Shown here: positions 1 through 64,000 of the stretch, in pieces
Numbering within the stretch: the stretch's first letter is position 1
How the letters are laid out: each line of letters starts with the position of its first letter
Source: Dehalococcoidia bacterium
Lineage (GTDB): Bacteria; Chloroflexota; Dehalococcoidia; Lucifugimonadales; JAGWBF01
Direction of reading: 5' to 3'
NCBI GenBank assembly: GCA_021295955.1
Contig: JAGWBJ010000005.1
Span: 106,597 to 170,596 of the forward strand
DNA length: 64,000 bases
Translations under genes and position numbers: made by a program
Notes under the pieces: generated by a model
What the model was told of the DNA's origin: nothing
Database searches by the model: none
The model's input: only the letters and a program-made list of their open reading frames with translations

Positions 1-80
1 CCAGCGGTGATGACATGGGCCCAGCGGTGATGACATGGGCCCAGCGGTGATGACATGGGCCCAGCGGTGATGACATGGGA
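1..80. repeat. 20-base tandem repeat, four copies at the window edge
   Basis: The unit ccagcggtgatgacatgggc is repeated head to tail from base 1. Three copies are exact and the fourth (61-80) differs only in its last base. The array touches the window edge, so its true length is unknown. It ends 27 bases before the hisC start chosen here, and each copy contains ATG triplets. A 20-base period is not a multiple of three, so this is not a coding repeat. It could be a variable-number repeat in the hisC leader. Confidence 0.9.
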
Positions 81-107
81 AGGGGGTTCGAACTCTTGGG
101 AGAAGTG

Positions 108-1193
108 ATGGACCTCGTGCAGGACCATATCAGAGCCATGAAGCCGTACGAGGCTGTGGAGTCCTCCGAGGTGCTGGCCGAGAGGGCTGGCATACCTCCC
201 GACAAGGTGGTCCGGCTCAACGGGAACGAGAACCCGTACAGCTCGGCGCCCAAGGTCACCGAGACGTTGGGCAGCTACGACCAGTATAACCGGTACCCCG
301 ATCCCGACCAGCACCAGATTCGAGCCGTGCTATCGGACTACCTGGACGTGGAGCCGGAGCGCATCGTGGCCGGCAACGGCAGCGACGAGATCATCGACCT
401 GACCCTGCGCATGGTCCTGGCCCCGGGCGACCGCATCCTGGACCCGACGCCCACCTTCGGCATGTACGCCATCTGCGCCAACATCTGCGGGGGCAAGGTA
501 GTCAGTGTACCCAGGGACGACTCCTTCGAGATCGACGTGGAGGCCACCAAGCTGGCCCTGGACTCGAGGACCCGGGCCGTGCTGTTCGCCTCTCCGAACA
601 ACCCCACGGGCAACATCGCCCAGGAGTGGCAGGTCCGCAGCCTGCTGGAGACCGGGGTGCTGGTGGTGGTGGACGAGACCTACTACGAGTTCTGCGGTCA
701 GACCGTCATGCCCCTGGTGAGAGAATACCCGAACTTGATGGTGCTGCGCACCTTCAGCAAGTGGGCGGGCCTGGCCGGGCTGCGCATAGGCCTGGGCGTG
801 ATGGACCCGGAGATGGCCCAGGTGATGATGGCCGTGAAGCCCCCGTACAACGTCAATGTGGGCGCGGAGATCGCGCTGATGGCGTCGTTGGCGGACAAGG
901 CCGTCCTAATAAAGCGGGTCCAGTCGATAGTGGCCGAACGGGAGAGGATGTTCTCTCTGATAGAGGGCATCCCCGGCGTCAAGCCGTGGCCCTCCCAGGC
1001 CAACTTCATCCTGTGCCAGCTACCCGAGGGCAAGGGCCGTGCGGTGTTCGAGGGCCTGTGCCGCCGGGGCGTCTTCGTGCGTCACTTCTCCACCCCAAGG
1101 CTGGTCGACCACATCCGCGCCAGCGTAGGGCTGCCCCACGAGACGGATGCCCTGGTCGACGCCCTCTCGGACACGATGAAGGAGCTGGCCTAG
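108..1193 (+). CDS. hisC: Histidinol-phosphate aminotransferase HisC
   Basis: PLP enzyme of fold type I that converts imidazole-acetol phosphate and glutamate to histidinol phosphate in histidine biosynthesis; cytosolic. The protein (361 residues from this start) shows the N-terminal substrate segment RLNGNENP, the SPNNPTG motif, VVDETYYEF for PLP binding and the catalytic lysine in RTFSKWAGLAGLRIG. The length is normal for HisC. I chose the ATG at 108 because GGGAGA (98-103) sits just upstream; an in-frame ATG at 75 lies inside the last tandem-repeat copy. hisB follows after 9 bases, so the two form an operon. HisC-like aminotransferases can also act on aromatic substrates, but the hisB neighbour supports histidine. 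Confidence 0.93.
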   Translation: MDLVQDHIRAMKPYEAVESSEVLAERAGIPPDKVVRLNGNENPYSSAPKVTETLGSYDQYNRYPDPDQHQIRAVLSDYLDVEPERIVAGNGSDEIIDLTLRMVLAPGDRILDPTPTFGMYAICANICGGKVVSVPRDDSFEIDVEATKLALDSRTRAVLFASPNNPTGNIAQEWQVRSLLETGVLVVVDETYYEFCGQTVMPLVREYPNLMVLRTFSKWAGLAGLRIGLGVMDPEMAQVMMAVKPPYNVNVGAEIALMASLADKAVLIKRVQSIVAERERMFSLIEGIPGVKPWPSQANFILCQLPEGKGRAVFEGLCRRGVFVRHFSTPRLVDHIRASVGLPHETDALVDALSDTMKELA

Positions 1194-1202
1194 GGCCGCA
1201 CG

Positions 1203-1802
1203 ATGGCGCCGCGTCGAGCCACTCTAGAGCGGAGCACGGGAGAGACGGCCGTATCCCTATCCATCGACCTCGACGGAGAGGGCAAGTACCAGGTATCCAC
1301 CGGCAACGGCATGCTGGACCACTTGGTGGCCCAGCTCTCCCGGCACGGTCTGATTGACATAACCCTCAATGCCCGGGGAGACGTGGACACCGGCTGGCAC
1401 CATCTGGTCGAGGACACGGGCATAACCCTGGGGAGGGCCTTCAGAGAGGCGCTGGGAGACGGCAGCGGGATACGCCGGATGGGCCACGCTATCGTGCCAC
1501 TGGACGAGACCCTGGCGACGGTAGCCGTGGACCTGAGCGGGCGAGGCTACGCCAGGATCGACGCGTCCCTGGTGGGCGACATGGTGGAGTCGCTGCCCGG
1601 CGACCTGGTCCGCCACTTTCTCGAGAGCTTCGCCGTGGAGGCCCGCATCAACCTACACGCCCGGACTGAGAACGGCACCAACGGGCACCACAAGGCCGAG
1701 GCGATCTTCAAGGCGTTGGCCAAGGCGCTGCGGTACGCCTGTGAGCTGGACCCGCGGGCGCCGGGACAGGTGCCCAGCACCAAGGGAACGATAGAGGGCT
1801 AG
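1203..1802 (+). CDS. hisB: Imidazoleglycerol-phosphate dehydratase HisB
   Basis: Mn-dependent enzyme that dehydrates imidazole glycerol phosphate to imidazole-acetol phosphate, the step before HisC. At 199 residues it is the usual stand-alone bacterial form without a phosphatase domain. Both family metal-binding signatures are visible: HLVEDTGITLG near the first third and an N-G-H-H-K-A-E-A segment near residue 160. Start ATG 1203 gives the typical N terminus RRATLERSTGET. It lies 9 bases after hisC. Its stop codon overlaps the stop codon of the opposing purS gene within the same CTAG (1799-1802), so the two operons converge with no intergenic space. Confidence 0.95.
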   Translation: MAPRRATLERSTGETAVSLSIDLDGEGKYQVSTGNGMLDHLVAQLSRHGLIDITLNARGDVDTGWHHLVEDTGITLGRAFREALGDGSGIRRMGHAIVPLDETLATVAVDLSGRGYARIDASLVGDMVESLPGDLVRHFLESFAVEARINLHARTENGTNGHHKAEAIFKALAKALRYACELDPRAPGQVPSTKGTIEG

Positions 1803-2050
1803 GGCAGCTCCTCCAGGTCGAACCGGTACTGCTCGATGACCGGGTTGGCCAGCAGCCGCCGGCACATGTCCTCCACCGCGCGGCCGGCGGATTCGCGGTC
1901 CGGCTCCCGAACGCGTACCTCGATATACTTCCCCACCCGCACGCTCTCAGCCGACTCGAATCCAAGGGTTCTGAGGCTGCCGAGAACCGTCTGTCCTTGA
2001 GGATCGTTGACCGTCGGCTTCAGGGCGATGTAGACCCTGGCCAGGAACAT
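1799..2050 (-). CDS. purS: Phosphoribosylformylglycinamidine synthase subunit PurS
   Basis: Small subunit of the three-part FGAM synthase (PurSQL), bridging the ammonia-producing PurQ and the PurL synthetase. The 83-residue protein starts FLARVYIALKP and contains the typical PurS segment ending in NPVIEQYRFDLEELP. ATG 2050 matches the family N terminus; an upstream in-frame ATG at 2065 would add five residues. It is the last gene of the leftward purine operon and follows the DUF3105 gene by one base. purQ and purL, its usual partners, do not follow; the operon ends here at hisB. Confidence 0.88.
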   Translation of the reverse strand: MFLARVYIALKPTVNDPQGQTVLGSLRTLGFESAESVRVGKYIEVRVREPDRESAGRAVEDMCRRLLANPVIEQYRFDLEELP

Positions 2051-2051
2051 C

Positions 2052-2765
2052 CTAGCTGACCACACTCGTGCAGCGAAGGGGCCCCGCCTGCCTCGTCTCC
2101 TCGCTGAACCGGTTGCGGGCGTACTCGGTGTAGAACCGCCTTATCCGGTCCTCGTCTACGCCCTGGACGACGTCCATGACGCCCCATGCCGTCACGGCCA
2201 CGGCGCCCTCCTCGATCTTGTCGTAGGGGCGTACCACGGTCCAGCTCTCCATATCCGGCAGGCCTTCGGCCACTTCCAGCAGCCGCGCCGCGTCCTCCTC
2301 GTTGGGCAGGTTGTAGCTGATGACGACCTGCCCGTGCTCCATGTTGTGGACAATTCTCTCGTCGGGGACCTGTGCCTCATGGATGCCGCAGTCGGCCCAC
2401 TCGGGGGTGCCCCAGTGCGGTCCCGACGTGGGCGGCGTTGTGCTGTAGTCGATGAACTCGCCCACGGGCCGGTGGTCCACCGACGCCATGAGGTCCACTG
2501 GGCTCCCCACTCCCTCGGTGTACTCCAGCGCGTCCCTGCCGGGCTGTGCCGGCCCGCCGCCACCCGGAGCCGAGGAGAGTGCCAGCCCTGCAATGACCAG
2601 CACGGCGATGGTCGCCGAAGCGCCCAGCAGGGCCCAACGCCGCAGCCTGCGGCGTGTGGCGGCCCGCATCCATCGCCCCCTGTTTGGCTGCTGCTCCTGG
2701 CTGGGGGCGCTCCTTCTCCGTCTGGAGGTCCTTTTTCCGCTTCTTCGGTGCCGTGACTCGGGCAA
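2052..2765 (-). CDS. DUF3105 membrane-anchored protein
   Basis: Function unknown. The N terminus (residues 1-42) is very basic (Arg/Lys-rich) and is followed by one hydrophobic segment at about 45-67 (WALLGASATIAVLVIAGLA), so the protein is probably anchored with a C-terminal domain outside. That domain carries the DUF3105 marks TPPTSGPHWG and HNMEHGQVVISYN, conserved His-rich motifs that suggest metal binding; this is inference. The start used is TTG 2765 with AGGAG upstream; ATG 2669 just before the membrane segment is an alternative. It sits between purC and purS in the purine operon, probably by co-transcription rather than shared function. Confidence 0.8.
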   Translation of the reverse strand: MPESRHRRSGKRTSRRRRSAPSQEQQPNRGRWMRAATRRRLRRWALLGASATIAVLVIAGLALSSAPGGGGPAQPGRDALEYTEGVGSPVDLMASVDHRPVGEFIDYSTTPPTSGPHWGTPEWADCGIHEAQVPDERIVHNMEHGQVVISYNLPNEEDAARLLEVAEGLPDMESWTVVRPYDKIEEGAVAVTAWGVMDVVQGVDEDRIRRFYTEYARNRFSEETRQAGPLRCTSVVS

Positions 2766-2802
2766 TCTACTCAGGGCTCCTTCCCTTACAGTCGTGGGCG
2801 GT

Positions 2803-3690
2803 TCAGTCCAGGGAAAGCTCTTCCCCGGTGAGGCGTCGATGGGCCTCCAGGTACCGCTTCGAGGTCCTCTCCACGATTTCGGGGGGCAGCTCGGGGGCCG
2901 GCGGCTCGTGGTCCCAGCCCTGGGCGTCCAGCCAGTCCCGGACGTACTGCTTGTCGAAGTTGGGCAGCGACCGGCCCGGCTCGTAGCCCGAGGCGTCCCA
3001 GAACCGGCTGGAGTCCGGCGTGAGGAGCTCGTCTATCAGAATGAGACCCCCGTCCAGGAGTCCGAACTCCATCTTGGTGTCCACAAGGATGATTCCCTTG
3101 CTCCGGGCGTATTCGTTGGCGGAGCTGTAGATGGCCAGGCTCTTCTCTTCGAGCTGCCGGGCCAGGTCGGCCCCAAACATGTCCAGCACCTGGTCCGGGG
3201 TCATATTCTCGTCGTGGCCCACGTCCGCCTTGGTGGTGGGCGTGAACATGGGCTCGGGCAGCTCCTGGCCCTCCACCAGGCCTTGGGGCATCTCCTGGCC
3301 CCACACGGTGCCCGAGCGCCGGTACTCGGCCCAGGCCGACCCGGCCAGATAGCCCCGGACGATACACTCCACGTCCAGGCGCTGGGCCCGCTTGACCACC
3401 ATGGACTGGCGGGCGATCTCGGGGGAGAGCCCTTCGGGCATGGCGACGCCGGAAGCGTCTCCGGCCATGGCGACGAGGTGGTTGCCTATAAGGTCCTCGG
3501 TCCGGTCGAACCAGAATTTGGAGATGTGGGCCAGCACCAGGCCCTTGTGCGGTATCCCGCCGGGCAGCACCACGTCGAAGGCGGAGATACGGTCGGTGGA
3601 GACCATCAGCATGAGGCCGTCCCCCAGGTCGTAGGTGTCCCGGACCTTCCCTCGATAAAGGAGGCCTGGCATAGTTGTCTCAACAATCAT
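2803..3690 (-). CDS. purC: SAICAR synthetase PurC
   Basis: Joins CAIR and aspartate with ATP to give SAICAR in de novo purine synthesis. The 295-residue protein has the family start GKVRDTYDLGDG, the substrate-binding STDRISAFD, the ECIVRGYLAGSAW motif and VDTKMEFG. Its length is that of the longer bacterial/yeast-like PurC class. ATG 3690 is used; a GGAGGG lies about 12 bases upstream. It follows purB by 43 bases and precedes the DUF3105 gene in the leftward purine operon. Confidence 0.95.
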   Translation of the reverse strand: MIVETTMPGLLYRGKVRDTYDLGDGLMLMVSTDRISAFDVVLPGGIPHKGLVLAHISKFWFDRTEDLIGNHLVAMAGDASGVAMPEGLSPEIARQSMVVKRAQRLDVECIVRGYLAGSAWAEYRRSGTVWGQEMPQGLVEGQELPEPMFTPTTKADVGHDENMTPDQVLDMFGADLARQLEEKSLAIYSSANEYARSKGIILVDTKMEFGLLDGGLILIDELLTPDSSRFWDASGYEPGRSLPNFDKQYVRDWLDAQGWDHEPPAPELPPEIVERTSKRYLEAHRRLTGEELSLD

Positions 3691-3733
3691 TCCGAAATCA
3701 ACCCTCCGTCAATGGTGTGCACGCACAAAGTCC

Positions 3734-5077
3734 TCATATCCTGCTTGCCTCGACGCTTGCAGGCCGGTCCACGGCCCAGGCGCCGTCCTTCAAGCCGATC
3801 CGATCGAAGGTCTCACGGACGTACCTGGTGTAGTACCCGTAGTCGAAGATCCGGGCCATCTCTTCGTTGGACAGATACGAGGCCACCGACTGGTCGGATT
3901 CGAGGAGGTCTCGAAAGTCGGACTCCTCGTCCCAGCTACGCATGGCATTGCGTTGGACCAGCTCGTAGGCGTCCTCCCGGGAGAGGCCCTTCTCGACCAG
4001 CGCCAGCAGCACCCGTTGGCTGAACAGGATGCCCCGGGTGCTCTCCATGTTCTGCCGCATCCGCTTGGGGTATACCCTCATGCCCCGCACCACGCGGGTG
4101 CAGATGGAGAGGATGTAGTCCAGCGCCAGGCAGGAGTCCGGCAGGATAAGCCGCTCGGCCGAGGAGTGGCTGATATCCCGCTCGTGCCATAGGGCCACGT
4201 TCTCCAGCGCGGTGACGCTGTGTCCCCGTATGAGCCTTGCCAGGCCGCATACCCGCTCGGACAGCTCCGGATTGCGTTTGTGGGGCATGGAAGAGGAGCC
4301 CGTCTGGCCCTGGCCGAAGGGCTCCTCCACCTCGCGCACCTCGCTGCGCTGAAGGTGCCGGAACTCCGTGGCGAACTTCTCCAGGGACGCGGCTATGAGC
4401 GCCAGGGTCAGCACGAAATGGGCATGTCGGTCCCTCTGAACGATCTGGCTGGACACGGGCGCAGCCTCGATCCCCAGCTTGGCGCACACCCTCTCCTCCA
4501 CCGCGGGCGGCACCGTAGCGTGGGTGCCCACGGCGCCCGATATCTTCCCGACCCGGACGCTGGACAGGGCCTGGTCCAGACGCCCACGCTGGCGGCCCAC
4601 CTCCTCCCACCACAAGGCCAGCTTCAGCCCGAAGGTCGTGGGCTCGGCGTGCACGCCATGGGTCCGGCCCATCATGGGCGTGTCCCTGTACTGGACGGCG
4701 GCCTCCCCAAGTGCCTGACGCAGGTCGTCGACTTCACGGGCCAGTATCTCGCCGGCCTCCATGAGCTGCAAACTGAGGGCCGTGTCCATCACGTCGCTGG
4801 ATGTGAGGCCCAGGTGGATCCAGCGGCCCTCCTCCCCCAGGCCGTCGCCGACGGCGGCGAGGAAGGCCGTCACGTCGTGACGGGTGCGCTCGAACACCTC
4901 CTGCATGCGCTGGTGGTCGTATCGGGCCTTGCGAAGCTTCTCCATGTCCTCCCATGGGATCACACCCTCCTCCGCCCAGGCCTCGCAGGCGGCGAGCTCC
5001 ACCTCCAGCCACTTGCCGTACTTGTTCTCGTCGGACCATACCCTCTTCATCTCGGGCCTGGAGTAGCGCTCGATCAT
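3734..5077 (-). CDS. purB: Adenylosuccinate lyase PurB
   Basis: Fumarase/aspartase-superfamily lyase acting twice in purine synthesis: SAICAR to AICAR plus fumarate, and adenylosuccinate to AMP plus fumarate. The 447-residue protein contains the signature SSSMPHKRNPE (flexible loop with catalytic Ser), the TSSDVMDTA segment and the RTHGVHAEPTTFG motif with catalytic His. The start codon overlaps the stop of the upstream HAD phosphatase gene as ATGA (5074-5077), indicating translational coupling. purC follows. Confidence 0.96.
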   Translation of the reverse strand: MIERYSRPEMKRVWSDENKYGKWLEVELAACEAWAEEGVIPWEDMEKLRKARYDHQRMQEVFERTRHDVTAFLAAVGDGLGEEGRWIHLGLTSSDVMDTALSLQLMEAGEILAREVDDLRQALGEAAVQYRDTPMMGRTHGVHAEPTTFGLKLALWWEEVGRQRGRLDQALSSVRVGKISGAVGTHATVPPAVEERVCAKLGIEAAPVSSQIVQRDRHAHFVLTLALIAASLEKFATEFRHLQRSEVREVEEPFGQGQTGSSSMPHKRNPELSERVCGLARLIRGHSVTALENVALWHERDISHSSAERLILPDSCLALDYILSICTRVVRGMRVYPKRMRQNMESTRGILFSQRVLLALVEKGLSREDAYELVQRNAMRSWDEESDFRDLLESDQSVASYLSNEEMARIFDYGYYTRYVRETFDRIGLKDGAWAVDRPASVEASRI

Positions 5078-5841
5078 CCGGAGCCTCCCAACGGCGCTTC
5101 GTTGTCGTCATTCCCGGTGCGTTCCATGGCTCGGAGCGCGTCCAACATGTCCCGGAAGTCCCGGAAGAGCGTGTAGGGCATCTGCCGCTCGTCCATCAGC
5201 TCCGCCAAGGGACCGTGGGCGAACACCCGGTCCGCGATGGATGCCGGGCAGAAGTCGGACCGGCCGTCTCCGACGTAAAGGATGGTGTAGCCCCGCCTGC
5301 GGTGCTCCATCAATGCCCGGCACTTGCAGTTGCCGAAGAGACGGCACTGCTCCTCGCTGGAGCCGCCTGCGCTCTCCCAGGGATGAGGGTAGTGGTAGGC
5401 GATACCCTGGGGGGTGAACTCGGTCTCCACCGAGTACCTGGGTATCTCCTGCAGCCCCTCCCTCTCCAGGAGTGCGTCGACGTAGAAGTCCAGCCCCACG
5501 GTCACTATGGCCACCGGGACCTGCCTGGCCCGGCAATAGCTCCAGAGGTCTTTGAAGTGGGCTCTGAGGGTCGCCTTCTCCTTGACGTGGGCCTGCATGG
5601 CGTCCCGGCCGGCGGTCACCGTTCGGAATGCCCGCTCCTGGTACTCCCTGAGGCCGATCCGCTTCTCCCGATGTGCCTGTCTCAGCCGCTCCCACCCCTC
5701 GTGGTTTCCGAACCGGGACAGCAGGAGGGATGCGACGTTCTCTTCGGCGGTGGTGTCGTCGAAGTCGCAGAGTACCGCGGGGGGCTTCCCGGCCCAGCGG
5801 ACGACGCTAGCGCTCGCGGAGTCTTGCCCTGTAGCGCTCAT
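5074..5841 (-). CDS. HAD-superfamily phosphatase, MtnX/PSPase-like
   Basis: A 255-residue haloacid-dehalogenase-type hydrolase. Motif I is [11 protein letters not shown] (nucleophile Asp plus acid/base Asp), motif II is [13 protein letters not shown], and the C-terminal acidic motif is [12 protein letters not shown]. The subfamily resembles 2-hydroxy-3-keto-5-methylthiopentenyl-1-phosphate phosphatases and phosphoserine phosphatases; the substrate cannot be told from sequence. It overlaps purE by 35 bases and purB by 4, so it is embedded in the purine operon. A role in purine metabolism is possible but unproven. Two cysteine-rich spots ([15 protein letters not shown]) lie in the cap region. 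Confidence 0.78.
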
Positions 5842-6265
5842 ACGACTCCCTGATGTCGTCGTGTTTGATCCCCAGTATCTCGGCGGCCAGGTAGGCGGCG
5901 TTGCGCGCTCCCCACGAGCCTATGGCAACGCAGGCCACCGGTATGCCCGGGGGCATCTGGGCAACGGCCATGAGGGCGTCCAAGCCCTTGAGCTCGCTGC
6001 TTGCCAGGGGCACCCCGATTACGGGAAGGGTCGACCACGAGGCGAGGACGCCGGGTAGGGCGGCGGCCCCTCCCGCGGCGGCGATGAACACCTCTATGCC
6101 CCGGTCACGAGCGGTGGTCGCATACTCCCGGACGCGGTCGGGCGCCCGGTGGGCCGACATGACCCGGACCTCGTAGTCCACCTCCAGCTCCTCCAGGACC
6201 TTGACCGTTTCGTTGACCGTGGGCTCGTCGGACGAGCTGCCCATTATCACACCAACCAGCGGCAT
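5807..6265 (-). CDS. purE: N5-carboxyaminoimidazole ribonucleotide mutase PurE
   Basis: Class I PurE converts N5-CAIR to CAIR in purine synthesis. The 152-residue protein shows [12 protein letters not shown] at the N terminus, SAHRAPDRV and the glycine/alanine-rich [17 protein letters not shown] segment. I chose ATG 6265 because GGAAAGGAAG lies directly upstream; a TTG at 6283 would add six residues. Class I PurE normally needs PurK, which is not in this window. It lies between purD and the HAD phosphatase gene in the leftward operon. Confidence 0.95.
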
Positions 6266-6295
6266 TCGTGACTTCCTTTCCAACGTGATTGCGGC

Positions 6296-7621
6296 CTAGG
6301 CGACGGGCGCCCCTTGCGGTAGGGCTATGTCCCTGCGATAGTGGGCCCCGTCGAAACGGATCCTGGACACATTATCATATGCCCTTTCCCTTGCCTGCAC
6401 CAGAGCCGGGCCCACCCCCACCACGGTCATGACGCGGCCCCCGTCCGTGACCGTAGGGGCGTCGCGCTCCGGACCCGTCCGTTTCGTTCCCGCGTGGAAC
6501 ACCAGCACGTCCTCATCCACGTCCTCCAGGCCCTGTATGGGGAGTCCCTTCCGGTAGGCCCCGGGATAGCCTCCCGACGCGAGGACCACCCCGGCGCAGG
6601 CCCTGCTGTCCCACTCGATGGACAGCCGGCCCAGGCCGCCATCGATACAGGCCAGGACGACCTCCAGCAGATCGGTCCCCATCAGAGGCAGAATGACCTG
6701 GGTCTCCGGGTCTCCGAGACGGCAGTTGAACTCCAGGACCCTTGGACCGGTCTCCGTCAGCATCAGGCCCGCGTACAGCACGCCCTTGTAGGTAGCGCCG
6801 GACTCACGGAGGGCCCGCAGCACCGGCTCCATGATCTCTCTGCGCACCCGCTCCTCCAGGCCCTCCGACCAGAGATCAGGGGGGGCGTAGCTGCCCATAC
6901 CGCCGGTGTTGGGGCCGTCGTCCCCGTCGCCCAGCCGCTTGTAGTCGCAGGCGGCGACCATGGGTGACAGGTGCGTGCCGTCGGTGAAGGCGAAGACGCT
7001 GACCTCCCGGCCTTCCATGCACTCCTCGACGACGACCCGATCGCCCGCCGGGCCAAAGGACCGGCTAACCATGCAGACGCTCAACGCCTCCAACGCCTGG
7101 GCGGGGCTCCTGCAGACGGTCACGCCCTTACCGGCCGCCAGCCCATCGGCCTTCACCACCACCGGTCCCCCGTGCCTGGACAGGAACTCCCTGGCACGCC
7201 CGTAGTCGTCGAAGACCTCGAAGTCGGGCGAGGGCACCCCGTTGCCGGCCATGAGGCTCCTGGCGAAGGACTTGCTGGCCTCGATTTGCGCCGCGGCCCT
7301 CGTGGGCCCGAAGGCCTTGAGGCCCCGGCTCTCGAACAGGTCCACCACGCCGTTCGCCAGGGGCTGCTCCGGTCCGACGATGGTGACGTCCACCGCGTTC
7401 TCCTGGGCAAGACAGGACAGACCCTCGGGGTCCTCGGCGGACCCGTCCAGGTTCGTGCACAGGGAGGCGGTGCCTCCGTTGCCCGGCGCAGCATACAGTG
7501 CGCCCACCCTGGGGCTCCGGCTCAGGCGCCACGCTATGGCGTGCTCCCTGGCCCCGGACCCCACCACCAGAACCTTGAGCCTGCCTCCGCCCAGATCCGC
7601 CTCCCTACCGCCTGTGGTCAA
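6296..7621 (-). CDS. purD: Phosphoribosylamine-glycine ligase PurD
   Basis: ATP-grasp ligase forming GAR from phosphoribosylamine and glycine. Visible motifs are KVLVVGSGAREHAIAW at the N terminus, VVVKADGLAAGKGVTV, FNCRLGDPETQV and a C-terminal domain ending near ALPQGAPVA. The start is uncertain: homology expects Met right before KVLVVGSG, but that codon is CTC (7577-7579) even though a good GGAGG sits just upstream of it. In-frame options are TTG 7621 (used here) and GTG 7663, both with weak ribosome-binding sites. guaA ends upstream at 7679, so co-transcription is likely. Confidence 0.93.
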   Translation of the reverse strand: MTTGGREADLGGGRLKVLVVGSGAREHAIAWRLSRSPRVGALYAAPGNGGTASLCTNLDGSAEDPEGLSCLAQENAVDVTIVGPEQPLANGVVDLFESRGLKAFGPTRAAAQIEASKSFARSLMAGNGVPSPDFEVFDDYGRAREFLSRHGGPVVVKADGLAAGKGVTVCRSPAQALEALSVCMVSRSFGPAGDRVVVEECMEGREVSVFAFTDGTHLSPMVAACDYKRLGDGDDGPNTGGMGSYAPPDLWSEGLEERVRREIMEPVLRALRESGATYKGVLYAGLMLTETGPRVLEFNCRLGDPETQVILPLMGTDLLEVVLACIDGGLGRLSIEWDSRACAGVVLASGGYPGAYRKGLPIQGLEDVDEDVLVFHAGTKRTGPERDAPTVTDGGRVMTVVGVGPALVQARERAYDNVSRIRFDGAHYRRDIALPQGAPVA

Positions 7622-7678
7622 TCGCCGCTCTCGTAGAAGTGAGCACGCCCGGGACCTCCACACGCCCGCCCATCACGC

Positions 7679-9346
7679 CTACTCCCACTCTATGGTCCCC
7701 GGCGGCTTGCTGGTGATATCGTACACCACCCGGTTGACCTGCGGCACCTCGTTGACGATGCGGTTGGAGATGCGTGCCAGCACGTCGTAGGGAAGACGCA
7801 CCCAGTCTGCGGTCATCGCGTCCTGGCTGCTGACGGCCCGGATGGCCACCACGTGGCTGTAGGTGCGGTGGTCACCCATCACGCCCACACTTCTGCTGTC
7901 GGTGAGCACCGCGAAGGTCTGCCACAGCTCGCGGTACAGGTTGGCGCCCTTTATCTCGTCGATGACGATCCAGTCGCACCGCCGCAGGACGTCCAACTTC
8001 TCCGGGGTCACCTCGCCTATGATGCGTATGGCCAGACCCGGGCCCGGGAAGGGCTGGCGGTAGACGATCTCGGGAGGGAGGCCCAGGGCGATGCCCACGT
8101 CCCGGACCTCGTCCTTGAACAGGTATCTCAGCGGCTCCACGAGCTGCAGCTTCATGTCGCTGGGGAGGCCCCCCACGTTGTGGTGCGTCTTGATTCGGGC
8201 GGCCGCCTGGGTTTCCGGCGTGCGGCTTTCGATGACGTCCGGGTAGAGGGTGCCCTGGGCCAGATACTCGGTGTTCTCCAGCTCCGCCGCCGCCTCTTCG
8301 AAGACGCGGATGAACTCCTCACCCACGGTCTTCCGCTTCTCCTCGGGGTCGGTGATGCCGTCCAGCCGGCCGACGAACCGGTCGGCGGCGTCGATGTAGA
8401 GCATGTTGAGACCCATGTTCCGCTCGAAGGTATCGAGCACCCGCTCGGGCTCCTCGAGACGCATGAGGCCGTTGTTGACGAATATGCACGTAATCTGGTC
8501 GCCAACGGCGGCGTGAACCAGGGCGGCGGCCACGGCCGAGTCCACACCCCCCGAGAGGGCGCATATGACCCGGCCGCCGCCCACCTGGTCCCGGATGGCG
8601 CCGATGGACTGGGCGACGAAGTTCTCGGGAGTCCAGTTGCCAGTGCACCCGCAGACGCGGAACAGGAAGTTCTCCAGAATGGTCTTCCCGTGCACCGTGT
8701 GGACGACCTCGGGGTGGAACTGGAGTCCGAACATCCCACCCTCGTCGCCCATCACCGCCACGGGGGAGTTGTCCGTGTGGCCAAGGGCCTTGAAGCCGGG
8801 GGGCATCTCCTCGATGGTGTCCCCGTGGCTCATCCAAATTGGCATCGAGGCCGGGAGGCCGGCCAGCAGGGGCGATTCCTCCATGCTCTGGTAGAGGACC
8901 GAGTGGCCGTACTCCCGCTTCTCGCTGGCTGCGACCTTGCCGCCAAGCTGATGGGCAAGCACCTGCATCCCGTAGCATATGCCCAGGACGGGCAGGGAGT
9001 GTTGGTAGACCCACGTGGGGGCCAGCGGCGCAGCCTGGTCGTGGACGCTGGAGGGGCCCCCGGACAGTATGATGCCCCTGGGATTGATCCTGCCGGCCTC
9101 ATCCCAGGAGGCCTCCGGCGAAACGATCTCGCAGTAGACCTTATGCTCCCTGACCCTGCGGGCGATTAGGCGGGAGTACTGGGAGCCGAAGTCGACGATG
9201 AGTATGCCGCCCTCGGTGCTCTTGGGGTCCCTCTCGGGGCCCTCCCTGCCGCCCTCTTTCCCCCCGCCGATCTCCAGGTAGGCGGAGACCTCCAGGTCGT
9301 CGCTGGTCGATATTCGCCTGCTGGAAGGCTGGGGGCTGTCCTCCAC
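7679..9346 (-). CDS. guaA: GMP synthase (glutamine-hydrolysing) GuaA
   Basis: Amidates XMP to GMP. The N-terminal class I glutaminase domain starts at [14 protein letters not shown] and has the nucleophile Cys in GICYGMQ. The ATP-pyrophosphatase domain has the P-loop [14 protein letters not shown], and the dimerisation domain ends [10 protein letters not shown]. The frame is open to 9451, but a promoter at 9381-9409 places the transcript start near 9374. The first fitting start is GTG 9346, preceded by AAAGAGGAG. Even so, about 45 residues (Ser/Glu/Gly-rich) precede the glutaminase core, longer than usual. It heads the leftward purine operon. Confidence 0.95.
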
Positions 9347-9372
9347 TGGCTCCTCTTTGGGGCGGGCTGAAC

Positions 9373-9402
9373 TCGACCCAAGATTAGCACCTGTGCTATA
9401 CT
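9373..9402 (+). promoter_or_regulatory. Possible promoter for tsaC operon
   Basis: TATACT at 9397-9402 is a good -10 box; TCGACC at 9373-9378 with an 18-base spacer is a weak -35. The transcript would start near 9409, about 42 bases before the tsaC ATG. The -10 shares bases with the spacer of the opposing guaA promoter. Confidence 0.4.
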
Positions 9403-9409
9403 CAGTCAA
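9381..9409 (-). promoter_or_regulatory. Promoter for guaA-purDEBCS operon
   Basis: On the minus strand TTGACT (9409-9404) is followed after 17 bases by TAATCT (9386-9381). A transcript would start near 9374, about 28 bases before the GTG start of guaA. It overlaps the opposing promoter of the tsaC side, giving a compact divergent control region. Confidence 0.6.
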
Positions 9410-9450
9410 GGCGTCCCCACCCATCCCACACCCCCCGATCCCGGGGCCCA

Positions 9451-10083
9451 ATGACCACGCAAAACGGCCAGATTTCTCACGCAGCCCTGGAGGAGCCCAT
9501 CCGATGTCTCAGGCGCGGAGGCGTCGTCGTGTTCCCCACCGACACCCTGTACGGCCTGGGGGCCGATGCCTTCTCACCCGAGGCCGTGGGACGGGTCTTC
9601 GACATCAAGGGCCGGGCCTCCAGCTCGGGCCTGCCGCTGCTCATCGCGGATACCGCCGACCTTGACATGGTCGCGGTTGACATAACCGGTCTGGCCCTGG
9701 CCCTGGCCGAGGAGTTCTGGCCGGGGCCCCTGACACTGGTGCTTCGAAGGTCCGACCGGGTGCCGGCCATCGCCACCGGCGGTCTCGACACCGTGGCGGT
9801 TCGGATCCCCGACCATCCCGTTCCCAGGGCCCTGGCGCGGTCCGTGGGACGGCCCATCACGGGCACCAGCGCCAACCGGACGGACGGGCCGGACCCGGTC
9901 ACCGCCGGACAGGTGAAGGAGTCGCTGGGAGGGGCCGTCGACTATATCATAGACGCCGGGCCATCCCCACTGGGCGCCCCGTCGACGATACTGGACCTCT
10001 CGGGCGCGCGGCCGGCTCTTCTCCGTGCCGGCGCGGTCCCGCGGGAGGCCCTGGAGCTGGCCTGCGGCACGCCCATCGACTGA
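9451..10083 (+). CDS. tsaC: L-threonylcarbamoyladenylate synthase (TsaC/Sua5 family)
   Basis: Makes threonylcarbamoyl-AMP from threonine, bicarbonate and ATP for the t6A37 modification of tRNAs that read ANN codons. The 210-residue single YrdC domain shows [19 protein letters not shown], the KGR loop in [15 protein letters not shown], the [10 protein letters not shown] motif and [11 protein letters not shown]. It lacks the C-terminal Sua5 domain, so it is the short TsaC form. It is the first gene of a long rightward cluster that later includes miaA, a second tRNA position-37 modification gene. Confidence 0.92.
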
Positions 10084-10122
10084 GGCGCCATCGGCTGAAA
10101 CAGATGAGGGAGGCGGAGGAGA

Positions 10123-10593
10123 TTGCGCATAGCCGTAGGTAGCGACCACAGGGGCTTCCACCTCAAGCAGGCGGTTGCCCCGGTTCTAGCCGAGCTGGGT
10201 CACGAGCACGTGGACATGGGATGCGGGGCCGGTGAGCAGGTGGACTACCCCGACGTAGCATCCTTGGTCGCCACTGCCGTGGCCAGCGGCCGGGCGGACC
10301 GGGGAGTCCTCATCTGCGGCACCGGCATCGGCATGAGCATCACGGCCAACAAGGTCCCCGGCGTGAGGGCCGCCCTCTGCGCCGAGCCCATCAGCGCCAG
10401 GATGGCCCGCCAGCACAACGACGCCAACGTATTGTGCATGGGCGGAGGGGTGGTGGGTGAGTGGCTGGCCAGGGAGATAACCGTGGCCTACCTGACCACC
10501 CAGTTCGAGGGCGGGCGGCACGTGCGGAGACTGGGGAAGATATCTGCGCTGGAGAACGGCGGGGGCACGCGGGGCCCGGGCGAGTCCAGCTAG
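10123..10593 (+). CDS. rpiB: Ribose-5-phosphate isomerase B
   Basis: Interconverts ribose 5-phosphate and ribulose 5-phosphate. The 156-residue protein begins RIAVGSDHRGFHLK and has the active-site region GVLICGTGIGMSITANK with the Cys base, then RAALC and HNDANVLCMGGG. The start is TTG 10123 with a strong GGAGGCGGAGGAG upstream. Two or so bases separate its stop from the next gene. RpiB-fold sugar isomerases can act on other pentoses or hexoses, so the substrate is the likely default only. The last 15 residues (Gly-rich) look like a disordered tail. Confidence 0.9.
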   Translation: MRIAVGSDHRGFHLKQAVAPVLAELGHEHVDMGCGAGEQVDYPDVASLVATAVASGRADRGVLICGTGIGMSITANKVPGVRAALCAEPISARMARQHNDANVLCMGGGVVGEWLAREITVAYLTTQFEGGRHVRRLGKISALENGGGTRGPGESS

Positions 10594-10594
10594 G

Positions 10595-11617
10595 ATGCCG
10601 AGACTCTCCGAGATATTCCCCGGCGGCTACGGGCCCGCCCTGGAGCGAGAGGTCCGGAGCTCCCTGGAGGGCCAGGACGGTCTGCTCCACAACATGCTGC
10701 TCTACCAGCTCGGCGGCGTCGACGAGCACGGCACGCCCATGTCGTCCCTGTCGGTGGAGTGCCTGCACCCGTACCTGTGCCTCATGGCCTGCGAGTCGCT
10801 GTCGGGGGAGTTCTCCCCGGCGCTGATACCCGCGGCGGCCGTGGAGCTCGTCCACCAGTACGCGCTGATGCACGAGGACGTGCAGGCCGGCAGCCCCAAC
10901 CGGGGGCACAGGCCGACGGTGTGGTGGGTCTGGGGCCCGGGCCAGGCGATCAACGCCGGCGACGGCATGCACGCCATGGCCCGGATCACCCTGATGCGGC
11001 TGCACCGGCAGGGGACTCAGGTGGACAGGGTCCTGAAGGCTATGCAGCTTCTGGACCAGTCCTCCCTGAGCCTGTGCGAGGGCCAGCACATGGACCTGGC
11101 TTTCCAGGAGAGGCTAGATCCCAGTGTCGACTTCTACGAACGTATGGCGGAGCGCAAGTCCGGCGCGCTGGTGGCCTGCGCCATGGGCCTGGGAGCCCTG
11201 ACCGCCACCGAGGACGAGCCGGTGGTGACGGCTTTACACAACTGCGGCAGACAGATAGGCATCGCGTGGCAGATGGCCCAGGACATACGGGACCTCTCCG
11301 GCAGCTCGGGGCAAGACGGGCCCTCGGACAGCCTTCTCAACAAGAAGAAGCTCCTGCCCATCGTGCATGCGCTGGAGTCGGGCGAGCCCGCTCTCAAGAG
11401 AGAGCTCGGCACCATGTACTTCAAGCGTATCCTGGACCCGGAAGACGTCCACCGTATGGTGGAGATACTGGAGGAGGCCTCCGCCATGGAGTTCAGCCGG
11501 AAGCTCCTGGCGTCCCACTGCGAGAGGGCCGTCGATGCCCTGTCCGGAACACCCGTCTCCAGCGCGGGACGGGCGACCCTGGAGCACCTGCTCCGGGAGA
11601 TGATGGACGAGGCGTAG
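10595..11617 (+). CDS. Polyprenyl-diphosphate-synthase-like protein with altered Asp motifs
   Basis: A 340-residue all-helical isoprenyl-diphosphate-synthase fold, recognised by RPTVWWVWGPGQAINAGDGM and the surrounding layout. Active enzymes carry a first Asp-rich motif DDxxD followed by RRG, and a second DDxxD. Here the first reads HEDVQAGSPNRGHR (residues 93-106), with Asp to Glu, loss of the last Asp and one Arg missing. The second reads AQDIRD (residues 228-233), with the first Asp replaced by Gln. Mg-diphosphate binding may therefore be weakened or changed. It could be a regulatory subunit, a lost enzyme or one with a different substrate. It sits between rpiB (1 base gap) and pgk. Confidence 0.75.
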   Translation: MPRLSEIFPGGYGPALEREVRSSLEGQDGLLHNMLLYQLGGVDEHGTPMSSLSVECLHPYLCLMACESLSGEFSPALIPAAAVELVHQYALMHEDVQAGSPNRGHRPTVWWVWGPGQAINAGDGMHAMARITLMRLHRQGTQVDRVLKAMQLLDQSSLSLCEGQHMDLAFQERLDPSVDFYERMAERKSGALVACAMGLGALTATEDEPVVTALHNCGRQIGIAWQMAQDIRDLSGSSGQDGPSDSLLNKKKLLPIVHALESGEPALKRELGTMYFKRILDPEDVHRMVEILEEASAMEFSRKLLASHCERAVDALSGTPVSSAGRATLEHLLREMMDEA

Positions 11618-11623
11618 CCGGCG

Positions 11624-12817
11624 TTGACCAAGCGGACGATGGAGGAGCTGGACGTAGCGGGCAAGCGCGCCCTGGTGCGCGTGGACTTCAACGTCCCCAT
11701 GGAGCAGGGCAAGGAGCGGCTCGAGGACTACGACCACCGCCTCAAGGCCACCATTCCCACCATACGACACCTGCTGGACCGCCGTTGCAGGGTCGTCCTA
11801 TGCTCCCACCTGGGCAGACCCAGGGGCAGGGTCGTGGAGGACCTACGCATGGCGCCGGTGGCGGACAGGCTGTCGGGGCTCTTGGGGAGACCCGTGCGCA
11901 GCTTGCCCGATTGCATCGGTCCCGCCGTGCGGGCCGCGGTGGAAGGCATGGAGCCGGGCACGGCCGTCATGCTGGAGAACCTGAGGTTCCACCCGGGTGA
12001 GGAGAAGAACGAGCCGGAGTTCGCCCGGTCCCTGGCATCTCTGGCCGACGTGTTCGTCATGGACGCCTTCGCCGTGGCCCACCGGGCCCACGCGTCCACG
12101 ACTGGCGTACCCGCCTGCCTGCCCTCCGCGGCCGGCCTCCTGATGCAACGGGAGATGGAGATGCTGGGGAGGGCCCTGTCGGCCCCGCAAAAGCCCCTGG
12201 CCGCCGTCATGGGAGGCGCTAAGGTCAGCGACAAGATACTGGTGCTGGAGAACCTCCTGCCCAACCTGGACCGCCTCCTCATCGGCGGGGGCATGGCCGT
12301 CACCTTTCTCAAGAGCCAGGGACACCCGACGGGCGCCTCGGCAGTGGAGGAAGAGAGGGTCGAGTTCGCCTCCCGGATTCTGCAGAGGGCCAGGGACGAC
12401 GGCATCGCCGTCCACCTGCCCGAGGACGTGATCGTATCGGACGGGTTCACCGGCAGCCCCGCCCACGTCCGTACGGTACGTGCCGAGGAGGTGCCGGACG
12501 GATGGTACGTCATGGACATCGGTGAAAGGAGCTCGGCCGCCTTCGCCCAAGGGCTCGACGGCTGCGGGACGGTAGTCTGGAACGGGCCAATGGGAGTCTT
12601 CGAGTTCCCTTCGTTCAAGGAGGGCACACGGCGGGTCGGAGAGGCCGTTGCGGACCTGGAGTCCACCACCATCGTCGGAGGCGGCTCCACCGCCGAGGCC
12701 GTGGAAGAGCTGGGCCTGGCTGAGCGGATGACCCACGTATCCACCGGGGGCGGGGCGTCGCTGGAATTCCTAGGGGGAAGGGAGCTGCCGGGGATCGCCG
12801 CCCTGCCCGACGGGTAA
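11624..12817 (+). CDS. pgk: Phosphoglycerate kinase
   Basis: Transfers phosphate between 1,3-bisphosphoglycerate and ADP. The 397-residue protein shows LVRVDFNVPME, SHLGRP, DAFAVAHRAHAST (the His/Arg pocket), GGAKVSDKI and GGGSTAEAVEELG. The start is TTG 11624, which restores the family N terminus TKRTMEELDVAGKRALVRVDFNVP; ATG 11639 is an alternative. It is followed by apgM and tpiA, giving three consecutive triose-phosphate steps in one cluster. Confidence 0.95.
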   Translation: MTKRTMEELDVAGKRALVRVDFNVPMEQGKERLEDYDHRLKATIPTIRHLLDRRCRVVLCSHLGRPRGRVVEDLRMAPVADRLSGLLGRPVRSLPDCIGPAVRAAVEGMEPGTAVMLENLRFHPGEEKNEPEFARSLASLADVFVMDAFAVAHRAHASTTGVPACLPSAAGLLMQREMEMLGRALSAPQKPLAAVMGGAKVSDKILVLENLLPNLDRLLIGGGMAVTFLKSQGHPTGASAVEEERVEFASRILQRARDDGIAVHLPEDVIVSDGFTGSPAHVRTVRAEEVPDGWYVMDIGERSSAAFAQGLDGCGTVVWNGPMGVFEFPSFKEGTRRVGEAVADLESTTIVGGGSTAEAVEELGLAERMTHVSTGGGASLEFLGGRELPGIAALPDG

Positions 12818-12838
12818 CCCGGAGATGACGCGGAAAGC

Positions 12839-14044
12839 ATGATCGACGTAGACGCCTTAAGGGACTCATACATCTCCACTCCATCCAAGCTGGTCATGCT
12901 GGTGGTAGACGGCCTGGGGGGTGTCCCTCACACGGAAACGCGCCTGTCCGAGCTGGAGACCGCGTCCGTGCCCAACCTGGACCGGCTGGCACAGCGGAGC
13001 GCCTGCGGGTTCACCATACCGGTCCTGCCCGGCGTAACCCCCGGCAGCGGTCCCGGCCACCTGGCCCTGTTCGGCTACGACCCTCTGAGCCACTTCATCG
13101 GCAGGGGAGCCATGGAGGCCCTGGGGATTGACGTGGACCTACGAGAAGGGGACGTGGCGGCAAGGGGAAACTTCTGCACGGTGGACTCGGGCGGACGCCT
13201 GGTGGACCGCCGCGCGGGCCGCATTGCCTCGGAGGTATCGATACCCCTGTGCCATGAGCTGGACGGGATCGACCTGGACGGCTTGGACCTGCGTGTCTAC
13301 CCTGTAGAGGGGTACAGGTTCGTCCTCCACATCAGGGGAGCCGGCCTGAGCGACCGCATCTCGGAGACCGACCCCCAGGCCACAGGGGTTCCGGCCCTCC
13401 AGGCCAAGGCGCTGGCCCCCGAGGCCGAGAGGGCGGCCTCTGCGGTGCGGGAGTTCGTGACGCGAGCGGCTGAGGTCCTGAGAAACGAGGAGAGGGCAAA
13501 CATGGTCCTCCTGCGCGGCTTCTCCAGCCTCCCCCACCTGCCGTCCATGGGCGACGTCTACCGACTCCACCCCGCGGCCATCGCGGCCTATCCCATGTAC
13601 CGGGGCCTGGCGACCATCGCGGGGATGAAGGTCATCCCCACGGGAAGGACCTTTGCCGAAGAGGTCAATACACTGAGGGAGCACTACGACGACCACGACT
13701 TCTTCTACATCCACTACAAGCCGGCGGACGCCGCGGGGGAGGACGGCAACTTCGACGCGAAGGTGAGGGCCCTGGAGGAGCTGGACACACAGCTTCCCCG
13801 CCTGGTGGAGCTGGACCCGGACGCGCTGATGGTCGCGGGGGACCACTCCACGCCGGCCATCTACGGCGGGCATAGCTGGCACCCGGTGCCCTTCCTCGTT
13901 CACTCCCGGTGGACTATGGGCGAGGGCGTACACGGCTTCTCGGAGCGCGCCTTCGCAGCCGGCTCCCTTGGCCGCATGCCCGCCACCCAGGCGATGCTGA
14001 TGGGACTGGCCCACGCCGGCAAGATCACCAAGTTCGGGCCGTAG
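12839..14044 (+). CDS. apgM: Cofactor-independent phosphoglycerate mutase, archaeal type
   Basis: Alkaline-phosphatase-superfamily enzyme interconverting 3- and 2-phosphoglycerate with two metals. The 401-residue protein has the metal-binding start KLVMLVVDGLGG, the phosphoserine nucleophile region PGVTPGSGPGHLALFGYDP, HYKPADAAGEDG and the late metal motif VAGDHSTPA...GHSWHPVP. The length and motifs are those of the ApgM family rather than GpmI (about 510 residues). It lies between pgk and tpiA; its stop and the tpiA start are three bases apart. Confidence 0.93.
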   Translation: MIDVDALRDSYISTPSKLVMLVVDGLGGVPHTETRLSELETASVPNLDRLAQRSACGFTIPVLPGVTPGSGPGHLALFGYDPLSHFIGRGAMEALGIDVDLREGDVAARGNFCTVDSGGRLVDRRAGRIASEVSIPLCHELDGIDLDGLDLRVYPVEGYRFVLHIRGAGLSDRISETDPQATGVPALQAKALAPEAERAASAVREFVTRAAEVLRNEERANMVLLRGFSSLPHLPSMGDVYRLHPAAIAAYPMYRGLATIAGMKVIPTGRTFAEEVNTLREHYDDHDFFYIHYKPADAAGEDGNFDAKVRALEELDTQLPRLVELDPDALMVAGDHSTPAIYGGHSWHPVPFLVHSRWTMGEGVHGFSERAFAAGSLGRMPATQAMLMGLAHAGKITKFGP

Positions 14045-14046
14045 CC

Positions 14047-14814
14047 ATGCCGGTGCCAATCGTAGCGGGCAACTGGAAGATGCACACTTCGGTGACCGAA
14101 GGCCTCAGGCTGGCCCTGGAGCTGGTGGAGGGCCTGGACGGCGTCTCCGGGGTGGAGAAGGTCATCTGCCCTCCCTTCGTCTCCCTCGAGGCCGTAGCTG
14201 GGGTCCTGCGGGGCACCTCCGTCAAGCTGGGCGCCCAGAACATGCACCACGAGGTGCAGGGCGCCTACACGGGGGAGGTGGCGCCGGGCATGCTGGCCGG
14301 ACTCTGCGAATACGTGCTCCTGGGGCACTCGGAGCGCAGAAGCCACTTCGCCGAGACCGACGAGGCCGTGAACCTTAAGGTGAAGGCCGCCTTCAGGGCA
14401 GGCCTGTGTCCCATCGTGTGCGTCGGCGAGACCCTGGAGCAGAGGGAGTCCGGGAAGGCGGCGGAGGTGGTGGCGGGGCAGGTGAGGGGCGCCTTACGTG
14501 GTTTACATAACATCATGGACCTGGTCATAGCCTACGAGCCCGTATGGGCCATCGGCACAGGGGTGGCCGCCACCCCGGAGACCGCCTCGGAGGTCATGGG
14601 AGGGGTGATCCTCCCCACGCTCCAAGAGATGTACACCCGTGACCCGGCGGCGCAGGTGCGCCTCCTGTACGGCGGGAGCGTCAGTCCCGGCAACGTGGAG
14701 TCCTTCGCCAGGCTGGAGAGCGTCCATGGCGCCCTGGTGGGCGGGGCCAGCCTGCGGCCGGACCAGTTCGTGGAGATAGCCCGGATAGTCGTCGGCGCCA
14801 AGTCCGGCGGCTGA
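14047..14814 (+). CDS. tpiA: Triosephosphate isomerase
   Basis: Interconverts dihydroxyacetone phosphate and glyceraldehyde 3-phosphate. The 255-residue TIM barrel shows the N-terminal AGNWKMH (catalytic Lys), LGHSERR (catalytic His), AYEPVWAIGTG (catalytic Glu) and LYGGSVSPGN plus GALVGGASL for phosphate binding. ATG 14047 directly follows the apgM stop. The frame stays open upstream for about 45 codons inside apgM, which is an overlap artefact. Confidence 0.96.
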   Translation: MPVPIVAGNWKMHTSVTEGLRLALELVEGLDGVSGVEKVICPPFVSLEAVAGVLRGTSVKLGAQNMHHEVQGAYTGEVAPGMLAGLCEYVLLGHSERRSHFAETDEAVNLKVKAAFRAGLCPIVCVGETLEQRESGKAAEVVAGQVRGALRGLHNIMDLVIAYEPVWAIGTGVAATPETASEVMGGVILPTLQEMYTRDPAAQVRLLYGGSVSPGNVESFARLESVHGALVGGASLRPDQFVEIARIVVGAKSGG

Positions 14815-14823
14815 CTCATCGCC

Positions 14824-15789
14824 TTGCCCGAGCCCCAGGCGCCAAGGATACCCCTCCTGTCCATCGTAGGCCCCACGGCCGTCGGAAAGACCGACCTGGC
14901 CGTCCGCCTAGCCCTGGAGCTGGACGGGGAAGTGGTCAACGCCGACAGCCGCCAGGTGTACCGGCACATGGACATCGGCACGGCCAAGGCCACGGCGGAG
15001 CAGCGTGCCCGCGTCCCCCACCATCTCATCAGCATCCTGGACCCCGACGAGACCTTCGGACTGGATACATTCATGTGCCTGGCCTCCGCGGCCATCGACG
15101 ACGTCCGCCGGCGAGGCAAGCTGCCCATCCTGGTGGGTGGGACGGGCCAGTACGTCTGGTCCCTTCTGGAGGGCTGGCGGCCTCCCAGGGTGCCCCCCAA
15201 CCGCGCTCTGCGCAGGAGACTGGAGGAGGAGGCCGGGCGGCACGGACCCGAGGCCCTCTTTCGCCGTCTGCTGGAAGTGGACCCGCAGGCCGAAAACACC
15301 GTCGACGGCCGCAACCCCCGCAGGGTGATACGCGCGCTGGAGGTGTACGAGGCCACCGGCATGCCCCCGTCGACCCTCATCAGGAGCAGGGGACCGTCTC
15401 CGTACGTCTTCTCCGTCGTCGGGCTGACCATGGACCGCCGGGCCCTCTACGAGAGGATAGACGCGCGGGTCGACTCCATGATGGAGTGCGGGCTGCTGGC
15501 GGAGACCAGGGGTCTCCTTTCCAAGGGGTACACGCCCGACCTTCCCTCCATGTCCAGCGTGGGATACCGTGAGATGGTCCTGCATCTCACTTCTGGGCTC
15601 GCCCTGTCCGAGGCGGTCCAGCGCATCAAGTACGCCACCCACGGCCTGGCCAGGCGCCAGCTTACCTGGTTTCGCCCCGGGGACCCGCGGATACGCTGGA
15701 CCGCCGCCGGGCCCCAGGCGGTGCACGGGCTCCGGGGGCTGGTGGCGGAGCTGCGTGAGACCCACAGGCCCCCACATGGGTCCCTATGA
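14824..15789 (+). CDS. miaA: tRNA dimethylallyltransferase MiaA
   Basis: Adds a dimethylallyl group to A37 of tRNAs reading UNN codons. The 321-residue protein has the P-loop IVGPTAVGKTDLAV, the NADSRQVYRHMDIGTAK motif, ILVGGTGQYV and the later SSVGYREM region. The start is TTG 14824, ten bases after tpiA. The tail after TWFRPGDPRIRW is typical. The substrate dimethylallyl diphosphate is an isoprenoid, which makes the nearby prenyl-synthase-like gene a notable neighbour, though no link is shown. Confidence 0.94.
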   Translation: MPEPQAPRIPLLSIVGPTAVGKTDLAVRLALELDGEVVNADSRQVYRHMDIGTAKATAEQRARVPHHLISILDPDETFGLDTFMCLASAAIDDVRRRGKLPILVGGTGQYVWSLLEGWRPPRVPPNRALRRRLEEEAGRHGPEALFRRLLEVDPQAENTVDGRNPRRVIRALEVYEATGMPPSTLIRSRGPSPYVFSVVGLTMDRRALYERIDARVDSMMECGLLAETRGLLSKGYTPDLPSMSSVGYREMVLHLTSGLALSEAVQRIKYATHGLARRQLTWFRPGDPRIRWTAAGPQAVHGLRGLVAELRETHRPPHGSL

Positions 15790-15862
15790 TAGAATAGCGT
15801 CACCCGGCCAATGACAAGACAGCGTCGCCCGGAGGGCGGCATGGCCCAGGAGGGGGCATGAA

Positions 15863-16729
15863 ATGAAGTTCACCAAGATGCAGGGCGCCGGGAACGACTA
15901 CATCTTCATCGACGCACGGGACGAGAGCCTGGCCCTCACCGATTGGCCCGCCCTCTCCCGGGCAATGAGCGACCGCCATTTCGGCGTCGGCGGGGACGGC
16001 ATAATCCTCTTCCTTCCCTCCCGGACGGCGGACCTGAAGATGCGGATGTTCAACGCCGACGGCTCCGAGGGAGAGATGTGCGGCAACGGCATCCGCTGCT
16101 TCGCCAAGCACGCGGTGGACAGGGGGATGGTCGCAGCCGACTCGTCCTCGGTCCGGGTGGAGACCCTGTCCGGCGTCAGGACCATCGAGCCCGTGCTGGA
16201 GGGCGACGCGGTCGTCAGGGCCAGGGTCGCCATGGGTGAGCCCCGTCTGGCCCCGGCGGAGGTGCCCGTGGACCTCCCCGACGGGGGAGGAGAGAGGGTG
16301 TCGGGGGCCGTCGTCAACTACCCGCTGGAGCTGGGGGGAGCTCACCTGAAGCTCAGCTTCGTCTCCATGGGCAACCCCCACGCGGTGGCCTTCCTCGACG
16401 AGCCCGTCGACCGGTTCCCCCTGCACGTCCTGGGCCCGCAGGTGGAGCGCCATCCCATGTTCCCCAATCGCGTCAACTTCGAGATCGTCAATCAGGCCGG
16501 GGATGGACGCCTCACGGCCCGGGTATGGGAGCGGGGGTCGGGCGAGACCATGGCCTGCGGCACGGGCGCCTGCGCCATCGGGGTGGCCTCCCGCATCCTG
16601 GGGCACACGGGGGACGCGGTTGACATAACGCTGCCGGGCGGCACCCTCAACGTGAGCTGGGACGGCCGCGGCCAGGTGTACCTGGAGGGGGACGCGGTGG
16701 AGGTGTTCCAGGGAGAGTGGACTGAATAG
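15863..16729 (+). CDS. dapF: Diaminopimelate epimerase
   Basis: Converts LL- to meso-diaminopimelate with two cysteines and no cofactor. The 288-residue protein shows KMQGAGNDYIFIDA, the first catalytic Cys in EMCGNGIRCFAK, NPHAVAFLD and the second in MACGTGACAIGVA. ATG 15863 follows AGGAGGGGGC. The 73 bases upstream of it hold a TATGATAGAAT stretch but no convincing -35. With the next gene, dapL, it completes the short DapL route to meso-DAP/lysine. Confidence 0.95.
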   Translation: MKFTKMQGAGNDYIFIDARDESLALTDWPALSRAMSDRHFGVGGDGIILFLPSRTADLKMRMFNADGSEGEMCGNGIRCFAKHAVDRGMVAADSSSVRVETLSGVRTIEPVLEGDAVVRARVAMGEPRLAPAEVPVDLPDGGGERVSGAVVNYPLELGGAHLKLSFVSMGNPHAVAFLDEPVDRFPLHVLGPQVERHPMFPNRVNFEIVNQAGDGRLTARVWERGSGETMACGTGACAIGVASRILGHTGDAVDITLPGGTLNVSWDGRGQVYLEGDAVEVFQGEWTE

Positions 16730-16744
16730 GTGGAGCGAGATAGC

Positions 16745-17923
16745 ATGAGGTTCTCCAAACGGCTGAACAAGCTGGCGCCCTACCCCTTCGTGGAGATATC
16801 CCGTATCCTGACGGAGAAGCGGGCGGCCGGCGAGGACGTCGTGACCTTCGGCATAGGCGACCCGGACATTCCGACCCCGTCCCACATCATCGACCGTCTG
16901 GTGGAGGCTGCCCACAGGCCCCCCAACCACCGCTATCCCGAGACCGACGGCCTCCCGGAGATGCGGCGGGCCATCGCCGATTGGTACGAGAAACGCTTCT
17001 CCGTCAGGCTGGACCCGGACACCGAGGTCCTGCCCCTGATCGGCGCCAAGGAGGGGATCGGCCACGCCGCCTTCTGCTTTCTGGACCCCGGCGACGTGGC
17101 GCTGGTCCCCGACCCCGCCTATCCCGTCTATGCCGTGGGCACCATGTTCGCCGGCGGAGAGAGCTACCGGATGCCCCTCCTGGAGGAGAACGGGTGGCTG
17201 CCGGACCTGGACGCCATCCCCGAGGAGGTGGCCAGGGACGCCAGGGTCATGTGGCTCAACTACCCCAACAACCCCACCGCCGGCGTGGCCGACAAGGACT
17301 ACTACCGCCAGGTCGTCGAGTTCGCCAGGAGGCACCGGATCGCGGTGATGCACGACGCGGCCTACAGCGAGGTGGTCTACGACGGGTACGTCGCCCCCAG
17401 CTTCCTGGAGGTCGAGGGCTCCATGGACGTGGGGCTGGAGTTCCACTCCCTATCCAAGTGCTTCAACATGACGGGATGGCGCATAGCCATGGCCGTGGGC
17501 AACGCGGACATGATCAAGGCGCTGTTCCAGATCAAGTCCAACCTGGACTCGGGCATTCCCCAGGCCATCCAGGAGATGGCCATGGAGGCCCTGTCCGGGT
17601 CACAGGAGCCGATAGCCGAGAACAACCGGATATACCAGAGGCGCAGAGACAAGCTCGTGGGCGTGCTGAAGGAGCTTGGGCTCCGCGTGACCCCGCCCCA
17701 GGCCTGCCTGTATGTGTGGGCCCGGGTACCCGAGGGCTACACCTCGGCCGAGTTCGCCGGACGCCTCCTGGAGGATAGGGCCATCGTCGTAACCCCAGGC
17801 TCGAGCTATGGTGAATACGGCGAGGGATACATCCGGTTTTCCCTGACCACCCCCGACGAGCGGGTAGACACGGGCGTGGAGCGCCTGGCGTCATGGAAGA
17901 TACCACCTCCCCAGGGAGCCTAG
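16745..17923 (+). CDS. dapL: LL-diaminopimelate aminotransferase DapL
   Basis: PLP enzyme converting tetrahydrodipicolinate directly to LL-DAP, bypassing the acylated intermediates. Visible are FGIGDPDIPTPSHI, the YPETDGLPEMRRAIADWY segment, NYPNNPTAG, HDAAYSEVVYDGY and the PLP Lys in HSLSKCFNMTGWRIA. Position next to dapF strongly supports DapL over a generic class I aminotransferase. ATG 16745 is used; GTG 16730 right after the dapF stop would add five residues. Length (392) is slightly shorter than plant-type DapL and fits the bacterial DapL2 type. Confidence 0.88.
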   Translation: MRFSKRLNKLAPYPFVEISRILTEKRAAGEDVVTFGIGDPDIPTPSHIIDRLVEAAHRPPNHRYPETDGLPEMRRAIADWYEKRFSVRLDPDTEVLPLIGAKEGIGHAAFCFLDPGDVALVPDPAYPVYAVGTMFAGGESYRMPLLEENGWLPDLDAIPEEVARDARVMWLNYPNNPTAGVADKDYYRQVVEFARRHRIAVMHDAAYSEVVYDGYVAPSFLEVEGSMDVGLEFHSLSKCFNMTGWRIAMAVGNADMIKALFQIKSNLDSGIPQAIQEMAMEALSGSQEPIAENNRIYQRRRDKLVGVLKELGLRVTPPQACLYVWARVPEGYTSAEFAGRLLEDRAIVVTPGSSYGEYGEGYIRFSLTTPDERVDTGVERLASWKIPPPQGA

Positions 17924-17975
17924 CAGCATAGCCAGAAAGCCCATATCCACAGGTCCCGACACGGAGCGCGCCATC

Positions 17976-19097
17976 TTGGTGGGCGTCGCATCGAAGGTTC
18001 GAAACGCGCTGTGGAGCCTGGACGAGTCCCTCCAAGAGCTGACCATGCTGGCCCAGACCGCCGGCGCAGAGGTGGTGGGGGTCATACGGCAGCGGCTGGA
18101 CAAGGGTAGCCGCACCTACTTGGGGCCAGGCAAGCTGGAAGAGCTGGAGGAGCTCCGCACCCGGGAACGGGTGACCCTGGTGGTCTGCGACGACGAGCTT
18201 ACGCCCAACCAGCAGCGCAACCTGGAGACCCGGCTTGATGTCAAGATAATCGACCGTACGGCCCTGATCCTGGACATTTTCTCCCGCCACGCCAGGACCC
18301 GGGAGGGCCAGCTACAGGTGGAGCTGGCACAGCACCAGTACATTTTGCCCCGCCTGGCGGGACAGTGGTCTCACTTGGAGCGGCTGGGAGGCGGCATCGG
18401 CACCCGGGGCCCCGGTGAGAGTCAGCTGGAGACGGACCGCCGTCTGATCCGCAGGAGGATCCAGCGGCTGGAGCGAGAGCTGGACGTGGTACGCCGCCGC
18501 CGGTCCTCCTACATGGCAAGGCGTAAGCAGGCCCGGCTGCCCGTGGTCTCCCTGGTGGGGTACACCAACGCCGGGAAGAGCACCCTGTTCAATGCCCTGA
18601 GCAGGGCCGGGGTGACCGTACAGGACCGCCTGTTCTCCACCCTCGACCCCGTGACCCGGCGCATCTGGCTGCCCAGGGGAGGCCAGTCCCTCATCACCGA
18701 TACGGTGGGGTTCATCCACAAGATGCCCCCGGCGGTATCGGTGGCCTTCCGCGCGACCCTGGAGGAGCTGCAGGAAGCGGACCTGCTGCTGCACGTGGTG
18801 GACATAACCCACCCCAAGGCCCCCGAGCAGTCCCAGGTCGTGGACGAGATCCTGGAGGAGATGGGCCTGGGGGACAAGGCACGGCTGCTGGTGGTCAACA
18901 AGATGGACCTGATGGCCTCTCCGCCCCAGGACGGCTTTCAGGCAGACGACGCGGTGGACGGCTCTCTACCCCGGGAGGCGACGGTGCTGGTGTCGGCGGC
19001 GATGGGCTGGAACCTGGACGCTCTGCTGGAGGAGATCGAGACCCGGCTGGGCGCCATGGGACTGCTCAGTGCAACGGTCGGCACGGCGTCGGGCTGA
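17976..19097 (+). CDS. hflX: Ribosome-associated GTPase HflX
   Basis: GTPase that splits or rescues stalled ribosomes. The N-terminal HflX domain has GSRTYLGPGKLEEL and the DELTPNQQRNLE segment, followed by a helical linker with the glycine-rich LGGGIGTRGPGESQLETDRR. The G domain has G1 VGYTNAGKSTLFN, G3 DTVGF and G4 NKMD. The first standard start in frame is TTG 17976 with GGAG nine bases upstream. Homology (ERAILVGV) extends upstream of it, and the frame stays open to an ATA at 17928 that also has GGGAG nine bases before it. The protein may be longer at the N terminus. Confidence 0.9.
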   Translation: MVGVASKVRNALWSLDESLQELTMLAQTAGAEVVGVIRQRLDKGSRTYLGPGKLEELEELRTRERVTLVVCDDELTPNQQRNLETRLDVKIIDRTALILDIFSRHARTREGQLQVELAQHQYILPRLAGQWSHLERLGGGIGTRGPGESQLETDRRLIRRRIQRLERELDVVRRRRSSYMARRKQARLPVVSLVGYTNAGKSTLFNALSRAGVTVQDRLFSTLDPVTRRIWLPRGGQSLITDTVGFIHKMPPAVSVAFRATLEELQEADLLLHVVDITHPKAPEQSQVVDEILEEMGLGDKARLLVVNKMDLMASPPQDGFQADDAVDGSLPREATVLVSAAMGWNLDALLEEIETRLGAMGLLSATVGTASG

Positions 19098-19196
19098 GAC
19101 TGGCCCCCCTGCGCGGCCCTCAGCCAGGTCCTCGCGGCGCCCTCGCGTGGTCAAAATGTGGTCAACCCCGGCGCCGACACCCCCTAATTCATACCT

Positions 19197-19241
19197 GGGC
19201 CGATAGCTCAGTTTGGTCAGAGCATCGGACTCTTAATCCAA
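19197..19241 (+). pseudogene. 5' half of a tRNA-Lys (CTT), truncated
   Basis: Bases 19197-19241 fit the first 43 positions of a tRNA: acceptor strand GGGCCGA, TA, D stem GCTC with loop and GAGC, anticodon stem TCGGA, loop CTCTTAA with anticodon CTT, and TCCAA. The 3' anticodon stem has one mismatch (C-A). Nothing after it resembles a T arm (no TTCGA) or the 3' acceptor strand TCGGCCC in the next 700 bases. It is a broken tRNA gene, possibly left by an integration or deletion event. Confidence 0.65.
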
Positions 19242-19301
19242 GGGGTTAGCTTGGTGCTAGGTGGCGTGAGGCCGCGTCAGTGCGGGGATAACCTCAAAAA
19301 G

Positions 19302-19337
19302 TGTGGGCGGTGTGGGCAAAATGTGGGCAGCGTGGGC
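19302..19337. repeat. Four imperfect GTGGGC repeats
   Basis: TGTGGGC occurs at 19302, 19311 and 19322, and CGTGGGC at 19331, spaced 9, 11 and 9 bases. A related pair, GTGGTCAAAATGTGGTCAA, lies at 19147-19165 just before the tRNA fragment, so similar sequence flanks the tRNA half on both sides. Confidence 0.55.
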
Positions 19338-19410
19338 AAGGGGCCAAGCCGCCCCTGGGTGACCCTCAGACTGCTCCACCCAGGCCGCCAGGTTGCTAAG
19401 CCAAGACTAA

Positions 19411-19444
19411 AGAAAACACCCCCGCCTGCAAGAGAACGGGGGCG
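19411..19444 (-). terminator. Terminator-like hairpin
   Basis: Read on the minus strand, CGCCCCCG pairs with CGGGGGTG (one G-U pair) around a roughly 12-base loop and is followed by TTTTCTTT. It could stop leftward transcripts coming from the thiolase operon, whose last stop is about 540 bases upstream. Confidence 0.5.
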
Positions 19445-19930
19445 CTTGCCCCTCGGGTGAAGCCGAGGAAAGGGCACGAGGTATGGACAAGTATGGGACT
19501 CGGGACCCGAGCAGCCGCCCAGCTCACCGCCAGCGGCGTGGGCATCGAGGATGCCCTACCCGGCGGTTCACACAGGTTCGGGTGGACTTCAGCTCGGGGA
19601 ACGAGTTCGGGGGCATGGTCCGTCAGGTGGCCCTGGTGGAGCTGTCCGAGGACTCAGAGGGTGTCTGTCATATCGAGGACACCACGCTTACGCACGGAGC
19701 GGCGTTGCGGGGGCGTCAGTGGTAGTCGGGGTCGGGCGAAGGGCTGGGAGGGCCCTAAGCGTAGACGCTGGCCAGCGTCTTCCAGCTCCCGGAGGGCATC
19801 GTGCCTTTCAGGGTCTTTGATGCGTCGGTGGTGGAGAGCCGGTAAAGCTGCCGTGAGCTTGAGGAGGTGTTGATGGCATTGAGCGCCCCTCCAAGGCCCT
19901 GCGGATTTTACTAGTTGGTTCGCACAACAT

Positions 19931-19971
19931 ACGTTATGTGAATACCAGCCTGGGGTGTGTTGACATAACGT
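19931..19971. repeat. Inverted repeat ACGTTATGT / ACATAACGT
   Basis: Perfect 9-base arms at 19931-19939 and 19963-19971 with 23 bases between them, located 16 bases beyond the thiolase stop codon. The right arm lies within TTGACATAACG. There is no T-run, so it is more likely a protein-binding site or element end than a terminator. Confidence 0.5.
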
Positions 19972-19986
19972 TGCGACCCCGGTTTT

Positions 19987-21159
19987 TTACTCCGCCCGGC
20001 CGAAAAGCGAAACGGAGGCGGTGAACGACCCCGGCCGGCCGCCCAGGTTGTGGGTGAGGCCCAGGTCGGCCTTCTGGAGCTGCCGCTGGCCCGCCCGCCC
20101 CTGGAGCTGCTTGTACACCTCGTAGATCATCCGGATCCCGCTGGCGCCGATGGGATGCCCGAAGCACTTGAGCCCACCGTCGGTGTTTATCGGCAGGTCC
20201 CCCTCCAGCGTAAAGGCGCCGGCCTCCACGTCGTCCCTGCCCCTACCCCTGGCGCTGAAGCCCAGGTCCTCGGCTATTATCAGCTCGGTGATGGTGAAGC
20301 AGTCGTGGACGATGGCCAGGTCGATCTCCTCCCGGGGGGCGGTTACCTCCGCCTCCTGGTACGCGGCCTGGGCAGCCCGTACGTTCTCGGGGAAGTGCAC
20401 GAAGTCCCAGTCGTCCCGGAGCATCCCGAAGGAGCCGACGGACAGGCCCAGGCCCTTCACGAGCACGTGGTCCGGCCGCAAGCTCCTGGCGATTTCCGGG
20501 GTCGTGATGATGGCCGCCGCAGCCCCGTCGCTGACCCCGCAGCAGTCGTAGAGGCCCAGGGGCCAGGCGATCATGGGGGCCTTCATTATCTGCTCAACGC
20601 TCACCTCCCGCTGGAAGTGGGCCTTGGGGTTCAGTGTCCCGTTGTGGTGGTTCTTGGAGGCGATCTGGGCCAGCACCCGCTTGCCCTCCTCGTAGGGGAT
20701 GCCATAGTGGTGGAAGTACCGGGTGGCCGCCATGGCGAACTGGGACGGCGGCGGAGTCGGCGGCTCCACGCCGCTGGTGACGCCCTCGCCGACGGCCAGG
20801 CCCGAGAAGCCCGAGTCCTTCAGCTTCTCGACGCCCAGGGCCAGGACGATGTCGTAGACACCCGCCGCCACGGCGTAGCTGGCGTTTCTGAAGGCGTCGG
20901 TGGCCGTGGCGCAGGCGTTCTCCACCCGGGTGATGGGAACGTAGTCCAGCTTCAGGGCCTGGGCCAGGGGCTGCCCCGTTCGGAAGGTCTGCACCGTGCC
21001 CAGCCACGCGGCCTGCACGTCCTTGGGGTCTATTCCGGCGTCCTCGTAGGCCTCGTAGGCCGCCTCGACGATCAGGTCGGCCGGGCCCGACTCCCAACGC
21101 TCCCCGAACTTGGTGCACCCCATCCCGATGATCGCGACCCGGTCTTTGATTCCCCGCAT
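19987..21159 (-). CDS. Thiolase-family protein (acetyl-CoA acetyltransferase/SCP-x type)
   Basis: A 390-residue thiolase-superfamily protein: VAIIGMGCTKFGER at the N terminus, the nucleophile Cys in VENACATATDAF, an HDCFTITELI segment, and the C-terminal GHPIGASGIRMI and THNLGG motifs. It resembles the non-decarboxylating SCP-2/lipid-transfer thiolases that usually pair with a DUF35 OB-fold partner. It lies 34 bases downstream of the HMGS-DUF35 fusion on the same strand, so the two probably form one complex or pathway. Start ATG 21159 is preceded by AGGAGGGG. The substrate, perhaps a side-chain acyl-CoA, is unknown. Confidence 0.88.
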   Translation of the reverse strand: MRGIKDRVAIIGMGCTKFGERWESGPADLIVEAAYEAYEDAGIDPKDVQAAWLGTVQTFRTGQPLAQALKLDYVPITRVENACATATDAFRNASYAVAAGVYDIVLALGVEKLKDSGFSGLAVGEGVTSGVEPPTPPPSQFAMAATRYFHHYGIPYEEGKRVLAQIASKNHHNGTLNPKAHFQREVSVEQIMKAPMIAWPLGLYDCCGVSDGAAAAIITTPEIARSLRPDHVLVKGLGLSVGSFGMLRDDWDFVHFPENVRAAQAAYQEAEVTAPREEIDLAIVHDCFTITELIIAEDLGFSARGRGRDDVEAGAFTLEGDLPINTDGGLKCFGHPIGASGIRMIYEVYKQLQGRAGQRQLQKADLGLTHNLGGRPGSFTASVSLFGRAE

Positions 21160-21193
21160 GGCCCCTCCTGTTATGTCAAGGCGGTGGTTGCCG

Positions 21194-22594
21194 TTACCCT
21201 CGTACCGGTACCGATTTCCAGTAGTAATTGTGTATGCCGCTGACCACGCGCAGCTTGCGGAAGCTCATCTCCACCGGCATCCCCACCTGCACCTCGTCCA
21301 GCTCACGGTCGGTCATCATGCAAAGCATCCGACCGCCGCCCTGGAAGTTCACTACGGTGATTACCAGCGGCGTGTCCGTGGTGCCCGCCAGGTAGTCCAT
21401 AGAATAGGTGAATACCGTGCCCTTCTTGTCCGACAGGCGGACCGGCTCGGAATCGTCCCTGGCCAGGCACTCGGCGCACACCCTCTGGGGAGGGTACTGG
21501 GTGAACCCGCACTGGTTGCACCTGCCGCCGTAGAGGCGCAGGTTCTGCTCCGTCTCCCGCCACAGGGCCGTCACAGAGGGCACCGCGGGGGGCGGCCTCC
21601 TGGCCGCGTCCGAGGCCCAGACGTCCCGCCAACGGGCGTAGGTCTCGTAGCTGGGGACGACCGCCTTGGACTCCACCTGGGCCTGGACTCCCCGGCCCCC
21701 GTTGGAGGCTGCCGGGGACGTCACGCGGAAGGCGAATGCGTCGCTGCCGTCCCCGTAGCTGGCCGTAAGGACCAGGTCCCCCTCCTTGGCCTCCTCCAGG
21801 GCCCCTACCAGCAGCATCAGCGGGTAGGCCGCGCCCGTGTTGCCCACCTTCCCGAAGAGCGGGTCCTGGAGCTGCTCCGGGGCGAACCCCATGCGGCGCC
21901 CGAGCTGCGAGTAGCGCCGGGCGTCGGGGGAGTGGAAGCCGACCTTGGAGAAGTCCCTGGGGGTCAGGCCCTGCTTGGCCATGAACTCCGCCACCGACTC
22001 GGGCAGGATGCGCTCCAGCCCCTCCTCGTTCATGAACCGGTCCTCCCAGGACCGGACGAAGGTGTCTCCCTGGGAGCGCCACACGTCCAGCATGTTCTCG
22101 GTAATGGAGTGGGTCCCCTCTACGGTAGCCGCGGTACCGTCATTGGAGAGGAGCAGTGCCACGGCCCCGTCGCCCAGGTTGCGCTCCACATCGCTTCGCG
22201 GCGCGCCCAGGCGGGTGTCGGACGCCACCACCAGCACCTGGCGGGCGGAGCCTGCGCCAATGGAGTCCATGGCCATCTTCAGGGCCGTGGTGCCGCACCT
22301 CAGGACGCCGGTAACGTCGGCAGCGAAGATGTCCCGGCGGAGGTCCAGGGCGGTGGCGACTATCGAAGCGCACTGTTTCTCCGAGTACGGGGGCGTCGTG
22401 CTGGCGAACAGCAGGCCGTCGACGCTGCTCCGGTCCACGCCGCGCAGGCAGTTCAGGCCCGCGGCCACCGCCATGGTCACGCTGTCCTCGTCGAAGTTGG
22501 CGACGGCCTTCTCGCCCGGCGACGACCAGCCGGCCGTCTCCTTGCCGAGACGGTACCGCGGTATGTACGAGCCGAAGGTCCTGATTCCTGTCAT
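21194..22594 (-). CDS. HMG-CoA-synthase/KAS-III-like protein fused to a DUF35 Zn-ribbon/OB-fold domain
   Basis: 466 residues in two parts. Residues 1 to about 320 are a condensing-enzyme fold with IRTFGSYIPRYRL, the candidate nucleophile Cys in TGVLRCGTTALKMAMDSI, GDGAVALLLS and a VGNTGAAYPLMLLVGAL segment. Residues from about 340 are a DUF35 domain with the zinc knuckle CNQCGFTQYPPQRVCAEC and the OB-fold KKGTVFTYSMDYL. In archaea and some bacteria these are separate proteins that, with a thiolase, form a thiolase/HMG-CoA-synthase channelling complex; here two of the three are fused and the thiolase follows. It has its own promoter at 22628-22656. Confidence 0.88.
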   Translation of the reverse strand: MTGIRTFGSYIPRYRLGKETAGWSSPGEKAVANFDEDSVTMAVAAGLNCLRGVDRSSVDGLLFASTTPPYSEKQCASIVATALDLRRDIFAADVTGVLRCGTTALKMAMDSIGAGSARQVLVVASDTRLGAPRSDVERNLGDGAVALLLSNDGTAATVEGTHSITENMLDVWRSQGDTFVRSWEDRFMNEEGLERILPESVAEFMAKQGLTPRDFSKVGFHSPDARRYSQLGRRMGFAPEQLQDPLFGKVGNTGAAYPLMLLVGALEEAKEGDLVLTASYGDGSDAFAFRVTSPAASNGGRGVQAQVESKAVVPSYETYARWRDVWASDAARRPPPAVPSVTALWRETEQNLRLYGGRCNQCGFTQYPPQRVCAECLARDDSEPVRLSDKKGTVFTYSMDYLAGTTDTPLVITVVNFQGGGRMLCMMTDRELDEVQVGMPVEMSFRKLRVVSGIHNYYWKSVPVRG

Positions 22595-22627
22595 TGCCTC
22601 TCTCGCCGCCTGCTTCCAGCTACGGCT

Positions 22628-22656
22628 ATGCTAGCAGCCGCCCTGGGGAGTGTCAA
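22628..22656 (-). promoter_or_regulatory. Promoter for the HMGS-DUF35/thiolase operon
   Basis: Minus strand TTGACA (22656-22651), 17-base spacer, TAGCAT (22633-22628). The -35 box is a perfect consensus. The transcript would start near 22621, about 27 bases before the ATG at 22594. Confidence 0.7.
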
Positions 22657-22750
22657 TCGACGGGCCGCCCCCCCGGTACCCGGAGCCCCCCGGCCGTGCT
22701 AGACTACCCGACGACGGCGGCATCGAACGCGGCCCGACGGGGAGGTGGTT

Positions 22751-23680
22751 ATGTCAACCAGGCGGATACCTTCGGAGGAAGAGGTTCTGGGATACATGTC
22801 GTCCCTCAGCAACTGGGGGCGTTGGGGGCCGGAGGACCAGCTTGGCACCCTGAACCTGATCACGCCGGAGAAGCGGGCCCAGGCGGCATCCCTGGTCCGC
22901 GAAGGCATAAGCGTGACCTGCTCCAGGCTCATCGTACCGGAGATGGCCCCCGACGTGACCAGCATTCCGCCGCTCCACTACATGGTGAACACGGGAGAGA
23001 CTCCCGAGGGCACCAACGAGAGCGCTTCGGACTTCATGGGCCTCTCCTTCCACGGCCTCACCGTGACCCACCTGGACAGCCTCTGCCACCAGTTCTGGGA
23101 TGGCAGGATGTACAACGGCCAGCCCGCGTCCCTGATAAACGTCCGGGACAGGGCAACGGTGTGCGCCGTGGACAACGCCCAGAACGGCATCGTCACCCGC
23201 GGCGTGATGCTGGACATCACCAGGGTGCGGGGCGTGGAGTGGCTCGAGGCGGGCGAGGGCGTCTTCCCCGAGGACCTGGAGGCGGCCGAGGAGGTCCAGG
23301 GAGTGCGGGTGGAGGAGGGCGACGCGCTGCTCCTGAGGCTGGGCTGGTACAGGAGGAGGCTGAAGATGGGCCCCCCGCCCGCGCCGGACCGGCCCGGTCT
23401 GCACGTCGCAAGCATGCCCTGGGTGCACGAGAGGGGCGTCTCCATTCTCGCGGCGGACGCGTCGGAAGACGTGGTGCCCAGCGGATACCCGGGGAACCGG
23501 CAGCCCGTCCACAAGGTGGGTCAGGTCGCCATGGGACTGTGGCTGATAGACGCGGGGAACTTCGAGGAGCTGAACGAGGTCTGCACCCGCCTGGGCCGCT
23601 GGGAGTTCATGTTTTCGGTGGCGCCCCTGCGGTTCAAGAACGCCACCGGCTCGCCGGTAAACCCCCTGGCCCTCTTCTGA
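22751..23680 (+). CDS. Cyclase-family metal hydrolase (kynurenine-formamidase-like)
   Basis: A 309-residue member of the cyclase family (PF04199). The family metal motif appears as FHGLTVTHLDSLCHQFW (spaced His, His, Asp, His). Members hydrolyse formyl or cyclic amides and isatin, or act in polyketide cyclisation; the substrate is unknown here. ATG 22751 follows GGAGG (22740-22744) at a good distance; the upstream GTG 22745 overlaps that site. It is a single rightward gene between two leftward units. Confidence 0.82.
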   Translation: MSTRRIPSEEEVLGYMSSLSNWGRWGPEDQLGTLNLITPEKRAQAASLVREGISVTCSRLIVPEMAPDVTSIPPLHYMVNTGETPEGTNESASDFMGLSFHGLTVTHLDSLCHQFWDGRMYNGQPASLINVRDRATVCAVDNAQNGIVTRGVMLDITRVRGVEWLEAGEGVFPEDLEAAEEVQGVRVEEGDALLLRLGWYRRRLKMGPPPAPDRPGLHVASMPWVHERGVSILAADASEDVVPSGYPGNRQPVHKVGQVAMGLWLIDAGNFEELNEVCTRLGRWEFMFSVAPLRFKNATGSPVNPLALF

Positions 23681-23727
23681 CCCCCCGGCCTATTCTCCGA
23701 CCCCGCTGGCCCCTTACTGAAGAGGCC

Positions 23728-24672
23728 CTACCGCTTCCTGAGCAGCTTCTTGAGGCTCTTGGGCTCCTTGGGCGGGTCCATGTACTGTCCCCGAATGGTG
23801 TAGGCGACCTCGGACACGTACAGGTCGCCGTGGGAGTCCACGGCGACGCCGTGGGGTGCGATGAACTGGCCGGGGCCCTCGCCCTCCGCCTCGTCCCCGA
23901 ACCGCTCCAGGAGCTTCCCGTCCAGGTCGTACACCCCCACCCGGTGCCCCAGCCCGGGGGCGTCGTCAACGCCCGTCATGCCGTTCAGCTCCCCGACGAA
24001 CACCACGCCGTCCCGGAGGACCATGGCATCGGGACGGTGGATGTTGCTCCACATGGTGATGAACTTGCCCCGGGCGTCGAACACCTGCACCCGGTGGGCC
24101 TCACGGTCCGCCACCAGCACCCGGTCGTTGGCGTCGACGGCGATGTTGTGGGGACGTATGAACTGGCCGGCGTCGATGCCCGGACTGCCCCAGGAGAGCT
24201 TGTACTCCCCCGCCGCCGAGTAGACGTGGATACGGGAGTTGCCGTAGCCGTCGGAGACGTACACGTCCCCGTTGCTGGGCATGATGGCTGCCGACGTGGG
24301 ACGGTTGAAGGGCTCCCCGCTCCACTTGGGCGCGGGGTTGTTCCTCTCGCCGATCTCCATCAGCTTTTCGCCCTGGGAGCTGAACTTCTGGATGGTGTGT
24401 ATCCCGTCGTCAGCCACCAGCACCGAGTCGTCGTGGGCGATGTACAGGCCGTGGGTCCTGTTGCTGAACAGGCCCTCGCCAAAGGACCCAAGGAAGTTCC
24501 CACCGCGGTCGAACACGATGATGGGGTGCTCGCCCCGGGTCAGTACGTACACGTTGTCCTGGGAGTCCACGGCCACGCCGGGGCACTCGTGCAGGCTCCA
24601 GCCCTCGGGCAGCTTCTCCCACTCCTCCAAGGGTTGAAACGTCAGGTCTCCGCTTCCCACGGTCACGGTCAT
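23728..24672 (-). CDS. NHL-repeat beta-propeller protein, copy 1
   Basis: 314 residues, no clear signal peptide. It contains a run of NHL-type repeats (PGVAVDSQDNVYVLTR, HGLYIAHDDSVLVAD, PHNIAVDANDRVLVADR, PHGVAVDSHGDLYVSE), consistent with a six-bladed propeller like peptidyl-amidoglycolate-lyase-type domains. The family may bind small molecules or act as lyases; no function can be assigned. It is clearly paralogous to the gene at 38839-39810, which shares the LPEGW, GEGLF and NGD-YSDGY landmarks in the same order. It has its own promoter. Confidence 0.83.
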   Translation of the reverse strand: MTVTVGSGDLTFQPLEEWEKLPEGWSLHECPGVAVDSQDNVYVLTRGEHPIIVFDRGGNFLGSFGEGLFSNRTHGLYIAHDDSVLVADDGIHTIQKFSSQGEKLMEIGERNNPAPKWSGEPFNRPTSAAIMPSNGDVYVSDGYGNSRIHVYSAAGEYKLSWGSPGIDAGQFIRPHNIAVDANDRVLVADREAHRVQVFDARGKFITMWSNIHRPDAMVLRDGVVFVGELNGMTGVDDAPGLGHRVGVYDLDGKLLERFGDEAEGEGPGQFIAPHGVAVDSHGDLYVSEVAYTIRGQYMDPPKEPKSLKKLLRKR

Positions 24673-24731
24673 GGCGCGTCCCTCCGGGATTCTGTTGGCT
24701 GTAGGCGAGTAGGTCCGCCCCGCCCGGAGCC

Positions 24732-24760
24732 ACTATATAAGCTGGCCTGGAATGGGTCAA
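24732..24760 (-). promoter_or_regulatory. Promoter for NHL-repeat gene (copy 1)
   Basis: Minus strand TTGACC (24760-24755), 17-base spacer, TATAGT (24737-24732): five of six consensus bases in each box. The transcript would start near 24725, about 53 bases before the ATG at 24672. Confidence 0.7.
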
Positions 24761-24846
24761 GGGCCGCGGGGGGCCGCCAACGCGCGGCAGGCTGTGTGTT
24801 ACCATTGGGCCTGCGGTCCGGCGTCGCGAGGCCCGGTGGAGGTCCG

Positions 24847-26163
24847 ATGACGAGTCAGGGGCAGGGAAAACGACCGAGGGTCTTCTATGGGTGGTGGCTG
24901 GTGGCCCTCACCGGCCTGATCATGTCCCTGGGCAGCGTCCCCCTGTTCCACGCCCTGGGCGTGTGGAGCGTGGCGTTGGAGCGCCAATTCCAATGGAGCC
25001 GCACCCAGCTATCCTTCGCCTTCGTGCTCAGCCGCGCCGAGGCGGGGTTCTTGGGCCCGGTGGAGGGGTACCTTAGCGACCGGCTCGGAACCCGGCGGAT
25101 GGTGCTGATCGGCCTCTCCATCCTGGGTCCGGGATACTTCCTCTTCGGACAGACCCACGCCCTGTGGATGTTCTACCTGACATACGTCATCATGTCCTTT
25201 GGAAACGGGCTCGGCAGCTGGATTCCCATGGTCACCGCGCTGAACAACTGGTTTCTGCGCAGGCGGTCCACCGCGGTGGCGTGGGCCAACGTGGGCAACC
25301 GCCTGGGAGCCCTGGTGCTGGTCCCCGCCATCGCGTGGGCGGTGGACCCCGACGCCGACCGGCTGGGCTGGCAGGCAACCGCGTCCATCCTGGGGGGCGT
25401 CGTCCTCGCCCTGGCCGTTCCCCTGTACCTGGTGATACGAAACCGGCCCGAGGAGTACGGCCAGTACCCCGACGGCGTCCCAGGCCCGGAGGCGCAGAGC
25501 CCATCCGGGCCCGCCGCAGCTCCATCCTCTCAGGCCCAGGACACCGGCCTGACCACCAGGGAGGCCCTGAGGACCTCCGCCTTCTGGCTGGTCAGCTTCG
25601 GCCACGCCTTCACCGTCGCCCTGCTGGTGACCCTGTCGTCTCACCTGGCCCTCATGCTCACCGACGAGGAGTTCGGTCTCTCCCTGCAGACCGCCGCCTG
25701 GGTCATAACCACCTACATAGCCACCTCCATGGTGTGCCATCCCATAGGCGGATACATAGGGGACCATCTACCCAAGAACTGGGCCATCTTCGTGTCCTCG
25801 GTAATCCAGGCCGCCTCGGTGTTCGCGATTACGTTAACCCACACCGCGCCCATGGCCTTCCTCTTCGCCGTAGTCTTTGGGATCGGGGACGGCGGCCGCA
25901 ATCCGTTGACCCTGGCCATCAGGGGGGACTACTTCGGGCGCAGGGCTTACGCGACCATCCTTGGCATGTCCCAGATTCCCATGAACATCACCATTCTGAT
26001 GGCGCCCCTCCTGGTGGGCGTGTACCGGGACGTATGGGGAAGCTACAACCCCCCGTTCCTCGCCGTTGCCGCCGTATCGGTCCTGGGCGGCCTCATGTTC
26101 CTCTTCTCCAAGAACCCCATGGCCCAGAGGTCCCGCGCGGGCGGCGCGGCCTCCGGCGACTAG
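24847..26163 (+). CDS. MFS transporter
   Basis: 438-residue inner-membrane major facilitator with about 12 hydrophobic segments in two halves joined by a hydrophilic, Pro/Ala/Ser-rich loop near residues 205-235. The N half has VFYGWWLVALTGLIMSLGSVP and the inter-helix GYLSDRLGTRRMV motif. The type is close to oxalate/formate-antiporter and monocarboxylate-like MFS proteins, but the substrate cannot be fixed. ATG 24847 is chosen from the membrane start; the frame is open far upstream only because of base composition. Confidence 0.88.
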   Translation: MTSQGQGKRPRVFYGWWLVALTGLIMSLGSVPLFHALGVWSVALERQFQWSRTQLSFAFVLSRAEAGFLGPVEGYLSDRLGTRRMVLIGLSILGPGYFLFGQTHALWMFYLTYVIMSFGNGLGSWIPMVTALNNWFLRRRSTAVAWANVGNRLGALVLVPAIAWAVDPDADRLGWQATASILGGVVLALAVPLYLVIRNRPEEYGQYPDGVPGPEAQSPSGPAAAPSSQAQDTGLTTREALRTSAFWLVSFGHAFTVALLVTLSSHLALMLTDEEFGLSLQTAAWVITTYIATSMVCHPIGGYIGDHLPKNWAIFVSSVIQAASVFAITLTHTAPMAFLFAVVFGIGDGGRNPLTLAIRGDYFGRRAYATILGMSQIPMNITILMAPLLVGVYRDVWGSYNPPFLAVAAVSVLGGLMFLFSKNPMAQRSRAGGAASGD

Positions 26164-26305
26164 GACCCCCCTGACGTCCTTTGGCGCCGGGGTGGACCAA
26201 CCTCGGCGGCCGTCCGGAGTGACGCCGTCCGCTGGACGCGGCCCCGCCCCTCGGATATCATGCCCTTGTCCACTCGTTTCACCTGACTCAGACGGAGGGC
26301 CATAG

Positions 26306-26692
26306 ATGTCCAGCACCACAACCCTCAGGGTCCGTATCGACGCCGACGCGGTGACGATGGACGCCGAGCTGAACGACACCGACACCGCCCGGGTCATATG
26401 GGAAGCCCTCCCCTTCGGGGCGCCGGGCAACACCTGGGGGGACGAGATATACTTCGCCATACCCGTGGTAAAGGAGCTGGAGAAGGGCCAGGACACCGTG
26501 GAGTTGGGCGACCTGGGCTACTGGCCTCCCGGCAAGGCGTTCTGCATATTCTTCGGCCCAACCCCCGCCAGCCAGGGCGACGAGATCCGCCCCGCCAGCG
26601 CCGTCACGGTGGTCGGCAAGCTCCTGGGGGACCCTACGTTGTTCAGGCAGGTGCCCTCGGGGCAGCAGGTCACCATCTCCATCGCCTCCTAG
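26306..26692 (+). CDS. Cyclophilin-like fold protein (PF04126)
   Basis: 128-residue small protein of the cyclophilin_like/DUF369 family, recognised by NTWGDEIYFAIPV, VELGDLGYWPPGKAFCIFFGPTP and a final VTISIAS strand. Function is not known; the fold is that of peptidyl-prolyl isomerases, but catalytic residues are not established for this group. The ATG at 26306 follows GGAGGGCC. It is a single gene between the MFS carrier and comM. Confidence 0.8.
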   Translation: MSSTTTLRVRIDADAVTMDAELNDTDTARVIWEALPFGAPGNTWGDEIYFAIPVVKELEKGQDTVELGDLGYWPPGKAFCIFFGPTPASQGDEIRPASAVTVVGKLLGDPTLFRQVPSGQQVTISIAS

Positions 26693-26731
26693 GTGGCATC
26701 GGCGGACCCCGCGCCGCCCGCCATCCGCTTA

Positions 26732-26760
26732 TTGACTGCCCGGCCCAGGGTTTCTATATT
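26732..26760 (+). promoter_or_regulatory. Promoter for comM
   Basis: TTGACT (26732-26737), 17-base spacer, TATATT (26755-26760). The transcript would start near 26767, giving a leader of about 26 bases before the ATG at 26793 that includes GGGAGG. Confidence 0.7.
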
Positions 26761-26792
26761 GGTTACGGAATCCGGTGGACGTGGGAGGCCTC

Positions 26793-28316
26793 ATGCTGGC
26801 CACGGTCAGTACCTGTGCCGTCGAAGGGCTGGACGGCTACATAGTCTCGGTGGAGGTGGACATCTCCCCGGGCCTGCCCTCCTTCTCCATCGTGGGCCTA
26901 CCCGACACCGCCGTCCAGGAGGCCAGGGAGCGGGTCAGGGCGGCCATCAGGAACTCGGGCTGCGACTTTCCAATGCGCCGGATCACCGTGAACCTGGCGC
27001 CTGCGGACACCCGCAAGGCTGGCCCGTCCTACGACCTGCCCATCGCCCTGGGCATCCTGCTATCCTCCGGACAGCTCTCCGGCACTCCCGACTCGGCCCT
27101 ATTCCTGGGCGAGCTGTCCCTGGACGGAGGGCTCCGTCACACGGGCGGGATTCTGCCCATGGTGTCCGTGGCCAGGGACCGGGACTTTGACTCGGTCTTC
27201 GTCCCCGCCGTCGACTCCACGGAGGCGGCGTTGGTGGAGGGCATCGACGTGATGCCGGCGGCCAACCTGGCGGACCTGCTGGGCCACTTCCGGGGCGAGG
27301 CGCCCATGAGGCCCGTGGACAAGCCGGCCCTCCGGCTGACGGACGAGGACCAGGGTCACGCCGGCGCCGACCTCTCCCACATCCGCGGCCAGGAGAACGC
27401 CAAACGCGCCCTGGAGGTGGCGGCGGCTGGGGGACACAACCTCCTGATGAGCGGGCCTCCCGGCAGCGGCAAGACCCTCCTGGCGAGGGCCATGCCGTCG
27501 ATACTGCCCCGGATGACCGCCGGGGAGGCCCTGGAGGTCACTAAGATCTACAGCGTGGGGGGACTCCTGCCCATCGACAGGCCGTTGATGGCCCAGCGCC
27601 CCTTCCGCTCCCCCCACTACACCATCTCCAACGCCGGCCTGGTCGGCGGGGGAAGGCTGCCCAGGCCCGGGGAGATTACCCTGAGCCACCGGGGCGTTCT
27701 GTTCCTGGACGAGCTGCCCGAGTTCGGCCACGCGGCGCTGGAGTCCCTGCGCCAACCCATGGAGGACAAGGTGGTCACCATCAGCCGCGTCGGGGGGTCG
27801 GTATGCTACCCGGCCAACTTCTCCCTGATCGGGGCCATGAACCCCTGTCCCTGCGGCTACTACAATCACCCCACCAGGGCCTGCGTGTGCTCTCCCGGAG
27901 CGGTGGCCAGATATCAGAAGCGCATCAGCGGGCCGCTCCTGGACAGGATCGACATCTTCATCGAGGTCCCCCCGGTGGAGTACGAGAAGCTGGTAACCGA
28001 GGGCGCTGAGGACGGCTCGATCCGGGTGCGCCGGCGGGTGGAGGACGCCCGTGACCTGCAACGCTCCCGGTTCGAGGGTACTCAGCTAGCCAGCAACTCG
28101 GAGATGGGCCCCGAGGAGGTGTGGAGCTTCTGCCAGACCGAAGAGAACGCCACCGGCCTCCTCCAGTCGGCGATGAAGCAGCTCGACCTGTCGGCCCGCG
28201 GGTTTCACCGGATACTGAAGCTCTCCCGCACCATCGCGGACCTGGCGGGCTCGACGACCATCGGCGTCCACCACGTGGCCGAGGCCCTACAGTACCGCCC
28301 CAGGGGGATGGGCTAG
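26793..28316 (+). CDS. comM: ComM/YifB-type Mg-chelatase-like AAA+ ATPase
   Basis: 507-residue protein: an N-terminal Lon-protease-like S5 domain (SIVGLPDTAVQEARERV, PADTRKAGPSYDLPIALGIL), a Mg-chelatase AAA+ core with Walker A SGPPGSGKTLLAR and Walker B GVLFLDELPEF, and the C-terminal subdomain with the zinc-like cysteine set MNPCPCGYYNHPTRACVCSP. ComM helicases promote branch migration during natural transformation; in non-competent lineages the role is unclear. ATG 26793 with GGGAGG upstream is preferred over an earlier ATG at 26775. Confidence 0.92.
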   Translation: MLATVSTCAVEGLDGYIVSVEVDISPGLPSFSIVGLPDTAVQEARERVRAAIRNSGCDFPMRRITVNLAPADTRKAGPSYDLPIALGILLSSGQLSGTPDSALFLGELSLDGGLRHTGGILPMVSVARDRDFDSVFVPAVDSTEAALVEGIDVMPAANLADLLGHFRGEAPMRPVDKPALRLTDEDQGHAGADLSHIRGQENAKRALEVAAAGGHNLLMSGPPGSGKTLLARAMPSILPRMTAGEALEVTKIYSVGGLLPIDRPLMAQRPFRSPHYTISNAGLVGGGRLPRPGEITLSHRGVLFLDELPEFGHAALESLRQPMEDKVVTISRVGGSVCYPANFSLIGAMNPCPCGYYNHPTRACVCSPGAVARYQKRISGPLLDRIDIFIEVPPVEYEKLVTEGAEDGSIRVRRRVEDARDLQRSRFEGTQLASNSEMGPEEVWSFCQTEENATGLLQSAMKQLDLSARGFHRILKLSRTIADLAGSTTIGVHHVAEALQYRPRGMG

Positions 28317-28322
28317 CACAGA

Positions 28323-29138
28323 CTACGGAGCAGCAGGCCGCTCCGGCAGCGTTATGTCAAGCGCGATAGGGCAGTGGTCCGAACCCATCACCTCGGGAAG
28401 GATGCCGGCCCCGGTAACGCAGGGGGCCAGCGACTCACTCGCGAAGAAGTAGTCTATCCTCCAACCCACGTTGCGCTCCCTGGCGGCGGTCATCGTGTCC
28501 CAGTAGGTGTACTGCCCCGGCTGATCGTTGAACATCCTGAGGGTGTCCACGAAGCCCTCCTGCAGAAGCCTGTCGATCCACCTTCGCTCCTCGGGCAGGA
28601 AGCCGGAAAGGCGTGAGTTCTGTTGGGGGCGGGCCAGGTCGATCTCCTTGTGGGCGGTGTTGACGTCGCCGCAGATGACCACGTGCCGCCCCCGGGCCGT
28701 GAGCCCGCAGGCGTACTCCAGGAACGCCTCGTAGAACTCCATCTTGTACCTCAGACGGTCCCTGGAGGACCGGCCGTTGGGGAAGTAGCTGTTCAGCAGC
28801 ACGAAGTCCCCGTAGTCCGCGACTACGGTCCGGCCCTCCCGGTCGAACTCCTCCACGCCGAACCCGCATGCAACGCTCGCCGGGGCCGTCCTGGAGTACA
28901 GGGCGACCCCACTGTACCCCTTGCGCTCGGGGAAGGCGAAGTAGGCGGAGTAGCCGGCCACGTTCAGGAGCTCGTCGGGGACCTGCCCGTCGGACACCTT
29001 GGTCTCCTGGAGGCACAGGACGTCGGGAGCTGCGCCGGCCAGCCAGTCCAGGAAGCCCTTCTTGTGGACCGCCCTCAGGCCATTGACGTTCCACGACATG
29101 AGCCGCAGGGTCCTGCCGTCACCGTCCACCGGGCTCAC
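28323..29138 (-). CDS. xthA: Exodeoxyribonuclease III
   Basis: AP endonuclease/3' exonuclease for base excision repair. The 271-residue protein shows LMSWNVNGLRA, LCLQETKVSD (metal Glu), VLLNSYFPNG, VVICGDVNTAHKEIDL, NVGWRIDYFF and the terminal GSDHCPIALDI with catalytic His. The N terminus is extended by about 12 residues before the usual start. Its ATG overlaps the stop of the DUF2277 gene as ATGA (29135-29138), so translation is probably coupled. The family is also close to Neisseria-type NApe. Confidence 0.94.
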   Translation of the reverse strand: MSPVDGDGRTLRLMSWNVNGLRAVHKKGFLDWLAGAAPDVLCLQETKVSDGQVPDELLNVAGYSAYFAFPERKGYSGVALYSRTAPASVACGFGVEEFDREGRTVVADYGDFVLLNSYFPNGRSSRDRLRYKMEFYEAFLEYACGLTARGRHVVICGDVNTAHKEIDLARPQQNSRLSGFLPEERRWIDRLLQEGFVDTLRMFNDQPGQYTYWDTMTAARERNVGWRIDYFFASESLAPCVTGAGILPEVMGSDHCPIALDITLPERPAAP

Positions 29139-29356
29139 CGGCCCTCGTCTGACCGGGCGTATGGCCTCAACGACGCCAGGAGGCGGCGGCAGGCGGCGGA
29201 GACCTCATCGACGGCGCCATGAAAGGCCTCCTGATTGGCCCTGGAGGGCGCCCGATAGCCGCTGACCTTGCGCACGAACTGCAGGGCCGCGGCCTGGATC
29301 TCCTCGTCGGTCGCGGGGCTTCCAGCCCGCCTCAGGGGCCTGATGCTTCGACACAC
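29135..29356 (-). CDS. DUF2277 small protein
   Basis: 73-residue protein starting VCRSIRPLRRAGSPATDEEI and containing ALQFVRKVSGYRAPSRAN and AACRRLLASL, the whole of the DUF2277 family, which is common in Chloroflexota and Actinobacteria. Function unknown. The start is GTG 29356, set by the conserved family opening CRSIR; the frame is open 12 codons further up. It overlaps xthA by 4 bases. Its leader carries a perfect 20-base duplication and its promoter lies at 29410-29438. Confidence 0.85.
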   Translation of the reverse strand: MCRSIRPLRRAGSPATDEEIQAAALQFVRKVSGYRAPSRANQEAFHGAVDEVSAACRRLLASLRPYARSDEGR

Positions 29357-29368
29357 GGCGACGTCACT

Positions 29369-29408
29369 CCAAGGGGGTCTGATACGGGCCAAGGGGGTCT
29401 GATACGGG
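29369..29408. repeat. Two perfect 20-base tandem copies in the DUF2277 leader
   Basis: ccaagggggtctgatacggg occurs at 29369-29388 and again at 29389-29408 with no difference. The duplication starts right at the expected transcript start of the DUF2277-xthA operon and fills most of its leader. The identical copies suggest a recent event. Confidence 0.9.
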
Positions 29409-29409
29409 C

Positions 29410-29438
29410 AGTATAGGACCGTATCCGGCTCCGTTCAA
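29410..29438 (-). promoter_or_regulatory. Promoter for DUF2277-xthA
   Basis: Minus strand TTGAAC (29438-29433), 17-base spacer, TATACT (29415-29410). The start point would be near 29403, inside the tandem duplication. Confidence 0.65.
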
Positions 29439-29480
29439 GCACCCTCGTTCAAGCTCTAAGAAGCGGCGCCGGCCCCTCGC

Positions 29481-29509
29481 TTGACTGGCCTCACGGGCCG
29501 ATATAGACT
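29481..29509 (+). promoter_or_regulatory. Promoter for the MBL-M20-MmgE operon
   Basis: TTGACT (29481-29486), 17-base spacer, TAGACT (29504-29509). The transcript would start near 29516, about 31 bases before the GTG at 29547 and its GGAAGGAGG ribosome-binding site. Confidence 0.6.
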
Positions 29510-29546
29510 GCCGGTGACGCGGGGACTCGGTGGAAGGAGGCCAGCC

Positions 29547-30407
29547 GTGGGAAGCTTCAGGATGCAGGTCGGCAACGCGGAGATACTGGCCCTCTCGGAC
29601 ATGAACATAGGCATCGGCGCCCCCATGCAGGAGCTGTGGCCCAAGGTCCCCCCCGACGCCTGGAAGGCCTATGCGGAGCTGTATCCCGACGCGTTCGACG
29701 GGGACCGCATGCGCCTGGAGGTCGCCTGCTACCTGGTGCGCTCCCAGGGCAAGACGATCCTCATCGACACCGGCTACGGCCCCGGGCCCATCAGGGCCAT
29801 CGGCGGTAGGCGCGGCGAGCTGATGCTCGACCTGGCCACGCGAAAGGTCACCGACGACGACGTGGATATCGTGTTTCTCTCGCACCTGCACCTGGACCAC
29901 GTGGGCTGGAACACGGTCCGGCGGGGCGACGGCTGGGTCCCGACCTTCCCCAACGCCCGCTACATATGCCACGAGGCCGACCTGGAACACTTCCGCAAGG
30001 AGGAGGTCCAGGCGGCCCAGACCTACCGGTTCATGTATATGTTCGTGGACCCTCTGGACGAGCAGGGACTCCTGGACACCGTCTCCGGGGACTTCGACCT
30101 TACCGACGAGGTGAAGGCGGTCCACACACCGGGCCACACCCCCGGCCACATGAGCGTACTGGTCACCTCCGGCGGCGAGCGCGCCAACATCCAGGGAGAC
30201 GTCCTGATACATCCCGCCCAGGTGACGGAGGAGGAGTGGAACTCCCGTTTCGACGTCGACTGGGACACAGCCAACGTCACCCGCCGCAAGCTGCTTGATC
30301 AGGTCGAGGCGGAGGGCGCCACCGTCGTATCGTGTCACTTTCCCCTACCCGGATTCGGGCGGGTCGTCCGCTCCCAGGGCAAGCGTTACTGGCAAACGGG
30401 CCTGTAG
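29547..30407 (+). CDS. Metallo-beta-lactamase-fold hydrolase
   Basis: 286-residue MBL-fold protein. Zinc ligands are visible in LSHLHLDHVGWN, in HTPGHTPGHMSVL (His), in NIQGDVLIHPAQ (bridging Asp) and in SCHFPLPGFG (last His). The layout is that of quorum-quenching-lactonase-like or other MBL hydrolases; the substrate is unknown. GTG 29547 is supported by AGGAGG six bases upstream. It heads a rightward operon with an M20-like protein and an MmgE/PrpD-family protein. Confidence 0.85.
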   Translation: MGSFRMQVGNAEILALSDMNIGIGAPMQELWPKVPPDAWKAYAELYPDAFDGDRMRLEVACYLVRSQGKTILIDTGYGPGPIRAIGGRRGELMLDLATRKVTDDDVDIVFLSHLHLDHVGWNTVRRGDGWVPTFPNARYICHEADLEHFRKEEVQAAQTYRFMYMFVDPLDEQGLLDTVSGDFDLTDEVKAVHTPGHTPGHMSVLVTSGGERANIQGDVLIHPAQVTEEEWNSRFDVDWDTANVTRRKLLDQVEAEGATVVSCHFPLPGFGRVVRSQGKRYWQTGL

Positions 30408-30418
30408 GGAGGTTAGCC

Positions 30419-31663
30419 ATGGCGACAGCCGACCCCCGGAGGGTGCTCGACACCTTCGACCGGGAAGCCATGCTGGAGGTCGCCCAGCAGCTCATTCGGA
30501 TTCCCAGCTTCAAGACCGAAGAAACTGAAGTCGCTCGCTACATCGCCGGCCTGCTGGAACATCGCGGCTACGAAGTGCAGCTCCAAGAGGTGGAGCCGGG
30601 CAGGTTTCAGACGGTGGCCACTCTCAGGGGCACGGGTGGTGGGAAGTCCCTGATGCTCAACGGCCACATAGACATTGACCCTCTGGCCCTGAACTGGAAG
30701 CGCGATCCATGGACCCCCAGCGTCGAGGGGGACCGCCTTTACGGCGGCGGCATCCGGAACATGAAGGCGGGCGTCGCCTCCCTAATGGAGGCCGCGGAGT
30801 GCATACGGCGCTCGGGGATAAGTCTCAAGGGCGACCTGGTGCTGGCCTTCGTGGTCGGGGAGCTCCAGGGAGGCGTGGGCACGACCTACCTGTGTGAGCA
30901 CGGCCCGCTGACGGACATGGCCGTGGTGCCCGAGCCCTTCGGGGCCGACAACGTGGTGACCGTGAGCGCAGGCGTGGTCGAGCTGGCCGTACACACCATC
31001 GGCAACTCCAGGCACATCAGCCGCATGGAAGAGGCCGTGGACGCCATCGAGATGATGCTCCTGGCCATCCCGGCCATCAAGGCCGTGCGGTTCACCCACA
31101 CCCCCAGGGCCGACCTCCCCGCCCTGCCCAGGGTCAACGTCGGCACCATCATCGGCGGCCGGGGCAGGGACTATGACCTCCGCGGCCCCAACTTCGTCTC
31201 CGACTTCTGCACGGTCATCGTGGACGTGCGCTACCTCCCCGGCATGACATCCACTTCGGTCCGGGCGGATATCACCGCCGCGCTGGACAGGCTTAAGTCC
31301 GGGAACCCGGACTTCAGGTACGAGATCGAGATGCCGCCCCCGCCCAAGCACAAGGTGTTCAGCATGGTGATGGAGCCCTTCGACCTGCCCAAGGACGAGT
31401 ACATACTCCAGTGCCTGTTGCGCCAGTACCGCACCATCACCGGACGCGAGCCCCAGGCGGTGGGCACCGTGCTCCCCTACTCCTACACCGGCGACGACAC
31501 CTGCCACCTGTGGAAGGCGGGGGTACCCTGCGTCCTATACGGCCCTGGCGGCGGCTCCGAGTCGGCCACCATCCCCGACGAGTCCTCCAGCATAAGCGAC
31601 ATGGAGCAGGTGGCCAGGGTCCTGGCCCTGACGGCCCTGGACGTCTGCAATCTGGACAGCTGA
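30419..31663 (+). CDS. M20-family peptidase-like protein lacking several metal ligands
   Basis: 414 residues with the M20 layout: catalytic domain, central dimerisation lid (about 190-300) and second catalytic part. The first His-x-Asp motif is intact (NGHIDID, H83 and D85). The bridging Asp of the family motif is replaced by Asn (GGGIRNMKAG, N114), the metal Glu of the E-E pair by Leu (GELQGG, E148/L149), and the last His by Thr in ESATIPDES. The E-P motif (E172) is kept. It may bind fewer metals, use another chemistry or be non-catalytic. The gene follows the MBL gene by 11 bases. Confidence 0.8.
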   Translation: MATADPRRVLDTFDREAMLEVAQQLIRIPSFKTEETEVARYIAGLLEHRGYEVQLQEVEPGRFQTVATLRGTGGGKSLMLNGHIDIDPLALNWKRDPWTPSVEGDRLYGGGIRNMKAGVASLMEAAECIRRSGISLKGDLVLAFVVGELQGGVGTTYLCEHGPLTDMAVVPEPFGADNVVTVSAGVVELAVHTIGNSRHISRMEEAVDAIEMMLLAIPAIKAVRFTHTPRADLPALPRVNVGTIIGGRGRDYDLRGPNFVSDFCTVIVDVRYLPGMTSTSVRADITAALDRLKSGNPDFRYEIEMPPPPKHKVFSMVMEPFDLPKDEYILQCLLRQYRTITGREPQAVGTVLPYSYTGDDTCHLWKAGVPCVLYGPGGGSESATIPDESSSISDMEQVARVLALTALDVCNLDS

Positions 31664-31700
31664 GCCCGGGACAAGCCAGAGGCAACAAAGAAGGAGCGCC

Positions 31701-33077
31701 ATGGACGCCATGACCGAGGGAATCAGCCGGTACGCCCGGGGATTGGACTACGAGGACATCGACCCCGAAACGGTGCGGCAGACCAAGATACGGCTCATCG
31801 ACTCCCTGGCCTGCGGCCTGGCCTCCTACGACTACCCGGTGGGCAGGATGGTCCGGGCCGTGGCGGCCGGCACAGACGGCAACCCCGGCAGCACCGTCAT
31901 AGGGACGGACCACCGCTCCTCGCCCGAGCTCGCCGCCTTCGCCAACAGCGCCATGGTCCGCTTCCTGGACTGCAACGACACCTACCACTCCCTGGACTCG
32001 GGGCACCCCAGCGACCAGCTGCCCGGTGTGCTGGCGGCGGCGGAGATGGCCGGGGCCGACGGAAAGACCGTCATCGCGGCTACGGTAGCGGCTTACGAGG
32101 TCTACTGCGGCCTCTGCGACGTCGCCAACATATCCTGGGGCGATTCCCGGTGGTACAACGCCACCTGGGGCCCCATAGCCAGCGCCGCCGCCGTGTCCAG
32201 GGTGCTGGGTCTCTCCCAAGAGCAGACCGGCCACGCCATCTCCATCGCCCTGGCCTCCCACGCATCCCTGGGAGTCATCACCAGGGGCGACCAGGTCCCC
32301 CTGTGGCACGCCTGCGCCGACCCCAACGCCGTCCGGCAGGGGGTCTTCGCGGCGCTGCTGGCCAGGGAGGGCATGGACGGCCCCCTGGACCCCTTCGAGG
32401 GCACCTACGGCTTCTTCGACGCCATCTCTGGGCCCTTCCCGATGCCCGCCCTGGGCGATGGCAACGGGGGCTTCCGCCTCAACAACACCATCGTCAAGCG
32501 GTACACCACCTGCTCCCATACCCAGACCGCCGCCGAGGCCGCCGTCCGGATCCACGGCCAGCTGCCGCAAGACGTGGAGATAGCCGAGGTGCTGGTGACC
32601 ACCAACTCTTACACCAACGAGGTGTGCGGCAGGCCGGACCGGTGGCGCCCCAACGGGCACAAGACCGCCAACCTCAGCCTGCCCTACTGCATCGCCGTAG
32701 GTCTCAGCGAGGGCGGCGTCGGCATGGACCAGTTCACCGAGGCCAAGATTCACGACCCTGACATCCACGCGTTCATGCAGCGGGTGCGCGTCCAGGAGGA
32801 CCCCGAGTTCAGCGCCGCCTATCCAGCCCAGTCCATGACGGCCGTTGAAGCCATCGACAAGTCGGGCAACCGGTACAGCGCAAAGGTCGGCTACACCACG
32901 GGGTTCCCCCAGGAGCCGATAGACGAGGACGGAATCGAGACCAAGTTCCGGGACATGACGGCGCACCTTATCACCCACGACCAGCAGTCCCGGGCCCTGG
33001 AGTGGCTCTGGAGCATCGAAGAGAAGCGGGACGTGGGCGAGCTGTTCCGTCATCTGGTAGTGTCCCGGGAAGGGTAG
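31701..33077 (+). CDS. MmgE/PrpD-family protein
   Basis: 458 residues of the MmgE/PrpD fold (2-methylcitrate dehydratase, cis-aconitate decarboxylase, iminodisuccinate epimerase relatives). Marks include the all-helical N domain KIRLIDSLACGLASYD, FLDCNDTYHSLDSGHPSDQLPGVLA, KRYTTCSHTQTAAEA and a C-terminal domain with KTANLSLPYCIAVGL. The substrate is unknown; no prpB or prpC is nearby, so propionate use is not supported. It lies 37 bases after the M20-like gene with AAGGAG upstream of ATG 31701. Confidence 0.85.
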   Translation: MDAMTEGISRYARGLDYEDIDPETVRQTKIRLIDSLACGLASYDYPVGRMVRAVAAGTDGNPGSTVIGTDHRSSPELAAFANSAMVRFLDCNDTYHSLDSGHPSDQLPGVLAAAEMAGADGKTVIAATVAAYEVYCGLCDVANISWGDSRWYNATWGPIASAAAVSRVLGLSQEQTGHAISIALASHASLGVITRGDQVPLWHACADPNAVRQGVFAALLAREGMDGPLDPFEGTYGFFDAISGPFPMPALGDGNGGFRLNNTIVKRYTTCSHTQTAAEAAVRIHGQLPQDVEIAEVLVTTNSYTNEVCGRPDRWRPNGHKTANLSLPYCIAVGLSEGGVGMDQFTEAKIHDPDIHAFMQRVRVQEDPEFSAAYPAQSMTAVEAIDKSGNRYSAKVGYTTGFPQEPIDEDGIETKFRDMTAHLITHDQQSRALEWLWSIEEKRDVGELFRHLVVSREG

Positions 33078-33096
33078 ACGTCGCCGGCAACAATCT

Positions 33097-33127
33097 GGTC
33101 CGATGCAGGGCGGGTCCGATGCAGGGC
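33097..33127. repeat. 15-base direct repeat around a start codon
   Basis: ggtccgatgcagggc occurs at 33097-33111 and 33113-33127, one base apart. Each copy contains an ATG, but only the second (33119) is in frame with the following gene, so the duplication sets two candidate starts in different frames. Confidence 0.8.
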
Positions 33128-33562
33128 AAACGCCTCAAGACCAAGGAGTTCCTGGTGGAAGTTGTGGAGTTGTTGCGCATGCAACTTCCGGCGTGGCTGC
33201 GCGACGTGAACGTCCTGGGGCCGGTGGGCTCTCTGATCAAGGTCCACTACGGCAACCCCAAGGTCCACTACGAGGTGTGGGTGCGCCCGAGGCACGGCAG
33301 CATAGAGGTGGGACTCCACTTCGAGGCAGAGTCCGGCCTCAACCGTCGCTACCTTTCCGAGCTGAGGGGACGGCACGCCCAGACGGTCGCTTCCCTGGGA
33401 CCGGAGGTGCAGCCCGAGGAGTGGGTCCGCTCCTGGACGAGGGTGCACCAGGCCATCCCCTTCTCGGAGCTGGACGAGGACACGCTGATGGTCGTATCGG
33501 GCCGGCTCTCCCAGATGGTGGCGCGCCTGGAGCCCGTGGTCAGGGAGATCTCGGGTCCGTGA
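33119..33562 (+). CDS. Hypothetical protein
   Basis: 147 residues, no recognised family. The N half is basic and helix-like (QGKRLKTKEFLVEVVELLRM), the middle has aromatic beta-rich stretches (LIKVHYGNPKVHYEVWVRP, IEVGLHFE) and the end is helical. No signal peptide or membrane segment. ATG 33119 sits in the second copy of a 15-base repeat; the frame is open upstream. It ends inside the 3' end of the opposing MFS gene (overlap 33540-33562). The pattern of conserved-looking aromatics suggests a real protein, but only coding shape supports it. Confidence 0.55.
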   Translation: MQGKRLKTKEFLVEVVELLRMQLPAWLRDVNVLGPVGSLIKVHYGNPKVHYEVWVRPRHGSIEVGLHFEAESGLNRRYLSELRGRHAQTVASLGPEVQPEEWVRSWTRVHQAIPFSELDEDTLMVVSGRLSQMVARLEPVVREISGP

Positions 33563-34796
33563 AGCGGATACGGTCCGCAGCTCCCTCACTCGGAGGTGCT
33601 CCTCGGACCCGGGGGTCTTTCAGGAAAGTCGACGCCGCCACGGCGAAGGCAGCGGCCCCCGTCGCCAGGACGAAGACCCAACGGACCTCCGTCGCGTCGG
33701 CTATGTGGCCCGCCAGCAGCGGCCCCAGGGCGTTCCCCAGCCCGGCCCCCATCCCCATGAGCCCGAAGGCCGCGGCGGAGAAGTTGGGCGGCACATAGTC
33801 TCCCGCCGAGGCGGCGCATATTATGTAAGCCGCCCTGAAGCTCAGCCCCACCAGCACCGCCGAAGCCACGAAGCCCGGTATCACCGGCGCGACCCAGAAC
33901 AGCAGGCTCCCCGCGCCCAGGGTGGCAAAGGAGAGGAAGAACCCGGCGCGCCGGCCCAACCTATCCGAGGCGGTCCCCCAGAAAACCCCGCTGACGATCC
34001 CCAGCGGCCCCAGAAACGTGAACAGCAGGCCGATGGTGGACAGGGAGACTTCCCGCTCCTCCAGGTAGAGTCCGAAGAAGGTCGTGTAGACCCCCGTCGT
34101 CCAGCCGGAACAGAAGGCCAGCAGGGCAATGAGCCACACCAGGGGCTCCCTATAGGCCTCCAGCGGCCAGGCGCCCCGGGCGGCCCTGAGGCCTCCCGGG
34201 TCTCGCGGCCGGTCCCGGAGGAACAGCAGGGACACCACGCCCACAACGGCCACGATGGCCGCCAGCGCGTACCAGGTGTGCCGCCATCCGTCCACGGGGT
34301 CCCGTCCCGTGAGCCACGGCACCAGGGTCCCTATGACCACGAAGCTGGCCCCCCCGCCTGCCGCGGCGATGCCCGCGGCCGTCCCCCGGTTCTGCGAGTC
34401 GAACCAGACCGAGAGGAGCCCCATCACCGGCGTCGTGCATCCCTGGATGGTGAAGCCCATGACAGCGCACATGGCCAGGGCGAAGAGATAGCTGAAGGAG
34501 GCGCCCAGGAACGCCATGGCGACGGCGTTGGCCAGGGCCGCCACCCCGATGATGATCCGGCTCCCGTACCGGGGCGCCAGCATCCCGAACACGAAGGCCG
34601 ACGCTATCCCCATCAGGGACGTAACGGTGATCAGCCCCCCGGCCTGGAAGTGGGACAGGCCGAGCCCTTCTTCCATGGAGGGGAGCACCAGGCCGTAGGC
34701 CACGCGGGATAGCTGGGTTACCAGGTTGACGACGACGGCTACCGCCAGGATGAGCCCGGCGTATCCCGCCAGCCAGGTGGGGGCTACCCGCCGCAT
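33540..34796 (-). CDS. MFS transporter
   Basis: 418-residue major facilitator with about 12 membrane segments. The first starts near APTWLAGYAGLILAVAVVV, and the loop motifs GMLAPRYGSRIII and DRLGRRAGFF mark the two halves. The type resembles CynX/NimT or oxalate/formate antiporter-like permeases; the substrate is unknown. ATG 34796 begins RRVAPTWLAG; the open frame further upstream runs into the tRNA-Gln gene and is not coding. The last 7 codons overlap the hypothetical gene on the other strand. Confidence 0.87.
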   Translation of the reverse strand: MRRVAPTWLAGYAGLILAVAVVVNLVTQLSRVAYGLVLPSMEEGLGLSHFQAGGLITVTSLMGIASAFVFGMLAPRYGSRIIIGVAALANAVAMAFLGASFSYLFALAMCAVMGFTIQGCTTPVMGLLSVWFDSQNRGTAAGIAAAGGGASFVVIGTLVPWLTGRDPVDGWRHTWYALAAIVAVVGVVSLLFLRDRPRDPGGLRAARGAWPLEAYREPLVWLIALLAFCSGWTTGVYTTFFGLYLEEREVSLSTIGLLFTFLGPLGIVSGVFWGTASDRLGRRAGFFLSFATLGAGSLLFWVAPVIPGFVASAVLVGLSFRAAYIICAASAGDYVPPNFSAAAFGLMGMGAGLGNALGPLLAGHIADATEVRWVFVLATGAAAFAVAASTFLKDPRVRGAPPSEGAADRIRFTDPRSP

Positions 34797-34841
34797 GGAC
34801 CGTAGGTAGTCATATACGATGGCCCGGGCCGCCCCTCGATC

Positions 34842-34870
34842 TTTCGCCCCCGGCAGCCGTATGCGATAAT
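34842..34870 (+). promoter_or_regulatory. Probable promoter for tRNA-Gln
   Basis: TTTCGC (34842-34847), 17-base spacer, GATAAT (34865-34870). The transcript would start near 34877, about 28 bases before the tRNA. The -35 is weak. Confidence 0.45.
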
Positions 34871-34880
34871 GGACTCCCCA

Positions 34881-34901
34881 GCGTTCGTCTCCGACGAACG
34901 C
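34881..34901 (+). repeat. Perfect hairpin in the tRNA-Gln leader
   Basis: GCGTTCGTC (34881-34889) and GACGAACGC (34893-34901) form a 9-base stem with a 3-base loop, ending 3 bases before the tRNA 5' end. It would fold in the precursor RNA just ahead of the RNase P cleavage site. Confidence 0.6.
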
Positions 34902-34904
34902 CGG

Positions 34905-34978
34905 TGCCCGGTGGTGTAGTGGTAGCACAGGGGACTTTGGCTCCCCTGACCCAGGTTCGAATCCTGGCCGGGCAGCCA
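34905..34978 (+). tRNA. tRNA-Gln (TTG)
   Basis: Complete cloverleaf: acceptor TGCCCGG/CCGGGCA, D stem GTGT/GCAC, anticodon stem GGGGA/TCCCC with loop CTTTGGC (anticodon TTG), T stem CCAGG/CCTGG with loop TTCGAAT, discriminator G and an encoded CCA (34976-34978). Confidence 0.95.
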
Positions 34979-35004
34979 GTTGTCCCCCAGCGTCCCGCTC
35001 CCCC

Positions 35005-35763
35005 TCAGCCGGCGATTTGCGCGGGTTGGTGCGCCTTCAGGAAGTCGCGCACCTGGTCTATCGTCCTCGCCTTTATGTCCGCTGACTCCTTCCAGGGGTA
35101 CTCCGTCGCCTGGGCCTTGGGGGCCAACTCCACCAGGTCCATGGCGGCCTCGTAGGAGTGGGACGGAGTGTCATCGGGCATGACCAGCATGGGCGTCTGG
35201 CAAGAGCGGGCAAACTCCCGGGACACGCTGTACATGAAGTCCGGCTGGATGCGGTAGAGGTTGTGCAGGTACTGCTCGACGGTCTCCATGGTCACGTCAG
35301 GCCGCCGGGCGCACAGCTCGGGGCCCCAGAGGTCCCGGCCGGAGTCGTACATGGCGTCTGGCGTCTTTGGGGCGTGCCCAACGGGCTGGCAGAGCACCGC
35401 GGCCGAGACGCGGTCGGGAGCTCGTTCGATGAGCTTCAGCGCGAAAGGTCCCCCGATGCAGTAGCCCATGAACAGGAACTCCCGTATCCCCAAGTGGTCC
35501 ATCAACCCCAGCTGGTCGTCGGCCAAGGCTCCCCACGGGTCGTCGAGCTGTACCGGCCCGCTAGACTCTCCGCCGCTGGCGTTGCGCTGGTCCATCGTGA
35601 TGCAGCGGAAGTCGTCCTTGAACTCCTCCATCGCGTTGAACACCTGTTCAGGCCACTTTTCTACTGCCGAGTTCAAGCCCCCGCCGGGGGTCAGGAGAAG
35701 CGGGAACCCGGAACCGACCTCCTCGTAGCGGATGCGGACGTCTCCCCTGGTATAGAACGGCAT
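35005..35763 (-). CDS. Alpha/beta hydrolase with a Cys nucleophile motif
   Basis: 252-residue alpha/beta hydrolase. The oxyanion region is LLTPGGG, and the nucleophile elbow reads MGYCIGG, with Cys (C102) in place of the usual Ser. Asp in MPDDTPSHSYEAA near residue 205 is the likely acid, but a clear terminal catalytic His is not seen; the late HQPAQIAG is the nearest. Cys elbows are known in dienelactone hydrolases. The substrate is unknown. It has its own promoter (35830-35857); AAGGAGG precedes the ATG. Confidence 0.8.
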   Translation of the reverse strand: MPFYTRGDVRIRYEEVGSGFPLLLTPGGGLNSAVEKWPEQVFNAMEEFKDDFRCITMDQRNASGGESSGPVQLDDPWGALADDQLGLMDHLGIREFLFMGYCIGGPFALKLIERAPDRVSAAVLCQPVGHAPKTPDAMYDSGRDLWGPELCARRPDVTMETVEQYLHNLYRIQPDFMYSVSREFARSCQTPMLVMPDDTPSHSYEAAMDLVELAPKAQATEYPWKESADIKARTIDQVRDFLKAHQPAQIAG

Positions 35764-35829
35764 TGCAGCACCTCCTTCTTCGTCGGATAGAGCTCAAGTT
35801 GCACGGATCGAGGCTCAAGTCTCCTCGCA

Positions 35830-35857
35830 ATTGTAACTTGGGAGACGCGGACGTCAA
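35830..35857 (-). promoter_or_regulatory. Promoter for the alpha/beta hydrolase gene
   Basis: Minus strand TTGACG (35857-35852), 16-base spacer, TACAAT (35835-35830). The transcript would start near 35823, about 60 bases before the ATG at 35763. Confidence 0.6.
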
Positions 35858-35913
35858 GGCGGCAACAGCTTAAGCCCCCGAGCCCAAGGGGGCCCCCCGT
35901 ATCCCGTGCAGCC

Positions 35914-36132
35914 TCAGGAACCCCGGCGGAAGAGCCTGCTGAAGAAGGACCCCTTCCCCTGGGACGGGGTCTCCGGCGGCACGGCCAGGTACCTCTCCGG
36001 CTCCTTGTCGAAAGCCACCTTGCAGCCGGGCGCGCAGAAATAGTAGGCCTTCCCGTTGTGGTCGCTGCGGCCGCCGGGCGGCGACTCCGTGTCCACGTCC
36101 ATCTTGCAGATGGGATCGACGGCGGTTGCCAT
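35914..36132 (-). CDS. YHS-domain protein
   Basis: 72-residue YHS domain: DPICKMDVDTESPPGG, then YYFCAPGCKVAFDKEPERYL, with the family cysteines. YHS domains often occur at the ends of or beside heavy-metal P-type ATPases and probably bind metal. It lies 24 bases downstream of copA on the same strand, so it likely works in copper handling, for example as a chaperone-like metal binder. The last 20 residues are a Ser/Gly/Arg tail. Confidence 0.85.
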   Translation of the reverse strand: MATAVDPICKMDVDTESPPGGRSDHNGKAYYFCAPGCKVAFDKEPERYLAVPPETPSQGKGSFFSRLFRRGS

Positions 36133-36156
36133 GGGAGTCTGTCCTCCTGTTCTCGG

Positions 36157-38676
36157 CTATATACGGGCCAGGCGAAGGCGAAGGGAGTTGCTCACCACCG
36201 ACACCGAGCTGAAGGCCATCGCCAGGGCGGCCAGCACCGGATTGAGGAACCCCCGGTCGCCGAAGAAGAATTCCATGCTCGCGGGGACCCCTCCCACCGC
36301 GTCGAACACCGGGTAGAGGGCGCCGGCGGCTATGGGTATGAGCATCACGTTGTAGAAGAACGCCCAGAAGAGGTTCTGCTGGATGGTCCGGATGGTCTTG
36401 CGGCTCAGCTCGAGGGCTGTGGTCACTCCCCTCAGGTCTCCCCGCATGAGGGTTATGTCCGCCGACTCCATCGCCACGTCGGTGCCCGTGCCCATGGCGA
36501 TGCCCACGTCGGCCTGGGCCAGGGCGGGAGCGTCGTTGATCCCGTCGCCCACCATGGCTACCACGGCCCCCTGGTCCTGTAGCCGCCGCACCACCTGGGC
36601 CTTGTCCTTGGGCAGCACCTCGGCCTCCACCCACTTCACGCCAACCCGCTCGGCGACGGCCTCCGCCGCCCGGGCGTTGTCCCCGGTCAGCATGACCACC
36701 TCCAGCCCCATGCGCTGCAGCTCGCCCACGGCTTGCCGGGAAGTCGGCTTGGGAGTGTCGGACACGGCGACGATGCCCACCGTCCTATCGTCGACGCTCA
36801 GGAACATCGACGTCTTGCCCTGCTCGTCCAGGGCCTGGCTCCGGGTCTGCAGCACGCCGGGGTCGAGCCCCATGGAGTCCATGAAGCCGCGGTTGCCGAT
36901 ACGGACCACCCGGCCGTCGAGCACGGCCTCGACACCGCGGCCGGGTACGGCTCGGAGGTCCGCCGCGTCTCCCAAGTCCAGGCCCCGAGACCTCGCCTCC
37001 CCTACGATGGCCTCGCCGATGGGGTGCTCCGAGCCCCGCTCCACCGAGGCCGCCAATCTCAGCAGCTCCTCCTCGGACATACCGACGGCCACCAGGTCGG
37101 TGACCACAGGCTTCCCCGTGGTGAGGGTGCCGGTCTTGTCCAAGACCACCGTGTCCACCCGTCGAGCCCGCTCAAGCGCGTCGGCGCCGCGGACCAGCAC
37201 CCCTTGCTCGGCCCCTCTGCCCGTCCCCACAATGATGGCCGTCGGCGTCGCCAGGCCGAGGGCGCAGGGGCAAGCGATTATGAGCACCGCGACGAAGACC
37301 AGTATGGCAAAGGTCAGCTCCGGACTTGGTCCCAGCAGCAGCCAGAACAGGAACGCCGCCAGCGCGATGGCCATTACCGCCGGCACGAAGTAGGCGGTCA
37401 CCCGGTCCGCCAGCCTCTGGATGGGGGCCTTGGAGCCCTGGGCCTCCTCCACCAGGCGAATGATCTGGGCAAGCACGGTGTCCTTGCCCACCTTGGTGGC
37501 CCTAAACCGCAAGGCCCCGTCCAGGTTCAGCGTGGCGCCGTAGACGGGCTGCCCGGGATGCTTGTCCACCGGCATGCTCTCGCCGGTGAGCATCGACTCG
37601 TCGACGCTGGAGGAGCCGTTGGTCACCTCGCCGTCCACGGGGACCTTCTCTCCTGGCCTCACCGAGACCAGGTCCCCCAACGCCACCTCGTCCACCGGCA
37701 CGTCCACCTCCCGGCCGTCTCGGACCACCCTGGCGGTGTTGGGTCGAAGCCCCATGAGGCGGCGTATGGCCTCGGAGGTCCGGCCCCTGGCCCGGGCCTC
37801 GAGGAAGCGCCCCAGCAGGATCAGCGCGATGATTATCGCCGCCGTGTCGAAGTAGACCGCCGGGTCTATGCCGGCGTTGGACAGGACCTCCGGGGACAGG
37901 GCGTCGATGAGCACCACGGCGACGCTGTAGCCGTAGGCGACGCTGGTGCCCAGGGCTATGAGCGTGTGCATGTTGGCGGTGCCGCGCCTGAGGACGGGGA
38001 CTCCCGAGACGTAGAAGACCCATCCGGCCCATAGCTGCACCGGCGTTGCAACGGCCCATAGCAGGAAGGGATAGAAGGTGAGCTCCATCAGGGTCGAGGT
38101 CCAGGGCAGGCCGTCGAAGGTCCCGAGGAACAGCGCGATGGCCGCTGCCCCCGCCAACACAAGCCTGCCCCGGAGCTCCCGGACCTCCCTGACCCTGGAG
38201 AGCCTCTCCACGTCCTGGTCGGACCCGGCGGCAGCGTCTCCCGCGGCCGCCGCCCGGTACCCGGCCCTGCCGACGGCGTCGCTGAGCTCGGCCGGACCGG
38301 CCGCTCCCGTTACGTGGTCCACGGTGGCCTTCTCCGTGGCCAGGTTCACCGCGGCGACGGTCACGCCCGGCACTCTCCTGATGGCCTCTTCCACGTGGGC
38401 CACGCACGCCGCGCAGGTCATGCCCTCTATGTCTAGGACGGTCCTCGTGACGGGGACCCGGTAGCCGGCGTCGGCCACGGCCTCGCGGAGCGAGTCCCAG
38501 GGGACCTCGCCTTCCTGCAGCTCCACGGCAGCCCTGTCCGTGGCCAGGTTGACCGAGACTCCGTGGACCCCGGGCACGTCGCCCAGCGCCTTCTCCACGT
38601 GCATCACACAAGCGGCGCAGGTCATCCCCTCCACCGGGATGGTGACCCGTTTCCGCCCTTTGTGCGTGTCGACCAT
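36157..38676 (-). CDS. copA: Copper-exporting P1B-type ATPase CopA
   Basis: 839-residue inner-membrane Cu(I) exporter. Two N-terminal HMA domains each carry GMTCAACV (Cys 20/23 and 88/91). The membrane metal site is [13 protein letters not shown] (CPC at 469-471), the phosphorylation motif DKTGTLT (513-519) and the nucleotide-binding HP in SEHPIGEAI, followed by [13 protein letters not shown]. The length with two HMA domains is normal. The leader on the minus strand (38677-38740) holds an ATGT-rich stretch (ATGTGATGTAATGT); I could not identify a CueR- or CsoR-type site with confidence. The YHS gene follows. Confidence 0.95.
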
Positions 38677-38751
38677 GAACGTTCTCCCCCTCCCTGCGGG
38701 CCCTACGCCTACGTCCAGAGTAAGCCTACATTACATCACATGTCCGGAGAG

Positions 38752-38780
38752 TTGTCATCTTGGACCCTTCGCCTTATGTT
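38752..38780 (+). promoter_or_regulatory. Promoter for NHL-repeat gene (copy 2)
   Basis: TTGTCA (38752-38757), 17-base spacer, TATGTT (38775-38780). The transcript would start near 38787, about 52 bases before the ATG at 38839. Confidence 0.55.
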
Positions 38781-38838
38781 AAACTCAGCTCGACCTAAGC
38801 CCGTGACGATCCGGGCAATCAGCGACGGAGGGAGCAGG

Positions 38839-39810
38839 ATGGTAGTACTGGGCCGGGAGCCGTTCACCTACCAGGTGTCGGGAGATGACTGGGGCAACTT
38901 GCCCGAGGGATGGGGGTACAACGACGAGGCCACCGCGGTGGCGGTAGACTCCCACGACAACCTGCTGGTATTCAACCGGGGCAACCACCCCGTCATCGTG
39001 ATGGACCGGGAGGGGAACGTGATACGGGCCTGGGGCGAGGGGCTCTTCACCACGCCCCACGGCGTCACCATCGGGCCCGACGACTCGGTGTATTGCGTCG
39101 ACAAGGGGCAGTACGTTTTGCGCAAGTTCACGCCCGAGGGTAAGGAGCTGCTGACCATCGGCACACCTGGACGGCCGACCGCCGCCATGAGCGGCCTGCC
39201 CTTCAACAATCCGAGCCACGCGGCCATCGATCCCAGGAACGGGGACATCTACATATCCGACGGCTACAGCGACGCACGGGTCCACAAGTACGACCCCAAC
39301 GGCAAACCCCTCTTCTCCTGGGGAGAGTCGGGGACTGACCCGGGCCAGTTCAACGTGGTGCACAACATAGCCACGGACCGCGACGGCTGGGTATACGTGG
39401 CCGACCGGCAGAACAAGCGCATACAGGTGTTCGACCCCAACGGCCGGTACGAGGCCCAGTGGGTCAACTTCGCCCGGGCCAACTGCGTCTGCGCCTCCCG
39501 GACCGGGGAGCGTCTCGCCTACGTCGGAGAGCTGTTCTCAGGCGTCTCCACCAACGTCTCCGGCATGCGGATCGGGCCCAGGATCAGCGTGCTGGACATG
39601 GACGGCAAGGTGCTGGCCCGGCTGGGAGACCAGACCTTCGGTGGCGAACCCGGGCGCTTCTACGCTCCCCACGCCATCGCCGTGGACTCCAGCGGGGACA
39701 TATACCTGGCCGAGACCTCCCGTAGCGAGACCGAGGGGGACCGCTACGACGGGCTGGTGGACAGCTCGGGAGGTCTGCGGTCACTGCAGAAGCTGGTCAA
39801 GGTGGGTTGA
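38839..39810 (+). CDS. NHL-repeat beta-propeller protein, copy 2
   Basis: 323 residues with NHL-type blades (ATAVAVDSHDNLLVFNR, HGVTIGPDDSVYCVDK, SHAAIDPRNGDIYISDGY, VHNIATDRDGWVYVADRQ, PHAIAVDSSGDIYLAE). It shares blade order and landmark words with the protein at 23728-24672, so the two are paralogs. No signal peptide. ATG 38839 has GGAGGGAGCAGG upstream. Function unknown; the closest named relatives are amidoglycolate-lyase-like propellers. It is transcribed away from copA. Confidence 0.82.
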   Translation: MVVLGREPFTYQVSGDDWGNLPEGWGYNDEATAVAVDSHDNLLVFNRGNHPVIVMDREGNVIRAWGEGLFTTPHGVTIGPDDSVYCVDKGQYVLRKFTPEGKELLTIGTPGRPTAAMSGLPFNNPSHAAIDPRNGDIYISDGYSDARVHKYDPNGKPLFSWGESGTDPGQFNVVHNIATDRDGWVYVADRQNKRIQVFDPNGRYEAQWVNFARANCVCASRTGERLAYVGELFSGVSTNVSGMRIGPRISVLDMDGKVLARLGDQTFGGEPGRFYAPHAIAVDSSGDIYLAETSRSETEGDRYDGLVDSSGGLRSLQKLVKVG

Positions 39811-39847
39811 TCCCTTCCGGTCCGCCATTGCCGGTTGAGCCATCGTG

Positions 39848-39889
39848 TGTCATACTGGATTATGACGATGGTATGAACGGAGTATGACA
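39848..39889. promoter_or_regulatory. Probable operator of the toxin-antitoxin operon
   Basis: Four TATGA half-sites at exact 11-base steps lie just upstream of the antitoxin gene: TCATA (inverted) at 39850, then TATGA at 39861, 39872 and 39883. The outer pair forms a perfect 8-base inverted repeat, TGTCATAC (39848-39855) and GTATGACA (39882-39889). The spacing of one helical turn fits cooperative binding of ribbon-helix-helix dimers, the usual autoregulation mode. Confidence 0.65.
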
Positions 39890-40153
39890 ATGTCCAGGGT
39901 CGCTATTAGCCTTCCCGACGACCTGCTCTTGGCCGTCGAGAAGGAGCGTCGTACACATGGAATAACCAGGAGTGAGCTGTTCCGCCGCGCCGTCACGGCG
40001 TTCCTGCAACGTCAGCGAGAGAGGGAGGCCATCGATGACTACGTGGCAGGATACCGCAATCAGCCGGAGGCCGATGAGGAGTTGGCCTGGCTCAGCAATA
40101 CTTCCCGGGAGGTCATGGCCGCGAACCCGTGGAGCGAGGATGATCGAGGGTGA
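39890..40153 (+). CDS. Ribbon-helix-helix (CopG-type) antitoxin
   Basis: 87-residue protein with an N-terminal RHH DNA-binding motif (SRVAISLPDDLLLAVEKER, ITRSELFRRAVTAFL) and an acidic C-terminal tail (SNTSREVMAANPWSEDDRG) that would wrap the toxin. ATG 39890 is used because GGAG (39879-39882) sits seven bases upstream; ATG 39884 is too close. Its stop overlaps the toxin GTG start (40150-40153), so the pair is translationally coupled. It is expected to repress its own promoter through the phased repeats upstream. Confidence 0.88.
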   Translation: MSRVAISLPDDLLLAVEKERRTHGITRSELFRRAVTAFLQRQREREAIDDYVAGYRNQPEADEELAWLSNTSREVMAANPWSEDDRG

Positions 40154-40467
40154 GGCGAGGAGAGGTGTGGTGGGCCGAGTTCCCCGCTCCGGCGGGGCGG
40201 CGTCCCGTGCTGCTCCTATCCCGCGATGAAGCCTACTCTGTCCGCGAGTTCGTCATCATGTCTCCCCTGACCACCAGGGTCCGTCATATCGCCACCGAGG
40301 TGGAGCTTGGCCCGGAAGACGGACTTGCTCGCTCCTCCGTCGCGAACCTGGACGTCATTATCACGGAGTCCAAAGGGTGTCTCAGGGAACGCATTACGGA
40401 CATTGGCCCTGGGAAGCTCCACGCCGTGGACACGGCGTTGCGCTTCGCCCTGGGCCTTCAGCAATAG
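40150..40467 (+). CDS. mazF: MazF/PemK-family endoribonuclease toxin
   Basis: 105-residue type II toxin: RRGEVWWAEFPAPAGRRPVLLLSRD at the N terminus (trimmed here to its family pattern), IMSPLTTRVRHIATEVELGPEDGL and the LDVIITESKGCLRERITDIGP region. MazF enzymes cut single-stranded mRNA at short motifs. The GTG start at 40150 overlaps the antitoxin stop by four bases. Catalytic Arg and Thr equivalents appear in the PLTTR segment. Length and order (antitoxin first) are standard. Confidence 0.9.
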   Translation: MRRGEVWWAEFPAPAGRRPVLLLSRDEAYSVREFVIMSPLTTRVRHIATEVELGPEDGLARSSVANLDVIITESKGCLRERITDIGPGKLHAVDTALRFALGLQQ

Positions 40468-40523
40468 GCGCGGCCGCCTTTCTCCTGAACTGTGGCCTGA
40501 ACTCTGGCCGGGTGCCTTAGTCC

Positions 40524-41267
40524 CTACGCCGGTACTGCGGCGCCCAGGCTCTCCAGCAGCTTTCCGTAGCCCTTGATGGGGGTCTTGATGCCCACCTTGC
40601 GGAAAGTCGCCCAGATGGTGGCCTGGTTGGAGGTCACCACCGGCTTGCCGGTGCGCCTCTCCAGCTCATCCACCGCCTCCACCGAGCGCCACGCCGTGCA
40701 GGAGCAGAACAGGACGTCGGCGTCGGGATGGCAGATGCTCGACGCGAAGTCCACGATCACCTCGGGGTCCTGGTCGTTGATGCCCTGGTTGCCCGCCTTG
40801 GAGGCCCAAGGCTCCCCCTCCAAGTTCAGCACCTCGAACCCCTGGGCCGTCATGTAGTCCCTGAGCTTCTGATTGTTCCAATCGGGGTAGGGGGTGGCGA
40901 TGGACAGCTTCTTCGCGCCAAAGAAATGCAGCGCCTCTGTCACGGCGGCGCTGGTGGAGGCGGCAGGCACTCCCGCGGTGCTCTCGATGAGCCGGACCAT
41001 CTCCTCGTCCCAGCCGGGCCCCTTGTAGAAGCTGCCCGTGGTGCACCCGTAGGCGATGGCCTCCACCTTGGCGGTGGACAGGTACTTGGCGGCGGTCTCT
41101 ATGTCGGCGTTCATCACCTCCATGGACTCCCCGCCCTCGGCGTCGTTGGTCGTCCACATGCGGTGGCCGTGGATGGTCACGCCCTCGGGGGCCACCATCT
41201 GGAAGTCCGCTTCGCACGACGTATTCGTAGAGGGCACCATGACACCGATGCGCGTCCGAATGGCCAT
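40524..41267 (-). CDS. Asp/Glu racemase-superfamily enzyme (maleate isomerase/arylmalonate decarboxylase-like)
   Basis: 247 residues with two symmetrical Cys sites: IAYGCTTGSFYKG (first Cys near residue 76) and LFCSCTAWRSVEAVDELE (second near residue 190). The N terminus is TRIGVMVPSTNTSCEADF, and NQATIWATFR follows late. This pattern is that of maleate cis-trans isomerases and arylmalonate decarboxylases. ATG 41267 has GGAGG upstream; the frame is open further but crosses a dispersed repeat. The acid substrate is unknown. Confidence 0.83.
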   Translation of the reverse strand: MAIRTRIGVMVPSTNTSCEADFQMVAPEGVTIHGHRMWTTNDAEGGESMEVMNADIETAAKYLSTAKVEAIAYGCTTGSFYKGPGWDEEMVRLIESTAGVPAASTSAAVTEALHFFGAKKLSIATPYPDWNNQKLRDYMTAQGFEVLNLEGEPWASKAGNQGINDQDPEVIVDFASSICHPDADVLFCSCTAWRSVEAVDELERRTGKPVVTSNQATIWATFRKVGIKTPIKGYGKLLESLGAAVPA

Positions 41268-41340
41268 TGTTCCACCTCCGTTGGCTGAATGGTGGTCCAA
41301 TGATACAACACCGCCAGCCTGGGCGCCATACGCCCGCCAC

Positions 41341-41390
41341 GGGAGGCTCTTGCACAACCGCCATAGGGAGGCTCGTACACAACCGTCATA
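41341..41390. repeat. Imperfect 25-base tandem duplication
   Basis: gggaggctcttgcacaaccg (first 20 bases of the unit, 41341) recurs at 41366 as gggaggctcgtacacaaccg; both continue with a CATA ending and differ at 3 of 25 positions. It directly precedes the dispersed repeat element. Confidence 0.75.
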
Positions 41391-41525
41391 CCCGCGAAAG
41401 CGGGTATCCAAATCCCGGAGATTTGGGCGCGAGCCCATCCAGTCGCCCTCCCAATTCGGCCCACACCTTGAGTTACGCAAGGGTCTCCCCCGGCGCGTGT
41501 CCGACGCACTGGATGGGCGCCCGCC
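41384..41525. repeat. Dispersed palindromic repeat, copy A
   Basis: Starts at CGTCATACCCGCGAAAGCGG and shares a colinear run of about 110 bases with 58731-58860 (TATCCAAATCC, GGCGCGAGC, CATCCAGTC, GAGTTAC and GGTCTCCCC in the same order). A perfect hairpin ATACCCGC-GAAA-GCGGGTAT lies at 41388-41407 with a GNRA loop. A longer inverted pair, GCCCATCCAGT (41433-41443) and ACTGGATGGGC (41508-41518), closes the element. It holds no gene and resembles REP/MITE-type elements. Confidence 0.75.
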
Positions 41526-41532
41526 TCCCATC

Positions 41533-41561
41533 TTGCGGCCTCCCCCACCATAAAGTAAGAT
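41533..41561 (+). promoter_or_regulatory. Promoter for the DHDPS-like operon
   Basis: TTGCGG (41533-41538), 17-base spacer, TAAGAT (41556-41561), placed right after the dispersed repeat. The transcript would start near 41568, about 59 bases before the ATG at 41627. Confidence 0.5.
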
Positions 41562-41626
41562 ACGCCCGACGGTAGACACTCTCAGAGCGGCCGGGCCCTG
41601 TACCGGACCGGGCATTGGAGGAAGCC

Positions 41627-42526
41627 ATGCAGAACGGGTTCTCGGGCGTACACTGGATGCTGGCGACTCCCTTCGACGAGAACGAAGACGTGGACGCCGC
41701 CTCCATACCCGCCCTGGTGGAGGAGGCCGCGAGGACCGGCTGCCAGGGAGTGGTCGCCCTTGGGGTAACCGGGGAGGCCGCTCGGCTCACGGACGAGGAG
41801 CGCAGAACCGTGGCCAGGGCGGTCATAGAGAGCGCGGGGGGCATGCCGGTGACCCTCGGCGCCACCGCCGCAAGCACCAGCGCCGCCATCGCCCGCTGCC
41901 GCGAGGCCCAGGACATGGGGGCCGCGGCGGTGATGGTCTCGGCCCCGCCCCTGGGCAAGCCCAACCCGGACTCCCTGTTCATCCACTTCCAGCGGATAAG
42001 CCAGGCCATCGACATCCCCATCGTTGTCCAGGACTATCCACAGACCTCGGGAGTGGACATGGCGCCGTCCTTCATAGCCCGCCTCGCCGAGGAAATACCC
42101 AGCGCCAGATATCTGAAGCTGGAAGACCCTCCCACCCCCACCAAGATCACCGCCATCAGGAACCTCATCGGCGACAGGATGGCCATCTTCGGCGGCCTGG
42201 GCGGCGTGTTCCTGCTGGACGAGCTGGCCCGGGGGTCGGCCGGCGCCATGACCGGGTTCGCCTTTCCCCAGGTACTGGTGGACATATACCGCCACATGGC
42301 CGAGGGAGACCGGGCCAAGGCCGAAGCGGTCTTCTACAAGTTCCTCCCCATGCTGCTGTTCGAGTTCCAGGAGGGCATCGGAGTGGCCATAAGGAAGTAT
42401 GCCCTTCACCAACGGGGCCTGATATCCTGCCCGCTGGTCAGGCACCCGGGGCCCCAGACCAGGGAGGAGACCAGGGCGGAGTTCCACAACCTGGTGAAGG
42501 GATCCGGGCTCTCCCTGGCGGGCTAA
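41627..42526 (+). CDS. Dihydrodipicolinate-synthase-family lyase/aldolase
   Basis: 299-residue TIM-barrel of the DapA/NAL superfamily. GVTGEAARLTDEER is the substrate/oxo-acid motif, QDYPQTSG carries the Tyr, and the Schiff-base Lys is in RYLKLEDPP. The DapA role is not needed here since lysine genes cluster elsewhere, and the neighbours (amidohydrolase, class IV aminotransferase) suggest a catabolic aldolase or dehydratase. ATG 41627 has TTGGAGGA six bases upstream. Confidence 0.85.
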   Translation: MQNGFSGVHWMLATPFDENEDVDAASIPALVEEAARTGCQGVVALGVTGEAARLTDEERRTVARAVIESAGGMPVTLGATAASTSAAIARCREAQDMGAAAVMVSAPPLGKPNPDSLFIHFQRISQAIDIPIVVQDYPQTSGVDMAPSFIARLAEEIPSARYLKLEDPPTPTKITAIRNLIGDRMAIFGGLGGVFLLDELARGSAGAMTGFAFPQVLVDIYRHMAEGDRAKAEAVFYKFLPMLLFEFQEGIGVAIRKYALHQRGLISCPLVRHPGPQTREETRAEFHNLVKGSGLSLAG

Positions 42527-42615
42527 CGCATCTCCCCCCGCTTGCGACGGACGGGAGACGGGCGCACACCGGCCCGGCGGCATTCTCCCCAGTCGCATTC
42601 TCAAGGAGCCAGCAG

Positions 42616-43710
42616 TTGATAGCAGACGCCCACTTCCACATCTTTCCGCCCATGGGCGGGGCCTCGGGACACCCCAGCGTTCGGGACCACGCCCGCTACA
42701 TGCAGCGGGGTCTCGCCCTGCACCACCTGCCGGTGAGGAAGGCGGAGGACGCTTCGGTCGTCCAGCAGCAGGTGCTCATCCAGGAGCCGGACTACACGCT
42801 GCAAGGTCTGTCCGACAAGGACTTCCGCTCGGGCGGGTTCGGCCGCCTGATGTGGACCGCCGACGGCGTGGACTACTACAAGCAGTACCTGCCGCCGCTC
42901 CTCACCGACCTGTCAGCCCCGCCCGAGCTGGGAGTGGCCCAGATGGACCACGCCGGCGTGTCCCGGGCGGTCATCCACAACGGCCATCTCTACGGCAAGC
43001 TCAACCGGTACATCTCCCGGGCGCTGAAACGGTACCCGGACCGGTTCTGGGGTACCGCCAGCGTCGACGAGTGGAGAGCCCACCACAAAAGCCAGACCGC
43101 CGCCCTGGACCACGCCATGGACGACCTGGGGCTCCATGCCCTCTGGTTCGATACCCAGAACATCGCCCTGAACGGGCGCCAGGAGACCGTGGACCACCGG
43201 GTCTTCCAGCCCTTCTGGGAGCACGTCAGGGATAGGAAGGTCCCGGTCTTCTGGAACACGCCCCAACCCGAACCCAGCCGCGCCTCCTACCTGTCGTCCA
43301 TGGCCGCCCTCGGCCGCTGGCTGAAGCGTTACCCGGACATCCCCTGCGTCTACACCAACGGCTTCCCATTCGGCTACTTCCGGGGCCGGAGGGGCGTGCG
43401 TTTCCCCCAGGAGCTGTGGGACACGCTGTCGGCCCCGAACCTGATGGTGGAGGTGACCTTCCCCATCGTCGAGGGATGGATGTGGGACTACCCCTTCAAG
43501 GAGTTCCAGCCGATCATCCGGCAAATGTACCGGCGCCTGGGACCGGAGCACATGGTGTGGGGCAGCGATATGCCCAACGTGGAGCGGTACTGCACCTACC
43601 GGCAGTGCCGGGAGTACATGAAGTACTGCAGCTTCATCCCTCCCCACCACATGGACCTGATCTGGGGCGGCAACATCGCCCGCCTGTTCGCCGACGGCAA
43701 GGCACGCTAG
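42616..43710 (+). CDS. Amidohydrolase-2-family metal enzyme
   Basis: 364 residues of the amidohydrolase/ACMSD-type superfamily: IADAHFHIFPP (metal His-x-His) near the start, ALWFDTQNIALNG in the middle, and the terminal VWGSDMPNVERY with the metal Asp plus GGNIARLF. Members decarboxylate or hydrolyse cyclic acids; the substrate is unknown. The start is TTG 42616 with AAGGAG upstream. A 44-base tandem duplication of its 3' end, including the stop codon, follows at 43684-43765. Confidence 0.83.
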   Translation: MIADAHFHIFPPMGGASGHPSVRDHARYMQRGLALHHLPVRKAEDASVVQQQVLIQEPDYTLQGLSDKDFRSGGFGRLMWTADGVDYYKQYLPPLLTDLSAPPELGVAQMDHAGVSRAVIHNGHLYGKLNRYISRALKRYPDRFWGTASVDEWRAHHKSQTAALDHAMDDLGLHALWFDTQNIALNGRQETVDHRVFQPFWEHVRDRKVPVFWNTPQPEPSRASYLSSMAALGRWLKRYPDIPCVYTNGFPFGYFRGRRGVRFPQELWDTLSAPNLMVEVTFPIVEGWMWDYPFKEFQPIIRQMYRRLGPEHMVWGSDMPNVERYCTYRQCREYMKYCSFIPPHHMDLIWGGNIARLFADGKAR

Positions 43711-43765
43711 ACCACGCTACTCCCCGTCTGTTCGGCGGCGGCAAGGCACACTAGACCACGCTACT
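43684..43765. repeat. 44-base tandem duplication of the amidohydrolase 3' end
   Basis: The stretch from ctgttcgccgacggcaagg (43684-43721) recurs at 43728-43765 with three differences. The first copy holds the last codons and stop of the amidohydrolase; the second is untranslated and ends next to the ribosome-binding site of the aminotransferase gene. Confidence 0.8.
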
Positions 43766-43779
43766 TAAGGAGGATGGCA

Positions 43780-44685
43780 ATGGCCGACTACACAGCCTAT
43801 TTCAACGGAGAGTGGATGCCCTATAGCCAGGTAAAGATAAGCCCCGACGACCGGGGGTTTCGCTTGGGAGACGTTATCTACGACGTGGCCCGCACCTTCA
43901 ACGGCAAGAGCTTCCGCATGAAGGACCACATCGACCGCCTGTACCGCTCCCTCAAGTACGTGCGCATCGACGTGGGCATCCCCCCGGAGCAGATGACCGA
44001 GATCAGCGAGGAGGTCATCCGGAAAAACGCGCACCTGAGGGAGGACGTGGGGGACTTCACGGTGACCCAGTTCGTCACCCGCGGCCCCGGCTCATCGGCC
44101 CGAACGGCCGGCCCACCGACGGTCTGCGTCAAGGTCTCCGCCATCGACTTCGCCAGGTACACCAGGTACTACAACGGCGGGCTCCACGGCGTCATACCCA
44201 GGACGCGCAGCTACCCCGTGGACTCCCTGGACCCGAAGATAAAGCACTACAGCCGCATGAACTTCAACATGGCGGACCTGGAGGCGGGCGACGTCGACCC
44301 CGAGTCTTGGCCCATCCTTCTGGACATAGACGGCAACATCACCGAGGGAATCTCCTCCAACCTGTTCATGGTCACCGACGGAGTCCTCCGGTGGCCGGGG
44401 CAGCGCAGCATACTGCAGGGAGTCTCCCAGGGCATGGTGTTCGACCTGGCCCGGCAGCTCGACATTCCCGTGTCCGAGGAGGACCTCCAGCCCTACGACC
44501 TGTACAACGCCGACGAGGCCTTCTTCACCAGCACGAGCCTCTGCGTGCTCCCGTGCACCATGGTGGACCGGCGCACCATCGGGGACGGCAAGCCCGGGCC
44601 CGTCACCAAGCAGCTCCTGGCCGCCTGGAGCGAGTCCGTGGGGCTGGACATCGTCGACCAGGCCGTGCGCTTCAGCCGGGGCTAG
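43780..44685 (+). CDS. Class IV aminotransferase (branched-chain/D-amino-acid type)
   Basis: 301-residue PLP enzyme of fold type IV: DYTAYFNGEWMPYSQVKISP, DRGFRLGDVIYDVARTFNG, the PLP Lys in PKIKHYSRMNFNMADLEA, NITEGISSNLFMV and EAFFTSTSLCVLP. It could act on branched-chain, D-amino or (R)-amine substrates; the motif detail is not enough to choose. ATG 43780 fits AAGGAGG (43767-43773); ATG 43774 overlaps that site. Last gene of the DHDPS-like operon. Its stop shares CTAG (44682-44685) with the opposing crotonase gene. Confidence 0.87.
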   Translation: MADYTAYFNGEWMPYSQVKISPDDRGFRLGDVIYDVARTFNGKSFRMKDHIDRLYRSLKYVRIDVGIPPEQMTEISEEVIRKNAHLREDVGDFTVTQFVTRGPGSSARTAGPPTVCVKVSAIDFARYTRYYNGGLHGVIPRTRSYPVDSLDPKIKHYSRMNFNMADLEAGDVDPESWPILLDIDGNITEGISSNLFMVTDGVLRWPGQRSILQGVSQGMVFDLARQLDIPVSEEDLQPYDLYNADEAFFTSTSLCVLPCTMVDRRTIGDGKPGPVTKQLLAAWSESVGLDIVDQAVRFSRG

Positions 44686-45476
44686 CTTCCCCGTCTCAGC
44701 TCCTGCTGCACCGCGGCAAGGCCCTCCACAGCCAAGCCGTACCCCAGGTAGTCCTGGAGCATCCTCTTCAGGTGCATGGTCAGCGCCACGCGGGTGTACC
44801 GCAGGTTCAACGTAGGCTGCTTGGCAAGCTGCTCGGCCAGCTCCCACGCCCGGGGCAGCAGCTTGTCCGGCGGCAGCACCTCGCTTACCAGGCCCAGGTC
44901 CAGCGCCTGGCTGGCGTCGATCTCCTGGCCCGTGAGGAGGAAGTACCTGCCGCGGTTCCAGCCCATGAGCAGGGGAAAGACTATGTGCACCCCGTCGGCC
45001 GACGGTATGCCCCGGGGAAAGTGCCCCCCGTCCTGGAATACCGTTCCCTCGTCCGCCAGGACTATGTCGCACAGCAGGGGAATCTCCGAGTGCACCCGGG
45101 CCGAGCCGTTGACGGCGCTGATCACCGGCACCTCGATGTCCAGCAGGTTCATGAGCAGCCTCTTGCCTTCCCAGTAGGTCTTGTCCCACAGCTCGTGAAC
45201 GTCCCACTCCCGGTCCGAGTCCTCAGGCGGCATGGCCCAGGGAGGCTTCGGCCCCGGCCCCCGGGCGATGAAGGCGTCTCCGGTGCCGGTCAGTATGACG
45301 ACCTTGTTCTCGGGATCGCTGCCGATGTCGGCGAAGGCGTATCCCACCTCCCGGTGAGGAATCTCGGCCCAGACCATGCTCTGCCCGCCGGTGTGGAGGG
45401 TGGCCTGCAGGATGCCGTCCCGCCGCTCCATCCGGACCGTCTCATATTTGTTCGCGTACTCCTCGAACCTCTTCAT
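44682..45476 (-). CDS. 6-oxocamphor-hydrolase-like crotonase
   Basis: 264-residue crotonase-superfamily protein. The usual CoA-type GGG pocket is absent; the region reads AVNGSARVHSEIPLLCD. Instead it matches 6-oxocamphor hydrolase, a retro-Claisen enzyme cleaving cyclic beta-diketones. Landmarks are FEEYANKYETVR, NKVVILTGTG, VFQDGGHFPRGI, GWNRGRYFLLTGQE and LLPRAWELA. As I recall the catalytic residues (W40, H45, H122, H145, D154, E244), the counterparts here are W36, H41, H129, H152, D161 and E251, with constant offsets. A CoA hydratase role is less likely. It has a strong promoter at 45539-45567. Confidence 0.8.
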   Translation of the reverse strand: MKRFEEYANKYETVRMERRDGILQATLHTGGQSMVWAEIPHREVGYAFADIGSDPENKVVILTGTGDAFIARGPGPKPPWAMPPEDSDREWDVHELWDKTYWEGKRLLMNLLDIEVPVISAVNGSARVHSEIPLLCDIVLADEGTVFQDGGHFPRGIPSADGVHIVFPLLMGWNRGRYFLLTGQEIDASQALDLGLVSEVLPPDKLLPRAWELAEQLAKQPTLNLRYTRVALTMHLKRMLQDYLGYGLAVEGLAAVQQELRRGS

Positions 45477-45538
45477 TGTCCGCCACCTCGTCTCTTGCTG
45501 CTGCCGGGCCCGAACAGCCGTTCCGGCCGAACGGGGCC

Positions 45539-45567
45539 ATTCTACGGTGGGGCCGAATCACCGTCAA
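45539..45567 (-). promoter_or_regulatory. Promoter for the 6-oxocamphor-hydrolase-like gene
   Basis: Minus strand TTGACG (45567-45562), 17-base spacer, TAGAAT (45544-45539). The transcript would start near 45532, about 56 bases before the ATG at 45476. Confidence 0.65.
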
Positions 45568-45669
45568 CTCGGACTGCATCCGCGGCTAGGCCCTCTTGCG
45601 GAACGCTGAACGTCCAGGACCGGGGCCGCGCGGAAACCGCTTATGTAAAGCCCGTATACCGGGCTCTCC

Positions 45670-45699
45670 TTGACGCTGCCCGAAGGGTGCAACTAAAAT
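45670..45699 (+). promoter_or_regulatory. Promoter for the molybdopterin hydroxylase gene
   Basis: TTGACG (45670-45675), 18-base spacer, TAAAAT (45694-45699). The transcript would start near 45706, about 84 bases before the ATG. A small hairpin AGCCCG-TATAC-CGGGCT lies just upstream (45649-45665). Together with the opposing promoter this fills most of the 313-base gap between the two genes. Confidence 0.65.
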
Positions 45700-45789
45700 G
45701 GCGGTGGCCGGGCGCCGCCCCCGCCTTCACCCGGGCAGGGCCCCGTGCGCTGTCGGCCGATTCCGTCCCACTTCGGAGGTGAGCTGCAG

Positions 45790-48102
45790 ATGGACTCCAA
45801 CATCGTTCTGGCTACCAAGGAGTACAACGTCGTGGGCACCAGGCCCATACGCCACGATGGCACGGACAAGGTCACGGGGCGGGCCCAGTACGGCGACGAC
45901 ATACACCTGCCGGGACTCCTCTACGGGAAGGTCCTGCGGAGTCCCTACTCCCACGCGCGCATCAAGTCCATCGACGCCACCCGGGCGCTGGCCCACCCGG
46001 AGGTCCGGGCCGTCGTCACTGCCGCAGACTTTCCCCAGCCCCTGGGCCTCGCTGAGGACCTGGCCGAGGGGGCGATGCAGAACCCCCTGTTCACCAGCAA
46101 CAACACCCTGGCCACGGACAAGGCCCTGTACAAGGGCCACGCCATAGCCGCCGTGGCCGCCACCAGCCCCCACGTCGCCGAGGAAGCCCTCTCCCTCATC
46201 GACGTGGAGTACGAGGTCCTGCCGCCCGTGATGGACGCCGTCGAAGCGTTGAAGGACGACGCGCCCGTCCTCCACGAGCGCCTTGCCACCATAGCGAGCT
46301 TCTCCACCAGGGCCGGGGGCCTGCGCAGGGAGGACGACCAGGGCAAGTCCAGCAATCTGGCCAACCGCTTCACCGTCGAGATCGGAGACCTGGAGCAGGG
46401 CTTCAGCGACGCCGACGTCGTGGTGGAGAGGGAGTTCAAGACCGAGGCGGTGCACCAGGGTTACATCGAACCTCATAGCGCCACCGCCCACTGGGGCGCC
46501 GACGGCAGGATCACCATCTGGTGCAGCTCCCAGGGGCACTTCGGGGCCCGGGACACGGTGGCCAGCATCCTGGCCATCCCCGTGTCCAGCATACGGGTGA
46601 TCCCCATGGAGATCGGGGGCGGGTTCGGCGGCAAGCTGACCTACTACCTGGAGCCGGTGGCCGCCGTGCTCTCCAAGAAGACCGGGCGTCCCGTGAAGCT
46701 GACCATGAGCCGGACCGAGGTGTTCGAGGGCACGGGCCCGACCTCGGGAGGGTACATCAGGGTCAAGGTCGGGGTCACGAAGGACGGCCGCATGACCGCC
46801 GCCGATAGCCAGCTCCTGTACGACGCCGGCGCCTTTCCCGGGTCCCCGGCCAGCGGCGGCGCCGCCTGCGTGTACGGCTGCTACGACATCCCCAACGCCC
46901 GTGTGGAGGGCCTGGACGTGGTCACCAACAGGCCAAAGGTCGCCGCCTACCGCGCTCCCGGGGTCCCCGCGGCTACCTTTGGCTTCGAGCAGGTCCTGGA
47001 CGAGATATGCAAGAAGCTGGATATGGACCCGCTGGAGTTCAGGCTCCTGAACGCGTCCAAAGAGGGCACCCGCCAGGTGACCGGCCCCAGGTTCGGCAGG
47101 ATCGGGTGCGTGGAGACCGTGCAGGCCGCCAAGGACCACGATCACTACTCGGCGCCCCTGGAAGGGCCCAACCGGGGAAGGGGAGTCGCCGGCGGCTTCT
47201 GGCGCAACAACACCGGCGCCTCCAGCGCCACGGCCGCCGTCAACGCCGACGGCACCGTGAGCCTGGTGGAGGGCTCGGCGGACATCGGGGGCACCCGGGC
47301 CGTGTCCGCCCAGCAATGCGCCGAGGTGCTGGGGATCCCCGCCGAGGACGTGCATCCCATGGTCGGCGACACGGACTCCATCGGCTACACCTCCAACACG
47401 GGAGGCAGCGGCGTGGCCTTCAAGACGGGTTGGGCCTGCTACCAGGCGGCCCACGACGTGCGCCGTCAGATGATCGACCGGGCCGCCACCATCTGGGACG
47501 TGTCCCCCGAGGACGTGGACTACGCCGACGGCGCCATCTTCCACAAGTCCGACTCGGAGCTCCGCTTCACCTTCAAGGAGCTGGCGCGCAGGCTCAACGG
47601 CACCGGCGGGCCCATCACCGGCCGGGCCAACGTGGAGCCCGGCGGCGTCGGGGCCGCCTTCGCCATCCACATAGTGGACGTGGAGGTCGACCCGGACACG
47701 GGCAAGGTGGACATTCTGCGCTATACGGCCCTGCAGGACGTGGGCAAGGCGGTGCATCCCAGCTACGTGGAGGGCCAGATCCAGGGCGGCGTCTCCCAGG
47801 GCGTGGGCTGGGCCCTCAACGAGGAGTACTTCTACAACGACAAGGGGGAGATGGCCAACTCCAGCTTCCTGGACTACCGCATGCCCACCAGCCTGGACCT
47901 CCCCATGATCGACACCGTCATAGTGGAGGTTGCCAACCCCGGCCACCCATACGGGGTCCGGGGAGTGGGAGAGTGCCCCATCGTTCCGCCCATGGCAGCC
48001 GTCGCCAACGCCATCCACAACGCGGTGGGCGTCCGGATGAACAACCTCCCCATGTCCCCCGGCAACGTCCTGGAGGCACTGTGGGAGAAGCAGGCCCGGT
48101 AG
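45790..48102 (+). CDS. Xanthine dehydrogenase/aldehyde oxidase family molybdopterin large subunit
   Basis: 770-residue molybdenum hydroxylase catalytic subunit. Residues 1-120 form the hammerhead-type domain (GRAQYGDDIHLPGLLYGKVLRSPYSHARI trimmed). The cofactor-binding region has IGGGFGGKLTYY and YRAPGVPAATFGFEQ, and the active-site Glu is in GVRGVGECPIVPP near the C terminus. FAD and 2Fe-2S subunits, which normally accompany it, are absent on both sides, so partners must be encoded elsewhere or it works alone. The substrate (purine, aldehyde or CoA ester) is unknown. ATG 45790 has GGAGGTGA upstream. Confidence 0.9.
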   Translation: MDSNIVLATKEYNVVGTRPIRHDGTDKVTGRAQYGDDIHLPGLLYGKVLRSPYSHARIKSIDATRALAHPEVRAVVTAADFPQPLGLAEDLAEGAMQNPLFTSNNTLATDKALYKGHAIAAVAATSPHVAEEALSLIDVEYEVLPPVMDAVEALKDDAPVLHERLATIASFSTRAGGLRREDDQGKSSNLANRFTVEIGDLEQGFSDADVVVEREFKTEAVHQGYIEPHSATAHWGADGRITIWCSSQGHFGARDTVASILAIPVSSIRVIPMEIGGGFGGKLTYYLEPVAAVLSKKTGRPVKLTMSRTEVFEGTGPTSGGYIRVKVGVTKDGRMTAADSQLLYDAGAFPGSPASGGAACVYGCYDIPNARVEGLDVVTNRPKVAAYRAPGVPAATFGFEQVLDEICKKLDMDPLEFRLLNASKEGTRQVTGPRFGRIGCVETVQAAKDHDHYSAPLEGPNRGRGVAGGFWRNNTGASSATAAVNADGTVSLVEGSADIGGTRAVSAQQCAEVLGIPAEDVHPMVGDTDSIGYTSNTGGSGVAFKTGWACYQAAHDVRRQMIDRAATIWDVSPEDVDYADGAIFHKSDSELRFTFKELARRLNGTGGPITGRANVEPGGVGAAFAIHIVDVEVDPDTGKVDILRYTALQDVGKAVHPSYVEGQIQGGVSQGVGWALNEEYFYNDKGEMANSSFLDYRMPTSLDLPMIDTVIVEVANPGHPYGVRGVGECPIVPPMAAVANAIHNAVGVRMNNLPMSPGNVLEALWEKQAR

Positions 48103-48114
48103 AAGCCTGGAGCG

Positions 48115-49134
48115 TCAGCGCCGGTACTCGTCTCCGCAGTCCCCTATGAGACCGAACAGGTCCCTGGACCTGCCGAGGACCGCCTCGATCCGGTCGTGGT
48201 CGTCGCCGTCCAGCGCCATGTCGAAGACGCGGGCGTTGTCCGCGATGTGCTCGGAGACCCCAAGCCTGGCTCCCACGATGACCCCCGCCACCGCCGGTCT
48301 GTCCAGCACGTACCTCACGGCCACGTTGCCGATGGTGGCGCCGTGCTTGGCGGCGACGCCGAGGAGGACCGAGAGCAGGTCCTGGAACAGGCCCCAGCCA
48401 CCCCAGGCGTCCACCATCTGCTTGTACTTCCGTAGACTGGCCGTGTGCAGGTCTGCCCAGCCGGGCTCGGGCCGCCCCAGGAAACGCTCCGAGAGCAGTC
48501 CGCCGCACAGGGTCCCGTAGGCCAGCAGCCCCACGCCCCGCTCGCCGCAGTAGGGGGCCATACGCACCTCCGGCCGCCGGTCTATCAAGGAGTACTGGAC
48601 CTGGTTCGACACCACCCGGAATCCTCCGTCCAGCAGCGCGTCCAGGTGCTCCGTGTCGAAGTTGGTCAGCGCCAGATGCCTGATCCTGCCCTCGTCCACC
48701 AGGTCCGACATGCGGGCGAATGCGTCGAAGTACCCTTCGTCACTGTACTCCCACCAGTGAAACTGCAGCAGGTCCAAGGCCTCGACTCCCATCCTGCTCA
48801 GGGACCGCGCGATGGCCGCTTCCACCACCGGGCGGGACATGGGCCCGGGACAGGGCACCCACTTGGTGAACGCCCGGAGGTCCTTCAGTGCACCCTCCCC
48901 TCGGGATTCCGCCAGACGGCGGCGAAACTCCCCCAGAAACTCCTCGGCGGGACCGTAGTGGTCCGCCATGTCCCAGGTGGTGAAACCCGCATCGTGGTAA
49001 CGGACCATGGACTCCACCGCCGCTCCCGGGTCGATGGCCCCGTGGGCGCCGGAGACCTGCCACATCCCGGTCAGCAGCCGGCATATCCTCATGTCCGGTG
49101 TCAGATCGACGTAGGCGTTATCGGGCAGCGTCAC
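48115..49134 (-). CDS. Aldo/keto reductase
   Basis: 339-residue NADPH-dependent (beta/alpha)8 reductase. Catalytic tetrad parts are visible: Asp in TWDMADHYG (with Tyr), Lys in DLRAFTKWV and His in LLQFHWWEYS. The cofactor part has GVIVGARLGVSEHIADN. The substrate is unknown. The stop is 12 bases from the stop of the molybdopterin gene, so the two converge. ATG 49134 lies two bases after the stop of the upstream mug-like gene on the same strand, indicating an operon with mug and the deaminase. Confidence 0.88.
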   Translation of the reverse strand: MTLPDNAYVDLTPDMRICRLLTGMWQVSGAHGAIDPGAAVESMVRYHDAGFTTWDMADHYGPAEEFLGEFRRRLAESRGEGALKDLRAFTKWVPCPGPMSRPVVEAAIARSLSRMGVEALDLLQFHWWEYSDEGYFDAFARMSDLVDEGRIRHLALTNFDTEHLDALLDGGFRVVSNQVQYSLIDRRPEVRMAPYCGERGVGLLAYGTLCGGLLSERFLGRPEPGWADLHTASLRKYKQMVDAWGGWGLFQDLLSVLLGVAAKHGATIGNVAVRYVLDRPAVAGVIVGARLGVSEHIADNARVFDMALDGDDHDRIEAVLGRSRDLFGLIGDCGDEYRR

Positions 49135-49136
49135 TC

Positions 49137-49670
49137 CTATCCTCCTTTGGCCCCCTGGACGAAGGCCCTCAGCTCCCGGTACCAGCCGGCCAGGTCCTCC
49201 AGGGAGAACCGGGCGTTGGCCGGGCTGGGGTTGGGCGTCACGAACAGCCTGGTCTCGCCCACCAGGCGTTCCTGTGGACCCGGGCTCGGGTCCTCGACGG
49301 CGCCCTCGGCGTGCCGGAGGTAGTGCCGGTAGACCGTGACGCCGTGGAAGCAGGCGACCCTGGGGCGGTATCGCTCCAGCTTCTCCCTGAGCACGGGCGC
49401 GCCCTCACGGTAGTCCGCGGCCCTGAGGTGGGACACTCCCGGCGTCGGCCTCTTCACCAGGTCCGTGAAGCCGATGCCGTGCTCCAGGAGCGTGCCGTCG
49501 CCCTCGGCGGACACCTCCGCCGGCGCCAGCTTCGCAAGGTTGAACGCCGCCCAGAACCGGTTTCTCGGGTTCCCGAAGTAGTGTCCCACGGCAATGGAGC
49601 GGGGCGACGGGTTCAGCCCCACGAACACCAGGTCCAGGCCGTGCCTCAGGTGGTCGGGCAGGGTATCCAC
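49137..49670 (-). CDS. mug: Mismatch-specific uracil/thymine-DNA glycosylase (Mug family)
   Basis: 177-residue UDG-superfamily protein. Motif A is FVGLNPSPRSIAVGHYFGNP with the catalytic Asn, RNRFWAAF follows, and motif B is VTPNPSPANARFS. This matches Mug/TDG enzymes that remove U or T from G mismatches and ethenocytosine. The length fits Mug. It is flanked by the deaminase gene (stop and start adjacent, 49670/49671) and the aldo/keto reductase gene. Confidence 0.85.
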   Translation of the reverse strand: MDTLPDHLRHGLDLVFVGLNPSPRSIAVGHYFGNPRNRFWAAFNLAKLAPAEVSAEGDGTLLEHGIGFTDLVKRPTPGVSHLRAADYREGAPVLREKLERYRPRVACFHGVTVYRHYLRHAEGAVEDPSPGPQERLVGETRLFVTPNPSPANARFSLEDLAGWYRELRAFVQGAKGG

Positions 49671-50171
49671 CTATACCTGGTCCCTCCAGCCGAACACGCT
49701 CCTGTCGGGATACTGTTTCCGCCACGCGCTCCGGACCTCCTGGCACTCCTCCAGGAGCACGCCCGTCACCAGCTCCAGGTCCCCCCGCCACAGGGCCATG
49801 TCCAGCATACTCTCCACCCGGTACCCGCCGAACGCCTTGCTCCCCGATGCCTCGGTTATGCGGGCCCCCAGGACCAGTGTGCTCACCCTGGACACCATGA
49901 TGGCGCCGCAACACATGGGACAGGGCTCCATCGTGCTGTAGAGGGTACACCCGCGCAGGTCCACGTCGCCGAGGGCCAGCCCGGCCTCTCGCAGCGTGGC
50001 GGCCTCGCCATGGGCCGTCAGGTCCAGGGTGGAGGTGACGGTGTTGTGGCCCCTGACCACGATTTCCCCGTCCTTGACCAGGACGCCGCCCACCGGGACG
50101 TTCCCCTCGGACTCCCCTTTCCGGGCCTCTTCTATGGCTATCTTCATGAAGAACTCGTGGCTCCTGGTCAT
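49671..50171 (-). CDS. CMP/dCMP-type nucleoside or base deaminase
   Basis: 166-residue zinc deaminase: NVPVGGVLVKDGEIV, the catalytic TAHGEAATLREAG (His ligand, Glu proton shuttle) and MEPCPMCCGAIM (two Cys ligands). The short form with a C-terminal extension (VFGWRDQV end) resembles cytosine or guanine deaminases more than tRNA TadA; this is uncertain. AAGGAGG precedes ATG 50171. It is the first gene of a leftward operon with mug and the reductase, and a GGTAC-rich array lies upstream (50225-50281). Confidence 0.83.
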   Translation of the reverse strand: MTRSHEFFMKIAIEEARKGESEGNVPVGGVLVKDGEIVVRGHNTVTSTLDLTAHGEAATLREAGLALGDVDLRGCTLYSTMEPCPMCCGAIMVSRVSTLVLGARITEASGSKAFGGYRVESMLDMALWRGDLELVTGVLLEECQEVRSAWRKQYPDRSVFGWRDQV

Positions 50172-50224
50172 TGCGCCTCCTTTCGGTATTGGCCGCCGAT
50201 CGATCGTGCCTCACGGAACACCCT

Positions 50225-50281
50225 GCGGTATATGTGTAATTAGTACCGCTACATCGGTACCGTCAGTACCGCAAGCGGTAC
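50225..50281. promoter_or_regulatory. GCGGTAC/GTACCGC repeat array, possible operator
   Basis: Within 57 bases there are GCGGTA (50225), TACCGC (50244), the palindrome GGTACC (50256-50261) and a near-perfect palindrome GTACCGC-AA-GCGGTAC (50266-50281). All share one half-site in both directions. It lies between Tag-like and deaminase genes, upstream of the deaminase-mug operon, and looks like a binding site array. The regulator is unknown. Confidence 0.5.
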
Positions 50282-50298
50282 CCACCCCAGTCCCTATT

Positions 50299-50814
50299 CT
50301 ACCGGGCGGCGGCGGGCCGGTACCTCTCGCCTTCCTCCCTGGTAATGCGGCCCGAGGCCATCAGCCACATGCGTGAGATCTCCGGGCCCATGAACCTGAA
50401 GGTCGCCCGCAGCACCTTCTGGAGGGCCGGATATTCGGTGCCCGGCAGTACGTCGTAGAACCACCTACAGAAGCTCCCGTGCTCCTCCTGGAGCGACAAG
50501 ACCGTGCGGGCGTTCTCCACGACAGCCTGTATCTTCAGCCGGTTGCGGATTATCCGTGGGTCGTTCACCAGGGACTGCACCTCGGTGGGTCCGAATCGGG
50601 CCACGGCCTCGAGGTTCCAGTTGCAGAAAGCCGAGCGGAAGGCGTCCCGTTTGTTGAGTATCATCCGCCACGTGAGCCCCGCCTGGAACACCTGCAGGCT
50701 CATCACCTCGAACAAGCTGTCGTCATCGTCCACCCGCCTGCCCCAGATGGTGTTCGAGTACCAGTCCCGCAGAGGGTCCAGCGGCGCCAGGTCGTAGGGC
50801 TCCTCGTGGGGCAT
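50299..50814 (-). CDS. DNA-3-methyladenine glycosylase I (Tag)-like protein, divergent
   Basis: 171 residues with the Tag helix-hairpin layout: DDDSLFEVMSLQVFQAGLTW, ILNKRDAFRSAFCNW, IIRNRLKIQAVVENA and GPEISRMWLMASGRI. In canonical Tag the segment reads L-E-G-A/F-Q-A-G-L-S-W; the Glu that reads the damaged base is Gln here. The N-terminal zinc-binding Cys and His and the C-terminal His/Cys of the zinc snap are not seen. It may have altered specificity. It precedes the GGTAC array and lies near the Mug-type glycosylase. Confidence 0.75.
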   Translation of the reverse strand: MPHEEPYDLAPLDPLRDWYSNTIWGRRVDDDDSLFEVMSLQVFQAGLTWRMILNKRDAFRSAFCNWNLEAVARFGPTEVQSLVNDPRIIRNRLKIQAVVENARTVLSLQEEHGSFCRWFYDVLPGTEYPALQKVLRATFRFMGPEISRMWLMASGRITREEGERYRPAAAR

Positions 50815-50857
50815 GATCAGGCCTCCTGCACGTTATACGTCTACGAGGGACTCCGAT

Positions 50858-51676
50858 CTAGGAGCCCAACAGCTTCAGGGTACCCGCCTCCGACGCCATG
50901 AGATCCGGCGCCCGTTGGACCAGGGTGGACAGGTCCTCGGTCACCGACGAGACCACCCGGCCGTTCAGGTCCCCCGCGTCGTCGCTGCCCAGGATCACCG
51001 CCAGCTCCGCCGCCCGCTGGATGGAAGCACCGCCCCCGCTGGTCACACGCTGTCCGAGCTCGAAGAGCTCCGCATCGCCGACGGCCCGGGCGGCGTCCCT
51101 GGTCTCCTCCCACATGCGCGTGTGAATGGAGCCGGGGCTCAGCGCGTTTACCCGGATGTTCGTGCCCGCCAGCTCCGTAGCCAGCGTCTCCGTAATGTCG
51201 GCCACCGCCACCTTCGATGCGCCGTAGGCTGTGAGGTTGCGGCCTCTTCCGCCGTAAACGTTGACTATCCTTCCTCTGCCGCCAGACAGCATGACCGGAA
51301 GGGCCGCCCGGCAGCAGAGGAATACACCGATTATGTTCACCTCGATGGTCCGGCGCCAGTAGTCCACGTCGTTTTCCTGTAGGGGTCCCACCGGTCCGGG
51401 CAGACCGGCGTTGTTGACCAGCACGTCCAGGGCGGAGAACCGGTCCACGGTCCGGCGCACCATCCCGTCCACCTGGGAGCGGTCGGTAACGTCGGTGGGA
51501 ACGACGAGTACCGCGGCCCCAAGCTCACGGACCTGCCGGGCCGTTTCCTCCAGCTCCCCGACGGTCCGGGCCGCCAGGGCCAAGCGGGCGCCCTCTCCCG
51601 CATAAGCCAGTGCAATCTCCCGCCCGATGCCCCTTCCCGCGCCGGTGATCAACGCCACCCGGTCTCGCAATCTCAT
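50858..51676 (-). CDS. Short-chain dehydrogenase/reductase
   Basis: 272-residue Rossmann-fold SDR: VALITGAGRGIGREIALAYA (cofactor motif with GxxxGxG), DVLVNNAG, and the catalytic AYGASKVAV. The usual catalytic Ser position, about 13 residues before the Tyr, falls in NVYGGRGRN, which has no Ser, so activity or substrate may differ. ATG 51676 with GGGAGG upstream is chosen over the longer open frame. The substrate is unknown. It is transcribed toward the Tag-like gene. Confidence 0.85.
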   Translation of the reverse strand: MRLRDRVALITGAGRGIGREIALAYAGEGARLALAARTVGELEETARQVRELGAAVLVVPTDVTDRSQVDGMVRRTVDRFSALDVLVNNAGLPGPVGPLQENDVDYWRRTIEVNIIGVFLCCRAALPVMLSGGRGRIVNVYGGRGRNLTAYGASKVAVADITETLATELAGTNIRVNALSPGSIHTRMWEETRDAARAVGDAELFELGQRVTSGGGASIQRAAELAVILGSDDAGDLNGRVVSSVTEDLSTLVQRAPDLMASEAGTLKLLGS

Positions 51677-51815
51677 GGAGCCGCCCTCCCATAGCCGAAA
51701 AGTGAGGCTGCCCGGCGCCAACCCAAGGGCTGCCGGAGGTACCAGGGCCAATTCTGGTAGAATTACCGGTAGCAGTCAACTCCCATGCCGTCGCATGGAC
51801 CAGGAGGACGCACCC

Positions 51816-52379
51816 ATGGAAACCGTTGGCTTCACGCGAATGGCGGACGGTACCCGCGAGGACTACCTGCTGCTCGAAGGGCTGGAGAGGGAGCACGCCG
51901 CCGGCACTGCCGACCGGGTGCTGCGGCACCTGCGGGAGCTGGACCACTCCCTGGGCGGCTACCGGGTCGACCGGCTGCAGCACTCGCTGCAGTGCGCCAC
52001 CCGCGCCCACCGGGACGGCGCCGGCGAGGAGATGGTGGTGGTGGCCCTGCTACACGACATAGGGGACTTGCTGGCGCCCCTCAACCACAGCGAAATGGCC
52101 GCCGCGATACTGAGGCCGTACGTGTCCGAGGAGGCCCACTGGATACTGCGGCACCACGGCCTGTTCCAGACCTACTACTACGCCCACCACCTTGGCGGCG
52201 ACCGCAACTCCAGGGACCGGTTTAAAGGCCACCCCTACTTCGACGCGGCCGTACGGTTCTGCGAGCGGTGGGACCAGCCTTCCTTCGACCCGCATTACGA
52301 CACGCTGGGGCTGGAGACCTTCGAGCCGATGGTGCGCAGGCTAATGGGTAAGGCGGCGGGGGACGCGCCTCACCACTGA
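51816..52379 (+). CDS. HD-domain phosphohydrolase-like protein
   Basis: 187 residues. The metal site is spread over HSLQCATRAHRDG (His 56), VVVALLHDIGDLLAP (His 80-Asp 81) and EEAHWILRHHGLFQTYYYAHHLGG, typical of HD hydrolases and close to inositol-oxygenase-like or phosphonate-catabolism HD proteins. The substrate is unknown. ATG 51816 follows AGGAGG (51802-51807); ATG 51795 is an alternative. Upstream, AATTCT-GGT-AGAATT (51750-51764) is a small palindrome. Its 3' end overlaps dnaN by ten bases, tail to tail. Confidence 0.8.
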   Translation: METVGFTRMADGTREDYLLLEGLEREHAAGTADRVLRHLRELDHSLGGYRVDRLQHSLQCATRAHRDGAGEEMVVVALLHDIGDLLAPLNHSEMAAAILRPYVSEEAHWILRHHGLFQTYYYAHHLGGDRNSRDRFKGHPYFDAAVRFCERWDQPSFDPHYDTLGLETFEPMVRRLMGKAAGDAPHH

Positions 52380-53527
52380 ACGAACATGGGCATGACCACG
52401 TGTACGTAGCTGTCCGAGTCCGTTGGCTTGAAGACGCCGGGGCTTGAAGGAGAGCTAGTCTCCAGGGCCACCTCGGACAGATTCATAACCTGGAGGACGT
52501 CCAGCAGGTACTTGCTGTTGAAGGCGATCTTGGACTCTCCGCCCTCCACCAGAGTATCCACCTCGTCCTGGTTGTCTCCCATCTCCTCGGCCCGGGCGGA
52601 TATGACCACCTTTCCCGGCCGCCCCGCACCGTCCTCCCCGGACCCCTCTTCGGCCCCGGGCACCACCTGAAGACGGACGATGCCGCTGCCATCCCGGGCG
52701 AAGATGGAGGCGCTCCTAGCGGCCCTGAGCAGCCCCTGCAGGCCGAACACCGTCCGCGTCTGGTAGCTCTGGGGTATAAGCTGAGAGTAGTTCGGGAACG
52801 TCCCCTGTATAAGCTGGGACACCACCTCCACGTCGGTCAGCCGGAAGAGGACCTGGCCCTTGGCCTGGGTTACGGTCATCTCGACGGGGTCCTCCTGGTC
52901 GCTCAGGAACCTGTTCAGCTCGTTGAAGGTCCTGGCGGGCACGATAGTGCTCACCGGCTCTCCCACGGGCTCCAGCAGCTCTCCCCGGTGTACGGCCAGC
53001 CGGAACCCGTCGGCGGCGGCCATGGTGAACTGGCTCTCCTCCATCTCCAGCTTCACGCCGGTGAGAACGGGCCGAGACTCCTCGGTGGCCGCGGCGAACA
53101 CCACCTGGTTGATGGCGGTCCTCAGGGCCTGGGCGTCCACCTTGGCTACCAGGCCCTCGTCCACCGTCGGTATGGGCGGGAACTCGTCGGCGGCGATGCC
53201 GTTGACCCGGGCATCGTTGCGGGCGCACGCCAGCCTGAGTGTGGCCTGGCCAGGCTCCATCGAGACGTCGATCCGCTCGGCGGGGAGGGAGCCCACGAAC
53301 TCGCTGAGGAGCCTGGCGGGGACTGTGACGCTGCCCTCCTCCTCCACCATGGCCCCGACCCAAGTCGTGATGGCCAGCTCCAGGTTGGTGGCGGACAGCT
53401 TCAGCATCGAGCGGTCGGTCGCCAGGAGAACGTTCTGGGTGATGGGCAGAGTGGTACGCGTGGGGACGGCCCGCCCCACCACGGCCAGCCCCTTGCTCAG
53501 GTTCTCCTGTAGGCACGACAGTCTCAT
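52370..53527 (-). CDS. dnaN: DNA polymerase III beta subunit (sliding clamp)
   Basis: 385-residue clamp with three similar domains. Visible are RLSCLQENLSKGLAVVGRAV at the start, LRLACARNDARVNGIAADEFP, FAAATEESRPVLTGVKLE, AADGFRLAVH and the C-terminal VHVVMPMFVQW, which ends in the pocket-forming M-P-M-x-x pattern. dnaN usually lies near dnaA and oriC; here no dnaA is in view. An insertion (EEGSGEDGAGRPG) extends domain III. It has a strong promoter at 53556-53585. Confidence 0.95.
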   Translation of the reverse strand: MRLSCLQENLSKGLAVVGRAVPTRTTLPITQNVLLATDRSMLKLSATNLELAITTWVGAMVEEEGSVTVPARLLSEFVGSLPAERIDVSMEPGQATLRLACARNDARVNGIAADEFPPIPTVDEGLVAKVDAQALRTAINQVVFAAATEESRPVLTGVKLEMEESQFTMAAADGFRLAVHRGELLEPVGEPVSTIVPARTFNELNRFLSDQEDPVEMTVTQAKGQVLFRLTDVEVVSQLIQGTFPNYSQLIPQSYQTRTVFGLQGLLRAARSASIFARDGSGIVRLQVVPGAEEGSGEDGAGRPGKVVISARAEEMGDNQDEVDTLVEGGESKIAFNSKYLLDVLQVMNLSEVALETSSPSSPGVFKPTDSDSYVHVVMPMFVQW

Positions 53528-53555
53528 CTCCCGCCCCCCTCTCTAGGTGTGCTGT

Positions 53556-53585
53556 AGTATAGATGCATCCCTCGATTATCGTCAA
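53556..53585 (-). promoter_or_regulatory. Promoter for dnaN
   Basis: Minus strand TTGACG (53585-53580), 18-base spacer, TATACT (53561-53556). The transcript would start near 53549, about 22 bases before the ATG. Confidence 0.7.
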
Positions 53586-53653
53586 CGGGGCCCTGGGCGG
53601 CCAGGAAGGCCCGGAGCTGCCGCCGGGTGACCTTCATCACCGGGCGGTTCCAC

Positions 53654-53688
53654 AAAAAAAGTCGGTGGCCCCACCAAGGAGGCCACCG
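53654..53688 (-). terminator. Rho-independent terminator of the HTH gene
   Basis: Minus strand CGGTGGCC (53688-53681) pairs with GGCCACCG (53671-53664) over a 10-base loop and runs into ACTTTTTTT (ending at 53654). It lies 60 bases after the stop of the small HTH gene and before the dnaN promoter. Confidence 0.85.
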
Positions 53689-53748
53689 TACCATCCCGGA
53701 AACTCATCGTCGCGGTCCGGAGACCCTGACGACCGATCCTGGATATCG

Positions 53749-53973
53749 TCAGCTGGCGCGTTTCACTTCCAGGGTCTCGCCCGGAGCCAACGCCACTCGC
53801 CGGACGTTGATCCCCAGCTTCAGCAGCCAGTAACCCAGCGTGGCCTTGCTGACCCCCAGGTCCTGCGCTGTAAGCGATAGCCCCTTCTCGTTAACCATCT
53901 CCGGCAGCAGCCTCTCCAACGGCCTCGAATAGGTCTCCTCCACCCTAAGCATCAACTTGGTCTTCCTGGCCAT
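53749..53973 (-). CDS. Small helix-turn-helix protein
   Basis: 74 residues: a basic N terminus (ARKTKLMLRVEETYSRPLER) and a helix-turn-helix-like stretch LSLTAQDLGVSKATLGYWLLKLGI at about 30-55 with the SKATLGYW recognition-helix pattern. The tail is strand-like. It looks like a single-domain DNA-binding regulator related to sigma-70 region 4 or Fis-type HTHs. It has a consensus promoter and a clear terminator, so it is an independent short transcript of about 350 bases. Target unknown. AGGAGG precedes the ATG. Confidence 0.75.
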   Translation of the reverse strand: MARKTKLMLRVEETYSRPLERLLPEMVNEKGLSLTAQDLGVSKATLGYWLLKLGINVRRVALAPGETLEVKRAS

Positions 53974-54011
53974 TTGCGCCTCCTCTAGGTAGTGGATTGG
54001 ACTTCAGAGGC

Positions 54012-54040
54012 ATAGTAACATGGGCCTGAACGTTTGTCAA
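54012..54040 (-). promoter_or_regulatory. Strong promoter for the small HTH gene
   Basis: Minus strand TTGACA (54040-54035, perfect), 17-base spacer, TACTAT (54017-54012), in an AT-rich stretch unusual for this chromosome. The transcript would start near 54005. Confidence 0.75.
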
Positions 54041-54096
54041 TAACTTCTTAAACTTTTCTCAAACCCGATTAGAACAGGGTACCGCCGGCCTCGGTA

Positions 54097-54585
54097 CTAG
54101 CCTGCCGCAGCTACTCCCAGGGCCGTCAGGCCGGTGACCACTCCCCCCGCTATCAACGCTCCAAGGGCTATGGGGGGAAGGGCCTTGGAGAACGGGATCT
54201 CCAGCGCCCAGGCGGCCAGGCAGCCCGTCCAGACCCCGGTCAACGGCAGGGGTATGGCAACCAGCCCCACCAGGACCATGGCCCCGTGCCTGTGGTACCG
54301 CTCCATATTGCGCCGCCTGAGCTGGTCGCTGCGCCACAGCAGGAGACGCCCGATGGGGTTGGGCACGGCGGTAACCAGCCTCCCCAAACCGGGCAATACC
54401 GTCAGCCAGAAGAGCGCCGGTACCAGGTTTCCCGCCACCGCTACCGGAAGCACGCCATACCAAGGCAGATCGTACCCCCTGTGGCCGACGAAGGGCAGGT
54501 CGTAGCTCTCCATTCCCAGGGGAATGGCGCATCGCAGCTCGCATACCGGTGCCATGCTCCATATAAAGGTAAAAATGTACTCCAT
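54097..54585 (-). CDS. Small multidrug-export-family membrane protein (PF06695)
   Basis: 162 residues with four or five membrane segments, starting EYIFTFIWSMAPVCELRCAIPLG, where P-x-x-E-x-R-x-x-I-P-L-G is the family signature. The family name comes from a drug-resistance report; the real substrate is unknown. A second half with LVGLVAIPLPLTGVWTGCLA resembles an inverted re-entrant repeat. ATG 54585 follows a TAGACATAAAGC stretch without a clear ribosome-binding site, so translation may start close to the transcript 5' end. Confidence 0.8.
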   Translation of the reverse strand: MEYIFTFIWSMAPVCELRCAIPLGMESYDLPFVGHRGYDLPWYGVLPVAVAGNLVPALFWLTVLPGLGRLVTAVPNPIGRLLLWRSDQLRRRNMERYHRHGAMVLVGLVAIPLPLTGVWTGCLAAWALEIPFSKALPPIALGALIAGGVVTGLTALGVAAAG

Positions 54586-54611
54586 GCTTTATGTCTACCG
54601 GTCCGGCCATG

Positions 54612-54657
54612 AAAAAAGACCACCAAGTAATATACTCGGTGGACCCGCTCCGCGCAA
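54612..54657 (-). promoter_or_regulatory. Promoter or terminator-like element upstream of the membrane protein gene
   Basis: Minus strand TTGCGC (54657-54652), 17-base spacer, TATATT (54634-54629) fits a promoter. The same bases form a hairpin CCACCGAG-TATATTA-CTTGGTGG followed by TCTTTTTT (54617-54612), which fits a terminator for leftward transcripts. The -10 lies in the hairpin loop, so both uses overlap. I cannot decide between them. Confidence 0.45.
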
Positions 54658-54757
54658 CGCATGGTTGTCAGGTGGACACGGGCCCCGCACATCGTGTAAT
54701 CTCGTCGTGAGCTTTCGGCCCGCCGGCGGGAGCCGGCGCCACACCCCGGAGTCCACC

Positions 54758-55120
54758 ATGCAGATTACCGAGACGCTGTACGCCACTTCCAGAGAAGCGT
54801 GGCGGGAATGGCTTGCCGCCCATCACGGGTACAGGACGGATATCCGGCTGGTCTGCTACAAGAAGGGGACGGGCAAGCCGTCCGTGCCCTACGACGACTC
54901 GGTGGAGGAGGCCATCTGCTTCGGCTGGGTGGACGGAATGACCAGGTCATTGGACGGCGAGAGGTACGCCCTTAGATTCACGCCGCGCAAGAAGCGCGGC
55001 AAATGGGCGGCATCCAACCTCCGCCGGCTAGAGACCATGATCGCCCTGGGCAAGATGACCGACGCCGGCCTGGCCGCCGTGCCCGACGACGTCCTCTGTG
55101 GAATATCCAAGCATGGCTAG
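54758..55120 (+). CDS. YdeI/OmpD-associated-family protein
   Basis: 120 residues: ETLYATSREAWREWLAAHHG, VCYKKGTGKPSVPYDDSVEEAICFGWVDG and ERYALRFTPRKKRGKWAASN are the whole YdeI-like pattern, with a final helical LGKMTDAGLAAVP. Many relatives run to about 190 residues; this one ends earlier, after the core. The family role is unclear (linked to peptide resistance in some bacteria). ATG 54758 gives the family start. It is transcribed rightward, divergent from the membrane protein gene. Confidence 0.82.
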   Translation: MQITETLYATSREAWREWLAAHHGYRTDIRLVCYKKGTGKPSVPYDDSVEEAICFGWVDGMTRSLDGERYALRFTPRKKRGKWAASNLRRLETMIALGKMTDAGLAAVPDDVLCGISKHG

Positions 55121-55156
55121 GCGGCCGAGTACGTGCCCGGGGCCGTGGCACACACC

Positions 55157-56182
55157 ATGAAGCAGGGCAAGTTCCCCCCGGAGCTGCTGGACCGGCTATT
55201 GGCCACGGTCCCATCCACGGACGACCGAGTGCTCCTCGGTCCGGCCCTGGGAGAAGACGCCGCCCTCATCGACATGGGAGACCGCGTGCTGGTGGCCAAG
55301 GCCGACCCCATAACCTTCGCCTCCGACCTGATTGGCTGGTACGCGGTGCACGTCAACGCCAACGACGTAGCGTGCTCCGGCGCCACGCCGCGGTGGTTCC
55401 TGGCCACCCTGCTGGCGCCCCAGGACTTCGAGGAAGCCCAGGCCGAGGCCGTGTTTGGCCAACTCCTGGAGGCCTGCCAAGCCCTGGGGATCACCCTGGT
55501 GGGGGGCCACAGCGAGATAACCGGCACCGTGGAGCGCCCGGTTGTGGCCGGCTTCATGCTCGGGGAAGTGGACAAGGGCAAGCACGTCACCACCCGGGGG
55601 GCGATGGAGGGTGACAGCATCGTGGTCACCAAGGGCGTCGCCATCGAGGGCACCGCGCTCCTGGCCCGAGATGCGCCGGATGACCTGCACCAGGCCGGGG
55701 TCGCCGGGGAGACCGTCGCCAGGGCCAGGGAGCTGCTGTTCTCCCCAGGCATAAGCGTGGTACGGGACGCCCTGGTGGCCTGCGCCGCGACGGAGGTCCA
55801 CTCGCTCCACGATCCCACCGAGGGAGGGCTTGCGACGGGCCTGGCCGAGGTGGCTCGCGCCGCTGGGGTGGGGTTGGCGGTGGAGGAGGGCAGCATCCCG
55901 GTCCTCCCCGAGTGCCTGGAGGTCTGCGAGGCCCTGGGGCTGGACCCCCTGGGCCTCCTGGCCTCGGGGGCGCTGCTGATTACCCTGGCCCCCGAGAACG
56001 TGCCGGCGCTGGTCACGGCCCTGGAGCGGGAGGGCATCGACGCCTACGAGATCGGTCACGTCACCGACCCCGGCGAGGGGGTCAGCATGATAAGCACCAC
56101 CTCTCACGAGCTGGTGCCCCTGACGTCCTTCGAGCGTGACGAGCTGGCCCGGTGGTTCGACAGCGGCCGGCGGACCGGCTAG
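55157..56182 (+). CDS. AIR-synthase-related/HypE-like protein
   Basis: 341-residue PurM-fold protein: KQGKFPPELLDRLL, GEDAALIDMGDRVLVAKADP (ATP/Mg site), VNANDVACSGATPRWFLATLL, GGHSEITGTVERPVV, VVTKGVAIEGTALLARD and HDPTEGGLATGLAEVA. This is the family of HypE, SelD and PurM, closest to archaeal/bacterial AIR-synthase-like proteins. No hyp or hydrogenase genes are nearby, so hydrogenase maturation is not supported. ATG 55157 matches family starts; the gene is 36 bases after the YdeI-like gene. Confidence 0.83.
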   Translation: MKQGKFPPELLDRLLATVPSTDDRVLLGPALGEDAALIDMGDRVLVAKADPITFASDLIGWYAVHVNANDVACSGATPRWFLATLLAPQDFEEAQAEAVFGQLLEACQALGITLVGGHSEITGTVERPVVAGFMLGEVDKGKHVTTRGAMEGDSIVVTKGVAIEGTALLARDAPDDLHQAGVAGETVARARELLFSPGISVVRDALVACAATEVHSLHDPTEGGLATGLAEVARAAGVGLAVEEGSIPVLPECLEVCEALGLDPLGLLASGALLITLAPENVPALVTALEREGIDAYEIGHVTDPGEGVSMISTTSHELVPLTSFERDELARWFDSGRRTG

Positions 56183-56244
56183 CCTATCCCTCGGCGCTGC
56201 TAGGCTATGATCGGGGCCGTGTAGCGAAACCCATAGCCCGATCC

Positions 56245-57213
56245 CTACTCCCCCAGATATCCCTCCAGGGCCTCTCGTAGCTGTTGCAGCGTGATGTTCC
56301 CGCCGGTGACGATGGCCGCCACCTTCTTGCCCTGGAGGTGCTCCCTGTGCTTGATGACGCCGGCCACCGAGGCGGCCCCCGCCGCCTCAGCCAGGGTATG
56401 GGCCTTCTCCACCAGGATGGCGATGGCTCGGCGGATCTCGTCGTCCTCCACCAGCAGGAAGTCGTCCAGCAGGTCCCAAAGGATGCCCTGGGTCAGCTCG
56501 TAGGCGTTCGCCGTGGCCAGCCCCTCGGCAATGCTCTTCATGGGAGCCTCGGTGATGCGGCGCTCCTTCCACGACAGGTACCCCGCGGGGGCCTGGGCCG
56601 ACTGAACGGCGATCACCCTGATGTCCGGGTTGACGGCCTTGGCGACGATGCAGGCCCCGCTGGCCCCGCTGCCGCCGCCCAGGGGTGCGAAGATGTACTC
56701 CACGTCGGGAAATTCCTCGATGATCTCCAGGGTCTCCGTGGCGACCCCGGCCACCAGCAAGGGCTCGTTCACGGCATGGACGTACCGGTACCCCTCTTCC
56801 TTGGCCAGCCGCTCGCAGTGCTCCCGGGCTTGGTCGAAGTGGGCGCCGTGGAAGACTATATCGGCTCCCAGGTTCCTCATGGACTGGACCTTCAGGGGGT
56901 TGGCGTTCTCGGGAAGGCCGATGATAGCCCTGGCGCCGAACACCCGGCAGGCGTAGGCGATGGACTGGCCGTGGTTGCCCGACGACGCGGTTATCAGGCC
57001 CCGGTCCCGCTCCTCCTGGCTCATGTGGGCCAGAAGGTTTATCCCGCCGCGCACCTTGAACGCGCCGAGGGGGTGGTGGTTCTCGTGCTTCAGCCGGACC
57101 TCGGCGCCAACGCTCTCACTCAACGCGGCGTAGTGGTGCAGCGGCGTGCGCGCCACGTACGGCGCGATGGTGTGCCTGGCTTCCAGCACGTCCTGGAAAG
57201 TGGGCCGTTCCAT
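56245..57213 (-). CDS. Threonine/serine dehydratase-type PLP enzyme
   Basis: 322-residue fold-type II enzyme. The PLP Lys is in HPLGAFKVRGG, the phosphate loop is ITASSGNHGQSIAYACRVFG and GGGSGASGAC, and VTGGNITLQQL closes the site. It lacks the C-terminal ACT regulatory domain of IlvA, so it is a catabolic-type or serine-racemase-like enzyme. Threonine, serine or hydroxyaspartate are candidate substrates. It follows the FAD monooxygenase gene by 10 bases. A 7-base inverted pair GGCTATG/CATAGCC lies in the convergent gap 56213-56238. Confidence 0.87.
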   Translation of the reverse strand: MERPTFQDVLEARHTIAPYVARTPLHHYAALSESVGAEVRLKHENHHPLGAFKVRGGINLLAHMSQEERDRGLITASSGNHGQSIAYACRVFGARAIIGLPENANPLKVQSMRNLGADIVFHGAHFDQAREHCERLAKEEGYRYVHAVNEPLLVAGVATETLEIIEEFPDVEYIFAPLGGGSGASGACIVAKAVNPDIRVIAVQSAQAPAGYLSWKERRITEAPMKSIAEGLATANAYELTQGILWDLLDDFLLVEDDEIRRAIAILVEKAHTLAEAAGAASVAGVIKHREHLQGKKVAAIVTGGNITLQQLREALEGYLGE

Positions 57214-57223
57214 CCTGTCCCCC

Positions 57224-58429
57224 TTACTCTTCTCCGAAGAACCGCCTTCGGACCGTCTCGTCCGCCGGGTGGTCCGGGCCGTTGATGAAGGTCTCCGGAC
57301 GCCGGGTCCGGTCCTCCCTCCACAGCGGCAGGGCCCTGGCCCTCAGGGCGTCCGCCTCGGGCCCCGTTCCCAACAGCATCCGGCTGTTCCACTCTTCCAT
57401 CTTGTGGAGCACGGAGAAGTAGCCGTCGTGGTCCGACGCGTAAGCGTGACCGGCCGCATCCCAGTCCTCCTCCGCCAGCAGCCTGTCCCGCAGCAGCCGG
57501 GCGTCTCGCAGGGCCATGGACAGGCCCTGACCCCACGTCGGGTCGCTGGCCGCGGCGGCGTCCCCTATCAGGGCGACGCCATCGTGGAAGGGGTGCTCCA
57601 CCCAGGCCGGGGCGCCGTCGAAGGTCGCCAGGGGCCCCGACACCCGTGCTTGCGCGTACTGCTCCGCCGGCGCTCCCGTACCCGCCGAGTCCTTTACGAA
57701 CCGCTCCAGGTCCCCGTCTCCGCTTAGCCGATATGCCAACGCGCTGGGGTAGCAGACGTAGGCCCTCACCCGGCCGCATCCTTGGGGAAACAGCAGGACG
57801 CTGCGGCCTATGCTGGAATTCAGGAAGAAGTGGGCCGCCCCGTCGTCCACGGGCATGTCGTCGTAGAGCACCCCGGCGATCAGGTTGTGGTCCGGGTCCC
57901 GTCGGGCCCGAAAGCCGGCCCATGTCCTGACCCTGGAAGACCGCCCGTCGGCGCCGATCACCAGCCGGGCGCGGACCTCGGTCCTGCGGCCGTTGACGTC
58001 GACCATCACCGAGGGGCTTGCCCCTGGTTTCACCTCCACCGCCCGGGCCCCGCGACTCACCCTCGCCCCGGCCAGCGCCGCCCACGCGACCATCGTCTCC
58101 TGCATCCGGGGGTGGTAGAAGGTGATCACGGGCGCCCGCTGGGGGGTGACCCTGGGCAGGTCTACGTGGGAGGTCCGCCTTTGCCCGTGATAGTTGTCCC
58201 ACCAGGGAAGGCGATGGCCGGCGGACTCCGCGAGGGCCTCGTAGATACCCAGCCGTCGGGCCTCGGCAACCCCCCAGGGCATCAGCGCCTCGCCCCTCAC
58301 CCGGTCCCGGAAAGCGGTCTCGGCTTCCAGGACCAGCACCCGGGCGCCCTTGCGGGCCATCGCCCCGGCGACGGCGCAGCCACCCAACCCTCCGCCAACG
58401 GTGATGATGTCATAGCTCTTGGAAGTCAC
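57224..58429 (-). CDS. FAD-dependent monooxygenase (UbiH/PHBH-type)
   Basis: 401 residues with the FAD motifs of the aromatic hydroxylase group: IITVGGGLGGCAVAGAMARKG, RLVIGADGRSSRVRTWAGF and VALIGDAAAASDPTWGQGLSMA. The substrate half is not diagnostic (aromatic, terpenoid or prenyl). Its leader has TATAGT (58474-58469, minus) as a possible -10 with no good -35. It forms an operon with the dehydratase gene. A repeat-rich gap of 550 bases lies upstream. Confidence 0.85.
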   Translation of the reverse strand: MTSKSYDIITVGGGLGGCAVAGAMARKGARVLVLEAETAFRDRVRGEALMPWGVAEARRLGIYEALAESAGHRLPWWDNYHGQRRTSHVDLPRVTPQRAPVITFYHPRMQETMVAWAALAGARVSRGARAVEVKPGASPSVMVDVNGRRTEVRARLVIGADGRSSRVRTWAGFRARRDPDHNLIAGVLYDDMPVDDGAAHFFLNSSIGRSVLLFPQGCGRVRAYVCYPSALAYRLSGDGDLERFVKDSAGTGAPAEQYAQARVSGPLATFDGAPAWVEHPFHDGVALIGDAAAASDPTWGQGLSMALRDARLLRDRLLAEEDWDAAGHAYASDHDGYFSVLHKMEEWNSRMLLGTGPEADALRARALPLWREDRTRRPETFINGPDHPADETVRRRFFGEE

Positions 58430-58580
58430 CTGTCGTCTCGTGTGGAGCCTGGACTAGGGCCTGTTTACACTATAACGCACGTCCGCCGTGTCCCTGCCAA
58501 TGCCATCGGGACGAGAATGGCCGAGTCCGTCCATCGCGCCTCCGGGCCTCGAGCAGAAGTCCGGCGGCTGGGGGGCGTGC

Positions 58581-58600
58581 ATTCCCGTTTACACGGGAAT
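58581..58600. repeat. Palindromic unit, 8-base stem
   Basis: ATTCCCGT-TTAC-ACGGGAAT, a perfect 8-base stem with a four-base loop. It resembles short ATTCCC...GGGAAT palindromes common in REP-like elements. It is the first of three palindromes in this 550-base gene-free gap. Confidence 0.7.
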
Positions 58601-58661
58601 TGCTAATGGCCTTGTGAAGGCCGCGTATGGGGATGAGAATGTCGGCCCCCTCCCTGCCGTC

Positions 58662-58681
58662 GTTCCGGCGCAGGCCGGAAC
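58662..58681. repeat. Palindromic unit GTTCCGGC-GCAG-GCCGGAAC
   Basis: Perfect 8-base stem, four-base loop, in the context CGTCGTTCCGGCGCAGGCCG. Very similar units occur as REP-type repeats in many bacterial genomes. Confidence 0.7.
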
Positions 58682-58724
58682 CCAGGGGTGTGGCGGCCTG
58701 GACTCCCGCTTTCGTAGACTCTTG

Positions 58725-58885
58725 AACACCCGTCATACCCGCGAAAGCATGTCCTCGTACTTGATGGGGGGGGCGGGTATCCAAATCCGGGAGCCTTAGG
58801 CGCGAGCGCATCCAGTCTCCCTCGTGATTCGACCCACGCCTGGAGTTACCCGACGGTCTCCCCTCGCACGAGTGACGGGTGGACT
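58725..58885. repeat. Dispersed palindromic repeat, copy B (interrupted)
   Basis: Matches copy A at 41384-41525 in order. The hairpin arms ATACCCGC (58735-58742) and GCGGGTAT (58773-58780) are the same, but the loop carries extra sequence (about 26 bases, around catgtcctcgtacttgatg). Downstream words (TATCCAAATCC, GGCGCGAGCGCATCCAGTC, CCTGGAGTTACC, GGTCTCCCC) follow copy A with scattered differences. The rest of the gap to 58979 shows no gene. Confidence 0.75.
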
Positions 58886-58979
58886 GCTGCGAGCCTATTC
58901 ACCTACCGACGCCTTATGTCAACCGGCTGGCAATACATGGCCCGGACGCAGTCCACCCGAGGGAAGCCGTCCTCCGTAG

Positions 58980-60356
58980 CTACAGGGTGCTCTGCAGCTC
59001 CGCTATGGAGTCCCCTATGGCCTTGACCAGGAAGTCGATCTCGTCCCTGGTTACGCACAGGGGAGGCGCGACGGGAACGATGTCCCCGAACCGGCCCAGG
59101 AGTCCGCGCCGCGCCACTATGGGAGTAAGCTTCTCGGCCAGCTTGTCTTCCGGGGCGAACTTCTCCCTGGTGTCCCGGTTTTTGACCAGCTCCACGCCGC
59201 AGATCAAGCCCTTGCCCCCACGGACGTCGCCCACGATGGGGTACTCGTACAGGGTCTGGAGGCTCTCGAACAGGTAGTCCCCCATCCGGGCGGAGTTCTC
59301 CACCATCCCCTCGTTCTCCATGATCTCCAGGTTGGCCAGGCCCGCGGCGCAGCAGGCCGGGTTCCCTCCGAAGGTGATGAGGTGCCTGAAGGTGGTGTCG
59401 GCGTCGCCGGCGAAGGCGTCGGCCACCTTCTTGGTCGCGATGGTCCCGCCGATGGGCAGGTATCCGCTGGTCATCGCCTTGGCCACTGTGAATATGTCGG
59501 GGGTGACGTCCCAGTGCTCGGTGGCGAACATCTTACCGGTGCGCCCGAACCCGGTGATCACCTCGTCGCATATCATCAGCACGCCGTGTTTGTCGCAAAT
59601 CTCCCGGATGGTCGGCCAGTACTCGGGGTGGGGCACGTGGATGCCCGCCGCTGCCGAGATGGGCTCCCCGATGAAAGCCGCCACGGAGGCCGGGCCCTCG
59701 TGCTCTATGGCGCGGCCCACGTCCTGGGCGCACTCCAGGTTGCAGCCGCCCCTGTCGCGACAGAAGGTGCAACGGTACTCGTTGGGCTGGGCCACGTGGA
59801 TGTTCCCCGGCACCAGGGGGCCGAAGGAGTTGCCCGGAGGGGGAGACCCGCCCCCGCCAAGGCTGATGCAGCCGTGGGTCGCCCCATGATAGGAACCCCT
59901 CCTGCTGATCACCTTCCAGCGCCCCGGCTCACCCCTGTTGCTGTGGTACTGCTTGGCCATCTTCAACGCGGTCTCCACCGCCTCGGAGCCGCCGCTCACG
60001 AAGAAGACCCGGGACTCCTTGTCGGGGGCCAGGCTGGCCACCTTGGCCGCCAGATTGACGGTGGCGGGGCTGACGGTGCCCCCGGGCGTGTAGCTGACGT
60101 CCAGCATCTGCCGGTAAACGGCGTCGGCTATCTCCCGGCGGCCGTGGCCGATGTTCTTCAGCCACATGCCGGCCAGGGTATCGAACCAGCGCTCCCCCTC
60201 CGCGTCCACTATCCACGAGCCCTCGGCGCTGGCGACCAGTCTGATGCCCATCTCCCCGAACATGTCGCCGACCTGCCGGGCGTGGGGCCAGAAATGGGCC
60301 GACGCCAGCCCGTGAAGCTCCTCTATCTCATCGCCCCGTAGCTTGCTCTCTACCAT
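58980..60356 (-). CDS. Class III aminotransferase
   Basis: 458-residue PLP enzyme of the omega-aminotransferase group: SWIVDAEGERWFDTLAGMW, VFFVSGGSEAVETALKMAKQ, RRGSYHGATHGCISL, the ICDEVITGFGRTG motif with PLP Asp and the Lys in FTVAKAMTSGYLPIGG. A Cys-containing insert YRCTFCRDRGGCNLECA lies near residue 205, seen in some members. Candidate substrates are taurine, beta-alanine, putrescine or other omega-amines. ATG 60356 has GGGAGG upstream. It follows the por operon after a strong hairpin. Confidence 0.88.
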   Translation of the reverse strand: MVESKLRGDEIEELHGLASAHFWPHARQVGDMFGEMGIRLVASAEGSWIVDAEGERWFDTLAGMWLKNIGHGRREIADAVYRQMLDVSYTPGGTVSPATVNLAAKVASLAPDKESRVFFVSGGSEAVETALKMAKQYHSNRGEPGRWKVISRRGSYHGATHGCISLGGGGSPPPGNSFGPLVPGNIHVAQPNEYRCTFCRDRGGCNLECAQDVGRAIEHEGPASVAAFIGEPISAAAGIHVPHPEYWPTIREICDKHGVLMICDEVITGFGRTGKMFATEHWDVTPDIFTVAKAMTSGYLPIGGTIATKKVADAFAGDADTTFRHLITFGGNPACCAAGLANLEIMENEGMVENSARMGDYLFESLQTLYEYPIVGDVRGGKGLICGVELVKNRDTREKFAPEDKLAEKLTPIVARRGLLGRFGDIVPVAPPLCVTRDEIDFLVKAIGDSIAELQSTL

Positions 60357-60474
60357 CGTCCGCCTCCCTGCCGGATATGATGGGACACGTCGCACCCCTG
60401 CGGCCGGATGCTCCGGTGAGCCTCGGATTTCTCGAAGCGTCCCGACAGTGGGACCGAGGCCCCCCACGACGAAC

Positions 60475-60506
60475 CCGACCTTCCCCCTGGAGAGGGGGAA
60501 GGTCGG
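60475..60506. repeat. Perfect 14-base stem hairpin between operons
   Basis: CCGACCTTCCCCCT (60475-60488), loop GGAG, AGGGGGAAGGTCGG (60493-60506). It lies between the end of the oxidoreductase beta gene and the class III aminotransferase, both leftward. There is no T-run on either side, so it may be a factor-dependent stop, an RNA stabiliser or a repeat element. Confidence 0.75.
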
Positions 60507-60532
60507 TGAGCTTCTGTCCTATGGAGTGTCCG

Positions 60533-61522
60533 TCACTCCTCCTTGATGTTTATGGGGATGATCCCGGGGCCCCACCACCGCTCCCACATCTCGTCCACTT
60601 TGTCCTGGACGTACTTGGTGTCCTCAGGGGTGAAGTGGGCGAAGCGGCCCTGGCGGACCAGGTACTCCTCCACCGGCTTGCGCCGTCTCATGCCCTTGGC
60701 GATGGCCTTGGAGGGGCCGTTGAGGATCAGCTCCCCGTCGATGATCTCGTACAGGACCCACAGGCCCGTCTCGATGGACAGCATCCCCAGCTCGTGGGAG
60801 AACTTGGGATCGTAGTCCCAACCCTTGGGACACGGATCGATGCTGTGGATGAAGGTGGGGCCGCCGATGGTCAGGGACCGCCGCACCTTGTTGGTCATGT
60901 CCAGGCCGTAGGAGCCGCAGGCCGTGGCCAGGTAGCGGCACTCGGGGTGTCCCGCCGCCAGCATGGGCACCATGTTCTTCTTCCACCGGGTGTTCATGAT
61001 GCGCTTCACCTTGCCCGGAGGGCTGAAGGTGGAGTTTGCCCCCCATGGGGAGCCGCCCGAGACCTGGATGTCCGTGTTGGCGTACGACTCGTTGTCGTAC
61101 AGGAGCACCAGGTGGTTGTACTCCGGGTGGGTCAGGGAGGCGGAGATGGCCGACAGGCCCATGTCCATCCCGCCGCCGTCGCCGCAGAAGGCGATGACGT
61201 TGATGGGCTCGTCCTTCATCTTGCCCTTGCGCATCAGCGCCTTCAATCCGGCGGCGGTTCCCGTAGCCGCCGAGCCCGAGGAGCCGAGCTGGGTGTGCAT
61301 CCACGGCACGACCCATGGCGTCGTGTAGTACGTGGTGTTGGCCACGTACATGCAGCCGGTGCTGCCCACCACGATGGTCCTGTCTCCCGCGGCCTTGACC
61401 ATCAGCCGCATCACCAGCGCCGACTCGCACCCCTGGCACGTCCGGTGGCCGGACGTGAACATCTCCTCGACGGGTATGTTCTTGACTCCCTTTACCACTG
61501 GCAGGTCCACCATCTGAGTCAT
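60533..61522 (-). CDS. porB: 2-oxoacid:ferredoxin oxidoreductase beta subunit
   Basis: 329-residue TPP-binding subunit. Cys ligands for a 4Fe-4S cluster are in HRTCQGCESA and probably STGCMY and IDPCPKGW, and the TPP/Mg motif is FCGDGGGMDMGL with LLYDNESYANT. It works with the alpha and gamma-delta subunits to cleave a 2-oxoacid, passing electrons to ferredoxin. It is the last gene of the operon, two bases after porA. The substrate inference rests on porA. ATG 61522 with AGGAGG upstream. Confidence 0.9.
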   Translation of the reverse strand: MTQMVDLPVVKGVKNIPVEEMFTSGHRTCQGCESALVMRLMVKAAGDRTIVVGSTGCMYVANTTYYTTPWVVPWMHTQLGSSGSAATGTAAGLKALMRKGKMKDEPINVIAFCGDGGGMDMGLSAISASLTHPEYNHLVLLYDNESYANTDIQVSGGSPWGANSTFSPPGKVKRIMNTRWKKNMVPMLAAGHPECRYLATACGSYGLDMTNKVRRSLTIGGPTFIHSIDPCPKGWDYDPKFSHELGMLSIETGLWVLYEIIDGELILNGPSKAIAKGMRRRKPVEEYLVRQGRFAHFTPEDTKYVQDKVDEMWERWWGPGIIPINIKEE

Positions 61523-61524
61523 CG

Positions 61525-62736
61525 CTACCTCCTTACGCCGATCCAGTGATTCTCCGCCTCGACCTTGCCCGTGTCCAGGCCGTCCCTGAGTATCTGCATC
61601 ATCAACGTCACGTCGTTTACCCTGACCTCCCGGCCGCCCAGTCCCGCGATGAAGCTGAGGACCAGTGGGCGCTTCTCCAGCGGGTACAGCGCCGACCTCA
61701 CCTCCTGGAACACGGTGCCGCCATTGGAGGGGGCGCCCAGGGAGTAGTCCCTGTCTATAACCCCGACAGCCTTGAACCGGGAGAGGCACTGCCTGATCTC
61801 CTCGGTGGCGAAGGGCCGGAACCACTTGATGCGCACGAACCCGACCTTGACCCCCTGCTCACGCATCCTCCGAACGGCTACGCGGACGGGCATCGCCAGG
61901 GTCCCCATGCCCACGAACACCACCTCGGCGTCATCGGTCATGTACTCCTCGTAGAAAGGACTGGGGTCCCCCCTGCCGAAGATGGACTTGAACTCCTCGT
62001 GGACCTCCTCTATCACTCCCTTGGAGCGGCGCATCGCCTCGTCCGTCTGCTTCCGGAGCTCCATCAGCCAGTCCTCGTTGACCTGGGGGGCGATGGTGAT
62101 GGGGTTGTCCGGGTGAAGCTGGAGCTCAGCCCGGTCATACTGGGGCAGGAACTTGTCCACCAACGCCTGCTCGGGCACTCGCACCAACGCCTGGGAGTGG
62201 GTGAGGAAGGAGCCGTCGGTGCTGATGGCGCAGGGCAGGAACACTCGCCGGTCCTCGGCAATCCTCCAGGCCATCAGGGCCGTGTCGAAGGCCTCCTGCG
62301 CCGTCGCCACCCAGTTGAGCATCCAGCCCAGATCCCGGACGGCCAGGGCGTCGTTGTGCTCCACGCCGAAGGCGCCCGGATCGTCCAGGGCCCTGTTGCC
62401 CACCATGGCCACCACCGGCAGCCGCAGCCCGGCGGTCACCGTTATCGCCTCGAAGGCGTAGAACCACCCCACGCCGCTGGAGCCGCAGAAGACCCGGGCC
62501 CCCACAGAGCTGGCGTGCTTCACGATCTCGAACTGGGAGTGCTCGCTCTCCGCGACGATGAACTCGCAGTCCAGCTCCCCGTCGGCCACGAGCTTGGACA
62601 CGTACTGCATCACCGTGTCGTAGGGACGGATGGGGTAGGCGGTGATGACGTCAACGTCGGCCATCGCACAGGCGATGGCGATGGCCTCGCTACCGCTTAT
62701 CAGCTCCTCTCGCTCTACGGTCTGTGCGGTTGCCAT
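61525..62736 (-). CDS. porA: 2-oxoacid:ferredoxin oxidoreductase alpha subunit, oxalate-oxidoreductase-like
   Basis: 403 residues: the pyrimidine-binding domain (SGSEAIAIACAMADVDVITAYPIRPYDT trimmed) and domain II. Pyruvate enzymes have YPITP in the active site; here the motif is YPIRP (residues 34-38, Arg 37). As I recall, oxalate oxidoreductase of Moorella has exactly YPIRP, with Arg31 and Arg109 contacting oxalate; here Arg 37 and Arg 115 (in VGNRALDDP) are the same 78 residues apart. ATG 62736 shares one base with the stop of the upstream gene (TAATG). Other dicarboxylic 2-oxoacid-like substrates remain possible. Confidence 0.88.
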   Translation of the reverse strand: MATAQTVEREELISGSEAIAIACAMADVDVITAYPIRPYDTVMQYVSKLVADGELDCEFIVAESEHSQFEIVKHASSVGARVFCGSSGVGWFYAFEAITVTAGLRLPVVAMVGNRALDDPGAFGVEHNDALAVRDLGWMLNWVATAQEAFDTALMAWRIAEDRRVFLPCAISTDGSFLTHSQALVRVPEQALVDKFLPQYDRAELQLHPDNPITIAPQVNEDWLMELRKQTDEAMRRSKGVIEEVHEEFKSIFGRGDPSPFYEEYMTDDAEVVFVGMGTLAMPVRVAVRRMREQGVKVGFVRIKWFRPFATEEIRQCLSRFKAVGVIDRDYSLGAPSNGGTVFQEVRSALYPLEKRPLVLSFIAGLGGREVRVNDVTLMMQILRDGLDTGKVEAENHWIGVRR

Positions 62737-63887
62737 TACACCTCCTCCATCTGGGCGATCTCTTCCTTGTACTGGCCGACGTGGTGGAAGCCGTGGGACC
62801 GGCTGTCCTGCTTCTGCTCCTGGACCAGGTCCTTCATCCACTTATTGTACTCGTCCTTGTCCTTCTGCCACGCCTCCCACTGGCTGGAGTTGTCCGTAAA
62901 GTTCTTCTCCCCCACCATGGTGACGCAGTCCGGGACGGGGCACACCGCCTCGCAGACCCCGCAGCCGCAGCAGGAGTCCATGTTGGCGTCGTAGAGGCCG
63001 TCGGGAGTGACGTCGAAGCAGGTGTCGGGGCACTGGAGCCAGCAGAGCGTGCACTTGATGCAGGTCTCGAAGTCGATGACCGGCCTCATGCTCCTGGTGC
63101 TGTACTTCTTGAAGTACGGGTTCCTCTTGGGCTCGTACCCCTCGCTGCCCTCCCGGAAGCCCGTCCCCTGCTCGATGCCCCGGATGACGATCCCCTCCTC
63201 CATGTTGGTCCACCCGGGCAGGTCGAAGCTGAAGGGGATCTCCGAGTTGCCTTCGCCGGGCTCCACGACCCTGGTATCCGTCCGGTCGTAGGCCTTGCGG
63301 GCGGAGTCGACCTTGACCTCATCCTTCCACTGCTCGAGGATGGCCTCGGCCATAGAGTCGATGCTCACCAGCTCCGGGCACACCTTGGGAAGGGCCCCCA
63401 GGATACGGGCGTCGGTGTGGTCGTCCTTGTACACCCACAGACCCGAGAAGCTGACGGTGCCCTTGACGACTCCCAGCCTGTAGGGGGCGTCCTTCTGGTG
63501 GGTGTCTCTGACCAGGTTGTCGGGCCCCTGCATAGAGGTGACCAGGACCGTGCCGTTGGTCCTGGTAAGGGCGTTGATGGGCTGGAGTCCGTACCAGCCC
63601 CACGACTCGACCCCCTTGCACAGGGTGTCGTCCACCACGACCGTAACGTCCACGTCCCCGGCCTCGTACATGGCCAGGTTCTCCTCCAGCTCCTCCTGGT
63701 TGTCGGCCACCACGGCGAACCGCTTGGCCGGGATCCCGTTTCGCTCCGGGGAGTCGCCGTAGCGCCCGAACGCAAGGCCGACCTTGCCCTCCCTGCGGGC
63801 GGCAAACACGATACCCCTGGTTATGTTGGTGGCCAGGGTCTTCTGGAAGATGCCCCGGTAGACCACCTCCACAGCCACCTTGGTCAT
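62736..63887 (-). CDS. 2-oxoacid:ferredoxin oxidoreductase gamma-delta fusion
   Basis: 383 residues. Residues 1 to about 180 are the gamma domain (VEVVYRGIFQKTLATNITRG, ENLAMYEAGDVDVTVVVDD). A linker leads to a delta-type ferredoxin domain with two 4Fe-4S motifs: Cys 276, 279, 282, 286 (CIKCTLCWLQCP) and Cys 306, 309, 312, 316 (CCGCGVCEAVCP). A gamma-delta fusion ahead of separate alpha and beta genes matches the subunit layout I recall for oxalate oxidoreductase. The C-terminal 60 residues are charged. First gene of the leftward operon; the 113 bases upstream to the window end show GGAGG but no clear promoter. Confidence 0.9.
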   Translation of the reverse strand: MTKVAVEVVYRGIFQKTLATNITRGIVFAARREGKVGLAFGRYGDSPERNGIPAKRFAVVADNQEELEENLAMYEAGDVDVTVVVDDTLCKGVESWGWYGLQPINALTRTNGTVLVTSMQGPDNLVRDTHQKDAPYRLGVVKGTVSFSGLWVYKDDHTDARILGALPKVCPELVSIDSMAEAILEQWKDEVKVDSARKAYDRTDTRVVEPGEGNSEIPFSFDLPGWTNMEEGIVIRGIEQGTGFREGSEGYEPKRNPYFKKYSTRSMRPVIDFETCIKCTLCWLQCPDTCFDVTPDGLYDANMDSCCGCGVCEAVCPVPDCVTMVGEKNFTDNSSQWEAWQKDKDEYNKWMKDLVQEQKQDSRSHGFHHVGQYKEEIAQMEEV

Positions 63888-64000
63888 GCCCTCACCTCCT
63901 TGATGCTCTCCTTATGTCTACTGCACATTGCTACGCCCCTAGCGTGACCTCAGCCTGCCGCTGCTGAACGCTCGCGGGCTCCACGTCCGAAAGATGGTGC

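Follow-up and report, generated by a model that had tools for sequence, protein, structure and literature searches.

Which reaction does the 264-aa open frame P0002 catalyse, and on which substrate? The frame lies on the minus strand of a stretch of 64,000 nt (the window) from a Dehalococcoidia genome. An earlier note on this DNA had read it as a retro-Claisen enzyme resembling 6-oxocamphor hydrolase (OCH). The codon-position GC of P0002 (0.67/0.41/0.90) is like that of the neighbouring genes and represents normal coding statistics. The gene was further said to have a private strong promoter opposite a molybdenum hydroxylase gene. The divergent hydroxylase gene is real, and a sigma-70-like element matching the consensus at 10 of 12 positions was found upstream of P0002 in a 1.5 kb scan (two sites in all, 0.1 expected from shuffles). 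With a convergent gene on one side and a divergent one on the other, P0002 has no neighbour in its own direction, which makes "private" plausible; "strong" is without support. All features are summarized in Table 1.

Table 1. Features of the P0002 locus in window coordinates. Residue counts refer to the alignment of 125 family sequences described in the text.
Feature	Position	Strand	Remark
P0002, OCH/ABDH-family crotonase-fold beta-diketone hydrolase (predicted), 264 aa	44682..45476	-	sequence and model comparison
Shine-Dalgarno-like GAGGTGG, ends 6 nt 5' of P0002 ATG	45483..45489	-	read from sequence
Sigma-70-like promoter TTGACG-17-TAGAAT, 10/12	45539..45567	-	consensus match only
Divergent sigma-70-like promoter TTGACG-18-TAAAAT, molybdenum-hydroxylase gene	45670..45699	+	consensus match only
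Xanthine-dehydrogenase-type molybdopterin-binding subunit, divergent neighbour	45790..48102	+	ATG 45790 after GGAGG
Class IV aminotransferase, convergent, 4-nt overlap with P0002 gene end	43774..44685	+	context only
Trp36 codon (OCH Trp40)	45369..45371	-	W 106/125, F 12/125 including ABDH
His41 codon (OCH His45)	45354..45356	-	H 122/125
Lid loop, residues 67-96	45189..45278	-	stretch 66-97 is 32 residues vs 21 in OCH
His129 codon (OCH His122), replaces Gly of CoA-type crotonases	45090..45092	-	H 125/125
His152 codon (OCH His145), base of His/Asp dyad	45021..45023	-	H 125/125
Ser159 codon (TCG)	45000..45002	-	Pro in other 124 sequences
Asp161 codon (OCH Asp154)	44994..44996	-	D 125/125
Glu251 codon (OCH Glu244)	44724..44726	-	E 125/125

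By sequence, P0002 is clearly nearer to OCH and ABDH than to CoA-type crotonases. Using phmmer against PDB sequences, the top score belongs to the beta-diketone hydrolase of Anabaena (ABDH, alr4455; 2j5g, also 2j5s) with 271 bits (E 1.2e-79). OCH of Rhodococcus sp. NCIMB 9784 (1o8u) follows with 263 bits (E 3.5e-77), and the next sequence is EchA15 (3qk8) with 82 bits (E 3.2e-22). After OCH and ABDH, mycobacterial EchA15-type crotonases (3qk8, 3q1t) rank among the closest solved structures both by sequence and by fold. The identity of P0002 and OCH amounts to 52% over 253 columns. Pfam matches P0002 with ECH_1 alone, and none of the NCBIfam models, CoA-type models included, reaches its cut-off.

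The structure of P0002 was predicted with AlphaFold2 on the basis of 75 family sequences. The model has a mean pLDDT of 92.9, and low confidence is confined to the loop around residues 71-90 (pLDDT 54-65). Superposition with VIA-align yields Z 39.2 and an rmsd of 1.2 A over 248 residues for OCH and Z 38.1 for ABDH, while the best other entry reaches Z 31.0. Foldseek likewise returns 1o8u (E 3.1e-33). The predicted crotonase fold hence matches that of OCH and ABDH. The earlier note had proposed alignment and structure prediction against OCH as a check, and both bear out the likeness.

The same holds for the active site. Trp36, His41, His129, His152, Asp161 and Glu251 had been named at constant offsets to OCH, and the alignment to 1o8u confirms all six: W36=W40 and H41=H45 at -4, H129=H122, H152=H145, D161=D154 and E251=E244 at +7. 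OCH numbers are those of the 1o8u chain, whose first aligned residue is 8. As a control of this numbering, the His122Ala mutant entry of OCH (1szo) differs at the residue paired with H129. Thus His45, His122, His145, Asp154 and Glu244 of OCH are all present in P0002 and Trp40 is kept as well. ABDH has the same His/His/His/Asp/Glu set, but Phe at the position of Trp36. P0002 H41/H152/D161/E251 align with H43/H144/D153/E243, the catalytic residues of ABDH named in excerpts of PMC3584854.

EchA15 shares H41, H152, D161 and E251 with P0002, so that the distinction depends on Trp36 and, most of all, on His129. At the latter position EchA15 has Gly, in a loop that is one residue longer. In the alignment to EchA15, P0002 does not show the Gly-rich CoA/oxyanion loop after the conserved Asn-Gly. 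This agrees with a putative loss of the usual CoA/oxyanion Gly loop, and the lost CoA glycine pocket of the earlier note is consistent with it. Judged from the superposition of the model on OCH and ABDH, the catalytic residues would be clustered, a point on which that note had made its reading depend.

All catalytic residues of OCH being present, the same chemistry is most likely. We assume, with a probability of about 80%, that P0002 is a crotonase-fold hydrolase independent of CoA, which converts a cyclic beta-diketone to a keto acid through retro-Claisen ring opening. The cleavage of cyclic beta-diketones, also expected in the earlier note, appears likely from the OCH/ABDH-type fold combined with the complete catalytic set. 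In this scheme Trp36 and His129 would hold the two carbonyls of the substrate. Close to Glu251 and His41, the His152/Asp161 dyad would activate a water molecule for attack on one of these carbonyls. The C-C bond linking this carbonyl to the central carbon of the diketone would break, and protonation of the enolate would yield the keto acid. Structure work on OCH and ABDH is reported to assign water activation to the H145/D154 dyad of OCH and the holding of the carbonyls to Trp40 and His122. In this way a bicyclic 1,3-diketone is reportedly split at a C-C bond, resulting in a chiral keto acid. The OCH/ABDH-type family is small, and its members are valued as biocatalysts for splitting prochiral diketones. 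CurH, a curcuminoid hydrolase of Rhodococcus sp. no. 34 (J Biol Chem 2024, cited in PMC12981152), is a beta-diketone hydrolase by title and is likened to P0002 by name only.

Conservation was evaluated in an alignment of 125 family sequences, from which L020, L041, L091 and L095 were left out. SAR202 sequences were collected without peptide patterns, and 40 distinct ones of at least 200 residues were kept from L104-L163. H129, D149, H152, D161, E251 and G124 are invariant (125/125), whereby conservation near the catalytic Asp is favoured by selection since 80 loci were found by two peptide patterns, one of them around this residue. Family membership of L094 and L095, both remote, is uncertain. 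L010 (G001:C36), from the same family as the window genome, was excluded from the alignments owing to one in-frame TGA. This OCH-like copy seemingly has no His129 equivalent in its readable part and is either a pseudogene or an assembly error.

P0002 itself shows two peculiarities. It is the sole sequence with Ser at position 159, two residues before the catalytic Asp161, where the other 124 carry Pro. The following residue is Ala160 (Ala in 6/125, Gly in 118/125), such that Ser159-Ala160 stands in place of Pro152-Gly153 of OCH. Moreover the stretch 66-97 comprises 32 residues compared to 20-23 in 99 of the 125 sequences, and the lid loop exceeds that of OCH by 11 residues. Based on Ser159 and the long lid loop of low confidence, activity or substrate of P0002 could differ. 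One might go further and regard P0002 as a former diketone hydrolase whose activity has changed or vanished, also in view of its long terminal branch (0.51 in the 124-row tree, see below). We consider this unlikely. The catalytic residues are kept throughout, and the frame is intact and preceded by a ribosome-binding-like site and a promoter-like element. Stretches of 34 residues are found in seven other members. In columns conserved to 80%, P0002 deviates at 4 sites, which equals the family median, and hence it does not look decayed.

The position of P0002 in the family was addressed by quick trees with SH-aLRT support and no bootstrap. In a tree of 85 rows (omitting L020, L041, L091 and L035) OCH belongs to a clade of 7 rows (SH-aLRT 99) and ABDH to a cyanobacterial clade of 5 (support 99), with P0002 outside both. 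Instead P0002 groups with a paralogue of its own genome (63% identical) and 25 other rows in an uncharacterised clade (support 93). To our knowledge no member of this clade has been assayed so far. In a tree of 124 rows including the SAR202 sequences (omitting L020, L041, L091, L095 and L094) P0002 is a lone branch in the SAR202-rich half and again apart from OCH, its exact place not being fixed. P0002 is thus found within the OCH-holding clade in neither tree. Neither OCH nor ABDH is its orthologue, and ABDH scores as high as OCH. P0002 is a member of an already known enzyme family, in an uncharacterised branch that is large. The paralogue (L096:9998-11077) is located near a cyclase-family gene and SnoaL-like genes, recognised by eye, and near a second molybdenum-hydroxylase gene, which is divergent and accompanied by an AAA ATPase.

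Gene neighbourhoods separate P0002 from OCH as well. The P0002 gene is surrounded by genes for an arylmalonate-decarboxylase-like protein, a DHDPS-like protein, an amidohydrolase, an aminotransferase IV, the molybdenum hydroxylase and an aldo/keto reductase. P450 and acyl-CoA degradation genes as at OCH-clade loci were not found among the neighbours in the window. Loci of the OCH clade exhibit an AMP-ligase in 5/6, an acyl-CoA dehydrogenase in 4/6 and a P450 in 2/6 cases, compared to 2/26, 2/26 and 1/26 for the clade of P0002 (raw ORFs with shadow frames included, some loci truncated, families checked on examples). Moreover a search of the window genome alone (88% complete) detected no P450.

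These data bear on whether P0002 could be an OCH orthologue serving the degradation of camphor or another monoterpene. It shares 52% identity and the same six residues with OCH, Trp36 included. In addition the window genome encodes 48 luciferase-like flavin monooxygenases, the family to which diketocamphane monooxygenases belong according to excerpts of PMC5395668. Nevertheless P0002 lies outside the OCH clade and differs in its lid loop, the AMP-ligase, acyl-CoA dehydrogenase and P450 genes are absent around it and rare in its clade, and P450 is undetected in the genome, making such a role very improbable. A terpenoid or camphor pathway was rejected on the grounds of the missing P450 (one genome searched) and the missing OCH-clade neighbours. 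The terpenoid origin of the substrate considered in the earlier note consequently lacks support: P0002 belongs to neither the OCH nor the ABDH clade, P450 is undetected, and OCH-clade neighbours are rare in its own clade. Least probable of all is that P0002 is an enoyl-CoA hydratase/isomerase of the CoA-dependent crotonase type and was mistaken for a diketone hydrolase. This would explain the four residues common to EchA15 and the sole Pfam match ECH_1, but conflicts with the ~180 bits by which OCH/ABDH outscore the nearest other chain, the structural gap (Z 39/38 vs 31), the family-invariant His129 in place of Gly in EchA15 and the failure of all CoA-type NCBIfam models to reach their cut-off.

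For P0002 as a predicted diketone hydrolase, the altered lid and the change from Pro-Gly to Ser-Ala argue for a substrate unlike those of OCH and ABDH. The substrate is probably not 6-oxocamphor. A cyclic 1,3-diketone derived from SAR202 oxidation of alicyclic dissolved organic matter is a conjectural candidate.

Further loci were inspected for conserved partners of the gene. The set comprises 42 loci including the window, with one place of G559 present twice (L115, L138) and only short flanks at four loci. Homologues of the DHDPS, amidohydrolase, aminotransferase and aldo/keto reductase genes were found at 0/41 other loci of the SAR202 order at the cut-offs used. An operon DHDPS-amidohydrolase-aminotransferase together with the aldo/keto reductase was therefore rejected as partner of P0002. 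A molybdenum-hydroxylase homologue is located near the OCH-like gene at 3/42 loci including the window. Its molybdopterin-binding subunit family has 7 copies in the window genome and 8-18 in each of seven other genomes (E 1e-60). This copy number would give roughly as many linkages by chance (estimated from copy number, not simulated), and the linkage was rejected as a pathway clue. At L138 the nearby homologue shares 59% identity, and the top match of that genome, at 73%, is located elsewhere. Some homologues in the searched genomes are 70-74% identical to the subunit of the window. As its neighbours are not conserved at other family loci, the neighbourhood of P0002 names no substrate or pathway.

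Two further genes of the window deserve mention. At 39884-40467 a small gene, ribbon-helix-helix-like by eye, precedes a toxin gene that is PemK/MazF-like according to Pfam; the two are a probable type II toxin-antitoxin pair. The arylmalonate-decarboxylase / EutA-like protein at 40524-41615 does not reach the curated cut-off of either NCBIfam model, and its called start seems ~110 residues too far upstream.

Two arrangements recur at other loci. A luciferase-like (FMN) monooxygenase gene is found directly upstream on the same strand at 6/41 loci of the SAR202 order other than the window, 35-354 bp 5' of the OCH-like gene (L140, L141, L143, L109, L116, L156; luciferase-like identity Pfam-checked for two of six). 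In five of the six the identity to the query is 68 to 100%, and the pairing in these is therefore probably one inherited arrangement. No such gene was found directly upstream of P0002 in the window. The linkage is a lead only, the density of such genes having been measured in the window genome alone. A PAC2-family gene is located 3' on the same strand at 14/42 loci (L140-L150, L163, L116, L137), and the order monooxygenase - OCH - PAC2 is seen in L116, L140, L141 and L143. The OCH-PAC2 region also holds trpS and dnaK (recognised by eye), a setting which looks like vertical inheritance. The OCH-like gene is placed there as if it were a core gene; these loci come from a subset of one SAR202-order family, described below.

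The window genome comprises 2.56 Mb on 30 contigs at 88% completeness and 7% contamination. Its Chloroflexota affiliation, proposed in the earlier note, is right. The host and SAR202 cluster bacterium Io17-Chloro-G4 share one order: a stretch of G558, a genome of this order, is identical to that named record in 3112/3112 sampled 31-mers. By the same approach G192 (class) corresponds to Chloroflexi isolate COS3_bin_3 and G001 (family) to Dehalococcoidia isolate 277c_27. The 48 luciferase-like monooxygenase genes of the window genome resemble the FMNO expansion in SAR202 described in excerpts of PMC5395668. Close relatives of P0002 are patchy within the order (46/250 genomes) and occur in 5/393 genomes of the class sample and 2/400 of the phylum sample, its own genome counted in each case. 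One family of the order, in turn, has an OCH-like gene near-universally, in 43/50 genomes and in 15/18 among the good ones.

According to excerpts of PMC5395668, the published SAR202 model opens rings by Baeyer-Villiger monooxygenases, and diketocamphane monooxygenases are discussed there. Searched for "crotonase" and "diketone", the SAR202 genome papers PMC5395668 and PMC6946804 returned no match. The presence in 43/50 genomes together with the occasional upstream FMN monooxygenase suggests hydrolytic ring opening beside the Baeyer-Villiger chemistry of SAR202. As a rather doubtful extension, OCH-family hydrolases of SAR202 might constitute a second, oxygen-independent route of alicyclic ring opening once an FMN monooxygenase or a dehydrogenase has made the 1,3-diketone, with lid and Pro-to-Ser change adapting P0002 to a substrate outside the known range of the family. 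The wider interest is that one SAR202 family so steadily retains this hydrolytic ring-opening type of enzyme, which, by cleaving C-C bonds, would add a ring-opening step to the attack of the abundant SAR202 on long-lived carbon.

Follow-up and report, generated by a model that had tools for sequence, protein, structure and literature searches.

Oxalate:ferredoxin oxidoreductase (OOR) has, to our knowledge, been characterised in a single anaerobic acetogen, and the enzyme is usually discussed along with the Wood-Ljungdahl pathway. For the Moorella OOR, Arg31 and Asp116 were named as important for a bait-and-switch mechanism (PMC5020499). A global survey of oxalotrophy covered oxc, frc, oxlT, and oxdC, with the word "oxidoreductase" absent (PMC10192776), and a study of oxalate in the gut deliberately omitted OOR (PMC8062136). 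Here, we compared these systems with a locus in a 64,000-nucleotide stretch of DNA from a Dehalococcoidia bacterium (hereafter, the window). Judging from sequence comparisons, this locus likely encodes an oxalate:ferredoxin oxidoreductase from a second subfamily that resembles OOR and that oxalotrophy surveys based on oxc and frc would overlook.

The three genes of the complex span 60533–63887 on the minus strand and are transcribed in the order gamma-delta, alpha, beta, preceded by a FadR/GntR-family regulator (LldR/PdhR-like). Only the 3′ end of the regulator gene lies in the window (63931–64000, minus strand), directly upstream of gamma-delta; the full gene (C22:170527–171402; L006:6528–7403) extends past it. 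The gamma-delta fusion (62736–63887, minus strand; 383 aa) combines an N-terminal OFOR gamma domain with a C-terminal 2x[4Fe-4S] ferredoxin domain, contains the Cys motifs CIKCTLCWLQC and CCGCGVCEAVC, and has a ribosome-binding site, AAGGAGGTGAGGGC, ahead of its ATG. It overlaps by one base with the gene for the alpha subunit (61525–62736, minus strand; 403 aa), which harbors YPIRP (with Arg37), Glu65, Arg115, and a switch loop, RALDDPGAFGVEH, holding Asp118, Asp119, and Ala122. Two bases past the alpha stop begins the beta gene (60533–61522, minus strand), encoding the TPP motif GDGGGMD...DNES and four cysteines that ligate the proximal [4Fe-4S] cluster. The earlier note on this DNA had described a gamma-delta fusion ahead of alpha and beta, and we confirm this arrangement, with beta lying outside the interval (61525–63887) that the note covered.

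Downstream of beta, on the same strand, lies a gene for a class III aminotransferase (58980–60356, minus strand), a position that would suit a role in amino-acid catabolism, with the complex oxidising the 2-oxoacid produced by the aminotransferase. We consider this very improbable: the genes are separated by a 176-base gap containing a perfect hairpin, CTTCCCCCTCTCCAGGGGGAAG (60480–60501, minus strand; no match expected by chance), which is a possible operon end or attenuation point, and no related locus has this gene beside the operon. The aminotransferase is therefore probably outside the system, and we rejected it as a functional partner.

Searches of the PDB ranked the Moorella OOR structure 5C4I above PFOR for each subunit: it was the best match for alpha (E=7e-101, 44% identity), for beta (E=1.7e-82), and for the delta part of gamma-delta (E=7e-19), with a methanogen PFOR as the second match for alpha. 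An AF2 model of alpha (pLDDT 80.6) likewise had 5C4I as its best fold match (TM 0.87–0.88; next PFOR, 0.86), with very low confidence (pLDDT <50) at residues 116–127, the switch loop. Like the Moorella thermoacetica enzyme (PDB 5C4I/5EXD/5EXE), the complex is split into gamma-delta, alpha, and beta, has YPIRP and a second Arg, and carries the TPP motif and three [4Fe-4S] cluster motifs. The best NCBIfam models for all three subunits were the OOR equivalogs NF045790–NF045792; unlike the Moorella enzyme, however, all three fell short of the curated cut-offs (394 of 500, 338 of 590, and 82.6 of 230 bits). Alpha scored 277 bits against PadG of the NADH-dependent phenylglyoxylate dehydrogenase (NF045764), which belongs to the same OFOR branch by profile, far under its 394 bits for OOR. 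Phenylglyoxylate and VOR alphas were compared in this way, by profile score and outside the tree described below, and the scores place both further away.

The alpha tree comprised 74 rows, with Moorella-type OORs and YPITP pyruvate enzymes (PorA/PFOR) as reference groups. In this tree, YPIRP alphas separated from the YPITP pyruvate enzymes at 100/100, and their superclade consisted of two sister clades, a Moorella clade of four rows (100/99) and a window clade of 58 rows (100/100). The three groups persisted, each at 100/99, when the motif and loop columns were removed. Archaeal-type PorABCD (PDB 9BT4) and fused PFORs (1B0P, 6CIN, 7PLM) share with the window complex the fold, TPP, the Fe-S wiring, and an equivalent of Arg109; unlike these YPITP enzymes, the window alpha has YPIRP and sits in a separate clade, and Chloroflexota PorA rows are ~35–41% identical to it. 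It thus has neither the motif of PorA nor a place inside the PorA clade. The earlier note had named a position within the pyruvate or 2-ketoisovalerate clades as evidence against its reading; in this comparison with PorA/PFOR, with motif columns in or out, alpha grouped with the Moorella OOR.

That note had also claimed two arginines in alpha 78 residues apart, and this is exactly what we find, with Arg37 in YPIRP (residues 34–38) and Arg115 in GNRAL. In the alignment with 5C4I, they match Arg31 and Arg109, the oxalate-binding pair of the Moorella OOR, without gaps, which supports an orientation of Arg37 into the TPP pocket. The PDB matches of all three subunits and the retention of YPIRP across the clade show that this agreement is not due to chance. 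Arginine occupied the Arg37 position in 99/99 window-type rows (a few of which may duplicate the sequence of the window itself) and 4/4 Moorella-type rows, as opposed to Thr in 11/11 PFOR rows; the full YPIRP was kept in nearly all window-clade rows. Arg115, invariant across the same 99 window-type rows, is not an OOR marker, since PFORs carry an equivalent Arg. Altogether, 14 alpha positions were (nearly) invariant across both OOR types and missing from nearly all PFOR rows, with R31, Y33, D112, F117, and W136 (Moorella numbering) among them. The cofactor ligands were equally well kept, comprising all four cluster cysteines of the Moorella beta subunit (Cys24, 27, 52, and 225) and two CxxCxxCxxxC motifs in delta in 74/74 relatives. 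A conventional ferredoxin-linked oxidoreductase of pyruvate or branched-chain 2-oxoacids, in which Thr had changed to Arg by chance, would share this fold and these cofactors, and a methanogen PFOR was indeed the second PDB match for alpha. Yet Arg in every row of both OOR types against Thr in every PFOR row, 13 further positions common to the two OOR types, and a tree that excludes PFOR render this explanation highly unlikely.

Between the two OOR types, three positions of the loop bearing Arg109 differed in a fixed manner from the Moorella type (4/4 rows) to the window type (99/99): Thr110 to Ala, Pro113 to Asp, and Asp116 to Ala. Moorella Asp116 thus corresponds to Ala122 in the window, while a new acid, Asp119, appears at the position of Pro113, three residues earlier. 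These differences are not a search artefact, because the peptide pattern of our genome scan was open to both residues at 116 and left out positions 110 and 113, and Chloroflexota were searched by profile, with no pattern. We hypothesize that Asp119 may replace Moorella Asp116 as the switch acid. As neither the score cut-offs nor Asp116 are matched, we assign the complex to a sister subfamily rather than to the curated OOR family; its members probably work like OOR, and they allow the bait-and-switch mechanism to be studied as a natural experiment.

The loss of Asp116 in 99/99 rows also means that the substrate could have shifted. The complex might be an OOR-branch oxidoreductase, with TPP and Fe-S clusters, whose main substrate is not oxalate but a different small acid that bears a polar or negative group adjacent to its 2-oxo carbon (glyoxylate, mesoxalate, or oxamate); the three replacements would then have retuned the site. 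The fixed loop differences and the subunit scores under the OOR cut-offs are in line with such a substrate; the invariance of Arg37 and Arg115 argues against it, and we regard it as unlikely. Gene neighbourhoods bear on both this alternative and our favoured assignment to oxalate.

From at least 258 related loci in a genome scan, we kept 80, all metagenome-assembled and 62–81% identical to the window. Their hosts were SAR202/Dehalococcoidia, Acidobacteriota, Rokuibacteriota, Armatimonadota, Proteobacteria, Myxococcota, and one Acetothermia bin; a plasmid search for cultured hosts returned no match at ≥60% identity. Among 400 Chloroflexota genomes searched by profile, two Moorella-type OORs passed the cut-off, and the window-type group lay mostly at 376–399 bits. 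Moorella-type alphas at two loci, L069 and L093, passed the OOR cut-off with 580 and 593 bits.

In 75/80 loci gamma-delta came before alpha, and 42/80 had a GntR gene just upstream of the operon. Unlike the Moorella OOR, window-type operons neighbour GntR, OxlT, TctCBA, or hydroxyacid oxidase genes. A family member of the oxalate:formate antiporter OxlT (TIGR04259), an MFS transporter, adjoined the operon in 18/80 loci, from Acidobacteriota, Myxococcota, and Acetobacteraceae; two that were scanned reached 481 and 549 bits (cut-off 335) and had solved OxlT (PDB 8HPJ/8HPK) as their closest structure. Asn268, Arg272, and Lys355, the oxalate-site residues of OxlT (PMC10070484), were kept in 15/15 neighbour copies spanning these regions; since Arg272 and Lys355 are conserved in the wider transporter family, the family score counts as much as the residues. 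Matches to TIGR04259 above the cut-off were present in 14/50 host genomes, and at five loci (L060, L065, L066, L067, and L070) the operon's neighbour was the only such match of its genome. Transporters of this type beside the operon in several phyla, with oxalate-binding residues, speak against another small acid as the substrate.

Other neighbours were less specific. TctCBA-type genes, found instead of OxlT at 14 loci (largely Rokuibacteriota), are not specific for oxalate and would be compatible with a different acid. So would an FMN hydroxyacid oxidase at 22 SAR202-type loci, a relative of lactate oxidase and glycolate oxidase/HAO1, as it would yield a 2-oxoacid such as glyoxylate; no OxlT was detected in the SAR202 relatives, though this oxidase adjoins the operon. 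A divergently encoded TPP enzyme resembling sulfoacetaldehyde acetyltransferase and acetolactate synthase was additionally observed upstream of the operon at L016:4934–6637 and at 12 other SAR202-type loci. Five proteobacterial loci carried an FprA-like reductase (mycobacterial FprA, E=1.6e-114), accompanied at four loci by an FdxA-like ferredoxin; these neighbours suggest an electron outlet for the complex. Finally, two loci (L069, whose alpha reached 580 bits, and L072) harbored a true, Moorella-type OOR in tandem, again at odds with a substrate other than oxalate. Taken together, OxlT neighbours, FdxA and FprA, the glycolate-oxidase-like enzyme, and the tandem OORs provide gene context that supports oxalate as the substrate.

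The tandem arrangement belongs to Candidatus Sulfotelmatobacter, in which the window-type operon is followed by the Moorella-type OOR (L069:8854–10086, L072:8016–9032). In L072, a GltD-like NAD(P)-binding module comes after the gamma subunit of the latter enzyme, suggestive of a potential NAD(P)-linked oxalate oxidation.

Heme-copper oxidase subunit I was encoded in 50/50 host genomes tested (in G447 by fragments alone), a figure that denotes co-occurrence among operon-bearing genomes and not enrichment. Acetyl-CoA synthase was found in 2/50 and oxalyl-CoA decarboxylase (oxc) above the cut-off in 1/50 of these genomes. Window-type hosts, which mostly encode a heme-copper oxidase and lack acetyl-CoA synthase, thus differ from the Moorella OOR system. 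Coupling to the Wood-Ljungdahl pathway as in Moorella was rejected, given that acetyl-CoA synthase was detected neither in the window's own genome nor in 48/50 relatives. That genome assembly (88% complete, 7% contaminated) also showed no COX1/heme-copper oxidase and no cytochrome bd; the difference from the 50/50 relatives may reflect either gaps in the assembly or another way of life. Our most useful new observation is that the subfamily is widespread among genomes encoding respiratory oxidases and often has an oxalate transporter gene as its neighbour.

With the subunits, cofactor ligands, two arginines, phylogeny, and gene context established, we infer the substrate, direction, CoA independence, and electron path of the complex as follows. 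Oxalate, which an OxlT-family transporter would import or, in SAR202, the glycolate-oxidase-like enzyme might produce inside the cell, would be clamped by Arg37 of YPIRP and Arg115, and TPP held between alpha and beta would attack one of its carboxylate carbons. A first CO2 would leave, and the TPP-bound one-carbon unit would be oxidised in two one-electron steps, the electrons passing to the [4Fe-4S] cluster of beta and then to the two delta clusters, before a second CO2 departs in a CoA-independent step. In the relatives, these low-potential electrons may reach ferredoxin and, via FprA, NADP, or enter other redox pools.

On a broader level, we see evenly balanced prospects for the following proposal: uncultured bacteria that respire oxygen, from many phyla and living in soil and ocean, rely on this second OOR class, in which the switch acid has shifted its place in the plug loop; with it they oxidise oxalate without passing through oxalyl-CoA and gain low-potential electrons and NADPH, forming an unrecognised environmental oxalate sink. 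The data suggest an overlooked route of oxalate destruction by common microbes. If true, oxalate degradation in soil and sea involves organisms that have so far gone unnoticed, since genomes with the sister subfamily (SAR202, Acidobacteriota, Rokuibacteriota, and others) are mostly without oxc above the cut-off. The earlier proposal that this lineage oxidises oxalate accordingly stands in part. The tree and the context—above all OxlT beside the operons of relatives—support it; the type is not that of Moorella, with scores under the cut-offs, Asp116 lost and another Asp gained, mostly respiratory hosts without acetyl-CoA synthase, and a cited MFS that is no OxlT.

This MFS, an oxalate/formate-type transporter said to lie in the window, did not hold up. 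The MFS gene at 33540–34928 (minus strand) scored 41.8 bits against a TIGR00890 cut-off of 374.85, and another near 24892–26163 scored 77.6 bits against the TIGR04259 cut-off of 335, and we rejected both as oxalate transporters on these scores. No OxlT was found above the cut-off in the window or in its 88% complete genome, which, like the lack of oxidases and acetyl-CoA synthase there, counts against the assignment to oxalate.

Past the window, within ~11 kb upstream of the operon (L006:8861–17174 of C22), the genome encodes a CaiB-family CoA-transferase and an MmgE/PrpD-like protein, together with an FMN hydroxyacid oxidase and a TPP enzyme that passes the PRK06154 cut-off. The latter two (~8–11 kb upstream) were considered as equivalents of the SAR202 neighbours and rejected; their low identity to these neighbours (42% for the oxidase and ~28% for the TPP enzyme) marks them as paralogues. 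A second PorA-like alpha is encoded at C12:2921–4105 (minus strand; loci L004/L009), in which FFPIGP replaces YPITP/YPIRP; ~30–36% identical to OOR/PFOR and placed on a very long branch, it would be part of a putative 2-oxoacid oxidoreductase. Lastly, a tRNA-Gln (TTG) gene at 34905–34978 (plus strand) overlaps the MFS reading frame (33540–34928) at its 5′ end, and the MFS gene therefore probably starts further in.
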